A DNA stretch of 39,541 nt. It comes from a virus. Position numbers and translations under genes: made by a program. The DNA is taken from positions 1-39,541 of IMG/VR virus record IMGVR_UViG_3300028034_000031; one strand, written 5' to 3'. How positions within the stretch are numbered: position 1 is the first letter of the stretch; every line of letters starts with the position of its first letter. Below the pieces are notes generated by a model that saw only the letters and a list, made by a program, of their open reading frames with translations, made no database searches and was not told the DNA's origin. Positions 1-39,541 of this stretch are shown in pieces.

Positions 1-410
1 ATGATATTAAATATGCTAATAAGAAATTAGATGTTGGAGACTATAGTATAGGAATTATAGAAGAGGGTAAGAAAGTTTCCTTTGAGGATCAAATAGTTGT
101 CGAGAGAAAAGGTAGTGGGGACACTGGACTAGATGAATTAGCTACTAACCTAACTAAAAGAAGGAAGCAGTTTGTAAATGAAATAAGTCATAATATTGAA
201 ATTCATTTAGTTATTGAAGATGGTTCCTGGGAAAAGTTATTTAAAGGTCAGTATAGGTCAAATATGAATATTAAAGCTTATGTAGCTTCTCTTATGACAT
301 TTTTACATAGATATAATATTCATATACATATGGTTGAGAGAAAAGAGATGGGAAAGTGGATGTATAATTTATTTTACTATTATTTGAGGGAGAGGAATAA
401 AAATGCCTAA
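1..410 (+). CDS. ERCC4-type nuclease, 5' partial
   Basis: The gene enters from the left edge; the first complete codon is at position 3 and the stop TAA is at 408-410. The visible C-terminal 135 residues carry a G-D-Y segment, then V-V-E-R-K and a run ending R-R-K-Q-F. This matches the ERCC4/XPF nuclease core (ERKxxxD type), in which the acidic residues and the E-R-K lysine bind metal and cleave branched or flapped DNA. A role in phage DNA recombination or repair is inferred from the family and from the replication genes nearby. It overlaps the next gene by 8 nt, so the two are probably translationally coupled. The N-terminus is outside the window, so full length and any helicase or HhH domain cannot be judged. 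Confidence 0.75.
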   Translation, partial: DIKYANKKLDVGDYSIGIIEEGKKVSFEDQIVVERKGSGDTGLDELATNLTKRRKQFVNEISHNIEIHLVIEDGSWEKLFKGQYRSNMNIKAYVASLMTFLHRYNIHIHMVERKEMGKWMYNLFYYYLRERNKNA

Positions 411-585
411 GTATAATGTGAGATTACATAATAAACCAGGATTTAAAGATTGTGTCTGGGCTAATGATAAAAAACAAGCCTTTAATAAGTTCTCGGATGC
501 TTATAGATTGGATAAGAGTAGAACTTTTATAATGACTGTGCAAGAAGTTTTTGAATTAAAGAAAAGTTTTAGTGAGGTGGAATAG
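403..585 (+). CDS. small hypothetical protein
   Basis: This encodes 60 residues and I do not recognise the family. The ATG at 403 lies inside the end of the upstream nuclease gene and is preceded by a GGGAGAGG ribosome site about 8 nt away. The protein is basic in its first half, with several aromatic and lysine residues, and has no membrane segment or cysteines. Its stop codon TAG overlaps the GTG start of the next gene by one base. The tight overlaps on both sides and the good ribosome site argue that it is a real early-operon gene. No function is assigned. Confidence 0.6.
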   Translation: MPKYNVRLHNKPGFKDCVWANDKKQAFNKFSDAYRLDKSRTFIMTVQEVFELKKSFSEVE

Positions 586-776
586 TGCCATTTTATAAAT
601 TTAAATGTCCAAACTGTGGTGTGTTTGAAGATTTAATGAAGATGGATGAAACTTATGAAGAGTGTCCTAAATGTGGTAGTGAAGAAATAAAGAAAATATT
701 TACTACAGCTAATGTGCATTATAATGGTCTTGGTTTTTATAGTTCAACAAGCTATGGAGAAAAGAATAAAGGATAG
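585..776 (+). CDS. FmdB-like zinc ribbon protein
   Basis: This encodes 63 residues starting with GTG, whose first base is shared with the preceding TAG stop. The N-terminus reads M-P-F-Y-K-F-K-C-P-N-C, and a second pair C-P-K-C-G follows about 20 residues later, so four cysteines form one zinc ribbon. The order (aromatic/basic start, CxxC, hydrophobic spacer, C-P-x-C-G-S, then K-K-I-F and a G-F-Y segment) is that of the FmdB putative regulatory family, which is common in bacteria and phages. Its biochemical role is not established; nucleic-acid or protein binding is plausible. Length is at the short end for the family. Confidence 0.75.
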   Translation: MPFYKFKCPNCGVFEDLMKMDETYEECPKCGSEEIKKIFTTANVHYNGLGFYSSTSYGEKNKG

Positions 777-786
777 AGGTGGTAAG

Positions 787-1242
787 TTGAAAATAGTAAG
801 AGGAGATTTATTGAAAGCTAAAGAGGATATAATTATTCATCAGGTTAATTGTCAGGGGACTTATGGGGCTGGATTAGCAAAACAAATTGCTAATAAATAT
901 CCTAAAGCAAAAAAAGAGTATGTAAGGTACTGTAATATTAATAATAAAAAAGATTTAATTGGAGATTGTTTATTTACTAAAACAGATGATTTTATAATTG
1001 CTAATCTATTTGGTCAGTATAACTATGGTAGGTATGGATCTTTTTATAGAAAATATGGCAGACAGACTGATTATAAGGCTTTTGCAAAAGGTTTAAAAGT
1101 TATAAAAGATACTTATCCAAATAAATCAATTGCTATTCCTTATAAGATTGGTTGTGGGCTGGCAAAAGGAAATTGGAATAAAATAAAAGAAATTTTTAAC
1201 CTAGCATTTCCTAAAAAAGAAATTGTTGTATATAAATTATAA
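787..1242 (+). CDS. macro domain protein (ADP-ribose binding)
   Basis: A TTG start at 787 preceded by AGAGGTGG is preferred over an upstream ATG at 712, because that ATG lies inside the FmdB-like gene and would add residues unlike any macro domain. The 151-residue product begins with the macro fold (K-I-V-x-G-D-L-L) and has the H-Q-V-N-C-x-G segment and a glycine-rich loop G-x-G-A-G-L-A typical of Appr-1''-p phosphatase-like macro domains. A second loop, I-P-Y-K-I-G-C-G-L-A-x-G, matches the phosphate-binding region. Such domains bind ADP-ribose or remove it from proteins or nucleic acids. In a phage a role in NAD turnover or in countering host ADP-ribosylation defence is possible but is inference. 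Confidence 0.85.
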   Translation: MKIVRGDLLKAKEDIIIHQVNCQGTYGAGLAKQIANKYPKAKKEYVRYCNINNKKDLIGDCLFTKTDDFIIANLFGQYNYGRYGSFYRKYGRQTDYKAFAKGLKVIKDTYPNKSIAIPYKIGCGLAKGNWNKIKEIFNLAFPKKEIVVYKL

Positions 1243-1253
1243 GGGGTGATAAG

Positions 1254-1772
1254 TTGAAATACATAAATTGTATTGTCGGTGCAAGTGGAAGTGGGAAAAG
1301 CTCTCTATTAGAGCAGTTAATAACACCTGTTTTAATATCTCATACAACTAGAGAAAAGAGAGAAAATGAGGTCGAGGGAGAAGATTACTACTTTGTATCA
1401 GAGAAAGAATTTAAAAAGTTAAATTTTATTGAAAAAGTTACATTTGCAGGTAGAAGATATGGACTCTCACATAAAGAAGTACATGATAAATTAAAAAATA
1501 ATAGAGAGGTTACTGTAATTGTTGATATTGAAGGGTATAAGCAGTTAAAAGAACTCTATAAAGATCAAGCAGTAATACTGTTCTATATTGACTCTAGCCC
1601 TTGGCAATGTTTTAAGAGAATGTATAAGGATAGAGGATTTATTTCTGCTGCTAAGAGAGTTATCAGGGATATGTATAAAGGTGTTTGGTCTAATAAGTAT
1701 AAAGCAGATATTGTAATTGAGAATGATAATTTTAATGTTGCATTGCAACAGTTAGAGAGGTACATAGGATGA
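1254..1772 (+). CDS. guanylate kinase-like protein
   Basis: TTG start at 1254, downstream of AAGGGGTGAT. The 172-residue product has the P-loop G-A-S-G-S-G-K-S at residues 9-16. It also has the guanylate kinase signature, a T-T-R-x-K-R stretch followed by E-V-E-G-E-D-Y-Y-F-V, which binds GMP. The expected reaction is GMP (or dGMP) plus ATP to the diphosphate, feeding phage DNA synthesis. It is shorter than typical bacterial Gmk (about 200 residues), and its C-terminal half is divergent, lacking the usual P-P-S segment (here D-S-S-P). It could therefore be specialised or recognise another ligand. Its stop overlaps the next start as ATGA. Confidence 0.8.
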   Translation: MKYINCIVGASGSGKSSLLEQLITPVLISHTTREKRENEVEGEDYYFVSEKEFKKLNFIEKVTFAGRRYGLSHKEVHDKLKNNREVTVIVDIEGYKQLKELYKDQAVILFYIDSSPWQCFKRMYKDRGFISAAKRVIRDMYKGVWSNKYKADIVIENDNFNVALQQLERYIG

Positions 1773-2302
1773 CAAATTCAGAGAAGAGAAAAGTGACAAT
1801 TTATATTTTATTGTTCTTTATTATTATAGGATTATACTTAACAAACCTTGAAATTAAAGAACAACTCGTGTATAATAAAGTGAAGGGCAAAGAAATGAGT
1901 AAGAGAATTACAAGTTTAGAGAATGAAGTTGATAGTTATGAACATTTGTTAGCAACTAGCCAATTAACTGAACTAAGACAAAATAAAACTGTGAATTATT
2001 TCTACGGCATTGCCACTGCTTACCATCCCCCAAGTGGTGGTATAAATGCTGATAGTAATCCTGAAGTAACATCTACTGGTAGAAAGGCTGAGGTTGGAAT
2101 TATAGCGGTTAATCCTAAGATGATACCTTATGGTAGTCAAATTTTAATTTTAGATGGCAATACAGTTATAAGAGGGATAGCAGGAGATACAGGAAGTGCA
2201 ATGAGAAAAAACCCAAAACAGGTTGATATTCTAATGGATAGTTATAAGAAAGCTATGGAATTTGGTAGGCAGGAAGTACACATTATACATTGGAAGGAGT
2301 AA
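1769..2302 (+). CDS. membrane-anchored 3D-domain cell-wall protein
   Basis: The 177-residue product starts at ATG 1769, overlapping the previous stop. Residues about 9-27 form one hydrophobic membrane segment, residues 28-65 are helical and charged like a coiled coil, and residues 77-174 form a 3D domain. The three conserved aspartates of that domain appear as D140 (in A-G-D-T-G), D153 and D157 (V-D-I-L-M-D). 3D domains adopt the double-psi barrel of MltA-like lytic transglycosylases and of YabE/YocH-type wall proteins. Cleavage of peptidoglycan glycan strands is therefore likely. Its position among replication genes rather than in the lysis cassette is unusual, so an early or entry-related wall role, or a moron function, is possible. 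Confidence 0.8.
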   Translation: MTNSEKRKVTIYILLFFIIIGLYLTNLEIKEQLVYNKVKGKEMSKRITSLENEVDSYEHLLATSQLTELRQNKTVNYFYGIATAYHPPSGGINADSNPEVTSTGRKAEVGIIAVNPKMIPYGSQILILDGNTVIRGIAGDTGSAMRKNPKQVDILMDSYKKAMEFGRQEVHIIHWKE

Positions 2303-2305
2303 TTT

Positions 2306-2623
2306 ATGGAAATTATTAGGGTGTTTATTTCGCATCCATTCAGTGGAGATGAAAAAGAAAATATCAGAAAAGTTAATAATATTTGTAAATCTATTATGCG
2401 TAAAAACAAGGATATTTTACCTATATCCCCTCTTCACTTGTGGAGTTTTATGGAAGAAGATGGTATTTATAGACAGGAAATATTATTATTCTGTTTTGAT
2501 ATGATTTCTTTTTCTGATGAGGTCTGGTTTTATAAGTATGGTGAATTATCTAGTGGACAGAAACAGGAATTAGAGTATGCTAAATTAGCTAATAAGAAAA
2601 TAAGAATTATAGAAACGGAGTGA
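2306..2623 (+). CDS. DUF4406-like / nucleoside 2-deoxyribosyltransferase-like protein
   Basis: The ATG at 2306 follows GAAGGAG with normal spacing. The 105-residue protein begins with a strand then I-S-H-P-F-S-G. A long helix and P-L-H-L-W follow, then S-D-E-V-W-F-Y and G-x-x-x-E-L-E-Y-A-K, and finally a short strand. This is the arrangement of the DUF4406 family, small Rossmann-like proteins related to nucleoside 2-deoxyribosyltransferases and common in phages. The S-x-G-x-x-x-E-x-E-x-A motif supplies the catalytic-type glutamate in the related enzymes. An action on nucleosides or nucleotide sugars is inferred from the family and from the neighbouring nucleotide enzymes; substrate unknown. 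Confidence 0.7.
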   Translation: MEIIRVFISHPFSGDEKENIRKVNNICKSIMRKNKDILPISPLHLWSFMEEDGIYRQEILLFCFDMISFSDEVWFYKYGELSSGQKQELEYAKLANKKIRIIETE

Positions 2624-2627
2624 TAAA

Positions 2628-2993
2628 TTGGCAACTAACAGAAGGAAACCTACAATGGTTGTGGATTTTGATGGAATAATTTATGATTATGATCAGCATG
2701 GTTGGAATGGTATTGATAAAATAAAGGGACTGCCTTTAGAAGATGCTAAAGAGAGTCTTGATAGGCTAAGTAAGGCTTATAACATAGTTGTATACTCTTC
2801 CAGATGTCAAGAACCTAGAGGAAGAAAAGCTGTAGAAGAATATTTAGAACAGTATCAGATTCCATATAAGGAGGTGGTTTTAAGTCCTATACCACATTAT
2901 GTATTTTTAAGTCCTAAAGCAAAAAGATTCCCAAGGAGGTGGACAAAAGATTTAATACAAGAATTAGAATATATGGCACCAAAGGAGGGATAG
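2628..2993 (+). CDS. HAD-like phosphatase/hydrolase
   Basis: TTG start at 2628 after ACGGAGTGATAAA. The 121-residue product has the HAD motif I D-F-D-G at residues 13-16 (nucleophile D13, acid D15) and motif II as V-Y-S-S-R (serine after a hydrophobic strand). It fits the small phage HAD-like hydrolases without a cap domain. Where relatives usually have an I-D-D-K motif IV that binds magnesium, this protein has F-L-S-P-K-A-K-R-F, so the second acidic pair seems to be missing and activity is uncertain. Its TAG stop at 2991 is in the same frame as the polymerase gene that follows, with only a 3-codon gap to the proposed start. Confidence 0.65.
   Translation: MATNRRKPTMVVDFDGIIYDYDQHGWNGIDKIKGLPLEDAKESLDRLSKAYNIVVYSSRCQEPRGRKAVEEYLEQYQIPYKEVVLSPIPHYVFLSPKAKRFPRRWTKDLIQELEYMAPKEG
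2984..2990 (+). promoter_or_regulatory. ribosome binding site implying a non-AUG (ATC/ATA) start of the polymerase
   Basis: AGGAGGG lies 6 nt upstream of ATC 2997 and 3 nt upstream of ATA 2994. No ATG, GTG, TTG or CTG occurs in the polymerase frame between the TAG at 2991 and TTG 3093, yet the codons from 2997 encode a normal N-terminus (K-Y-I-L-S-D) and the essential Exo I motif. This site therefore decides the start. Confidence 0.6.
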
Positions 2994-2996
2994 ATA

Positions 2997-5900
2997 ATCA
3001 AGTATATCCTATCAGATACAAAAGGAATAAAGGATATTATAGAAGAAATCAAGGAACATAAGGTAATAGCCTTCGATACTGAGACTAATGGATTGAGGGC
3101 TAGAGGGCGGAATAAAGATTTTAAAGTAGTTAGTATTATTATTTCAACTGTTGATAATTCTTACTATATCCCTATTAATCATACATTTTATAGCAAAAAC
3201 TTCAGAGAGAAGAGAGTTAGGAAACTCTTTGGAGATATATTTACTGATAAAAGTATTCAGCTAATAGCACATAATATAAACTTTGACTTTCATGTGCTTG
3301 AGAGGATTGGTATTACTCCTCAAAGAGAGAATTATTTTGATACTCTTATCGCTGCTAGAATGATTAATAGAGAGTATAAGAATGGTTTAGAGCATATATT
3401 AGAGAAGTATTTAGATGTTCAAGGATTACATAAGTATGATGATGTAGTAGCTACAGTACCTAAAGAGATAAAGTTAAGAGCTGGACTTAAATCGAATAAT
3501 AAAGCTACATTTGATTTAGTTGAGATTCATAAAGCTGCTGTTTATGGTATTGAAGATACTGAGAATTTAATAGACTTAAAGAAATTTCTGATAAAGCAAT
3601 TAAAGAAAGATGAACTATATGATATTTACACTGATTTGATTGTTCCAGCATTTACTAACGTGTTTTTTAACATGGAAAAGAAGGGTGTAAATATTGATTT
3701 TGAGGAATTGGATCAGATAGAAGAAGAGATTACTGAAGATGTAAATGAGACAATTAAGGCTATGACTAATCTAATTGGGTTTGAGATTAATCCTGACTCT
3801 CCAAAACAAATATCAGAATTATTATATAATGACTATACATCTGACTCCCCCTGTGAAATATGTAAGGAGGAGGATTGTTTTAAAGAAGATTGTGAAGAGT
3901 TTCACATATGGAAGAAGTATGGTCATAAAAACCCTAATATTGAGTTGAGAGAGAATAGCTTTGAGTTTCCTGTGCCTGAGAGAACTGATAGTGGGCAACC
4001 CAGTTCAGGTAAGAGTTCATTGAAGAGGTTCATACATTATGAACCTAAGAATGAATGGCAGGAAACAGGTTTAGAGTTTATTGACTTGCTACTACATTAT
4101 AAGAAGATTTCTAAGCTTAAATCATCCTTTGTGACTGGTTTGAGAGAAGAGGTTTATGATGATGGAAGAGTTCACCCTACTTTTAATGTGTTAGCTGCTA
4201 AGAGTGGAAGGGCTACAAGTAGTAACCCTAATTGCTATGATGAAAAGACAGAGATACTTACTGATGAAGGTTGGAAATACTTTAAGGATTTAAATAAATC
4301 TGAAAAGGCAGCTCAGTGGCATGAAGATGGGAGTATTGATTTTGTAAAACCTATTGCCTATACTAATGAAAAATACAAAGGTGAAATGAAGAGGTTTAAA
4401 TCAAGTAAAGTCGAGTTACTAGTAACACCTAATCATAGAATGTATTCTTTGACTAGAGCAGGTAACTTAAAAGTTGAAAAAATATCAGAAATGAAAAACC
4501 CAGAAGGTAGAGTTTTTGGGAGAAAGAATATCAGAGGTGGAAATTTAAGAGGTAGTAAGAAGCTTTCTGAGAAAGAAAAAAGAAACCTAGAAATAGCAAT
4601 TATTATTCAAGCAGAGGGATATGTACAAAGAAAAAAGAATTCTTGCAGGATAAGAATAGCCTCTAAAAGAAAACAAGAGCAGTTAAGAAAGATATTTAAA
4701 AATAAGATAAATAAAGAACCAAATGGTAGGCAAGGAGTTAGTATGCACCTAAATCATCCTGCTTTTGAATGGTTAAAAGTAGGTGAGGATTGTAAGAATA
4801 AGAGTTTTAAGTTAGATAAATTATTAGAATTAGATTATGAATCAAGAGAGTTCTTTTTAAAAGCTATCCACAGATGGGATGGAGATTTTACTAGAGAGAA
4901 TATTTATAATCAGCATAAGAGAAATACAGAGACTGTAGAGCAGGTACAAATTATGGCTTTGCTAACTAATAAAAGTACTTCATGGTACATAAAGCAAAAA
5001 GATTATAGAGCTGTAAATATAAATCCATTACCCCATAGATGGTTCTCTAGAACAGAAATAACTTCAGAACAGTATGATGGTAGGGTTTATTGTGTAACTG
5101 TTCCGTCAGGTGCTATAGTTGTGAGAAGAAATGGGGATCCTGTAGTTTCTGGGAATTCCCAACAACTCCCGTCGCAAGACGAGGATGATAAATATAAGAT
5201 AAGAAAGCTGTTTACAGCAGATGAAGGAAAAGAGATGCTTGCATTTGACTACGCCAATCTTGAGGTTAGAATTTTGGCACATTTCAGTGAAGATGAACAC
5301 TTATTAGAGGTATTTGAACAAGGCTTAGATTCACATGGGGCAACAGCAGTTAAGATATTAGATTTAGACTGTCACCCTAATGAGGCTAAAAAGAAATATC
5401 CTGTTGAGAGGAATATGGGCAAAATCCTCAACTTTTCGTTATTATATGGTATGTCGAAACATACACTGTATTATACATTAATGGACTTCGGGGTTAATCT
5501 TGAGGATAAAGAATTGCAAAAACAGTATGGAGTTTATTCAGGACAGGATCTTGCTAATAAGCTATACGATTCTTACTTTGATTCTTACACAGGTGTAGAG
5601 AAGTTTATGGAAAACCAAAGAAGAAAAGTAAGAGAAAAAGAATATGCTGTAACCTTGGCTGGTAGAAAAATTTGGATACCTGAAATTAACTCTAGTAGTC
5701 GAAAATATAGAAGTTATGGGGAAAGATTAGCTTCTAATTCAATAATTCAAGGGTCAGCATCAGATATAATTATGGCATCTCAGGTAAGATTAGAAAATAG
5801 CACTGAATTAAAGAATCTTGGAGTTGAACAGTTACTCCAAGTACACGATAAACTACTTTGTTGTGTATAAACCTCACTATATGCTGGAAACCTAGCAGAG

Positions 5901-6197
5901 GCAATCAGCAGGGAAGTCTTAAATGACCCCTCAGAGACTATCGAAAAGCTACCAACAGGTAGAACCTAGTAGAGTACACTTAATTGTGGAAACGTGAGGC
6001 ATTGAAGATATAGTCCGAACCTATATGAGAATATAGTAAAATTGGAAGTAGTTTTCCAGGTACCAAAAGACAATGTTGATAAGGCAGTTCCTATAATTAA
6101 AGAATTAATGGAGGATCCTTTTGATGGAAAGATTCCTTTAAATCTTAAAATGGAAGTTGACTGGAACAGAGGAAAAAACTATAAAGAAGCCAAATAA
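2997..6197 (+). CDS. polA: family A DNA polymerase with 3'-5' exonuclease; interrupted by an intein and a group I intron
   Basis: The gene is split as 2997-5849 plus 6045-6197, giving 1001 codons of precursor and about 693 residues after intein removal. The exonuclease motifs are visible: Exo I F-D-T-E-T at residues 26-30, Exo II N-x-x-F-D, and Exo III Y-G-I-E-D. The polymerase motifs are also present: A (D-Y-A-N-L-E-V-R, about residue 751 of the precursor), B (K-I-L-N-F-x-L-L-Y-G) and C (Q-V-H-D/E, spanning the intron). No 5'-3' exonuclease domain is present. The first normal start codon (TTG 3093) lies after Exo I, so it cannot be the true start. An ATC at 2997, or ATA at 2994, behind a strong AAGGAGGG is proposed. 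A cysteine cluster at about residues 285-300 is an unusual insert in the thumb region. Role: replicative synthesis of the phage genome. Confidence 0.9.
4233..5156 (+). mobile_element. intein in the DNA polymerase, with LAGLIDADG-like endonuclease region
   Basis: This is an in-frame 308-codon insertion inside the S-S-N-P-N | S-Q-Q-L-P segment just before polymerase motif A. It begins with Cys1 (C-Y-D-E-K-T-E-I-L-T, block A) and has block B as V-T-P-N-H-R-M-Y, block F as Y-C-V-T-V-P-S-G, and ends S-G-N followed by the +1 serine of the extein. The middle part has a Q-A-E-G-Y-V helix start and an H-R-W-D-G-D-F segment resembling the two acidic helices of LAGLIDADG homing endonucleases, though both are degenerate. 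Splicing should be autocatalytic, with N-S acyl shift at Cys1, transfer to Ser+1 and Asn cyclisation. The residue before the final Asn is Gly instead of the usual His. The precise ends are inferred from the polymerase alignment and are well defined. Confidence 0.9.
5850..6044 (+). ncRNA. group I intron (ORF-less) in the polymerase gene
   Basis: The reading frame enters a TAA at 5868 within polymerase motif C, while codons from 6045 resume with E-V-V-F-Q-V-P, the normal continuation of Q-V-H-D. The 5' splice site follows the T at 5849. The exon end ACACGAT (5843-5849) pairs fully with GTTGTGT at 5860-5866, giving the U-G pair required at the P1 splice site. The intron ends in G (6044). The core shows the R-like TCAGAGACTA (5931-5940) and the S-like AAGATATAGTCC (6005-6016). 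GACTA and TAGTC form P7, and CCTCAC (5872-5877) can pair with GTGAGG (5994-5999). At 195 nt it has no endonuclease gene. It should self-splice with guanosine. Confidence 0.9.
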
Positions 6198-6212
6198 ATT
6201 AGGAGTGTGTTT

Positions 6213-7358
6213 ATGAAGAAAATCTATGACACAAACATAATTATAGATTATCCAGAAGTTATGTTAGAAGATGATGTAGTACTCACTTATAGTATCTTAG
6301 ATGAGTTAGAACATTTAAAGAGGAAAAAGAGACTTAATTTTAAAGCAAGAAAAGCTGTTAGAAACATTATGAGTAGGATAGACACGATTGACATTGTAGA
6401 TGATACTAAATTAGGTATTGAGGCTACTGACGATGCTCTCTTAGAGGTTTGTTTGAGAAGAGGGTATAAACTATTCACTCAAGATGTACTCCTCTATTTG
6501 AGGGCATTAAACGTCTTAGAGAGCGTTGAGTACTATGAACCTGTAACTGACATATATTCTGGTATTGAGTATTATGATTTAAGTGATAAGTTAATATCTA
6601 AAGCTTATGATGAAGGTTATATAAGTGAAGAAGATGTTGATATAGACTTATTAGAGAACCAATTCTTAGATTGTGATAAAGTTCTTTTAAGAAAAAGAGG
6701 TGATAAACTATTTAAAGTTGACTGGGAAGAGGGTCACTGCTATATCTCAAAAGACTTCAGATTGAACAGAGAGCAGCTTATGGCTCACGAACTACTAATG
6801 GATACCACAGTTCCTTTAGTCGCTATATGGGGCAAATTTGGGACAGGTAAGACATCCTTGACAGTTAGAACAGCTCTTAAGATGTTTAATAAGGATATGT
6901 ATGAGAAGATTCTTATAACAAGACCTAAAGTAGAGATTGGGTATAAAGAGGAGCATCTAGGAACATTACCTGGTGAAGTTGATGAGAAGTATAGTCCTTA
7001 CCTAAAACCTTTTGAGGATAATGCTTCGAGATCACAGTTTAAGATGCTTGAAGTACAGCCTTTATCAACAATCAAAGGGAGAGATATAAAGAATACTTTA
7101 TTTATCATAGACGAAGCAGCTGACATTTCTCCAGAAAGAATGCCTCAGATAATAGAAAGATTGGGTGAAGGTAGTAAGATGGTTTTATTAGGAGATCCTA
7201 GACAAATAGATAATCCTAACTTACATAAGTTTTATAATGGACTAACCTTTACATGTAACAATCTTAAAGGACAACATAATTTTGGTTGTGTAGAACTGAA
7301 ACAGAATGAGAGAAGTGAAGTGGCAATGCTTGGAGAATTATTAAGAAAAAAACTTTAG
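6213..7358 (+). CDS. phoH: PIN-PhoH family ATPase
   Basis: ATG 6213 has AGGAG 7 nt upstream and is preferred over GTG 6207, which is too close to it. The 381-residue product has an N-terminal PIN domain, starting K-I-Y-D-T-N with D6, with further acidic residues to about residue 120. A C-terminal PhoH P-loop ATPase follows, with Walker A G-K-F-G-T-G-K-T-S near residue 207 and Walker B L-F-I-I-D-E-A near residue 296. PIN domains are Mg-dependent RNases and PhoH2-type fusions couple RNA unwinding to cleavage. Many phages carry phoH, with an uncertain role in RNA metabolism. It starts 15 nt after the polymerase stop, so probably the same operon. Confidence 0.85.
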   Translation: MKKIYDTNIIIDYPEVMLEDDVVLTYSILDELEHLKRKKRLNFKARKAVRNIMSRIDTIDIVDDTKLGIEATDDALLEVCLRRGYKLFTQDVLLYLRALNVLESVEYYEPVTDIYSGIEYYDLSDKLISKAYDEGYISEEDVDIDLLENQFLDCDKVLLRKRGDKLFKVDWEEGHCYISKDFRLNREQLMAHELLMDTTVPLVAIWGKFGTGKTSLTVRTALKMFNKDMYEKILITRPKVEIGYKEEHLGTLPGEVDEKYSPYLKPFEDNASRSQFKMLEVQPLSTIKGRDIKNTLFIIDEAADISPERMPQIIERLGEGSKMVLLGDPRQIDNPNLHKFYNGLTFTCNNLKGQHNFGCVELKQNERSEVAMLGELLRKKL

Positions 7359-7368
7359 GAGGAATTAG

Positions 7369-7629
7369 ATGATTAAATTTATTTCAAAGAAAGTCTTTAT
7401 TGTAGGATTTACAGCTGCCTTATTAACAGGGTTATTATACTCAGTATTTAACGCTCAGTGGGAGTTTGTATTCTTGTATTTATCTGTGATTATTGGATTC
7501 CAGAACTACGGTAAGTATAATAAAGAATATGAACAGGAGCAGAGGTTAAATAGCATCTCTGAAGGTCTTGATCGAATACAGAGATTGAAAGATAAATTAG
7601 ATAAGCTGGGGGACAAGGATGATAAATAA
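7369..7629 (+). CDS. small membrane protein with cytoplasmic coiled coil
   Basis: The ATG at 7369 follows TTAGGAGG. The 86-residue product has two hydrophobic stretches (about residues 8-27 and 32-45) and a charged C-terminal helix of about 35 residues rich in E, K, R and L spaced like a coiled coil. I do not recognise the family. Its 3' end overlaps the next gene by 11 nt, indicating translational coupling. It could anchor a phage factor at the membrane or act in host takeover, but nothing in the sequence shows which. Confidence 0.6.
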   Translation: MIKFISKKVFIVGFTAALLTGLLYSVFNAQWEFVFLYLSVIIGFQNYGKYNKEYEQEQRLNSISEGLDRIQRLKDKLDKLGDKDDK

Positions 7630-8272
7630 GAAGTTAGACAATCTTATAAAGGATATTGAACCTAATACTGAAGAAATAGATGTAGATGACAATATAGCAA
7701 TAAAAGAGTTATTTAACAAGGATAAAAGTAGAGCAATTGAACTTATTCTTAAAACCCACAAAAACTACTATTATGAAATAATATCTAGCTTCCATAACCT
7801 AACACACTCCTTTCTTGTAGGAGCTGTCTTAGACAGCATTTATGAAGCTCTGAGAGGGTATGAGCTTGATGAAAGGCAGGATACTTACACAACTATGTCA
7901 GGAACTATACTTAAGAATAAGTTATTGGATAAAATTAAGGCTGATAAAACAGATAAGAGGGTTCTTAATTCTGACAGCTTGAGTCTAGATGACTTAGAAG
8001 AAAAAGGGTATAGTTCTAGTACACATATGAAGTTTGTGAATGAAGCTAGACAGAAGAATTTAAATACTGTAGAGCTAGTAGATTACATAGAAACCTGTGA
8101 AGATTTAACTGATATACAAAAAGAAATTGTGAAGGTTATTATAAAACATAATGGTAACTTATACCAACTGGATATAGCTGATAAATTAGATGTATCTAGA
8201 CAGGTAGTTGCATACCATTTAAAACAGTTAAAGGAAAAGAATATTTTAAAGGAGATGAGAGAGGGTTTTTAA
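7619..8272 (+). CDS. sigma-70-like / HTH transcription regulator
   Basis: This encodes 217 residues. Around residues 83-115 it has the pattern of sigma region 2: an aromatic/Thr-rich segment D-T-Y-T-T, then L-K-N-K-L-L-D-K-I, a basic stretch and an S-L-S-L-D-D linker. This resembles the F-x-T-(Y/F) ... I-R-N-x-L-x-D ... S-L-D-D layout of sigma-70 proteins. The C-terminal 50 residues form a helix-turn-helix (L-D-I-A-D-K-L-D-V-S-R-Q-V-V-A-Y-H-L) resembling winged-helix repressors more than region 4. It is the last gene before a strong terminator and sits directly upstream of the control region for the structural genes. A role as late-gene activator or alternative sigma factor is inferred. Confidence 0.55.
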   Translation: MINKKLDNLIKDIEPNTEEIDVDDNIAIKELFNKDKSRAIELILKTHKNYYYEIISSFHNLTHSFLVGAVLDSIYEALRGYELDERQDTYTTMSGTILKNKLLDKIKADKTDKRVLNSDSLSLDDLEEKGYSSSTHMKFVNEARQKNLNTVELVDYIETCEDLTDIQKEIVKVIIKHNGNLYQLDIADKLDVSRQVVAYHLKQLKEKNILKEMREGF

Positions 8273-8297
8273 CCCTTTCTCTTTTTTTTTTATTTTT
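8257..8297 (+). terminator. rho-independent terminator of the early block
   Basis: An 11-bp stem, 8257-8267 against 8271-8281 (one G-T pair), with a TTT loop is followed by a run of ten Ts and a further T-rich tract. The stem overlaps the regulator stop codon. It should separate early from structural transcription. Confidence 0.9.
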
Positions 8298-8531
8298 TTT
8301 TGTAAATATTTTGCATAAAGTCCATTTTTTATCGTTGTAATTAATAGAGAGGTTAATAAATATTATATATATATATTAATAATAGTATTATATAAGTATT
8401 ATATAAGTAATAATATAAAGAACTATATTTGCGATTTTGTTCAGAAATTAGAGACCTGGTTTTCTCATTTGAAAATCAGCGTCAACCGAATTTAATTTAT
8501 GGAATAGGAAACTAAAAAGGAGAGGGTGAAT
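8298..8531 (+). promoter_or_regulatory. AT-rich intergenic control region
   Basis: No gene is visible here. The stretch contains an alternating TA tract (around 8360-8378), three tandem copies of an 11-12 bp unit (8384-8417), and a hairpin GGTTTTC/GAAAATC at 8458-8477. The ribosome site AGGAGAGGG of the next gene follows at the end. It lies between a terminator and the structural operon, so it probably holds the late promoter. I cannot choose a convincing -35/-10 pair, which would fit a phage-specific promoter. Confidence 0.5.
8384..8417 (+). repeat. tandem AGTATTATATA repeats
   Basis: Two exact contiguous copies of AGTATTATATA (8384-8394, 8395-8405) are followed by a near copy AGTAATAATATA (8406-8417). 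The spacing of one helical turn suggests repeated protein binding sites; low complexity could also produce it. Confidence 0.7.
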
Positions 8532-8690
8532 ATGGAATTATTCTGTGGCAGTTGCCAATACCCTATTAGTGGTGAAGAAGCACAAATGGGTTTATTGGAA
8601 GTCAAGGACAAGGAAGATGGTAAAAGAGAGATTCTAATAGAATGTCCTGAATGTGGGCATGTAAATTATATTTATACAAAGCACGATTAA
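8532..8690 (+). CDS. small zinc ribbon protein
   Basis: This encodes 52 residues from ATG 8532, with AGGAGAGGG just upstream. The protein starts M-E-L-F-C-G-S-C and later has C-P-E-C-G-H-V, so two CxxC pairs about 30 residues apart form one zinc ribbon. It is the first gene of the structural operon and sits 22 nt before the metallophosphoesterase. I do not recognise the family; binding nucleic acid or a packaging or transcription protein is possible. Confidence 0.65.
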   Translation: MELFCGSCQYPISGEEAQMGLLEVKDKEDGKREILIECPECGHVNYIYTKHD

Positions 8691-8712
8691 AATACAAGGG
8701 AGGAATTAAGGA

Positions 8713-9489
8713 ATGGATTATATTCAGGAAAGGTTTGGAAGAGGTATTGAAGAGGTTAATGTTTTATACTTAGGAGATACTCATACAGGTCATCCTAATT
8801 ACAGGGAAGATGTTGTGGATAATGCTTTAGAAGAGATTTCAAGTAGACCTAATGGAAGAATAGTTATTATGGGGGATCTTACAGAAATGGCTCTTACAAG
8901 CAGTGTTGGAAACACTTATGAGCAGGTTTTAACACCAGAACAGCAAATGGATTATTGGGTTGAAAAATTAGAACCTTACAAAGAAATTATTGTTGCTGGA
9001 GTAGGGAGTAATCATAATGAGAGAGCTGTAAGAGAAGTAGGTATGAACCCTAGTAGACTCATTTTTAAAATGTTAGGTATACCTGAAAAGTTTTTTAGAT
9101 ATTCGGTATTAATTAAGTGGTCTTTTAATAAAGGCTGTTTAAATAATTACATACATCATGGAGCCACTGGAGCTAGGACAGATGGTGGTATTTTAAATAA
9201 AATGAAAAAGATGAATAAAACAGTTGAAGCTGATATTTATTGTATGGGACATACACATAGATTAATATCTAGTGATGACTCAGTTAAAAGATTTCCAGAT
9301 GCTAGAAATATGAAGGTTAGTACTAAAAGATATTACTTTATAAATACTGGTAGTGCACTCGGTTGGGATGATAACTACTCAGAAATGAAAGGTTACCCTC
9401 CTGTATTATTAGGTTTTCCAATTGCTAAGTTAACAGGCGATAGGAGTAACCAGAAAGTTAAGATAGATAAAATAACACTAGGTAATTAA
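8713..9489 (+). CDS. calcineurin-like metallophosphoesterase
   Basis: ATG 8713 follows GGGAGGAATTAAG. The 258-residue product shows the five metallophosphoesterase motifs in order: G-D-T-H (D22, H24), M-G-D-L-T-E, S-N-H-N-E-R, an isolated H-H-G, and G-H-T-H. These residues bind the two metal ions. The enzyme should hydrolyse phosphoester bonds; the N-H-N-E-R block resembles phage and Mre11/SbcD-like nucleases and phosphodiesterases, but the substrate is not evident. It lies upstream of the terminase genes, so a DNA-end processing role is possible, which is inference. Confidence 0.85.
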   Translation: MDYIQERFGRGIEEVNVLYLGDTHTGHPNYREDVVDNALEEISSRPNGRIVIMGDLTEMALTSSVGNTYEQVLTPEQQMDYWVEKLEPYKEIIVAGVGSNHNERAVREVGMNPSRLIFKMLGIPEKFFRYSVLIKWSFNKGCLNNYIHHGATGARTDGGILNKMKKMNKTVEADIYCMGHTHRLISSDDSVKRFPDARNMKVSTKRYYFINTGSALGWDDNYSEMKGYPPVLLGFPIAKLTGDRSNQKVKIDKITLGN

Positions 9490-9503
9490 AGAAGGTGTAG
9501 GAA

Positions 9504-10355
9504 ATGGCATTAAGTTATTTTAAATATAAACAATATGAACATTTATTTGATGACGAACTAGTTGAAGAATCTCTTGATGCTATCTCTGATGTAAAAGAGA
9601 AAATGTCTGACTATATGGCAGAGAACCATGAGAGGAAAGTTTGTCCAGTCTGTAAAGGTAGAAATATCAGATACAGCTGGAACCAGGTTATCTGCAATGA
9701 TTGTGGTTGGGGAGAAGATATTGATATTCCCTATAAGGCTGTTGGTTTACCCCAGAAGCTTACATCAACTATTAAACAGAGATTTGGGTTGAGGATAGCT
9801 AAAGAGAAGAATGCTGAGGATATATCAGAGAAGGATACTAATAAACTCCCTATAGACTTAATGGCATTTGATACTGGTGAGTATAGTGATCAAGAACAGA
9901 AGTATCTAGAGAAGAGATTAGATGAGATTTTAAATACAGATGATGTTCATTTTACAGAAAAAGATATGGCTATTGTACACTTCTTAGTCTTGCAGGAATT
10001 AAAGATAAAAGACTTATATAGAAAAGAGGCTGTGAGCAAGTCTAGAGCATTAGATAAAGATTTTACAAGCATAAAGAAAAGTGAGTTATCAGTTTATGGT
10101 GACTTAAAAGATGATCTTGAAGAGATTATTGAGAGACAGAGAACAGATGAGAAAGAGTTATCTGTTTACAGTAAGGTTAATGAAGATTTTGATAAGAAAT
10201 CAATTAAAGACATGATAGAAGATATTGAGCAATCTCGTGCTAAAGAAAGAGAAGCTATTGAAGAGTCAGAGGAGAGAAGAAAGAAACTTAAATCTGGTGA
10301 CTTAGATATAGAAAAAGAGATTGAAGAAGTTATGGGTGATGATGATGGAGAATAA
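9504..10355 (+). CDS. zinc-ribbon, coiled-coil protein; possible small terminase
   Basis: This encodes 283 residues from ATG 9504 (GAAGGTGTAGG upstream). Residues about 47-72 form a zinc ribbon, C-P-V-C ... C-N-D-C-G-W. The rest is highly charged and helical with D/E/K-rich segments, especially the last 120 residues. It is immediately upstream of the large terminase and overlaps it, which is where the small terminase (DNA-recognition) subunit is normally encoded. A small-terminase role is inferred from position only; no HTH was recognised. Confidence 0.5.
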   Translation: MALSYFKYKQYEHLFDDELVEESLDAISDVKEKMSDYMAENHERKVCPVCKGRNIRYSWNQVICNDCGWGEDIDIPYKAVGLPQKLTSTIKQRFGLRIAKEKNAEDISEKDTNKLPIDLMAFDTGEYSDQEQKYLEKRLDEILNTDDVHFTEKDMAIVHFLVLQELKIKDLYRKEAVSKSRALDKDFTSIKKSELSVYGDLKDDLEEIIERQRTDEKELSVYSKVNEDFDKKSIKDMIEDIEQSRAKEREAIEESEERRKKLKSGDLDIEKEIEEVMGDDDGE

Positions 10356-11985
10356 AAGAAAAGAAACTCTTAAGAACCTGTCAATGCTTTATTATACAGC
10401 TAAGAGATACCCTGTATTAGGGGCAGAGATGCTATTAGGTATAGACCTTACCTTCTACCAGAAAGACATATTAGAGCGACTGTGGCGTAATAAGAGACCA
10501 ATGTTGCTGTGTAGTAGACGTACTGGTAAAACATTTACTTCTGCTGTTTATTTTGCTTTAAAAGCTCTCTTATACGAAGATATTAAAATTGGAATTACTG
10601 CCCCTGTGTTTAGACAGGCACAGACAGTATTCAATGAGGTTGAAAAGATTTATAAGAAAAGTCCATTATTTATGGCAGAGGTAATTGATAGACCTAAACA
10701 TGGAAGTACAAGTTGGTTAATTAACTTAAAAAATGGTTCTAAGATAGAGGCATTACCTTTAAACCCTAATATTCGTTCTAAAGGATATAACATAGTTATG
10801 GTCGATGAGTACGGATTCCCTCATAATGGGAGCATGAATGAAATGGTTGACCAAATTCTTAAGCCTATGCTTTTTACTAAGAGAGATGGTGTAGAGGAAG
10901 ATGAAACTGATATTGGTAACCAGCTTATAATTGCTTCAACCGCTTCATTTACTTGGAATGATTATTATAAGCAATATCAAATGTATCAGGATAAAATTGC
11001 TGAAGGTAATGAAGATTATGATATTATCACTTATGATTTTATAGATGGACTCAAGGGTGGAAAATTTGAGAATGACATGGTATTAGAAGAATACTATAAT
11101 GCAGATCCTATTACAAGAAAAATGGAGTACCTAAATATCTTTCCAGATGATACAGGTGGTTTTATCTCTTATAAACTATTAGATGAAAGAGCGATAGACC
11201 ATCCTAAATTAATTGATGAGGAGAAAGGTAAGTATTCAGTTCCTAAGACTCAGATAGAATTCGAACAGGAATATGATGAAGATGGTATTCCTAATCATAA
11301 ATACATATTAGCTTTTGATGATGCAGATCAAGGACAGGATAATTTTGCTGCTGCTGTAATCAAGTTAGATGGAAATAAGAAAAGGCTTGTAAGAATGGTT
11401 ACAATGAATCAAGCTTTTATAAAAGAGAAGATTAAAGTTGTAAGAGATATTATGAGAAAGTTTAATATAGTTCTTATAGTTGCTGACCAAAGAAACAAAA
11501 ATATTAAAGATGGTTTAGCAGAACCTTATGAGTATGATGATGGTTATGTAGGAGACATTATTATTGATAAAGATGATAAAGAGCAGCTGAAGTATGTTCA
11601 AAAGAAATATGGTGATGAACATCAAATAAGAAAGCTCTTACAAATTCACAACTTTACAAACAGCACTAACGAGGAAAGGGCTAGACACTTCTTATCTGAG
11701 ATTGAGAAAGGTAGGTTTAAAATTCCTGCTGACCCAGTAACAGGATATAAATCTAAGAAGGAAGAAAAAGCTTATCAAGAAATTAAGAATACTATTTATG
11801 AGATTACTGCTATTAAAATAAAAGCTTATAACAATGTTGTAAAGTATGTTCCTGAAGATTCTAGACAGACTAAAGATAGATGGACAGTTTGTGAATTAGG
11901 TTGCTATATGGCAGATGAAATGATTAAAGACACTTATAAGAGAACTCCTTCAGACGGATTTACTCTTGGAAAATGGTCTAATTAG
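10339..11985 (+). CDS. terL: terminase large subunit
   Basis: In-frame ATGs occur at 10339, 10342 and 10345, and no ribosome site clearly picks one. All lie inside the previous gene, so coupled translation is likely. Counting from 10339, the Walker A motif C-S-R-R-T-G-K-T is near residue 58 and Walker B V-M-V-D-E-Y near residue 152. The C-terminal nuclease domain has acidic residues at A-F-D-D-A-D (about 325) and V-A-D-Q-R (about 381). The protein is the packaging motor ATPase and headful or cos nuclease that moves DNA through the portal. Length (about 549 residues) fits the family. Confidence 0.92.
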   Translation: MMMENKRKETLKNLSMLYYTAKRYPVLGAEMLLGIDLTFYQKDILERLWRNKRPMLLCSRRTGKTFTSAVYFALKALLYEDIKIGITAPVFRQAQTVFNEVEKIYKKSPLFMAEVIDRPKHGSTSWLINLKNGSKIEALPLNPNIRSKGYNIVMVDEYGFPHNGSMNEMVDQILKPMLFTKRDGVEEDETDIGNQLIIASTASFTWNDYYKQYQMYQDKIAEGNEDYDIITYDFIDGLKGGKFENDMVLEEYYNADPITRKMEYLNIFPDDTGGFISYKLLDERAIDHPKLIDEEKGKYSVPKTQIEFEQEYDEDGIPNHKYILAFDDADQGQDNFAAAVIKLDGNKKRLVRMVTMNQAFIKEKIKVVRDIMRKFNIVLIVADQRNKNIKDGLAEPYEYDDGYVGDIIIDKDDKEQLKYVQKKYGDEHQIRKLLQIHNFTNSTNEERARHFLSEIEKGRFKIPADPVTGYKSKKEEKAYQEIKNTIYEITAIKIKAYNNVVKYVPEDSRQTKDRWTVCELGCYMADEMIKDTYKRTPSDGFTLGKWSN

Positions 11986-11990
11986 GGGAG

Positions 11991-13478
11991 GTGGAAATTA
12001 TTGCTGAAGAAGATGTAAAACAAGAAGAAGAGAAATTTGAACTAGGTAAAGCTTCGAGAACTCTTAGTCGATATTTTAATTATACATCAGATGATTTATA
12101 TAATCAGTTTGTTTCAGGTAATAAAGCCTCACTTAGAAACCTCTTTAAGAGTAGATTAAGTAGAGAGCAAAAGATAAAGTTATCTAGAGACTTTGTCTGG
12201 GGTGTGGGGCTTTTATATAGAATTATAATGCTTAAAGTAGCTTATATAGTAGATGGTTTGAGAGTTTATCATGAGGATCCTGACATAGAAAAACAGTACA
12301 AGGAAATTAATGAAAGACTTGACATTAAACAGTATGCAGAGAATGCTGCTTTTGAGCACGAGGTTGTAGGTGAATGGTATCCTTACTTAAGTTGGAGGGG
12401 AGATGAGTTAGCAAAATTAACTATTCTGAATCCAACTGAGGTAAAAGTTAAAAGTGTTTTTGGTAAGGATTTAATCTACTTAAAGCCTAATCCTGAAATA
12501 GTGAATTTAATTAATGACCCAGACGAGGAAGTTAGAAAAAGAGTTAGGGAAGTTATTCCAACTAAGTATTATCAGAAATGGTCAAAAGGTAAAGAAGTAT
12601 TATTTGATGAAGATGAGATTTTTAGATGTACTAATCAAAAAGCTTATCATGAGAATTATGCTAGAACACCTATTGAACCTGTATTTGATGATTTAGCTTT
12701 ACTATCTATGTATAAAGAAAGTGATTATAGCGTAGCTTATAAGATAAAAAAAGCTATTTTACAAGTTAAAGTTGGAGATAAGGATTTATTTGAAGGTGAA
12801 CCTGTAGATGATGATATTCTAGAACAAGCTGAGAAGTTATTCCAAAATCCTTCAGAGTCAGCTGAAATATTTACTCAGTGGTTTATGGATGCTAAGTGGA
12901 TTATACCAGACGGGGATGTTTATTCTCCTGAAAAGTATAAACCTGTGATTGATAGAATTATTGCTTGGTCTGGTTTAGATGCTTTTCTTGGTGAAGACAA
13001 TAATCAAGGAAGTGCTGAAATTAAATCTAATATGCTTTATGAAGATATTAAGAAAGCTAGACAAGAAATTAGAGATTCTATTCATAAAATTTATAAAAAG
13101 ATTGCAGAAAAGAAAGGTATTAAAACTTATGGTGACAACTTAAAATTGCCTAAAGTTAAATTCTCTAACCTTAACTTAATGAGTAATGCTGATACACTAG
13201 AAACTATTACATTCCTCTATAAGCATGGTTTATTATCTCCTGAGACTGCATTAGATACATATGACTTTGATTTTGATGAAGAGGTTAATATTAAGTCTGA
13301 GGAAGGTAAGAAAGAAAAATACTTAGAGTATGTGACAGTTCCATTTGAACCCTCACAGGATGTAAACATGAAATCTTTCTTGAGAAAAGAAATGGAAATG
13401 GAAGAGGATCAACAAACAGAGGATACTGAGGAAATAGATGAAGAAATCCCAGAAGAAGGGGGTGAGAATGATGGATAA
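11991..13478 (+). CDS. portal protein
   Basis: This encodes up to 495 residues. It is acidic, with a helical central region and a strongly acidic C-terminal tail (E/D-rich, ending E-G-G-E-N-D-G), and its position directly after the large terminase matches phage portal proteins, which form the dodecameric DNA channel at the head vertex. GTG 11991 is the only standard start near the beginning, but GGGGAG abuts it with no spacing. ATT at 11997 or 12000 has proper SD spacing and may be the real start (see findings). The next gene overlaps its 3' end by 11 nt. Confidence 0.85.
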   Translation: MEIIAEEDVKQEEEKFELGKASRTLSRYFNYTSDDLYNQFVSGNKASLRNLFKSRLSREQKIKLSRDFVWGVGLLYRIIMLKVAYIVDGLRVYHEDPDIEKQYKEINERLDIKQYAENAAFEHEVVGEWYPYLSWRGDELAKLTILNPTEVKVKSVFGKDLIYLKPNPEIVNLINDPDEEVRKRVREVIPTKYYQKWSKGKEVLFDEDEIFRCTNQKAYHENYARTPIEPVFDDLALLSMYKESDYSVAYKIKKAILQVKVGDKDLFEGEPVDDDILEQAEKLFQNPSESAEIFTQWFMDAKWIIPDGDVYSPEKYKPVIDRIIAWSGLDAFLGEDNNQGSAEIKSNMLYEDIKKARQEIRDSIHKIYKKIAEKKGIKTYGDNLKLPKVKFSNLNLMSNADTLETITFLYKHGLLSPETALDTYDFDFDEEVNIKSEEGKKEKYLEYVTVPFEPSQDVNMKSFLRKEMEMEEDQQTEDTEEIDEEIPEEGGENDG

Positions 13479-14556
13479 AGTAAAGATTCAGATTAAACCT
13501 AGTTTTATAGAAAAATCTGAAGCTGCTATAGATTCTCATTCCAATAAAGTTCGGATAGAGTTCCCACTCTTAAGGACTGCACCTACAATTAATGCCAACG
13601 GAGATACATATGATTATGATGCTACTAAAGAGAAGTTTGATACAGTAAACTTTGGTTATATTAATTTAGAGCATAGAGGTTGGATTAATGTTGGGGCTAT
13701 TACTTCTTCTGAATTTGAGGAAGGGAATATTGGAAGAATTAAGTGTGAAGCTGTTCTTTGGAAATCTGTTCTTGATGAGTTTGATATTTCTGTAGATGCT
13801 ATTAAGAACGGTGACTATCAGATTAGTATGGAAGTCTATTTCAATGATTACTATATATTACATGGTGATGAGAGAATAGACAAGCCAGAAGCTGAGGAGT
13901 ATGTGGATAGAAGAGGTAGTATTGTTGATGGTAAGAAAGTAGCAAGGGTGATTATCCCTTCTGAGTATTCAGGTGCTGCACTTACTGAAAATGCTGCTGA
14001 TAAAACTCTTGACATTGAGAAGGTTATAGCAAGTAAATTTGAAAAAGATGAAAATGTAGAAATTATTGAGGAAAATGAGGAGGAAAATAATACTATGTAT
14101 AAAGAATTTGAAACAGAAGAAGAGTTTAATGAGTTTTTAGAAGCTCAGAAAAAAGAATTTGAAGCAGATTATGTAGAGAAAGTTATTGCTAATCTGGAAG
14201 ATGAAGATGTTGAAAAGGTTGAAGATGTAGTTGAAAAGTATAAAGAGGTTCAGAAAGAATATGCTGAGTATAAGCAAGAGGTGGCTAGAGAGAAAAAGTT
14301 AAATGAAAGAAAGTCTGCTTTAGCTGAAAAAGATATTAATTTAGAAAGTCTTGAAGCTAGTGAAGAGGATATTCTTGAAATGACAGATAAATCTTTTGAA
14401 CTTATGCTAAAAGGTTTTGCTCAAGCTGCTGAAAAGAAAGAAAAGGAAGAGACTGAGAAAGAAGAAGCTTCTGAAAAAGAAGAGGGCTTTGATCCAACTG
14501 ATATTGACTTGGATAAAGAAGATTTTAGCGATAAAGACTTAATTGACTTACTTTAA
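13468..14556 (+). CDS. putative capsid maturation protease with C-terminal scaffold
   Basis: ATG 13468 is preceded by GGGGGTGAG; the gene is between portal and major capsid genes. The 362-residue product has an N-terminal beta-rich domain (about residues 1-190) with an L-E-H-R-G-W ... V-G-A-I-T segment, reminiscent of the H ... G-x-I arrangement in XkdF-type and other prohead proteases. The C-terminal half is an E/K-rich coiled coil like scaffolding proteins. A protease-scaffold fusion that guides capsid assembly and then cleaves the scaffold is inferred. Catalytic residues could not be fixed, so it may be a scaffold without protease activity. Confidence 0.6.
   Translation: MMDKVKIQIKPSFIEKSEAAIDSHSNKVRIEFPLLRTAPTINANGDTYDYDATKEKFDTVNFGYINLEHRGWINVGAITSSEFEEGNIGRIKCEAVLWKSVLDEFDISVDAIKNGDYQISMEVYFNDYYILHGDERIDKPEAEEYVDRRGSIVDGKKVARVIIPSEYSGAALTENAADKTLDIEKVIASKFEKDENVEIIEENEEENNTMYKEFETEEEFNEFLEAQKKEFEADYVEKVIANLEDEDVEKVEDVVEKYKEVQKEYAEYKQEVAREKKLNERKSALAEKDINLESLEASEEDILEMTDKSFELMLKGFAQAAEKKEKEETEKEEASEKEEGFDPTDIDLDKEDFSDKDLIDLL
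14095..14556 (+). CDS. nested scaffold protein (internal start, putative)
   Basis: Inside the preceding gene and in the same frame, AGGAGG at 14078-14083 precedes ATG 14095, although at a long spacing of 11 nt. Translation from here would give a 153-residue glutamate/lysine-rich coiled coil with no protease domain. This arrangement is known from lambda C/Nu3 and other phages, where scaffold is made separately by internal initiation. The start coincides with the change from beta-rich to helical sequence. The longer-than-optimal spacing keeps confidence moderate. Confidence 0.45.
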   Translation: MYKEFETEEEFNEFLEAQKKEFEADYVEKVIANLEDEDVEKVEDVVEKYKEVQKEYAEYKQEVAREKKLNERKSALAEKDINLESLEASEEDILEMTDKSFELMLKGFAQAAEKKEKEETEKEEASEKEEGFDPTDIDLDKEDFSDKDLIDLL

Positions 14557-14571
14557 TAAGGAGGATAAATA

Positions 14572-15063
14572 ATGAGCTTAACAAATAATTTTGTGAGAAA
14601 TACTCACTTTGTAGCTGGTTTTAGTTTCAAAGGGAAGAGAACAACTGATGTAGGAGAAGATCTTTTAACTGCTACTGGTATTAATGTAGAGACAATGGAT
14701 GGTACTCCTGTAGTATTTAATGGTGACATGAATACTGTTGCTGTTGCAGGTGATGGGGTAAAGCCTGATGCTTATCTATATTCTAGAATTAGTGAAGAAC
14801 TTACTGATATGGAATGGTTAGTATCAGATATTATGAGAGATGAAGTTAAACCTGGTGATCCCTTCACTATTGTATTAGCTAAACCTTATGGTATTATTGA
14901 GACTAATTTAGTAGATAATGCTTCTACTATTACTGCTGGCGATGACTTATATGTAGCTAGTGGGGTTCTTTCTGCTACAGACCCAACAGCAGGTAGTGGA
15001 GTTGTAGTTGGTACAGCTGTTGAATCTGATGGTGCTGAATTTGTAAAAGTACTTTTAAAATAA
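14572..15063 (+). CDS. head decoration-like protein
   Basis: This encodes 163 residues, with AAGGAGG before ATG 14572. The protein is rich in G, T, V and D with short beta strands and no charged helices. It lies directly between the scaffold/protease and major capsid genes, the usual place for lambda gpD-type or DUF2190-like decoration proteins that stabilise the capsid. The family assignment rests on position and composition rather than on specific motifs. Confidence 0.6.
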   Translation: MSLTNNFVRNTHFVAGFSFKGKRTTDVGEDLLTATGINVETMDGTPVVFNGDMNTVAVAGDGVKPDAYLYSRISEELTDMEWLVSDIMRDEVKPGDPFTIVLAKPYGIIETNLVDNASTITAGDDLYVASGVLSATDPTAGSGVVVGTAVESDGAEFVKVLLK

Positions 15064-15084
15064 ATAATTAAGGAGTGAAAATAA

Positions 15085-16170
15085 ATGAGTAAATTAGATA
15101 CAAAATTAAAGTTTGGTCAACCTTCTAATAGAGATATTTTTGAGAAAGCTAAAGCTAAACAAGAAGAAAGCAAGAAGGTACCAAAAGAGAAGAAACAAGA
15201 GTTTTTGAAAAGAATGGCAAGTGATGAAGGGCTTCAGAAAGAGTATGCTGAGGAGTTAATTCCCAAAGTAGACTTGAATGTATATGCTGAGTCTTTTGTT
15301 TCAGACTTTTTCAATGTAGGCAGTGTAGGGCTTGGAGACCCAATGTGGTATGAATTAGAGTTCGATTCTAAGCCAAAAGCTGAGGTATCCTTCATGTCTC
15401 AACACGGTGGTACTCCTTCTAAGACATACATTTCAGATGGAGGTTTAGTGAGATTGCATCCTTACTTCATTCAAACACCCGAGGTACATATGAATAAGTT
15501 GTCTTTAAAGCAGGGGGATATTTCTAATGAGCAAAAAATGAGAGATAAGCTCACAAGAGGAATGACAAAAAGAATTAATAAAGATATGTGGTCTCTACTT
15601 AGAGATGGTTTAGTAGATAATGCTACTAGTACTCTTGAAGAAGATATGCAAATTTTCTTAGATGAAGACTATAAAAACTTCCCAGAGACAAATAATATTG
15701 ATGCTTCTGCTGAAGGAGGATTGACATTAGATATCTTTAAAACTTTAGCAGACCACTTCAATAGACTGAACCTCAGAATCGGGGCGATTTATGTTCCGGC
15801 GAACAGGATAAAGGACATCTACGATTGGATAACCACTTCTGCTAGCAGCCAATCTACATTACCTGAGAGTATGTATGAAGAGATCGCAAGAAACGGTATG
15901 CTAAGTAACCTATTTGGCTACCCTGTAAATCTCGTACCTGTTCATACACTTGATGGTACAGAAGGTAATGAAAATGGGGAAATTGAAATGTGGGTAAGTA
16001 CCAATGAACCTGCTGGTGAATTTAGAACCGTATCTGAGTTAGATGATGTATATCGTGATGAGGATGCGTCTAGAATTTATTACACAATGACTCGTGGAAT
16101 TGTTCAATTCCAGCCTGGATATCAGAAAAAGAACTTTGCAAGAATTGTGTTTGATGAGTATACAGGTTAG
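15085..16170 (+). CDS. major capsid protein (HK97-like)
   Basis: This encodes 361 residues from ATG 15085 (AAGGAGTG upstream). The first 60 residues are charged and helical (N-arm or delta-like segment). Then mixed alpha/beta sequence follows with a G-A-I-Y-V-P-A-N ... Y-D-W-I segment, G-Y-P-V-N-L-V-P-V and a terminal R-G-I-V-Q-F-Q-P-G-Y. These resemble the P- and A-domain ends of HK97-fold capsid proteins. It is followed by a hairpin. A GC-richer patch with different synonymous codons at about 15766-15836 is odd. Assignment is supported by order (terminase, portal, scaffold, decoration, capsid). Confidence 0.8.
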   Translation: MSKLDTKLKFGQPSNRDIFEKAKAKQEESKKVPKEKKQEFLKRMASDEGLQKEYAEELIPKVDLNVYAESFVSDFFNVGSVGLGDPMWYELEFDSKPKAEVSFMSQHGGTPSKTYISDGGLVRLHPYFIQTPEVHMNKLSLKQGDISNEQKMRDKLTRGMTKRINKDMWSLLRDGLVDNATSTLEEDMQIFLDEDYKNFPETNNIDASAEGGLTLDIFKTLADHFNRLNLRIGAIYVPANRIKDIYDWITTSASSQSTLPESMYEEIARNGMLSNLFGYPVNLVPVHTLDGTEGNENGEIEMWVSTNEPAGEFRTVSELDDVYRDEDASRIYYTMTRGIVQFQPGYQKKNFARIVFDEYTG

Positions 16171-16184
16171 TTAGCAGAGTATAT

Positions 16185-16210
16185 AGGGGGATAGGAAAAG
16201 TCCCCCTTTA
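16185..16210 (+). terminator. hairpin after the capsid gene, weak terminator
   Basis: GGGGGA (16186-16191) pairs with TCCCCC (16201-16206) around a 9-nt loop, followed by only TTTA. It may attenuate or process the transcript after the abundant capsid message. Confidence 0.6.
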
Positions 16211-16230
16211 AATAATAAGGAGATGAGGGA

Positions 16231-17556
16231 ATGGAAACAGGAGTAATTTATAAAATAGTAAATAGAGTTAATGGTAAAGTTTATATAGGACAAACTATTG
16301 ATTTTAAAAGAAGGATAATTAATCATTTTAGTAAACTAAGGCAGGATAAGCACAGGAACTCCCACTTACAAGGATCATTTAATAAGTATGGGGAAGAAGT
16401 TTTTGACATGGTTGTTGTAGATAAGGATATCCCTGTTGAAGACTTGTCTAGAGTCGAACAATACTACATAATGGATTTATTTAATAGTTATTATGAAGGT
16501 TACAACCAAACTAAAGGAGATTTAAGCTTTCTCTATAAAAGGGGTGAAAATAATAATACAGTAACCTTAACCAAAAATGATTGTATGAATATATACTATA
16601 CTTACCATACTTCTGATATTTATCAAAGGAGTTTGGCTGATGAGTATAATGTTGGAAGAGCATTAGTTAGAAAAATAGTTAATCACGAGCATTGGTCAAC
16701 TAGGAATATGCCCAAGTTCTGTAGGTTGAAAAAAGGTAAGAATAAAGGTGGCTTCAACTCGGGCGGATGTTTATATACTAAACATGAGTGTTTAGAAGTT
16801 TATAAGTACTGGAAAGATAATAAATGTCCGAAGTCAGAAGTAGCAAAACACTTTCCTATGAATTATGCGACAGTGCTGGAGATATTAAACCATACTCATT
16901 GGTCTACAAAGAATATGCCTGCTTTTTGTAGAGAAGATGATATACCTAATGAATTAAAGAACAATGTAGGTAAATACTCTAAAAAGAAATGTTTAGAAGT
17001 TTATTACTTATATGCTAATTCAAGACTTAGTCAAATAGAAGTTTCTAAGAGAACAGGTGTGAAGAAAAATACAGTGAGTAAAATAATACATTACAATCAT
17101 TGGAGTACTGAAAATATGCCTCTAGATGAACGAGTAAAGGGTTTTAAAAATAAGGATAGAAGTGCTTCAAGAGGTGATAAAACAGATAGAAAGAAATGTT
17201 TAGAAGCATACATCTATTATTATCAAAATGATATAACTTTTATTGAGGCTAGTAAAGACTTTCCTTTTGGGAGAAGTACCATGAGTAAAATAGCTAAGCA
17301 TAAACACTGGAGTACAAAAAATATGCCAGAAATATGTCGTTTTAAAGAAAAAGTTAGAGAGGGTATAAAGCAGGTAGGAGAATATCCTAAAGACTTGTGC
17401 ATAAAAGCTTATAAAGTTTATGAAAATAATGACTTCACTAAGAAAAAGGTAGCTAAAAGATTTGGAATACATTATAGAGTTTTTCAAGATGTCACGAATC
17501 ACAAACATCCTAGTACTAGAGACTTAACAAAAAAAGAAATTATGAATATGGAATAA
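16231..17556 (+). CDS. GIY-YIG homing endonuclease with five HTH-like repeats
   Basis: ATG 16231 follows AATAAGGAGATGAGG. The 441-residue protein has an N-terminal GIY-YIG nuclease (G-V-I-Y-K-I, then K-V-Y-I-G-Q-T, R at the next helix, and a later E-Q-Y-Y-I). From about residue 111 it consists of five tandem modules of 60-70 residues starting near 111, 181, 249, 319 and 385. Each begins with a Cys followed by a hydrophobic helix, has an HTH-like centre, and ends H-x-H-W-S-T-x-N-M-P (H-P-S-T in the last). Such modules resemble DNA-binding repeats of homing endonucleases. It is free-standing between capsid and head genes, not in an intron, so a mobile gene. Confidence 0.9.
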   Translation: METGVIYKIVNRVNGKVYIGQTIDFKRRIINHFSKLRQDKHRNSHLQGSFNKYGEEVFDMVVVDKDIPVEDLSRVEQYYIMDLFNSYYEGYNQTKGDLSFLYKRGENNNTVTLTKNDCMNIYYTYHTSDIYQRSLADEYNVGRALVRKIVNHEHWSTRNMPKFCRLKKGKNKGGFNSGGCLYTKHECLEVYKYWKDNKCPKSEVAKHFPMNYATVLEILNHTHWSTKNMPAFCREDDIPNELKNNVGKYSKKKCLEVYYLYANSRLSQIEVSKRTGVKKNTVSKIIHYNHWSTENMPLDERVKGFKNKDRSASRGDKTDRKKCLEAYIYYYQNDITFIEASKDFPFGRSTMSKIAKHKHWSTKNMPEICRFKEKVREGIKQVGEYPKDLCIKAYKVYENNDFTKKKVAKRFGIHYRVFQDVTNHKHPSTRDLTKKEIMNME

Positions 17557-17572
17557 AGGAGTGGTTTTAATA

Positions 17573-17932
17573 ATGCTAAGAGTTAAATATAAAGGTGGAG
17601 GTGCCTTGCCTTTGGTTGGCACAACTATTGTTGGTAAAAAGTCTTATAGCTTGGTTAGAGATGAAGATAAGTTAGAAAACCTTGTTAAAAGAGGATACAA
17701 GTTCATAATCAACAAAGATGGTAAAGACATTCCAGCTGAAGAGTACTTTAACAAAGAAGAAAAAGTAATAGAGACTGCTAAAATTGAAGTTGTCGAAGAG
17801 GAAGAAGAAACTGAAGAAGAAATTACACAATGTCAAGCTATTACTTCAAGTGGTACTCAGTGTCAAAATGAGGCAAAGTACCCTGAAGAAGAGCCACAAT
17901 ATTGTGGCATTCATAAAAGTAAATTAGATTAA
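17573..17932 (+). CDS. small head-associated protein with C-terminal Cys/His motif
   Basis: ATG 17573 is chosen because AGGAG at 17558-17562 overlaps the upstream GTG 17561. The 119-residue product has an N-terminal domain of about 60 residues like small head-joining proteins (K-V-K-Y-K-G-G ... a V-R-D/E-x-x-x-L-x-x-R-G-Y-x-F pattern). An acidic linker of consecutive glutamates follows, then a C-terminal motif C-Q-A ... S-G-T-Q-C ... Y-C-G-I-H that probably binds zinc. I infer a head-completion role from position; no firm family. Confidence 0.5.
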   Translation: MLRVKYKGGGALPLVGTTIVGKKSYSLVRDEDKLENLVKRGYKFIINKDGKDIPAEEYFNKEEKVIETAKIEVVEEEEETEEEITQCQAITSSGTQCQNEAKYPEEEPQYCGIHKSKLD

Positions 17933-17944
17933 GGGGGTGTTTAA

Positions 17945-18385
17945 ATGACCTCCATAATGGATGAGATTGTACCTAAATTTAGACGAGCTATTGGAGACAA
18001 TGAAACACCTTATTCTTATGCAGACACTATTCTAGCTGAGTATATTGCAGACTCATTAGAGAGTATTCAGATAAACTATTCTCATGACTATGTAGTAGAT
18101 AGAGATACTTTACAAATTGAGCCTGAAGTTAATGTTGTAGATCAATTCTTATTTATCATTAATGCTCAAATAGAGATGTTGAATAGAAGATCTAATGTAA
18201 ACTTTAGTGTTGGAGGACTATCAGTTAGAAGAAATGCTAGCTTGGACAGTAAAGAGTCTTTAGAAAATAAGTTAGATAGAGCAATAGCTAAAAAGAAAAT
18301 GGCAGACAGTATTGGAAGAAGTACTACAGAACATGATACATACTTTAACAGGTTAGAAGATTGGCTAAAATATATCACTTATTAG
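17945..18385 (+). CDS. head-tail connector-like protein
   Basis: This encodes 146 residues, with AAGGGGGTG before ATG 17945. The mostly helical sequence starts with I-x-P-K-F-R-R-A-I-G-D ... Y-A-D-T-I-L-A-E-Y-I-A-D-S-L and continues with a long helix region. This is the appearance of gp6/SPP1 gp15-type connector proteins that join portal to tail. The position a few genes after the capsid supports this. No catalytic motifs. Confidence 0.55.
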   Translation: MTSIMDEIVPKFRRAIGDNETPYSYADTILAEYIADSLESIQINYSHDYVVDRDTLQIEPEVNVVDQFLFIINAQIEMLNRRSNVNFSVGGLSVRRNASLDSKESLENKLDRAIAKKKMADSIGRSTTEHDTYFNRLEDWLKYITY

Positions 18386-18397
18386 GAGGAAAAGGGA

Positions 18398-18655
18398 ATG
18401 GTAGAAAATAAAGTTTTAGAGGAATTTTTGGATTTAGATGATAAGCAGCTTGCTTTATTAATTGTAAATTATTACCAAGAAATTAAGGGTATTAGAAATG
18501 ATATGGTTGGTGATTTAAATTTACTCGATAAAGTAGTTGAAGGTGACGAACATAGTAAAGAATTATTAAGAAAAAGTATTTTAGATAATTACAATGAGCT
18601 TCCTAGAGAGACACTAGGTTTCCTAGAGGGGTTAATACAAAAATTGAAGGAGTGA
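18398..18655 (+). CDS. small helical hypothetical protein
   Basis: This encodes 85 residues, with TTAGGAGG before ATG 18398. The acidic helical protein (many L, E, D) has no membrane segment or cysteine. It lies between connector and tail protein genes with short gaps, so it is likely a virion-assembly factor, but I do not recognise a family. Confidence 0.55.
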   Translation: MVENKVLEEFLDLDDKQLALLIVNYYQEIKGIRNDMVGDLNLLDKVVEGDEHSKELLRKSILDNYNELPRETLGFLEGLIQKLKE

Positions 18656-18661
18656 GATTAA

Positions 18662-19150
18662 ATGGCATTTGATTCCAACCTAACTGATATTTGGTATGGT
18701 AATGAGATTGAAGTCAGTATTGGGCATTATGATGGTGCTGCTTGGGTGTATGAAGCTATTGAGTACAGAGAAGGGTTTAGTCCAGATGAGCCTGATAATA
18801 CAGAAGGTGTATATGATGGATTAACCTATAAAGGTGACAAGAGAATCCAGGTAGAAAAGACAGTAGACTTCTCACAAAGATTTAGAGGTTTTGGTGTAGG
18901 TCTTGCTAAGTATGAAAATTTAGATGGTTTAGTAGTTAAGTTAGAAATTATTCCAGACGGAGGAACTATTCCAGCTGGAGTAGATTCTACAATGTTCTTA
19001 ACTAACTTAAATACCTCTAATTTCCAACTTGATGATATTCCTAATACTGGAGAGTTTAATATTAACTTGTCTGGTAGATGGGATGAGAAAGTCTTCAGCG
19101 AACCCACAGGTAGTGAGACATGGATTACAGAGTATCCTACTGGAGTATAA
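18662..19150 (+). CDS. putative major tail tube protein
   Basis: This encodes 162 residues, with GAAGGAGTGAG before ATG 18662. The sequence is beta-rich with repeated G-x-x-Y/F turns and a central K-T-V-D-F-S-Q-R-F segment, and a C-terminal N-I-N-L-S-G-R-W-D strand similar in style to tail tube subunits. It is followed by a terminator-like hairpin, as expected for a highly expressed structural gene. It precedes the frameshifted chaperone genes by two genes. The gene at 19382 is the alternative candidate for tail tube. Confidence 0.45.
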   Translation: MAFDSNLTDIWYGNEIEVSIGHYDGAAWVYEAIEYREGFSPDEPDNTEGVYDGLTYKGDKRIQVEKTVDFSQRFRGFGVGLAKYENLDGLVVKLEIIPDGGTIPAGVDSTMFLTNLNTSNFQLDDIPNTGEFNINLSGRWDEKVFSEPTGSETWITEYPTGV

Positions 19151-19162
19151 TAATTAGTACAT

Positions 19163-19184
19163 AGAGGGATTAATTTCCCTCTTT
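19163..19184 (+). terminator. terminator-like hairpin after the tail gene
   Basis: AGAGGGA (19163-19169) pairs perfectly with TCCCTCT (19176-19182) around TTAATT, followed by TT and AAATAA. It is a perfect 7-bp stem with a very short U tract, so partial termination or RNA processing is likely. Confidence 0.6.
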
Positions 19185-19202
19185 AAATAAGGAGGGAATA
19201 AG

Positions 19203-19379
19203 GTGAATAAGGAAGAAATTAAAGAAAAAGTTAACGAGGTTGAACAAGCTTATAAGAAACTTGATGATCAAATTACTCAATTAAAAGAGAATAAACTTAG
19301 ATTAGAAGGTCAATATGGTCTTTTAAAAAGTATGTTAGAAGAAGATGATGAAAAAGAGCTAGAAGAAATAGGTGATTAA
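19203..19379 (+). CDS. small coiled-coil protein
   Basis: This encodes 58 residues from GTG 19203, with AAGGAGG 7 nt upstream. The sequence is almost entirely charged heptad-like helix (E/K with L, I and V spacing), ending in an acidic tail. It sits between two tail genes. I recognise no family; a structural or chaperone helper role is plausible. Confidence 0.55.
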   Translation: MNKEEIKEKVNEVEQAYKKLDDQITQLKENKLRLEGQYGLLKSMLEEDDEKELEEIGD

Positions 19380-19381
19380 TA

Positions 19382-20122
19382 ATGGAAGCTACAGTATTTG
19401 CTGCATATGAGACAAGTATAGATACAGCTATTCTAGAAGAAGTTACTAATTCATACACTATTTCTTCTGGCTCTATTAGTATTGACAATCAAGCTACTAA
19501 TATGCAGTATCCTAGATTAGAAATAACTTCTGATAGTTCTAACATAACTGCAATTGAAATTGGTGGGAATATAGTACAATTTAGTAAAGTTATTTCTACT
19601 GGGGACACTTTAATACTAGACTTTAATGAGCAAGAATATGTTCTTAATGGTACAGATATTATTGAAGATTTAACTTTTGTAAGCTCAGATAGACCTAAGC
19701 TATTAGAAGATTCTATTACAGATATTAATATTACTTTTACAAATACCATTACAGTAGATGTAACTTATAAAGAATATAATAACATTATGACTAATCAGTA
19801 TGTTCAAGATTTTAGAATCTCAGTAGATAGGGGTTTTTTATCTGATAGAAAGTTTAAAAAGAATAATATTAAACAACTTATTTTAGAGAGTGAGAATTTT
19901 AATGTGAGCTTTAGTAACATGGCTTATGATTGGCAGTTATTTGATGCTATAGAAAATGATACTCCTATTAGGATTACTTATAGGGAAGACCACACTAATG
20001 GAGATAAGTCTTATGAGAAACATTTAACAGGCATTAAATTTAATACTTATGAAAGGTATTATAGAGATTCTACAGGGATAATATTTGAATCTCTTGTAGG
20101 CGAAGGAAATAATTTATTATAA
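19382..20122 (+). CDS. tail structural protein, beta-sandwich (tube or Dit-like)
   Basis: ATG 19382 follows AGGTGATTAATA. The 246-residue protein is beta-rich. The part from about residue 40 to 125, with N-x-x-x-x-Y-P-R-L-E-I and later L-I-L-D-F-N-x-Q-E-Y-V-L-N-G, resembles the beta-sandwich domain of siphovirus tail components, which decorates tube or distal tail proteins. The C-terminal 110 residues have V-Q-D-F-R-I-S-V-D and I-T-Y-R-E-D-H-T-N-G, like a second tube-like domain. Tail tube with Ig-like domain or a tail-associated protein are both possible. Confidence 0.45.
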   Translation: MEATVFAAYETSIDTAILEEVTNSYTISSGSISIDNQATNMQYPRLEITSDSSNITAIEIGGNIVQFSKVISTGDTLILDFNEQEYVLNGTDIIEDLTFVSSDRPKLLEDSITDINITFTNTITVDVTYKEYNNIMTNQYVQDFRISVDRGFLSDRKFKKNNIKQLILESENFNVSFSNMAYDWQLFDAIENDTPIRITYREDHTNGDKSYEKHLTGIKFNTYERYYRDSTGIIFESLVGEGNNLL

Positions 20123-20137
20123 AAGGAGAGGTTATTA

Positions 20138-20629
20138 ATGGCTAAAAAAGGAAAGAACGTTTGGGAAGATTTAAAAGGTGTAAAGGAAACACTTACTGAA
20201 GACTTGACAATTAAAATGGGTGAGGTTGAAGTAACTTTCCCAGTTAAATTTGTAGATTATGATGAAATTCAAGAAATTAATAGACAATATGATGACAAGC
20301 TTCCAGAGAAACCAGTTATTAATATTGATATTGGTAATAAGAGACATTCTATTAGAGTCCCTAATGCTCAAGAAAAGTTTGAAAGTTTTAATGATCATCC
20401 AAAAGCTAAAGAGTGGCAAGAAAAAGCTGCTCCTGTAGAGAGAGAAAGAAAAGCTAGAATTGCTTATGAGTTTATTGCTGATGACTTTAAACCAGGCGAA
20501 ACTGTAGAAGAGGGTGTAGAATTTCTCTTAGAAGAGCTTAGAGAAATGGATAGATTAGCTATTACTGAAAAAGGTTTTGAGCTTAACGGTATCTCTGAAA
20601 GGTTAGATAAAGCGGAAAAAAACTCCTAA
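20138..20629 (+). CDS. tail assembly chaperone, short (G-type) product
   Basis: This encodes 163 residues, with AAGGAGAGG before ATG 20138. The acidic/basic mixed protein is the zero-frame product upstream of a -1 frameshift signal; it ends two codons after the slippery site at TAA 20627. By analogy with lambda gpG it should bind the tape measure protein during tail assembly. Its neighbour at 20650 in the -1 frame has no ribosome site of its own, supporting a G/GT pair. The long product is listed separately. Confidence 0.75.
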   Translation: MAKKGKNVWEDLKGVKETLTEDLTIKMGEVEVTFPVKFVDYDEIQEINRQYDDKLPEKPVINIDIGNKRHSIRVPNAQEKFESFNDHPKAKEWQEKAAPVERERKARIAYEFIADDFKPGETVEEGVEFLLEELREMDRLAITEKGFELNGISERLDKAEKNS

Positions 20630-20856
20630 GTCCTGACAATAAGTCAGGCATGTTGAAAGATGGTATATCTTTTAGATATGTTGTCTTAGATACATGGGAG
20701 AAATTTGGGTATACCCCTAACCAGTGGGATAGAATAGATAAGGATACTCAAATGGAATTAATACAGAAGAGAAACTTAGATTTAGAGCATGAGGAATATA
20801 TCAAAGAACAGTCAAAAAAGGAAGCAGAGAAGAACAAAAAGAGGAATAGGAGATAA
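20138..20856 (+). CDS. tail assembly chaperone, frameshifted (GT-type) fusion
   Basis: The product is 20138-20623 joined to 20623-20856 by a -1 shift, about 239 residues. The 77 C-terminal residues include a W-E-K-F-G-Y segment and a K/E-rich tail ending K-K-N-K-K-R-N-R-R. They resemble the T domain of GT chaperones, which contacts the tail tube. The slippery heptamer is in phase and the hairpin is 8 nt downstream. Between the end of the short product and ATG 20650 there is no good ribosome site, so the downstream part is most likely made only by frameshifting. Confidence 0.8.
20617..20648 (+). promoter_or_regulatory. programmed -1 ribosomal frameshift signal
   Basis: The heptamer A-AAA-AAC (20617-20623) is in the X-XXY-YYZ phase of the upstream frame. 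An 8-nt spacer is followed by a perfect 6-bp stem CCTGAC (20632-20637)/GTCAGG (20643-20648) with an AATAA loop. The zero-frame TAA lies in the spacer. Confidence 0.85.
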
Positions 20857-20875
20857 TACTTCTATTCCTTTCTTA
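20842..20875 (+). terminator. weak terminator-like hairpin after chaperone genes
   Basis: AGGAATAG (20842-20849) pairs with CTATTCCT (20862-20869) around a 12-nt loop containing the stop codon, followed by TTCTTAC. The U tract is poor, so termination is partial at best. Confidence 0.45.
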
Positions 20876-20895
20876 CTATAAGGAGGAAAATAAAA

Positions 20896-21222
20896 ATGGC
20901 AAGAGCTATGGTAGATGTACAGAGAGTTGGCTCTAGTGGAGTAACTAATCCTACATACACTACTATTGGAGTAGATGGTGTTGAATTTGCTAATACAGGA
21001 ACAGAGTTAGTTATTATAAAAGCCCCAACTGCTGCTGATATAACATTTATTACAGATGGTACAGTTGATGGGTTAAGTATTGAAGACAAGGCAGTCAGCT
21101 TAGCATTAGGTGATGAATATATGGTTACAGGTCTGTCAAAGAAATATTTTAATACAGTTGATGGTACAGTACAAGTTGATTCAACAGCAACAGACACAGA
21201 GATTGCAGTTATTAAGCTTTAA
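20896..21222 (+). CDS. small virion-like protein
   Basis: This encodes 108 residues from ATG 20896 with AAGGAGGAAAA upstream. The sequence is beta-rich (T, V, G and D repeats: V-D-G-V-E-F-A-N-T-G-T-E-L-V-I-I), typical of small phage decoration or neck proteins. No specific family is recognised. It is between the tail chaperone and a head-closure-like gene. Confidence 0.5.
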   Translation: MARAMVDVQRVGSSGVTNPTYTTIGVDGVEFANTGTELVIIKAPTAADITFITDGTVDGLSIEDKAVSLALGDEYMVTGLSKKYFNTVDGTVQVDSTATDTEIAVIKL

Positions 21223-21244
21223 AGGAAACTAAAGGAGGGTTATT

Positions 21245-21643
21245 ATGATTAATGATTTTCAATTATCCCCTCTTGAGAAGAAAGGAGTTTTAAGGGATGC
21301 TAAACAACTAACATCCCAGAACTCTCTTTCTATTAGGTATTATTCGGAAGGAACATTTACTCCAGGTATGGGTGGAACAACGGATCCTACTTGGTCTAAC
21401 TTTTCAGAATATCCTTCCGTAATTCAAGAGATTGATGAGTTCTCTTCTAAAAGGTATGATTATGGTGACTTAACAGAAGGTGACTTAATTCTTTTACTCC
21501 CTTATGATACTTCTCTCCCTACTGATGCTATCAAATATGAATTTAAACATCAAGGTAGAACTTTTACTGCTGAGATGATACAAGCAGAGCAATTACTAGA
21601 TGGTACTATCACTCACTATTATATGGTAGGCAAGATATTATGA
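21245..21643 (+). CDS. head closure (stopper)-like protein
   Basis: This encodes 132 residues, with AAAGGAGGG before ATG 21245. It has a small beta-barrel style sequence with Y-G-D-L-T-E-G-D-L-I-L-L-L-P, K-Y-E-F-K-H-Q-G-R-T-F and Y-M-V-G-K-I-L. These match in style the SPP1 gp16/HK97 head-closure proteins: a parameter range, then the adduct and the strand end. It overlaps the HK97-gp10-like gene by ATGA, the usual arrangement in head-tail joining modules. Confidence 0.6.
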   Translation: MINDFQLSPLEKKGVLRDAKQLTSQNSLSIRYYSEGTFTPGMGGTTDPTWSNFSEYPSVIQEIDEFSSKRYDYGDLTEGDLILLLPYDTSLPTDAIKYEFKHQGRTFTAEMIQAEQLLDGTITHYYMVGKIL

Positions 21644-22200
21644 TAAAAATAGATATAGATATACCAGACTTAGATGAACTAATGATTAGACTACAGCTAT
21701 TAAGAGAACAACTAGATGAAGATGGGTTAAAGCAATATTTAGACCTTTTAATGGGCGATGGGGATGTAAGTGTATCGGCAACTCTTCAAGCTAATATTTA
21801 TGATATGGTTTATAACTCTCCTGTAGAAATGATAGCAGGTAATAATTATAAGGTTAATACTGAGCCTACTCATTATCAAAGAACAGGTGCCTTATTAGAT
21901 GCAGTAAGGGCAGAAGTTAAAGGAAATAACTTACATTTGTACATAGATGATAATTATTTAGCTGGGCAGGAGTCTCCTGGAACTTTAGAAACTGGTACAG
22001 CAACTAATATGAACGAAACTCCTTACTCTTTAAGAGTAGAGAATGACTTCGTATATGAGAATGCCCAAGGAGTAGATGTATTAAGAAAAGGTAGTAAGTA
22101 TATGCAGAAAACATATGAAGAATTAAAGTTACAGATTATGCAAGGAAGAAAGAACCCTAAAACAATACTGATGCCTTTATTAGGGATGTGGAAAAATTGA
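21640..22200 (+). CDS. HK97 gp10-like minor structural protein
   Basis: This encodes 186 residues, and its start overlaps the preceding stop. An N-terminal helix (I-D-I-P-D-L-D-E-L ... L-L-R-E-Q-L) is followed by V-Y-N-S-P and Y-Q-R-T-G-A-L-L-D-A-V-R, a pattern characteristic of HK97-gp10 family proteins (R-T-G-x-L). A basic C-terminal part has M-Q-K-T-Y-E-E-L-K. The family acts at the head-tail interface as a tail completion factor. The order closure-gp10-terminator is standard. Confidence 0.7.
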   Translation: MIKIDIDIPDLDELMIRLQLLREQLDEDGLKQYLDLLMGDGDVSVSATLQANIYDMVYNSPVEMIAGNNYKVNTEPTHYQRTGALLDAVRAEVKGNNLHLYIDDNYLAGQESPGTLETGTATNMNETPYSLRVENDFVYENAQGVDVLRKGSKYMQKTYEELKLQIMQGRKNPKTILMPLLGMWKN

Positions 22201-22691
22201 TTACACAAGCAAAGAATTTTATAAATAATATGCACGAGGAATTGCAAACTTTTATTATGACTAAACAAGGTGAAAATGATGATTTCCCTGACTCTTGGTA
22301 TGCAATAGATTTTGATGATGTTCAGAATACAGTAGAGTGGATGAATCAAAATCCTGACAACGTTAGACCTATTGTACAGGTAATGGAATTAGATAGTCCT
22401 GTAACTAATAAAACAAGGGATAGTCAAGGAGATACAGTACAGAAAATAAATATTAATTTAGCCTTATATATTGTAGTAACAGATAAAGTACAAGAAGGTA
22501 CTAAAAGAAAGATTTTATTAAATGAGCTAGCAAGCGAATTAAAGTATAAATTTGATAACTACTACATGAATATTCCTCACTTTAGAAGAGTAAGTCTGAG
22601 TTTACCTAATGGAATATTAAATAGAGACAGTGACGGGATGTATTCATGTAGATTAGATTTATATGCAGAAATATATAAGAAAGTGAGGTGA
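22188..22691 (+). CDS. tail terminator-like protein
   Basis: The start is GTG 22188 or TTG 22197; the latter overlaps the upstream TGA and is about as likely. The product is about 164-167 residues and shows alpha-beta alternation, with N-I-N-L-A-L-Y-I-V-V-T-D-K and R-L-D-L-Y-A-E-I-Y-K, as in tail terminators (lambda gpU/SPP1 gp17.1). The position before the tape measure gene supports a tail-length-completing role. Assignment is by position and general pattern. Confidence 0.5.
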   Translation: MEKLITQAKNFINNMHEELQTFIMTKQGENDDFPDSWYAIDFDDVQNTVEWMNQNPDNVRPIVQVMELDSPVTNKTRDSQGDTVQKININLALYIVVTDKVQEGTKRKILLNELASELKYKFDNYYMNIPHFRRVSLSLPNGILNRDSDGMYSCRLDLYAEIYKKVR

Positions 22692-22696
22692 GCTAA

Positions 22697-25600
22697 TTGG
22701 CAGGTAGTACTTATAATTTAGGAATAAATGTTAGTGTAGGATCAGTTGGAGTAAATTCTACACTTAATGCGATAGAGCAAAGATTTCAAAAGTTTTCTAA
22801 GTCTGTTCAAGCTTCTTCTCAATCTATGAATGCTTCAATGAAAGGTAGTTTATCTACTATAGACCAAGAGATGAATAAGTTTGACCAGCTTAATAATAAG
22901 ATGCAGAAAGTATCTACAGGTAAAGAAAGTGTTGCTTCTAAATCACAGAAAATGGAGCAAACAACTAAGAAAGAGAATAAAGCTTTAAATGATTTAGATA
23001 AGACTACACAGAATCATACAAAAGCTATAAAAGGTAATAATACTGCTACTGAGAATTGGCTCTCCTCACGCACAAGAAGTATTGGTATTGCACTTAGATC
23101 AACAGTAGTCTGGGGCTTAGCTACAACAGCTATATATGGTTCTCAGAGAGCATTAAGAGAAGCACATCAGACTATGATGGAAGTTAATAGTGAAATGATT
23201 GCTTTAAGACGTGTAATGAGTGGTGCAACTACTGATTTTGAAAGTTTAAGAGATACTGCTGGAAATTTAGGAGTAGAATTTGCTGCTAATATTCAAGATG
23301 TAATATCCTCAATGGTTGAATGGGGAAGACAAGGTAGAAATCAGATAGAGGTTATAGAATTAACTGAAGCTGCTTTACTTGCTACTAATGTTGCAGAAAT
23401 GGAAGCAAAAGAAAGTGTAGACTTACTCACAGCCTCATTATTACAATTTAATATGGATGCTAGTGAAGCTACAGAAATTATAGATAGGTGGAATGAAGTT
23501 GCGAATAACTTTGCTGTAAATGCAACTGATATTGGTATAGCCCTCCGAGAAGCAGGCTCAGCGGCTCAATCAGCGGGGGTATCAATGGATAGTCTTATAG
23601 GTATGGTAACTTCTTTAAGTGCTGCTACAGCCAAGTCTGGTAGCCGTATAGGGCGTTCTTTACGTACAATATTCTCAAGAATAATGGGAGATATGGGGGG
23701 TACAGCAGAATCTCTAGGTAAAGTTGAAGTAGCTTTAAACAGTGTTGGTGTTGCTTTAAGAGAAGATGAATCTACTTATAGAGACCTATCTGATGTACTT
23801 ACTGATTTAGCTGTTCGCTGGGGTGACTTAGATGAGGTAATGCAGGCTAATATCGCTAGAGCTATTGGTGGTAGAAGAAGATACTCTGATGTGATAGCTT
23901 TAATCGAGAACTGGGATATGGCATTAGATGCAACAACATCTTCTATGAATTCTCTAAACTCTGCTATTGAAGAGAATGAAACATATATGCAAGGTATGGA
24001 AGCTAATTGGACTCAAGTTAGGGCAGAATTTAATCAGATAATCAATACTATTCAAGATTTAGGTGGAGAAGAACTATCCATTAATCTAGCAGGAGCTATT
24101 CGAGAAGTATTGTCTTCTGTAGATGATTTCTTAAATGGTTTTAGAGCCTTAGAAGAAGAGATGCAGGCTATAAGAAATGTCGCTAGCCTATTAGTACCCG
24201 CATTAATGTCTATAAAAACAGTTAGTCTTTTAACAACCACTACACTTACAGGTTTATCAACAACTGTAGGTACATTAGCTTTATCATTTGGGGGAGTTCT
24301 TACAGCAATAAATCCTCTAATTCCAGCTATAGGTACTTTAGTGATAGGGATTAGTCAGTATATAACTAGGCAAGGTAAATTAATACAAGCAATTGAAGAA
24401 GGAACTAAAGCAAAATCAACATTTAATGATGTAACTGAGAGAACAAATGAGCTTTCTAAAACTGAATTAAGTAATTCTAGGGAATTAATTACTCAGTATA
24501 GAGAAATGATAGGTTCCTTTACTGATTTACAGCAGGCTAGATCAGAAGCATTCTCTGAGGCAGGAGAAGCTAGTTTCTTTGGTACTATTGGGAATATTTT
24601 AGCTGATATTACTCCAGGATTCGAAGGTGCAACAGATGAGACTAGAAAGATGTCTGAAGAAATGCTTGTACAAATTACTAAACTGGAAAAAGCATTCCCT
24701 GATATAGCTAAACAGTTCGAAGATCAGATAAATAATAATGAATACACTCAGTTTCTCGATACAATAGCTAGTGAATTGGTTAAGTATAATGAAGCCCTTG
24801 ATAATAGTATAGCATTTATTGATAAGAATACTAACTCAATGCTCTCTAACGTAAAACAAGGACAGAGAGAATTAAAAATGCTCCAAGAACAGCAGGATAG
24901 ATATCAGGAGCTAAGCAGTATAAGAGATAGAACTGCTGAACAAGATGCAGAGTTATTCGAATTAAAACAAGACTTAACAGAGCAATGGTATGAATTAGGA
25001 GATGCTTCTAAAAACTTTGGTAATACCTTAAGTCAAATAGTTGGTAAGCAATTAGACAAGTTTGGTGATGGTGGAAGTAAAGTAACAGAAGTTATTTCTG
25101 AGATGGAAAATAATATTAACACTTTAGAAATGTCAATGACTGGATTAAGGACAGCCCAAAGTGATGTAACAAATGACATAGAAAAGTATAGAGAAAAACT
25201 ATCACAGTTAAACCCTAATAATTCTGAACATATTGCAGATATTCAAGAAATAACTCAAAAACTAACTGCTGCTCAGACTAGATATTCTAATATTAACGAG
25301 AGTATAGAGACTGCTCAAAGGCTAATAACCAAGTTTAGAACTGAAATAAAACTTCTTCAAGAAGGTTTTGCAGGGTTAACAGAAGAAGAGATATTAACTA
25401 ATCTAGTAGGAGCTATTGATATTCTTAATGAGTTTACACAAGAATTAAGAGAAGCTAAATTGGAAGTCGATGGAATGAGAAGAAGTCTAGAGGAAGAATT
25501 AGATTTTCAAAGCTGGTTATCAGATATAAAAGGAGATACTGGTTTAGAGAGATTAGAAAATGAAATTAAGGTGTACGAAGATTATTTAGGGAATCTTGAA

Positions 25601-27709
25601 GATATAGCTCAAGAAGTATTTACTTTAGATCCAGCTAACTTAGAAACTAGACAGGAACTCAGTACATTCTTAGAAGAGCAGTTTAATCTAACAGAAGAGC
25701 AGTTAGCTGAACAAGATATTGATATTTCTGGAATATATGATGCTTGGGACTCTGGTGAATTTGAGAAACTACAAACAAAAATACTAGATGCAGCAGAAAA
25801 ATTAATAGGTGATTTCAACAATGTTTTAGAGACTAAAATTGACACTAAAAACTTAGGTGAGAAGTTCTCTGAAGTTATAAATACAGAAGAATTATTTACT
25901 AGGTTTGGTAAGTTGGATTTAAGTAATATTGTTGAATTACCAGAAGAAGAAATTAATAATATAGTAAGTATTTATGAAGAATTAAGAGGTAAAGATAATC
26001 AACTCTTAAAAATATTTGATACAGACCAGTTAAGTCAATTCTTAAAGATAGGTGCTGCTGCTGAAGAAGTACAGAAAATCAGAGAAGAAAGTGATAGATT
26101 AGCACAAAAATGGGATGAATTAATTGAACAAAGTGTAGTATTGAATGAGTTAGCCCTATCCGAAGAAATAAAGGAAGGTCTACCTTCTATGGAGTCTGAT
26201 TATTTAAGTGAGCAAGAGCAGGCTCTTAAGGATGTAACAACCCAATTAAAACAGTTAGATGAGTGGGAAGAAAAGACTCATGATTTAGATTTAAAAGATA
26301 GAATTGTTGCAGTTAGAAAAGAAATTGAAAAAGAGAAGGAAGCTTTAGAAGCAATAACTCAAATTGAAGATACAAGTATAATATCAGATTTAAATGAGTT
26401 TGATATAAGTGAAATAACTAACATGGAGCAAGCTGAAAAAGAAATAGATAGGCTAAAGAATGGTCTATCTGATTTTAAAGATACTCTTCAAGAGCTGGGT
26501 GTATCAGAAGGTAACTTAGAAAAAACACTTAGTATGCTCGGTCTTGACCAAGAAACAATAGATGAGGTATTTGAAGAAATAAGAAATAAAATTGATAGTC
26601 TTGAGAATGCTTGGTACCAATCAATGTCTGACGCTATATCTAGTGCTGTAGAACAATTTACAAGTGATATGAGTGTAGGGGATAAGTTTGGTATTCTACT
26701 CAGAGAAGGATTCTCTGCTGCTTTTGATAACTTACCCGAGGAAGAGATCCAATCAAAGCTATCTGACATAGGCTCAAGTATTGGAGATTTCCTTAATTTA
26801 GGTGATGGTTTTGGAGATGCCTTTGGAGAGTTTGCTACACAGGTAGGTAAAGTATTTGGACAAGGGGGTAGTGTTGGACGATCTATTGCTACTGGAATTG
26901 GTACTGTAATATCAGGAAGCCCCCAGATAGGTCAAGCAATTGGTTCTATAGGTCAGATGATTTTTGGGGGAAAAGAAGGTGTGGAAGCAAAAAATGAGGC
27001 ACAAGAAATTAATGACCAAATTAAAAATGTACAGGATTCTTTAAGAGACTTTGGTATTTTCTATGACGCTGAATTAGCACAATATACAGATGAAGCAGGA
27101 TTCTTCCAAGGATTATTTGGGGGAGAAGATTGGGATGTATCTGGACTGAATGCTGCTAAGATGGATTTAGAAGATATGGAAGAGATACTAGGAAGAGTTA
27201 AAGAATCAGCTAGTCAACTTTCTAGTGGGATTATGAATCTTTTCTCTGAAAATTTATCTTATAGAGACTTCAGAAGCCAGTTTGATGATACAGTAGGACA
27301 GGCTATTCAAGATTCAATCCTTAACAAGTTATGGGAAACACAGGTTATTGAGCAACAAATGAAAAGACTTGGTGGATTACTTGAAGGTGTAGTTAATGAT
27401 GACATGACTATAAACCAAGAAATGTTAGCACGATTTAGAGAAGAAGTAGATATAGTAGGACAAGAATTAGAACAATACTATGGTATCTACCAACAGATAT
27501 TAGGTGAAGACTTTGGTGTAGAAATAGGTGGAGTTGAACCAGATGTAACAATGGATAGAAGTTTTAGAGCTGGATCAACATCTAATATTACCTATAATAA
27601 TACATTTAGTGTTCAAAGTCAAATATTCTTAGGTGATAAAGCTTCTGCTAGAGAGGCAGCTAAGAAATTAGCACCATATATTAGAGAATTTATTGAATCT
27701 AAAGCATAA
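22697..27709 (+). CDS. tail tape measure protein
   Basis: TTG start at 22697 with GAGGTGAGC upstream. At 1670 residues it is the longest coding unit and is helical with repeated S/T/A/Q/E heptads. Residues about 130-450 resemble the TP901-like tape measure core: R-E-A-x-x-x-M-M-E-V-N, A-L-R-R-V-M-S-G, E-W-G-R-Q-G, L-x-E-A-G-S-A-A. Residues about 497-557 are a hydrophobic region that may form membrane helices for DNA delivery. The protein sets tail length and forms the inner core; at about 1.5 angstrom per residue it would span roughly 250 nm. The C-terminal part has F-G-G-K/G-G-E loops. Confidence 0.9.
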   Translation: MAGSTYNLGINVSVGSVGVNSTLNAIEQRFQKFSKSVQASSQSMNASMKGSLSTIDQEMNKFDQLNNKMQKVSTGKESVASKSQKMEQTTKKENKALNDLDKTTQNHTKAIKGNNTATENWLSSRTRSIGIALRSTVVWGLATTAIYGSQRALREAHQTMMEVNSEMIALRRVMSGATTDFESLRDTAGNLGVEFAANIQDVISSMVEWGRQGRNQIEVIELTEAALLATNVAEMEAKESVDLLTASLLQFNMDASEATEIIDRWNEVANNFAVNATDIGIALREAGSAAQSAGVSMDSLIGMVTSLSAATAKSGSRIGRSLRTIFSRIMGDMGGTAESLGKVEVALNSVGVALREDESTYRDLSDVLTDLAVRWGDLDEVMQANIARAIGGRRRYSDVIALIENWDMALDATTSSMNSLNSAIEENETYMQGMEANWTQVRAEFNQIINTIQDLGGEELSINLAGAIREVLSSVDDFLNGFRALEEEMQAIRNVASLLVPALMSIKTVSLLTTTTLTGLSTTVGTLALSFGGVLTAINPLIPAIGTLVIGISQYITRQGKLIQAIEEGTKAKSTFNDVTERTNELSKTELSNSRELITQYREMIGSFTDLQQARSEAFSEAGEASFFGTIGNILADITPGFEGATDETRKMSEEMLVQITKLEKAFPDIAKQFEDQINNNEYTQFLDTIASELVKYNEALDNSIAFIDKNTNSMLSNVKQGQRELKMLQEQQDRYQELSSIRDRTAEQDAELFELKQDLTEQWYELGDASKNFGNTLSQIVGKQLDKFGDGGSKVTEVISEMENNINTLEMSMTGLRTAQSDVTNDIEKYREKLSQLNPNNSEHIADIQEITQKLTAAQTRYSNINESIETAQRLITKFRTEIKLLQEGFAGLTEEEILTNLVGAIDILNEFTQELREAKLEVDGMRRSLEEELDFQSWLSDIKGDTGLERLENEIKVYEDYLGNLEDIAQEVFTLDPANLETRQELSTFLEEQFNLTEEQLAEQDIDISGIYDAWDSGEFEKLQTKILDAAEKLIGDFNNVLETKIDTKNLGEKFSEVINTEELFTRFGKLDLSNIVELPEEEINNIVSIYEELRGKDNQLLKIFDTDQLSQFLKIGAAAEEVQKIREESDRLAQKWDELIEQSVVLNELALSEEIKEGLPSMESDYLSEQEQALKDVTTQLKQLDEWEEKTHDLDLKDRIVAVRKEIEKEKEALEAITQIEDTSIISDLNEFDISEITNMEQAEKEIDRLKNGLSDFKDTLQELGVSEGNLEKTLSMLGLDQETIDEVFEEIRNKIDSLENAWYQSMSDAISSAVEQFTSDMSVGDKFGILLREGFSAAFDNLPEEEIQSKLSDIGSSIGDFLNLGDGFGDAFGEFATQVGKVFGQGGSVGRSIATGIGTVISGSPQIGQAIGSIGQMIFGGKEGVEAKNEAQEINDQIKNVQDSLRDFGIFYDAELAQYTDEAGFFQGLFGGEDWDVSGLNAAKMDLEDMEEILGRVKESASQLSSGIMNLFSENLSYRDFRSQFDDTVGQAIQDSILNKLWETQVIEQQMKRLGGLLEGVVNDDMTINQEMLARFREEVDIVGQELEQYYGIYQQILGEDFGVEIGGVEPDVTMDRSFRAGSTSNITYNNTFSVQSQIFLGDKASAREAAKKLAPYIREFIESKA

Positions 27710-27723
27710 GAGAGGTGATATAA

Positions 27724-28077
27724 ATGATTAAATTACATAAGTATTTCTTTGAGGAGTCAGACTATAATATAAGTGAAAATAGGGTGGGTATTACTCAAAG
27801 AAGCAGAAAAGGTAAGATATTTACAGACTATTCTAGTGATGCTTATAAAACATTTAGTATCACAATAGATAATTTAACAGAGAAAGAACATTATAATCTC
27901 TTATATATCACCTCTTTAGTTTTTCCAGAAACAGGTGGAGGGCAGGATTTATCCTTCACTGATGTTTTTGGAAATACATATACAGTAACTATCCCAATAA
28001 GTGGTTATAATTATTTGCCTAAAGATACAGAAGAGGATTTATGGAGATGGGAATTAACTTTGGAAGAGGTGATTTAA
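27724..28077 (+). CDS. small distal-tail-like protein
   Basis: This encodes 117 residues, with AGAGGTGAT before ATG 27724. The beta-rich sequence with F-x-I-T-I-D-N-L-T, then F-T-D-V-F-G-N-T-Y-T-V-T-I-P and W-R-W-E-L-T-L-E-E, looks like the core half of a distal tail (Dit) protein. It is located between tape measure and tail tip, as Dit always is. The short length suggests a Dit without a galectin domain. Confidence 0.6.
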   Translation: MIKLHKYFFEESDYNISENRVGITQRSRKGKIFTDYSSDAYKTFSITIDNLTEKEHYNLLYITSLVFPETGGGQDLSFTDVFGNTYTVTIPISGYNYLPKDTEEDLWRWELTLEEVI

Positions 28078-31000
28078 TTGGCAAGGTTTTTAGACAGTCC
28101 AGAATTTATAGATGCTAGTAAAGAAACAAATAGAAAAGTAGATGTAAGAGTATCAATTGATTGGTTTGATGATGGTACTTTAGAGACAATAGAGTCTGCT
28201 AGTGATGAATTTATAAAATTAGATTTAGATAGAACCCTTGAAGGAGACATAGGAACTTCTATAATGGATAAAGGTACATTAGTATTAGATAATTCTAATG
28301 ATGATTACTCCCCCAAGAGTATTGCTAGTAGATTTAATATAGATTTAGGTAATCAAACATATGAGTTTAATATTATACCTAATAGAACAGTTGTGGTTGA
28401 ATTATCAATTAATGGGTCTGATTATTATCCTTATTATTATGGAATAATTTCTAATATTGAATCTAACTATGATAATAGTAGAGTATCTATCGATATTGAA
28501 GATGAAATGATGATATTACAAAATGAACCTGCAAGAGATCAATTCTTCTTGGAGAAGTCAGTTAAGCAGGTAATTGAGACTCTATTAAAGGACTCTGCTA
28601 TAGATTTTAATACTAATTTAGTTGATGATATTGATTACATTATTAATTATAACTTTGTAGATAATACCATATTTGAGTCATTGAGATTAATAGCAGAGAT
28701 GTCATGGGCTAGGTTTTTTGTAACAGATGGAGAATTACACTTCATCGATATACAAAACTTAGATGAGCCTAATCTAACTTTAATAGACACTCTTGAAGAT
28801 GAAGACTTTCTACAAGATGGATACAGTGAAACTTATGGGGCTGAAGATTTATATAATAAGGCTACTGTAACTTCTAATCCTTATAAAAGAGCAGAAAGAG
28901 ATATGATATGGACAGGAGCAGAGAAGGAATCTGAGGTATCAGAGACTTATAAAGGTAGTGATATTAATACTAATATATTACAATTAACTTATAGTACTGA
29001 GGAAGGGCAAACAAAAAATACTAATAATGTTCCTATAGCAGAAGGAAGTGTAGCTGTAGAGTTTGGTAATACTGTTTATACTCTAGGTAGTGGCATAAGT
29101 TCAATAGATTATCTTACAGGAGCTATTACCTTTACTAACTCAACTGAGTACCCATTACCTGATAATAGTCAGCAAGTTAGAGTGAACTATACTTATTATT
29201 TATTAACTCTAGCTCCTGCACAGAATGGAGAACCATATGAAAAAGAAATTATCGCTAAACATGAGTTTCCTTCACTAGATATTAGTGATCCAAATGATTA
29301 TGTGAAATTTGAGCCTGTAACAGGTAGTAAAGAATACACTCCAGGCTCTTATAAAGAGCATTTTAATAATTTAGAGTATGATGATGGTGGTGGAAGTGGA
29401 GATGTAGTTAAGTGGAGTAATAAGATAACTCTTGATCCTAATGCTATAAATGTGAGAATAGCAGGTAAATTCGACCATAGTGCTTATGATCATAGGTTCT
29501 GTTTTATAGGCTGCTATGGAGGAAAAAGAGCTAACCCTAATTCTAAAGTAGAACTATATGTAAATGGTTCTCTTCACAGTCAAATTTATCAAACTACCAA
29601 GTTTGGTTGGTCTACTTTTGACTCTAAAAAGATAGCCGCAGGTATAACAGGTGGAGATGAGATACAATTAAAATTAACTCTTAATAGGGATTGTAATAAA
29701 TCTTCTGGTATTCAGATAAAAGATGTAGGAGTTAATATTGGTACAGTAACTGTAGAGCAAGAACAAGGTACAGTTGGTAGAGTTGAAATAGACCCAGACT
29801 ATATGAATGAGAATAGGACTAAACTTATATTCAGAAACTATGGTGAAGATGAAGTAATAATGTACTCTGAATATGAGGGTAAAGAAATAGATAATATATA
29901 TCTTACAGGCATACCTTTTAAACAGAACAGCCCTATAGAAAAGGTACAAGATAATGATGATGCTGCTAGGTCATTCACACTAAACAGTAATGAATTATCT
30001 ATTAATAATGATTTAATTTATGATGGTTCTAGAGCACAGAGAACGGCTGACTTTTTAGTAGATTATTATTCAACTCCTAAGAGTGTAATTTCTGTTCCAA
30101 TTAAAGGTAGACCACACTATGAATTATTAGATAAGATTCATGTAAATAGAGATGAAGCAGATATAGATAATGATTTTTTAATTAACGAGGTATCTGACAG
30201 TTTTACAGAAGATGGAGAATGGAATCAAACACTGACTCTTAGACAAGCTAGAACCTCTCAGTGGCAATACACTGATGATGGTGGAGCTAATATAGTAGAG
30301 AGAGTTCCAATAGATACTAATGCTCCTCAAGGAAGACCTCCTAGCGTAACTAATCTTAATGTGACTGTAGGTACTTTTGAGAATGAAGATAGATCCTTTC
30401 CTTCTCTCAATGTTTCTTTTAATGGTAACAGATTCTCTAGAATTTATACAATATATCTAAAAAGAGGTAATGAAGCTTTTAATGAGGTTGCTAGAGTTTC
30501 TGAAGAGAGTTTTAATCTACAGAGACCTATTAAATCAGGTACTTATACAATTAAGGTTCAGGCAGAGAGTTATGATGGTATTAAAGAAGAGTTTAGTACT
30601 GCCAGTGAGTATGAATTTTCATATGCAGGTACAGAACCTATTGATAGTAACTCTATTCAATTAACAGAAATTAAGAGTTTACATAAAGATGGTTCTGCAA
30701 TTAGTTATGTTTTAGCTGAATGGAGTTTTCCAAGTACTAATAACTATGGATACACAAGTGTTTATATAAGAAGATTAATTCCTAATAGTAAATGGGGTGA
30801 TATTTTTAATCTAAATCAACCTTGGACTCAAATAGATTTAAATAAAAAATGGGGTTATTATTCTGGGTATGATTTTAGGTTATCTCAAAGAACAACTGAA
30901 AATTATATAGAAACTGAGGTTCTTCCAGAGGGTGATTATGAGTTTAAATTTGTAGCAGAGGATAGATACGGGGAGAGTCAAGATTTTGAGTCAGCTCCTA

Positions 31001-33036
31001 CTAAACAAATAACTATTGAAGGTAAAACAGCGCCCCCTTCTGATGTAAATATTAAAAAGTCACAATTTAATAGGAGTATAATATTAGAGTGGAGTAATGT
31101 AATAGATATTGACTTAGAAGGGTATGAAGTTAGAACTGATGCTAATTTTGGTTTTGATGATAATAATTTAATCTATAAAGGCAAGTCTAATAGATTAGAG
31201 TTAACTGATTTTCCTTTAGATGGATATGCAGGAGAGGTTAGAAGTTATACTTTCTATATTAAAGCTTATAATAGAAGTGGTATTTACTCTACTAATCCAG
31301 AAGAAGTAACGGTTAGTAATTCAGCTCCTAACCCTCCTACTTTAGATATAACAGAGTTTTTTGAGAGTCTATGGGTAGAAGTTAATCCTCCTAGTGATTC
31401 AGATATTGAAGGGTTTGAAATAGAAGTAACTGAAGAGGGTGGAAGTCCAGAAGTATTTGATATAGCTATTGGTGAAAGATTAACCTACTCAGCAAGTGTG
31501 AGAAGCTCATATACAGTACGAGCAAGAAGTTATGATGTAATAGGTTCAGGTAGTTGGTCTATCTCTTATAACGCCTCTACAAAGGATATAGACAGCGTTA
31601 CACAGTATGCAAGTGCTATGAGACCTGCCGTGATTGTAAGTAGTCTACCTACATTGCCTAACAATGATTATCCAGAAGGTACTTATGTAACTAAGATAAC
31701 TAAAGATATTGAAGGTAATGTAGATACCGTGGAATTATATAAAAATGAACTTGATAGTTGGACTAGTTTAAGCAGTCCAGAATTTGAAGAAGGTATGGCT
31801 ATCTTCCCTAGAGTATTAGCTGGTACAATTCAAGCAGGAGCTATTAGTACTGATGAACTAGCAGCAAACGCAATCACAGCTGAAAAAGTAGGTACTAATG
31901 AGATAATTACTGATACAGCCAATATAGCAAATGCAGTTATTGATAGTGCTTCTATAATTGACCTTGATGCAGATAAAGTAACTGTTGGAGGTACAAATAC
32001 TAATCTTTCTGGAGTATTAAATGATGATTTCCAGAGTCAATATAACCAGCTTTATAAGAGGTATCAAAAGTTATTAAGTAGTGATTATTTAGCTGAGCCT
32101 TCTTATACTTGGAGTGGGTTTTTTGACTTAAATTCTTCTTGGAATAGCCAAATAGATACCACCCTAGCATGGAATCAATTAAAATTACAAGATTTATGGG
32201 AGAAATATGATAGTGAATATAGTAATCTCCAGACTAAATTAGCTAATAAAACAACTATTCAATCAGATTATGATAACTACTACTCAGCAGCTGAAAATTT
32301 AATAGATTATATGCAAGAATTAGAGAATGATTTATCAAGAGTTCCTTTAGAGAAATTAGGTATTGAAGAGTATGCTAAACAAGGTCAAACTATTGTTGAA
32401 GGTGGTTATTTACAAACTATATTAATAAGTGCTGATAGGATAGACACAGGAACACTTAATGCTGGAAATGTAACAATTTCCTCTGATGATGGAACTACAT
32501 TTAATTTACAAGGAAACGATTTAACAATTGACACTAATCAATTTAGTTTAGATAGTGCAGGGAATGCTGAGTTTGGGGGAAATTTAAATGCAGCTGGAGG
32601 CACATTTACTGGCGACTTATCAGCTGCTAGGGGGACATTTACAGGAAGCCTTGACGCTGTTAGTGGTAGCTTTTCAGATGGTAATGTTGATATTAATAGT
32701 GATGGAATTCAAATAACAGATGGTGGTTTAACTGTTTCTAATTCTTTGGGCGATACTATAATCGATGGTACAAGTAATATGTTTAAAATACACCAAACTG
32801 GAACAGCATATTGTGGGGCTAATTCTAGAGTAAATATACCTTTTCCTGATTTAGGTTATAGGCCTTCATTTATGGGATTTTATTTAAGTGGAAACAATGT
32901 TTTTCCTACTCCTATAGTGGCAGGAATACAATTTATTGCTGTGGTTGTAACAAGCAGGACTAATATACAATTAAGAAATGATACAGACACAGGGTACAAC
33001 TTCAGATATTATATCTTAAAAGAGGAGTCGATTTAA
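28078..33036 (+). CDS. tail tip / central fibre protein with FN3-like domains
   Basis: TTG start, GAAGAGGTGATT upstream, 1652 residues. An N-terminal tail-hub-like part (1-330) is followed by an inserted beta-sandwich resembling a carbohydrate-binding module (about 425-560). Then come about four fibronectin III-like domains (760-1170), typical of gpJ-like tip proteins. From about 1248 there is A-G-A-I-S-T-D-E-L-A-A-N-A-I-T-A-E-K, a segment conserved in tip proteins. The C-terminus has repeats of the G-T-F-T-G-x-L type (about 1500-1550) and a receptor-binding-like end. Likely function: host attachment and delivery of DNA from the tail. Confidence 0.85.
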   Translation: MARFLDSPEFIDASKETNRKVDVRVSIDWFDDGTLETIESASDEFIKLDLDRTLEGDIGTSIMDKGTLVLDNSNDDYSPKSIASRFNIDLGNQTYEFNIIPNRTVVVELSINGSDYYPYYYGIISNIESNYDNSRVSIDIEDEMMILQNEPARDQFFLEKSVKQVIETLLKDSAIDFNTNLVDDIDYIINYNFVDNTIFESLRLIAEMSWARFFVTDGELHFIDIQNLDEPNLTLIDTLEDEDFLQDGYSETYGAEDLYNKATVTSNPYKRAERDMIWTGAEKESEVSETYKGSDINTNILQLTYSTEEGQTKNTNNVPIAEGSVAVEFGNTVYTLGSGISSIDYLTGAITFTNSTEYPLPDNSQQVRVNYTYYLLTLAPAQNGEPYEKEIIAKHEFPSLDISDPNDYVKFEPVTGSKEYTPGSYKEHFNNLEYDDGGGSGDVVKWSNKITLDPNAINVRIAGKFDHSAYDHRFCFIGCYGGKRANPNSKVELYVNGSLHSQIYQTTKFGWSTFDSKKIAAGITGGDEIQLKLTLNRDCNKSSGIQIKDVGVNIGTVTVEQEQGTVGRVEIDPDYMNENRTKLIFRNYGEDEVIMYSEYEGKEIDNIYLTGIPFKQNSPIEKVQDNDDAARSFTLNSNELSINNDLIYDGSRAQRTADFLVDYYSTPKSVISVPIKGRPHYELLDKIHVNRDEADIDNDFLINEVSDSFTEDGEWNQTLTLRQARTSQWQYTDDGGANIVERVPIDTNAPQGRPPSVTNLNVTVGTFENEDRSFPSLNVSFNGNRFSRIYTIYLKRGNEAFNEVARVSEESFNLQRPIKSGTYTIKVQAESYDGIKEEFSTASEYEFSYAGTEPIDSNSIQLTEIKSLHKDGSAISYVLAEWSFPSTNNYGYTSVYIRRLIPNSKWGDIFNLNQPWTQIDLNKKWGYYSGYDFRLSQRTTENYIETEVLPEGDYEFKFVAEDRYGESQDFESAPTKQITIEGKTAPPSDVNIKKSQFNRSIILEWSNVIDIDLEGYEVRTDANFGFDDNNLIYKGKSNRLELTDFPLDGYAGEVRSYTFYIKAYNRSGIYSTNPEEVTVSNSAPNPPTLDITEFFESLWVEVNPPSDSDIEGFEIEVTEEGGSPEVFDIAIGERLTYSASVRSSYTVRARSYDVIGSGSWSISYNASTKDIDSVTQYASAMRPAVIVSSLPTLPNNDYPEGTYVTKITKDIEGNVDTVELYKNELDSWTSLSSPEFEEGMAIFPRVLAGTIQAGAISTDELAANAITAEKVGTNEIITDTANIANAVIDSASIIDLDADKVTVGGTNTNLSGVLNDDFQSQYNQLYKRYQKLLSSDYLAEPSYTWSGFFDLNSSWNSQIDTTLAWNQLKLQDLWEKYDSEYSNLQTKLANKTTIQSDYDNYYSAAENLIDYMQELENDLSRVPLEKLGIEEYAKQGQTIVEGGYLQTILISADRIDTGTLNAGNVTISSDDGTTFNLQGNDLTIDTNQFSLDSAGNAEFGGNLNAAGGTFTGDLSAARGTFTGSLDAVSGSFSDGNVDINSDGIQITDGGLTVSNSLGDTIIDGTSNMFKIHQTGTAYCGANSRVNIPFPDLGYRPSFMGFYLSGNNVFPTPIVAGIQFIAVVVTSRTNIQLRNDTDTGYNFRYYILKEESI

Positions 33037-33444
33037 ATGATTGTTATTTATAATAATATTGGCAAAATAATTTACACAATTGAAAATAAATACACTTTCA
33101 ATGGAAATAATTTAGCGGAAAACCAAAATTTATTAATAACTGATAATAAAAAAATAAAAATTAATACCCATTATGTAAAAAATAACACCCCTAAATTAAA
33201 AAAACAATTAAATTTAAGTGTTAATTCTAAAAGAATAAATGCAGGCTCTATACTAGAATTAACTTTAGAAAGTGAAATTGCAGATACAGAAATCAAAATG
33301 AAAATCAATGATATAGAATTTACTGTAACTATCAAAAATAATCAAGGCAGCAAAGAGATTGAGTTACAAGAACCTGATATTTATCAAATTAGTTGCATAG
33401 ATCACAGATTTATTAATCAGCCAGTAACAGTTGAGGTGGTTTGA
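33037..33444 (+). CDS. tail-tip-linked hypothetical protein
   Basis: This encodes 135 residues from ATG 33037, 3 nt after the tip protein stop. The beta-rich protein has a strongly basic first half (K-K-I-K-I-N) and no membrane segment. It could be a receptor-binding accessory or chaperone. The beginning I-V-I-Y-N-N-I-G-K-I-I-Y-T ... F-N-G loosely resembles the protein at 35596, suggesting a shared origin, but similarity is weak. Confidence 0.5.
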   Translation: MIVIYNNIGKIIYTIENKYTFNGNNLAENQNLLITDNKKIKINTHYVKNNTPKLKKQLNLSVNSKRINAGSILELTLESEIADTEIKMKINDIEFTVTIKNNQGSKEIELQEPDIYQISCIDHRFINQPVTVEVV

Positions 33445-33647
33445 TGGGAAAATACAAAGGCGAAGAAAAAGGCAGCAAGCTAGTAATAAAAAAATCATTA
33501 GAAAAATTAGCAAATGATAATAATGAGCTATCTAAAGAATTGGATTATATAACAAAAGAGGAAATAATAGATGCAATCAAAAAAATAGCAAATGAGGTTG
33601 GTGTCGAAGTAAGTTTCACTTATGACAATAAAAAACACAAATTATAG
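33444..33647 (+). CDS. small basic hypothetical protein
   Basis: ATG 33444 overlaps the previous TGA (TGATG) and is preferred over TTG 33441. The 67-residue K/E-rich protein is mostly helical with I-I-D-A-I-K-K-I and a beta-like end S-F-T-Y-D-N-K-K-H-K. I do not recognise it. Neighbours are tail accessory genes. Confidence 0.5.
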   Translation: MGKYKGEEKGSKLVIKKSLEKLANDNNELSKELDYITKEEIIDAIKKIANEVGVEVSFTYDNKKHKL

Positions 33648-33657
33648 AGGTGATAAC

Positions 33658-33738
33658 TTGACAAAAGAAGAACTGCAAAAACATTTGAACAGAATTGAAA
33701 AAGAAACCGCAAGACTTGAAGGACAGATAAAAAGATAG
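33658..33738 (+). CDS. tiny coiled-coil ORF
   Basis: This encodes 26 residues from TTG 33658 with an AGAGGTGATAAC ribosome site. The helix L-Q-K-H-L-N-R-I-E-K-E-T-A-R-L-E-G-Q-I is heptad-like, as at the N-terminus of XhlA-type proteins. It may be a separate small partner of the next gene. The short length makes the call uncertain. Confidence 0.4.
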   Translation: MTKEELQKHLNRIEKETARLEGQIKR

Positions 33739-33751
33739 AGGAGTGATATAT

Positions 33752-34069
33752 GTGGACACAGATAAATATGTAGAGATTTTAGGGGAGCAAATAGATAAAT
33801 TAGGCTGTCAAATATCAGATGTAAAAGATGAAGTACAGCTTATGAAGGAAGTTTTAAATAATGGTATAGTATCAGCTACTTATGAGAATACTGAAACTAT
33901 TAAAAAGCTAGCAACTAAAATAGATAATGTGGAAAACAAAGTTAAAGTAGATGAGTCCTATTCAGAAGGTAAAATAAAAACCTGGAAGATAGTATTAGCA
34001 ACTTTAATATTAGGAGGTAATTTTCTATTAGGATTAGTCACAGCTGCTAGCTATATAGGTATAATTTAA
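33752..34069 (+). CDS. XhlA-like coiled-coil membrane protein (lysis)
   Basis: GTG 33752 is used because AGGAG at 33738-33742 overlaps GTG 33743. The 105-residue product has an acidic coiled-coil-forming helix of about 75 residues and one C-terminal membrane segment (I-V-L-A-T-L-I-L-G-G-N-F-L-L). This layout resembles XhlA-type haemolysin/holin-accessory proteins at the front of Gram-positive phage lysis cassettes. It directly precedes the endolysin gene. Role: membrane lesion or endolysin release, inferred. Confidence 0.6.
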   Translation: MDTDKYVEILGEQIDKLGCQISDVKDEVQLMKEVLNNGIVSATYENTETIKKLATKIDNVENKVKVDESYSEGKIKTWKIVLATLILGGNFLLGLVTAASYIGII

Positions 34070-34080
34070 GGAGTGATAAA

Positions 34081-34647
34081 ATGAAGATAGCAATAATGTT
34101 AGGACATGGTAAAAATCGAGAAGGAGCTGTTGATAAAAAAGGTGATGATGATATTTATGAAGACAAGTTTTACACACTAGAGAGTGTATTAGTTAGAGAG
34201 TTTGGATTAAAGTTAACTGCTAAACTTATGAAAAAGCATGAAGTCTTATTAATTAGACCTAATGATGAGTATGTAACTTTGTCTGATAGGTGTGAGCAAG
34301 CAAATGAGTATGGTGCTGATATAGTGATCTCTTTGCACGCTAATGCTTCTGCTAACAGTAAAGCTAATGGAATAGAAACATTACACTTCCCAGATAGCAG
34401 AGAAGGTATCAGATTAGCTTCTAAGGTACAGAATAGACTCATACACAGGAGTAAAGCAAGCGATAGAGGTATAAAGCCTAGAGGTGACTTGTATGTCTTA
34501 AAAAGCGTCTTAGCCCCTGCTATACTGGTTGAGTTAGGATTTATTACTAATCCTCAAGAGGAAGCTAAGTTACATAATCCTAAGTATCAAGAACAGTTAA
34601 TAAAAGCTATTGAGGAAGGTGTTGATAAGTATGAAAAATCTAGATAA
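34081..34647 (+). CDS. N-acetylmuramoyl-L-alanine amidase (Amidase_3 endolysin)
   Basis: ATG 34081 with AAGGAGTGATAAA. The 188-residue product shows the zinc residues of Amidase_3: H9 in M-L-G-H-G, H86 in I-S-L-H-A-N-A, a glutamate between them (E34 or E40), and the catalytic E152 in V-E-L-G-F-I-T-N. No signal peptide or wall-binding domain is present, so it is a bare catalytic domain released through a holin. It cleaves the bond between muramic acid and L-alanine. Followed by an overlapping holin-like gene. Confidence 0.92.
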   Translation: MKIAIMLGHGKNREGAVDKKGDDDIYEDKFYTLESVLVREFGLKLTAKLMKKHEVLLIRPNDEYVTLSDRCEQANEYGADIVISLHANASANSKANGIETLHFPDSREGIRLASKVQNRLIHRSKASDRGIKPRGDLYVLKSVLAPAILVELGFITNPQEEAKLHNPKYQEQLIKAIEEGVDKYEKSR

Positions 34648-34822
34648 GAAAGAAAAAGATATGGAATTTATTATGACCTATCTGATTGCCTTTGTTTGCT
34701 TAGGTATTGGACTTGCTGGTTTTATTATGAATACAGTTGATCCATTAATATATGTCTCATTAGCAGCCTTTCTATCAACAGAAAGAGACATATTAGATTT
34801 TTTTAAAAGAGTAAGGAAGTGA
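34631..34822 (+). CDS. holin-like small membrane protein
   Basis: The ATG at 34631 is used because the AAGGTG motif at 34616-34621 is 9 nt upstream and TTG 34610 lies before it. The 63-residue product overlaps the endolysin gene by 17 nt. It has two hydrophobic helices (Y-L-I-A-F-V-C-L-G-I-G-L-A and V-D-P-L-I-Y-V-S-L-A-A-F-L) and a charged C-terminus. Size, topology and neighbour support a holin. Confidence 0.65.
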   Translation: MKNLDKKEKDMEFIMTYLIAFVCLGIGLAGFIMNTVDPLIYVSLAAFLSTERDILDFFKRVRK

Positions 34823-34826
34823 TAGT

Positions 34827-35165
34827 ATGAAGAAATGGCATTGGTATTTAATTGGCTTAGCTGTTGTTTTAATTGCTCTATTTATCTTCGGTTGGAAAGC
34901 AGCATCTATTTTAGGTGTAGGAATTGGTGGTTATGAAATCTTACAAAAGAAGAATAAGAAATCTGCCAAGAAAGAAGAAAAAGTAGCTGAAGAAATTAAA
35001 GAAGAAACTAAAGATAACGAAGATAAAGCTGAGCAATTGAATAAAGAGAATGAAAAAGTAAAAGAAGATGTGGAAGATATTATTAATAAACAAGATAAAT
35101 TAAATAAAGAAAAACAGGAATTGGATAAGGAATTTAATAAATATTTTAAAGGAGAGGATAAATAA
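34827..35165 (+). CDS. membrane-anchored coiled-coil protein
   Basis: This encodes 112 residues, with AAGGAAGTGATAGT before ATG 34827. One N-terminal membrane segment (residues 6-30, with a G-rich part after) is followed by about 75 residues of E/K-rich coiled coil. In the lysis region such a protein could be a holin accessory. In a diderm host it could be an i-spanin-like protein paired with the secreted coiled-coil protein at 36452. Its 3' end shares TAATG with the next gene. Confidence 0.5.
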   Translation: MKKWHWYLIGLAVVLIALFIFGWKAASILGVGIGGYEILQKKNKKSAKKEEKVAEEIKEETKDNEDKAEQLNKENEKVKEDVEDIINKQDKLNKEKQELDKEFNKYFKGEDK

Positions 35166-35596
35166 TGGTTTATAGCTTAGTACCAAACGCAAACAACACG
35201 GTAGGAAGCGATTTAACAGCAATGTATGATAATTTTGTAGCTTTAGAAAGTGCACAAATAGTAGATAGCGGGTCAACAGCAGATGGTGATTATTGGAGGT
35301 TTGAAGATGGGTTGCAGATATGTACAAATTTTATTAATGATTTTTTATTAGAAACAAATGATTTAAAGGGAGGCATTTATAGAAGCTCAGTAATAGCTTG
35401 GAATTTTCCAATGGCATTTAATAGCCAATCTGAAATATATTTTAATGTTAATTTTTCAACTACATCAAGTGGTCAGTGGGTTGGTGTTTCTTATCCAAAA
35501 TCAAACACCGAAGGAACGTGGCAGGGTTATTCTAACCAAAGTGCGAGCCAAAATCAGGGTTCAGTTGTTTATTTCGCAATAGGCAGGTGGAAATAA
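35165..35596 (+). CDS. tail-fibre-tip-like protein
   Basis: This encodes 143 residues; ATG 35165 overlaps the preceding stop. The sequence is beta-rich and aromatic, with a D-G-D-Y-W-R-F-E-D-G-L-Q-I-C segment and a G-x-W-V-G-V-S-Y-P end, resembling C-terminal domains of phage tail fibres and the end of the 28078 protein in style. It is placed away from the tail genes, in a segment with unusual codon use (CGC arginines), suggesting an exchangeable receptor-binding module. Its stop overlaps the next start. Confidence 0.5.
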   Translation: MVYSLVPNANNTVGSDLTAMYDNFVALESAQIVDSGSTADGDYWRFEDGLQICTNFINDFLLETNDLKGGIYRSSVIAWNFPMAFNSQSEIYFNVNFSTTSSGQWVGVSYPKSNTEGTWQGYSNQSASQNQGSVVYFAIGRWK

Positions 35597-36132
35597 TGAA
35601 AATAATATATACATTAAGAGGTAATAATTACAATGATGATATAGAGTATGATTTTAATGGTGAAATTATCACAGCAAAATATAAACACAACGCAAAACTA
35701 AAACCACGCTTAGAGAAAAAACTAAACCGCCTTGAAAATGAATTATCTGAAACTGAAACTAAATTATCAATGGCAACTGAAGCAGATAAAAAACAAGCAC
35801 TTCAAACAGCTGTTAGCAAGTTAAAAAATAACATTTCTCAGATTGAAACTAAAATATCTAACCTTGATATGACAGTAGAAGAAGACACAGCAGACCTCTC
35901 AATTGTCGAAGAAGGCGACAGATTAGAGAGTGTAGAAAGTACACTACCTATCACACCTATTGTCGATGTAAAACGCGAGAACGGTGAATTATATGTTAAA
36001 TTAGCGCATATGGCTTTGCCCAATGATGAGAGAAAAGAAAGATTTGGGGCAGAGAAAAGATGGATAGACAACGAAACATATGTTGAGTATGCTCCTTATC
36101 GAGTAAATGTTATGGAATATGAGGTGGTATAA
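35596..36132 (+). CDS. hypothetical protein with central coiled coil
   Basis: ATG 35596 overlaps the previous TAA; GTG 35587 lies inside the ribosome site AGGTGG. The 178-residue product has a short beta-like N-terminus (K-I-I-Y-T-L-R-G), a long coiled coil of about residues 35-90 and a C-terminal beta region. CGC/CGA arginine codons are frequent, unlike most of the window. It may be a fibre accessory or chaperone of the preceding gene; no family recognised. Confidence 0.5.
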   Translation: MKIIYTLRGNNYNDDIEYDFNGEIITAKYKHNAKLKPRLEKKLNRLENELSETETKLSMATEADKKQALQTAVSKLKNNISQIETKISNLDMTVEEDTADLSIVEEGDRLESVESTLPITPIVDVKRENGELYVKLAHMALPNDERKERFGAEKRWIDNETYVEYAPYRVNVMEYEVV

Positions 36133-36380
36133 TGCAAATTAACTTGACAAAAGCAAATAAAGTTACATTAGAGAAAGAAATTAACGAACTAAAATCACAT
36201 TTATCAACAGCCGAGCGTGAATTAAAAAAACTTGGCGATGATATGAAAATGGCAGACCTTTTTGAAGACACAGCAGAAAAAGAAACTATTCGCACAACGC
36301 GAGATAATTTACTTAATGAAATAACTGAACTAGAAAACCAATTATCTACAAAGGAGGCAGAATATGAAGCGCTGTCCTAG
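36132..36380 (+). CDS. small coiled-coil protein
   Basis: This encodes 82 residues and overlaps the previous stop by one base (GGTGGTATAATG). It is almost entirely a helix with heptads (L-K-S-H-L-S-T-A-E-R-E-L-K-K-L and N-E-I-T-E-L-E-N-Q-L). CGT/CGC arginines link it to the 35165-36447 module. No function is evident. Confidence 0.5.
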   Translation: MQINLTKANKVTLEKEINELKSHLSTAERELKKLGDDMKMADLFEDTAEKETIRTTRDNLLNEITELENQLSTKEAEYEALS

Positions 36381-36447
36381 ATGTAGAAAGTGGAATGATG
36401 AAGAAGCAACAGAATGTAATCGCTGTGGTAAAAGTTTAAAGGAGTGA
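36364..36447 (+). CDS. tiny zinc ribbon protein
   Basis: This encodes 27 residues, overlapping the upstream gene's end, from ATG 36364 with AAAGGAGG upstream. C-P-R-C and C-N-R-C-G give two CxxC pairs about 14 residues apart, a minimal zinc ribbon. The TGA stop is followed by the ribosome site of the signal-peptide gene. Coding is likely because of the paired cysteines and ribosome site. Confidence 0.5.
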   Translation: MKRCPRCRKWNDEEATECNRCGKSLKE

Positions 36448-36451
36448 TAAA

Positions 36452-36889
36452 ATGAGAAGAATATTAATCTTTGCTTTAGTTTTAATATTTATCTTCACTC
36501 CTTATGTTGTTTCTGCTCAAGAGAAAGAGTTAGATATACCAGATACTTATGAGGAAGTAGTAAAACAGTATAAGGATATGGCACGGATAGCACAGAAGTA
36601 TAAAGAGCTATATGAAGAGTCTGATAGTAACTTCCAAGAATTACAGGTAGAGTATGAGAAGACACAAGATAATTTAAACAGAATGGAAGAGCTTTATGAA
36701 AACCAACAATTACAGACAGAGAAAGCTTTAGACTCTAATGCAAGATTACAAGATTTTATAGAAACTCAAAGTGAGATTATAGATGGACTATTAAATAAAA
36801 AAGATATATCTATTAATACAGGCGTAGGAGTGAATTTAGCAAACCCAGAAGAGAGTTTAATAATGTTAGGATTTGAGATAGGTTTATAG
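36452..36889 (+). CDS. secreted coiled-coil protein with beta-like C-terminus
   Basis: This encodes 145 residues, with AAAGGAGTGATAAA before ATG 36452. A clear signal peptide (R-R-I-L-I-F-A-L-V-L-I-F-I-F then V-S-A-Q, cleaved near residue 23) is followed by about 85 residues of coiled coil. A terminal segment ends G-V-G-V-N-L-A-N-P ... M-L-G-F-E-I-G-L, alternating like an outer-membrane-associated beta strand pair. With the lysis genes nearby, an o-spanin-like role in a diderm host is conceivable, but no lipobox is present. Confidence 0.55.
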   Translation: MRRILIFALVLIFIFTPYVVSAQEKELDIPDTYEEVVKQYKDMARIAQKYKELYEESDSNFQELQVEYEKTQDNLNRMEELYENQQLQTEKALDSNARLQDFIETQSEIIDGLLNKKDISINTGVGVNLANPEESLIMLGFEIGL

Positions 36890-37026
36890 AAGTTCTTTAG
36901 TATTGAGAGACGAAGGTATTACAGTTAACTTACCAGATGAATATAATGTATCTTTAATAGTTTATGCAGAAACAGCAGGGGATGCTGAGTTTATATTCAA
37001 GGTAAATGAAAATAGGTAAAAGAAAA

Positions 37027-37055
37027 ACCTCTCTTTAATTAGAGAGGTCTTTTTT
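37027..37055. terminator. bidirectional terminator between convergent operons
   Basis: A perfect 8-bp stem ACCTCTCT (37027-37034)/AGAGAGGT (37041-37048) with TTAATT loop is followed by CTTTTTT on the + strand and preceded by AAAAA, which gives a U run on the minus strand. It serves both the + strand lysis/tail operon and the minus-strand operon. Confidence 0.9.
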
Positions 37056-37250
37056 ATATATCACTATATCACCATACTTTTCAAATAAGTCCATAATCAT
37101 TAATATTAAAGATATTGCACCAAAAACTAACGCAAAAAAAGCGAATCCTAAATCTCTGACTAAGATTCTTTTAGACTTTTTAAATTCCTTTACTAATGAA
37201 TAAATAGCTGCTATTAACCCACAAATAGACCAACCTATTAGGTATATCAT
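37035..37250 (-). CDS. small membrane protein
   Basis: This encodes 71 residues on the minus strand; its start overlaps the ClpP-like stop by one base and its stop codon lies inside the bidirectional terminator. Two hydrophobic segments (residues about 2-20 and 36-58) flank a short basic loop. It is the last gene of the minus-strand operon. No family recognised. Confidence 0.6.
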   Translation of the reverse strand: MIYLIGWSICGLIAAIYSLVKEFKKSKRILVRDLGFAFFALVFGAISLILMIMDLFEKYGDIVIYKKDLSN

Positions 37251-37789
37251 TATTCCTCCCCTACTATCCTGTCAATTAAACCATATTCTAATGCTTCATC
37301 AGCAGATAAGTATCTATCTCTTTTTAAATCCTCTCTAACCTTCTCTATACTATTATCAGTTTCAAAAGCTAATAATTCAACAAACTTTTTATTTAATCTT
37401 TCATCTTCTTTAAGTACAATACTATTATCTACGTGTGATCCTCTTCCAATAGAATGTTGTAATCCATGTATCATAAATCTAGCATTAGGAAAAGCAACCC
37501 TTTCACCAGAACCACAAGCTGTAATTAATGTTCCTCCGCTCATTGCTGTACCTGATACTACTGTATGTATAGGAGTTTGTTCAAACTTAATATAATCATA
37601 TAAAGCTATCGTAGCATCGTATGTTCCACCATAAGTGAATAAGTATAGTGTAACAGCATCTCTTGGTTCTACTGTAATAACCTCATCTAATAAGTCTATT
37701 AGCTGCATAACATCAAACTCGTTAAGTGTTCCCGTATATCTTATTGTTCTAGTAGCTTCATTATATAATATTTCTGCTCTATCTTCCAT
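37250..37789 (-). CDS. clpP: ClpP-like serine protease
   Basis: Minus-strand ATG with GGAGTGG upstream. The 179-residue product has the ClpP fold signature: catalytic serine S84 in G-T-A-M-S-G-G-T, histidine H108 in R-F-M-I-H-G-L, and a D-R-Y-L-S-A-D-E-A-L-E-Y-G-L-I-D segment carrying the third residue (probably D158). Without a Clp ATPase encoded nearby it could act as a peptidase with the host ATPase, or in phage capsid maturation (S14 proteases do this in some phages). It lies in a different operon from the capsid genes, so the former is equally plausible. Confidence 0.9.
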   Translation of the reverse strand: MEDRAEILYNEATRTIRYTGTLNEFDVMQLIDLLDEVITVEPRDAVTLYLFTYGGTYDATIALYDYIKFEQTPIHTVVSGTAMSGGTLITACGSGERVAFPNARFMIHGLQHSIGRGSHVDNSIVLKEDERLNKKFVELLAFETDNSIEKVREDLKRDRYLSADEALEYGLIDRIVGEE

Positions 37790-37921
37790 TTAACCACTCC
37801 TCAGTGTCCTGTATTTCCATTCTAAGAGCCTTACTTGATTAGCATACCTATGATACCTTTAAAAGAATAAAACCTTTATATAGTCATCCTCAGTCTTCTT
37901 AGAAGTACTTATGTGTATTAT
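37790..37921 (-). other. intercistronic region without a clear gene
   Basis: The ribosome site of the ClpP-like gene lies at its left end. In-frame codons continue after the TAG of the zinc ribbon gene for about 19 codons (S-T-S-K-K-T-E-D-D-Y-I-K ...), but no start is visible. No strong hairpin is seen. Confidence 0.4.
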
Positions 37922-38071
37922 CTATTGCATAGCTTGTAGTACTTCACTTTTCATATCGTATCCACAATTAGTACATTCAATAGCAAATAACATCTTACCA
38001 TTCTTAATAATTTTCGGCTCCATTTCAACTTCACATTTGGGACATTCAACAACTTCTTTTTCTTTACTCAT
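37922..38071 (-). CDS. small zinc ribbon protein
   Basis: This encodes 49 residues on the minus strand, with AAGGAGG (at 38080-38086 on the complement) upstream of the ATG. Two pairs, C-P-K-C and C-T-N-C-G, about 19 residues apart form a zinc ribbon. The rest is acidic/basic with no other motif. A hairpin lies just upstream (38093-38120). Function unknown. Confidence 0.65.
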   Translation of the reverse strand: MSKEKEVVECPKCEVEMEPKIIKNGKMLFAIECTNCGYDMKSEVLQAMQ

Positions 38072-38092
38072 AAATTAATCCTCCTTAATAAT

Positions 38093-38120
38093 ATAGAGAG
38101 GTGAATTAACACCCCTCTAT
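38093..38120 (-). promoter_or_regulatory. intercistronic hairpin before the zinc ribbon gene
   Basis: ATAGAGAGGTG (38093-38103) pairs with CACCCCTCTAT (38110-38120), 11 bp with one mismatch, AATTAA loop. It is just upstream of a ribosome site with only a weak T-rich run, so RNA processing or regulation is more likely than full termination. Confidence 0.55.
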
Positions 38121-38436
38121 TACTTGGTAGTACTACCTTATTTGTGATTGCAGTAGTCTGGTCGGCGTACCCAGAATCTCTTTCCAGAACCTTATTCCTT
38201 AGCCTGTCAAACACAGGCAAGAGATGTCCTTAGCATTTATAACTCGTCAGTTTTAGGATAAGGTAGTGATGGTTGCCTGTTCCATCCTCTACTGCTGATA
38301 GTTTTACTTCCGTCATTTACAGAAGAGTAATGATTATCTCTCCCACCAGCTTAGTGGTTACGAGTAATCTCCCACACTTTTAGTGGTAACATAACTCCTT
38401 CGCTTAACTCAATACCATAATGAGCCTGTATCAGAG
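38121..38436 (-). ncRNA. candidate structured non-coding RNA
   Basis: This is 316 nt without a convincing ORF in the minus-strand operon, at about 41% GC over 38121-38400, above the neighbouring DNA. It contains several exact hairpins: palindrome GGTAGTACTACC (38126-38137); TCTGG/CCAGA (38157-38161/38171-38175); GCCTGT/ACAGGC (38202-38207/38213-38218); GATGG/CCATC (38268-38272/38282-38286). Two tandem CCAC/GTGG units also occur (38343-38357, 38372-38386). A long-range pairing of ATAAGGTAGT with ACTACCTTAT is possible. No tRNA, tmRNA or known intron core was recognised. Could also be degraded DNA; the many stems argue against it. Confidence 0.4.
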
Positions 38437-38532
38437 TTATTTAATTTCTCTTTTCTCATATAATGCTGCACTACAATGTACACAAAACTCTGTACCTGAC
38501 CAATTCTCATGTCCACAATCTTTACATTTCAT
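38437..38532 (-). CDS. tiny zinc ribbon protein
   Basis: This encodes 31 residues on the minus strand, with AAGGAGTGATTGTTA before the ATG. The cysteines C-K-D-C-G-H and C-V-H-C make one zinc ribbon. It lies just upstream of the non-coding region and after another tiny ORF. The good ribosome site and paired cysteines support it as real. Confidence 0.55.
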   Translation of the reverse strand: MKCKDCGHENWSGTEFCVHCSAALYEKREIK

Positions 38533-38561
38533 TAACAATCACTCCTTATTCTTTTATAATC

Positions 38562-38639
38562 TTATAAGTGAAATCCATACTTTGCCAGCTTCATCCAGTT
38601 GTCTTCTTTAATTTCATTTAGCTTCTTATAGTTTATCAT
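38562..38639 (-). CDS. tiny basic ORF
   Basis: This encodes 25 residues from a minus-strand ATG. It is lysine-rich and helix-like (N-Y-K-K-L-N-E-I-K-E-D-N-W-M-K-L-A-K). The nearest strong ribosome site, AGGAGG at the end of the upstream gene, is 37 nt away, with a perfect 7-bp hairpin (38647-38666) between. Low confidence. Confidence 0.3.
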   Translation of the reverse strand: MINYKKLNEIKEDNWMKLAKYGFHL

Positions 38640-38646
38640 ATTATAT

Positions 38647-38666
38647 ACTTATAGCTGAGTATAAGT
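38647..38666 (-). promoter_or_regulatory. hairpin between genes in the minus operon
   Basis: ACTTATA (38647-38653) and TATAAGT (38660-38666) form a perfect 7-bp stem with a 6-nt loop. It lies between AGGAGG and a tiny ORF, where it could modulate initiation. Confidence 0.5.
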
Positions 38667-38673
38667 TTTATAA

Positions 38674-38967
38674 TCACCTCCTCTCAGTTATTTTAAATTG
38701 AGGTACTATTTTTTGCCAAGTCTTTGGGTTATGCACACCTTCTTTTATACTTAGTAAACCTATTAATCTGCCTTTAGATATATAAAAAACTGTAGTATCT
38801 TGATCAAACCCTTCAACATAGTCAGTATTTATTATTATATTTTCTACTTCTTTCTTTAAATCATTGAGCTCTTCTTCTATACTTTCCTTCTTAGCTAACT
38901 CTTCTTTCATTCTTTCATACTTTCTTAAAGACATTGTAATTTTTGGAATAATATAACCTCCTCTCAA
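38674..38967 (-). CDS. coiled-coil hypothetical protein
   Basis: The minus-strand frame opens at TTG 38967, but that codon lies just before AGAGGAGG and is too early to be served by it. The better-placed codons are two ATTs at 38952 and 38949; an ATG at 38934 lacks a ribosome site. The product has a charged helix (E-E-L-A-K-K-E-S-I-E-E-E-L-N-D-L-K-K-E-V) and a short beta part with G-R-L-I-G-L-L. No family is recognised. It follows the dUTPase in the same operon. Confidence 0.55.
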   Translation of the reverse strand: MRGGYIIPKITMSLRKYERMKEELAKKESIEEELNDLKKEVENIIINTDYVEGFDQDTTVFYISKGRLIGLLSIKEGVHNPKTWQKIVPQFKITERR

Positions 38968-38989
38968 AGGCTCATATTTACATTCTAAG

Positions 38990-39038
38990 AGGAGTATAAG
39001 AAAGGTAAGGGTTTTATACCTTAAACCTCTCTACTCCT
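38990..39038 (-). promoter_or_regulatory. nested intercistronic hairpin after dUTPase
   Basis: Outer stem AGGAGTA (38990-38996)/TACTCCT (39032-39038) encloses inner stem AAGGTA (39002-39007)/TACCTT (39017-39022). No U tract follows on the minus strand, so it is likely an RNA processing or stabilising structure rather than a terminator. Confidence 0.55.
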
Positions 39039-39051
39039 TCATATGGTGCCT

Positions 39052-39534
39052 TTATGTGTCTGTAGAGCCAAATCCTTTGGTTCCTCTCATAGTCTCGAAC
39101 TGTTCAATATCATTTACTATATTAGGTTCTATCTGATAGGCATCTACAAATACAGCTTGAGTAATTGCATTGGAATAGTCTATTGTATAAGCTTCTTCTT
39201 CAGACCAATCCTCTGGATACTTGGCTATAATAACAGGTTTTTCTTTTGTATTATAGACTGCTACATGCCATTCTCCTAAATAGGATGAATCGACAAGCCC
39301 TGCTGATACTTTAATTCCTTTTGATCCTAAGCCACTTCTCTCTTTAAAGATAACACCATACTCTTCTGAGAAGTTACTTTTTATTCCTGTCGGTACTAGT
39401 TTTGTTTCTCCAGGTTTAATTTCTATGTAGTCTTCATCAAATGCTGGAAACACATCATATCCTATATCACCACTATGTGCTCTGTATGGACAAATTGCAT
39501 CCTCATGACATAGTTCAAAGTTTACTTTTATCAT
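39052..39534 (-). CDS. dut: dUTP diphosphatase
   Basis: This encodes 160 residues from a minus-strand ATG. The five dUTPase motifs are visible in order: 1, S-G-D-I-G-Y-D-V; 2, E-R-S-G-L-G-S-K-G; 3, A-G-L-V-D-S-S-Y-L-G-E-W; 4, Y-S-N-A-I-T-Q-A-V-F; 5, R-G-T-K-G-F-G-S-T-D. Motif 4 lacks the usual G-D-R and there is an insertion of about 20 residues between motifs 3 and 4. The trimeric enzyme converts dUTP to dUMP and keeps uracil out of phage DNA. It opens the minus-strand operon inside the window. Confidence 0.9.
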   Translation of the reverse strand: MIKVNFELCHEDAICPYRAHSGDIGYDVFPAFDEDYIEIKPGETKLVPTGIKSNFSEEYGVIFKERSGLGSKGIKVSAGLVDSSYLGEWHVAVYNTKEKPVIIAKYPEDWSEEEAYTIDYSNAITQAVFVDAYQIEPNIVNDIEQFETMRGTKGFGSTDT

Positions 39535-39541
39535 TTAACAC

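Follow-up and report, generated by a model that had tools for sequence, protein, structure and literature searches.

Type III toxin-antitoxin systems (ToxIN, CptIN, TenpIN, and AbiQ) combine a small endoribonuclease with an adjacent structured, pseudoknotted RNA and have no protein antitoxin. To our knowledge, the type III RNAs described so far are repeats situated upstream of the toxin gene, with a terminator between the two. The Rfam motif abiF (RF03085), of the AbiF/RCd22 system, lies beside a phage-borne toxic protein and was later shown to neutralize that protein directly, both in cis and in trans (PMC12373285). Phage PhiTE carries pseudo-ToxI, an orphan RNA antitoxin that mimics ToxI and whose action against ToxIN has been shown experimentally (PMC3475682). 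The PBECR domains were described by Iyer et al. (2017; PMC5512222); the excerpted parts of that paper note solo phage versions, place their stress on injected polyvalent proteins, give His plus Ser/Thr as the active-site pattern, and name no RNA partner. Solo PBECR3 (PF18812) is a small predicted RNase of the BECR fold (barnase/EndoU/colicin/RelE).

The skipping-rope motif reportedly stems from the survey of 224 motifs by Weinberg et al. in 2017. In Rfam 14 it is entered as RF02924 and filed as an sRNA (PMC7779021), and its presence in phages has already been reported (PMC7779021, PMC8501573). The motif has been known since about 2017-2020, and neither it nor its occurrence in phages is new. 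No function or protein partner for it was found in the literature searched.

The DNA analyzed here (the window; 39,541 nt, IMG/VR record IMGVR_UViG_3300028034_000031) derives from a tailed phage and encodes a terminase, a portal, a tape-measure protein, PhoH, and a DNA polymerase. The closest named terminases are those of Bacillus phages (27% identity), and no similar DNA was found in named phages for the window, which contains no tRNA or tmRNA. Near its right end lies a minus-strand operon in which dUTPase is followed by ORFs of 97 aa and 31 aa (the latter a zinc ribbon), the RNA region, an ORF of 49 aa that resembles a zinc ribbon, ClpP, an ORF of 71 aa, and a terminator:

39052..39534, minus strand: dUTPase, upstream in the operon of the RNA (PF00692, E 7e-16)
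38437..38532, minus strand: zinc-ribbon ORF of 31 aa, upstream of the RNA (translation; Pfam zinc ribbon, E 7e-5 to 1e-4)
37922..38071, minus strand: CxxC...CxxC ORF of 49 aa, downstream of the RNA (sequence; weak zinc-ribbon matches; an alignment gap in the relative L077)
37250..37789, minus strand: ClpP-like protease, in the operon of the RNA (PF00574, E 1.7e-32)
37023..37052, minus strand: terminator at the end of the operon (12-bp stem plus T-run)

Relatives were found through the dUTPase and ClpP. L077 is close and carries the RNA, the contig of L129 stops before the position of the RNA, and L127 is more distant and has no RNA beside its dUTPase. Since the 49-aa ORF and its flank (window 37790-38080; L077:1385-1515) are missing in L077, the stretch just 3' of the RNA is a site of gene turnover.

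The RNA region starts directly after the stop codon of the 31-aa zinc-ribbon ORF (38437) and stops before the next ORF. A first-pass annotation, made from the letters alone, had described it as a possible new structured RNA within a minus-strand operon of a phage, with raised GC and no ORF. GC is indeed 0.41-0.43 over 38100-38399, compared with about 0.27-0.36 on the flanks, and no ORF of at least 50 aa lies inside, except for a partly overlapping 50-codon TTG frame (38068-38220, minus strand) and the start of a 63-codon plus-strand frame at 38420. None of 100 dinucleotide shuffles folds as well as the minus strand (z -3.4); the plus strand gives a weaker signal (z -2.2). The structured RNA and its operon setting are thus upheld, and the claim of novelty fails for the core. 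The covariance-model search against Rfam that the same annotation had recommended returned a full-length match to RF02924 (model positions 1-80 of 80) at window 38149-38296 on the minus strand, with 51.3 bits against a cut-off of 36.7 and E-values of 1.7e-9 in the whole window and 4e-11 locally. This is the sole Rfam match across the whole window; GOLLD, ROOL, and all other Rfam families fail. The statement that it matched no RNA class is overturned, and a new RNA class is ruled out for the core by the RF02924 match.

Membership of the window RNA in the skipping-rope family was also shown independently of Rfam. Degenerate patterns were used to pick out family members on contigs of viruses and bacteria, and a model (R1) built from 22 aligned members, with the window left out, scored 52.2 bits when searched back against it. 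Covariation in homologs, the second line of evidence that had been proposed, is extensive: among 87 aligned members 92% of cells are paired, a figure that drops to 69% for shuffles and does not exceed 47% for slid partners. Changes on both sides occur in 22 of 27 pairs, one kissing-loop pair among them, with shuffled and slid controls far lower. All nine pairs of the family's P1 covary (9/9). Between the P2 and P4 loops three inner kissing pairs are formed in nearly all of the 87 sequences, one of them with a compensatory type. The window keeps the family letters GAGG..GGAA..GGC and GAGAU..GG..GCC as well as the P1, P2, and P4 stems, and shares with L077 the longest P3 among the aligned members. 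In other members the matched length varies from about 74 to 144 nt, so that a variable P3 is normal for skipping-rope. The parts of the window RNA are as follows:

38149..38296, minus strand: full-length skipping-rope core with a 67-nt insert in P3 (Rfam and R1 scores as above)
38150..38295, minus strand: P1 closing stem, 38295-38289 with 38156-38150 (GCAGTAG/CTACTGC; family covariation and the window row of the alignment)
38268..38286, minus strand: P2 hairpin, 38286-38282/38272-38268, loop GGC at 38277-38275 (family alignment and covariation)
38180..38266, minus strand: P3 with insert, closing pair 38266-38180, inner hairpin with a compensatory change at 38251/38242 (Rfam alignment; L077 comparison)
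38157..38175, minus strand: P4 hairpin, 38175-38171/38161-38157, loop GCC at 38166-38164 (kissing pairs across 87 sequences)
38300..38436, minus strand: 5' extension with a closing hairpin, tandem CCAC/GTGG hairpins (38368-38390, 38339-38361), and a hairpin at 38308-38325 (folding, repeats, L077 comparison)
38093..38137, minus strand: 3' flank hairpins, GGTAGTACTACC (38126-38137) and AGAGGGGTG/CACCTCTCT (38093-38120) (sequence, L077 alignment)

The P4 loop GCC can pair with the P2 loop GGC to form a kissing pseudoknot, for which family support consists mostly of conserved letters, with one covarying pair. The hairpins of the 3' flank have no T-run and thus form no obvious terminator. The window RNA shares with a typical skipping-rope RNA the three-stem core, the conserved letters, and the P2-P4 pseudoknot, but adds the 67-nt P3 insert and, on its 5' side, about 140 nt that include the tandem hairpins, and has no PBECR3 beside it.

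The long P3 insert and the 5' extension are covered by no family and are possibly new. The extension has no Rfam match, and a second, degenerate skipping-rope copy within it was rejected at only 2.4 bits. Its tandem CCAC/GTGG units, noticed at first pass, do exist, with a period of 29 and 78% likeness; homologs sought by these units were found in the close relative L077 only, a match in L157 being discarded as chance in GC-rich, apparently coding sequence. Across the RNA, seven substitutions separate window and L077, and no pair is broken by them. Within core and insert the double change at 38251/38242 (A-U in the window, G-C in L077) keeps the pair, two other substitutions leave their pairs formed, and another falls at an unpaired position; both substitutions in the extension are unpaired. 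Non-coding DNA nearby is likewise only 1-2% diverged between the two phages, so conservation of the extension is not clearly specific to the RNA, and the comparison supports, without proving, selection on it. The long-range pair suggested earlier, ATAAGGTAGT with ACTACCTTAT, is present as letters (38258-38267 and 38132-38141), but the pairing itself was not confirmed; pairing of ATAAGGTAGT would come at the expense of the family's P3 stem (the inner AATAAGGT copy) and of a local hairpin. For the 3' copy that hairpin is GGTAGTA/TACTACC; L077 retains it in spite of a 9-nt insertion.

The typical setting of skipping-rope became apparent from its neighbors. Annotation of genes at skipping-rope loci found PBECR3/PBECR2 domains in 12/54 upstream and 4/60 downstream genes. 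Among viral records with the RNA, 11 of 50 had PBECR3, all 11 within about 150 nt of the RNA; in control viral records from the same pattern scan that did not have the RNA, PBECR3 passed the cut-off in 1 of 50, inside a 704-aa frame (Fisher p 0.004). The reverse test covered 291 Clostridia genomes, which were searched for PBECR3 at the protein level only and, in a scan of its own, for RF02924. The RNA lay behind 27 of 31 solo PBECR3 genes, always downstream, on the same strand, and 75-198 nt past the domain, with about 0.002 such neighbors expected by chance. Two further solo genes, L187 and L163, are accompanied by weak RNA matches (23.2 and 18.6 bits). From longer PBECR3 frames, the setting of the polyvalent proteins stressed in PMC5512222, the RNA is usually absent (present at 2/12 in these genomes). 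Seen from the RNA, 29 of the 55 copies in the 291 genomes have PBECR3 beside them, and the paired RNAs are confirmed by Rfam itself. Solo PBECR-type genes with no detectable skipping-rope RNA also occur, in L162 (G180) and L241 (G363); these may have a diverged RNA or another antidote.

Phage loci show the same arrangement. All eight phage PBECR3 loci carry the RNA (8/8, two of them new); the viral scan for PBECR3 was built on closer sequences, the first alignment having been too diverse. In a blind test on two Streptococcus suis phages, a skipping-rope match of 70 bits lay close behind the genes annotated as spbA, which are distant relatives (35% identity). Across all pairs the RNA is at the 3' side of the gene in 44/45, and a terminator follows the paired RNA in 39/44 (0.9 expected), while none was found between gene and RNA in 40 pairs. 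In four pairs (L018, L062, L105, and L115) the RNA is on the opposite strand, convergent and still at the 3' side. PBECR is conserved at 44/44 paired loci, the next real gene at 5, and no other conserved protein partner was found there. A link to packaging genes was rejected, as a few copies lie by small-terminase genes but most do not. From these neighborhoods the view that skipping-rope is the regular 3' partner of solo PBECR3 in bacteria, prophages, and phages is strongly supported. The pairing was not found in the literature searched, outside which the 2017 source paper of the motif falls, and the link is possibly new. None of the solo PBECR3 proteins tested has a model in PADLOC or NCBIfam.

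The protein is likely an RNase, as judged from alignment and modeling. Solo PBECR3 sequences share an invariant His and a conserved Ser/Thr, the pattern given for PBECR in the excerpts of PMC5512222. The structure model is confident, and its top PDB match in Foldseek is the RNase toxin BrnT (probability 0.98; E weak, best 0.054).

A likely RNase with a pseudoknotted RNA as its sole constant companion resembles a type III toxin-antitoxin pair, in which an RNase-like gene likewise stands next to a structured RNA (here 27/31, with a BrnT-like fold and the His and Ser/Thr residues). The fold differs, being ToxN (MazF-like) in type III and BECR in PBECR3, and so does the arrangement: the skipping-rope RNA is downstream and usually single, and its terminator lies behind the RNA, not between RNA and gene. 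For this reason the pair is best said to work like type III and is not filed as a member. AbiF/RCd22 differs further, its Abi_2 family protein and its RNA both being unrelated to the present pair and its RNA lying upstream (PMC12373285).

We consider it an even question whether the RNA is the type III-like antidote of the PBECR3 RNase, with the orphan copy of the window phage able to neutralize such RNases in trans. The folded RNA, with its three stems and kissing P2/P4 loops, would bind the RNase and block it, as type III RNA antitoxins do. At paired loci gene and RNA would be made as one transcript that ends at the terminator behind the RNA, as their sequences indicate. The window copy, placed in an operon of dUTPase, zinc-ribbon, and ClpP genes, would probably act in trans, as an antidote or decoy, against such RNases of host prophages or of competing phages. 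It resembles PhiTE pseudo-ToxI in being an orphan phage RNA; the decoy role is experimental there (PMC3475682), whereas for the window we infer it by analogy. More tentatively, skipping-rope and solo PBECR3 may make up an undescribed RNA-neutralized RNase system that is widespread in Clostridia, Streptococcus, and their phages, with virulent phages (949, phiL47, and possibly that of the window) carrying orphan, sometimes enlarged copies as anti-toxin decoys.

Orphan copies are frequent. No PBECR3, the toxin-like gene that a type III-like pair would need, was found in the window or on L077's 66-kb contig, which makes the window RNA an orphan. A recognizable PBECR neighbor is absent from about 26/55 chromosomal copies (about 47%) and from 58/75 in the phage-plus-genome set; a diverged PBECR accompanies three of the roughly 26 chromosomal copies, and the others lie by unrelated genes. 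With so many RNAs lacking such a neighbor, the role of the family may be wider. Orphan skipping-rope RNAs, unannotated and beside tRNA genes, also occur in lactococcal phages 949 and phiL47. In phiL47 the same RNA gene cluster, with several tRNAs, also holds an unannotated full-length tmRNA match (L244:2485-2833; RF00023, 113 bits).

It is unlikely that the window copy has a role unrelated to PBECR3, such as control of the dUTPase-ClpP operon or interaction with some other protein, or that it is a relic. Such a role would suit the absence of PBECR3 from window and L077 contig, the position of the RNA between two small zinc-ribbon ORFs, and a 5' extension unique to this phage group; however, other orphan loci have unrelated neighbors, which speaks against an operon-specific function, and a core that keeps the family letters and all stems, with changes in L077 that are neutral or compensatory, is no relic. 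A reading in which the RNA activates or directs the RNase, as its cofactor, guide, or preferred substrate, is rather unlikely. Genomic association is equally compatible with it, and RNA-guided or RNA-activated nucleases are frequent in mobile elements, but the common orphan RNAs suit an antidote better than an activator, and the conserved fold offers no variable guide besides P3. Quite unlikely is a cis-acting 3' end element that stabilizes or terminates the RNase mRNA and binds no protein: in its favor, the RNA lies 3' of the gene, mostly shares its transcript, and tends to have a terminator behind it, but the four opposite-strand RNAs and the predominance of orphans among phage copies (949, phiL47, window) speak against it, and the conserved unpaired loop letters and kissing loop exceed the needs of a stability hairpin. 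A novel phage RNA, large and ornate like GOLLD or ROOL, which the first-pass annotation had brought up and which size and hairpin density might suggest, is scarcely credible and is refuted for the core, which belongs to RF02924 and matches neither family.

The pairing gives a specific protein partner to an RNA family with no known function. If the antidote reading is true, it would add a BECR-fold branch to the RNA-neutralized toxins, explain virulent phages that carry the RNA alone as cases of counter-defense at the RNA level, and show how the solo PBECR RNases that were put forward as conflict effectors in 2017 can be held in check with no protein antitoxin.

Two further arrangements were observed among skipping-rope loci. 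At L123:6313-6708 a PemK/MazF-like gene, not PBECR, lies 120 nt upstream of the RNA, PemK matches occurring in 2/54 upstream genes. Two or three close copies of the RNA occur in L226 (G391:C70), L086, L135, L084, and L132, with three in a row in L226, and these clusters recall the repeats of type III antitoxin arrays.
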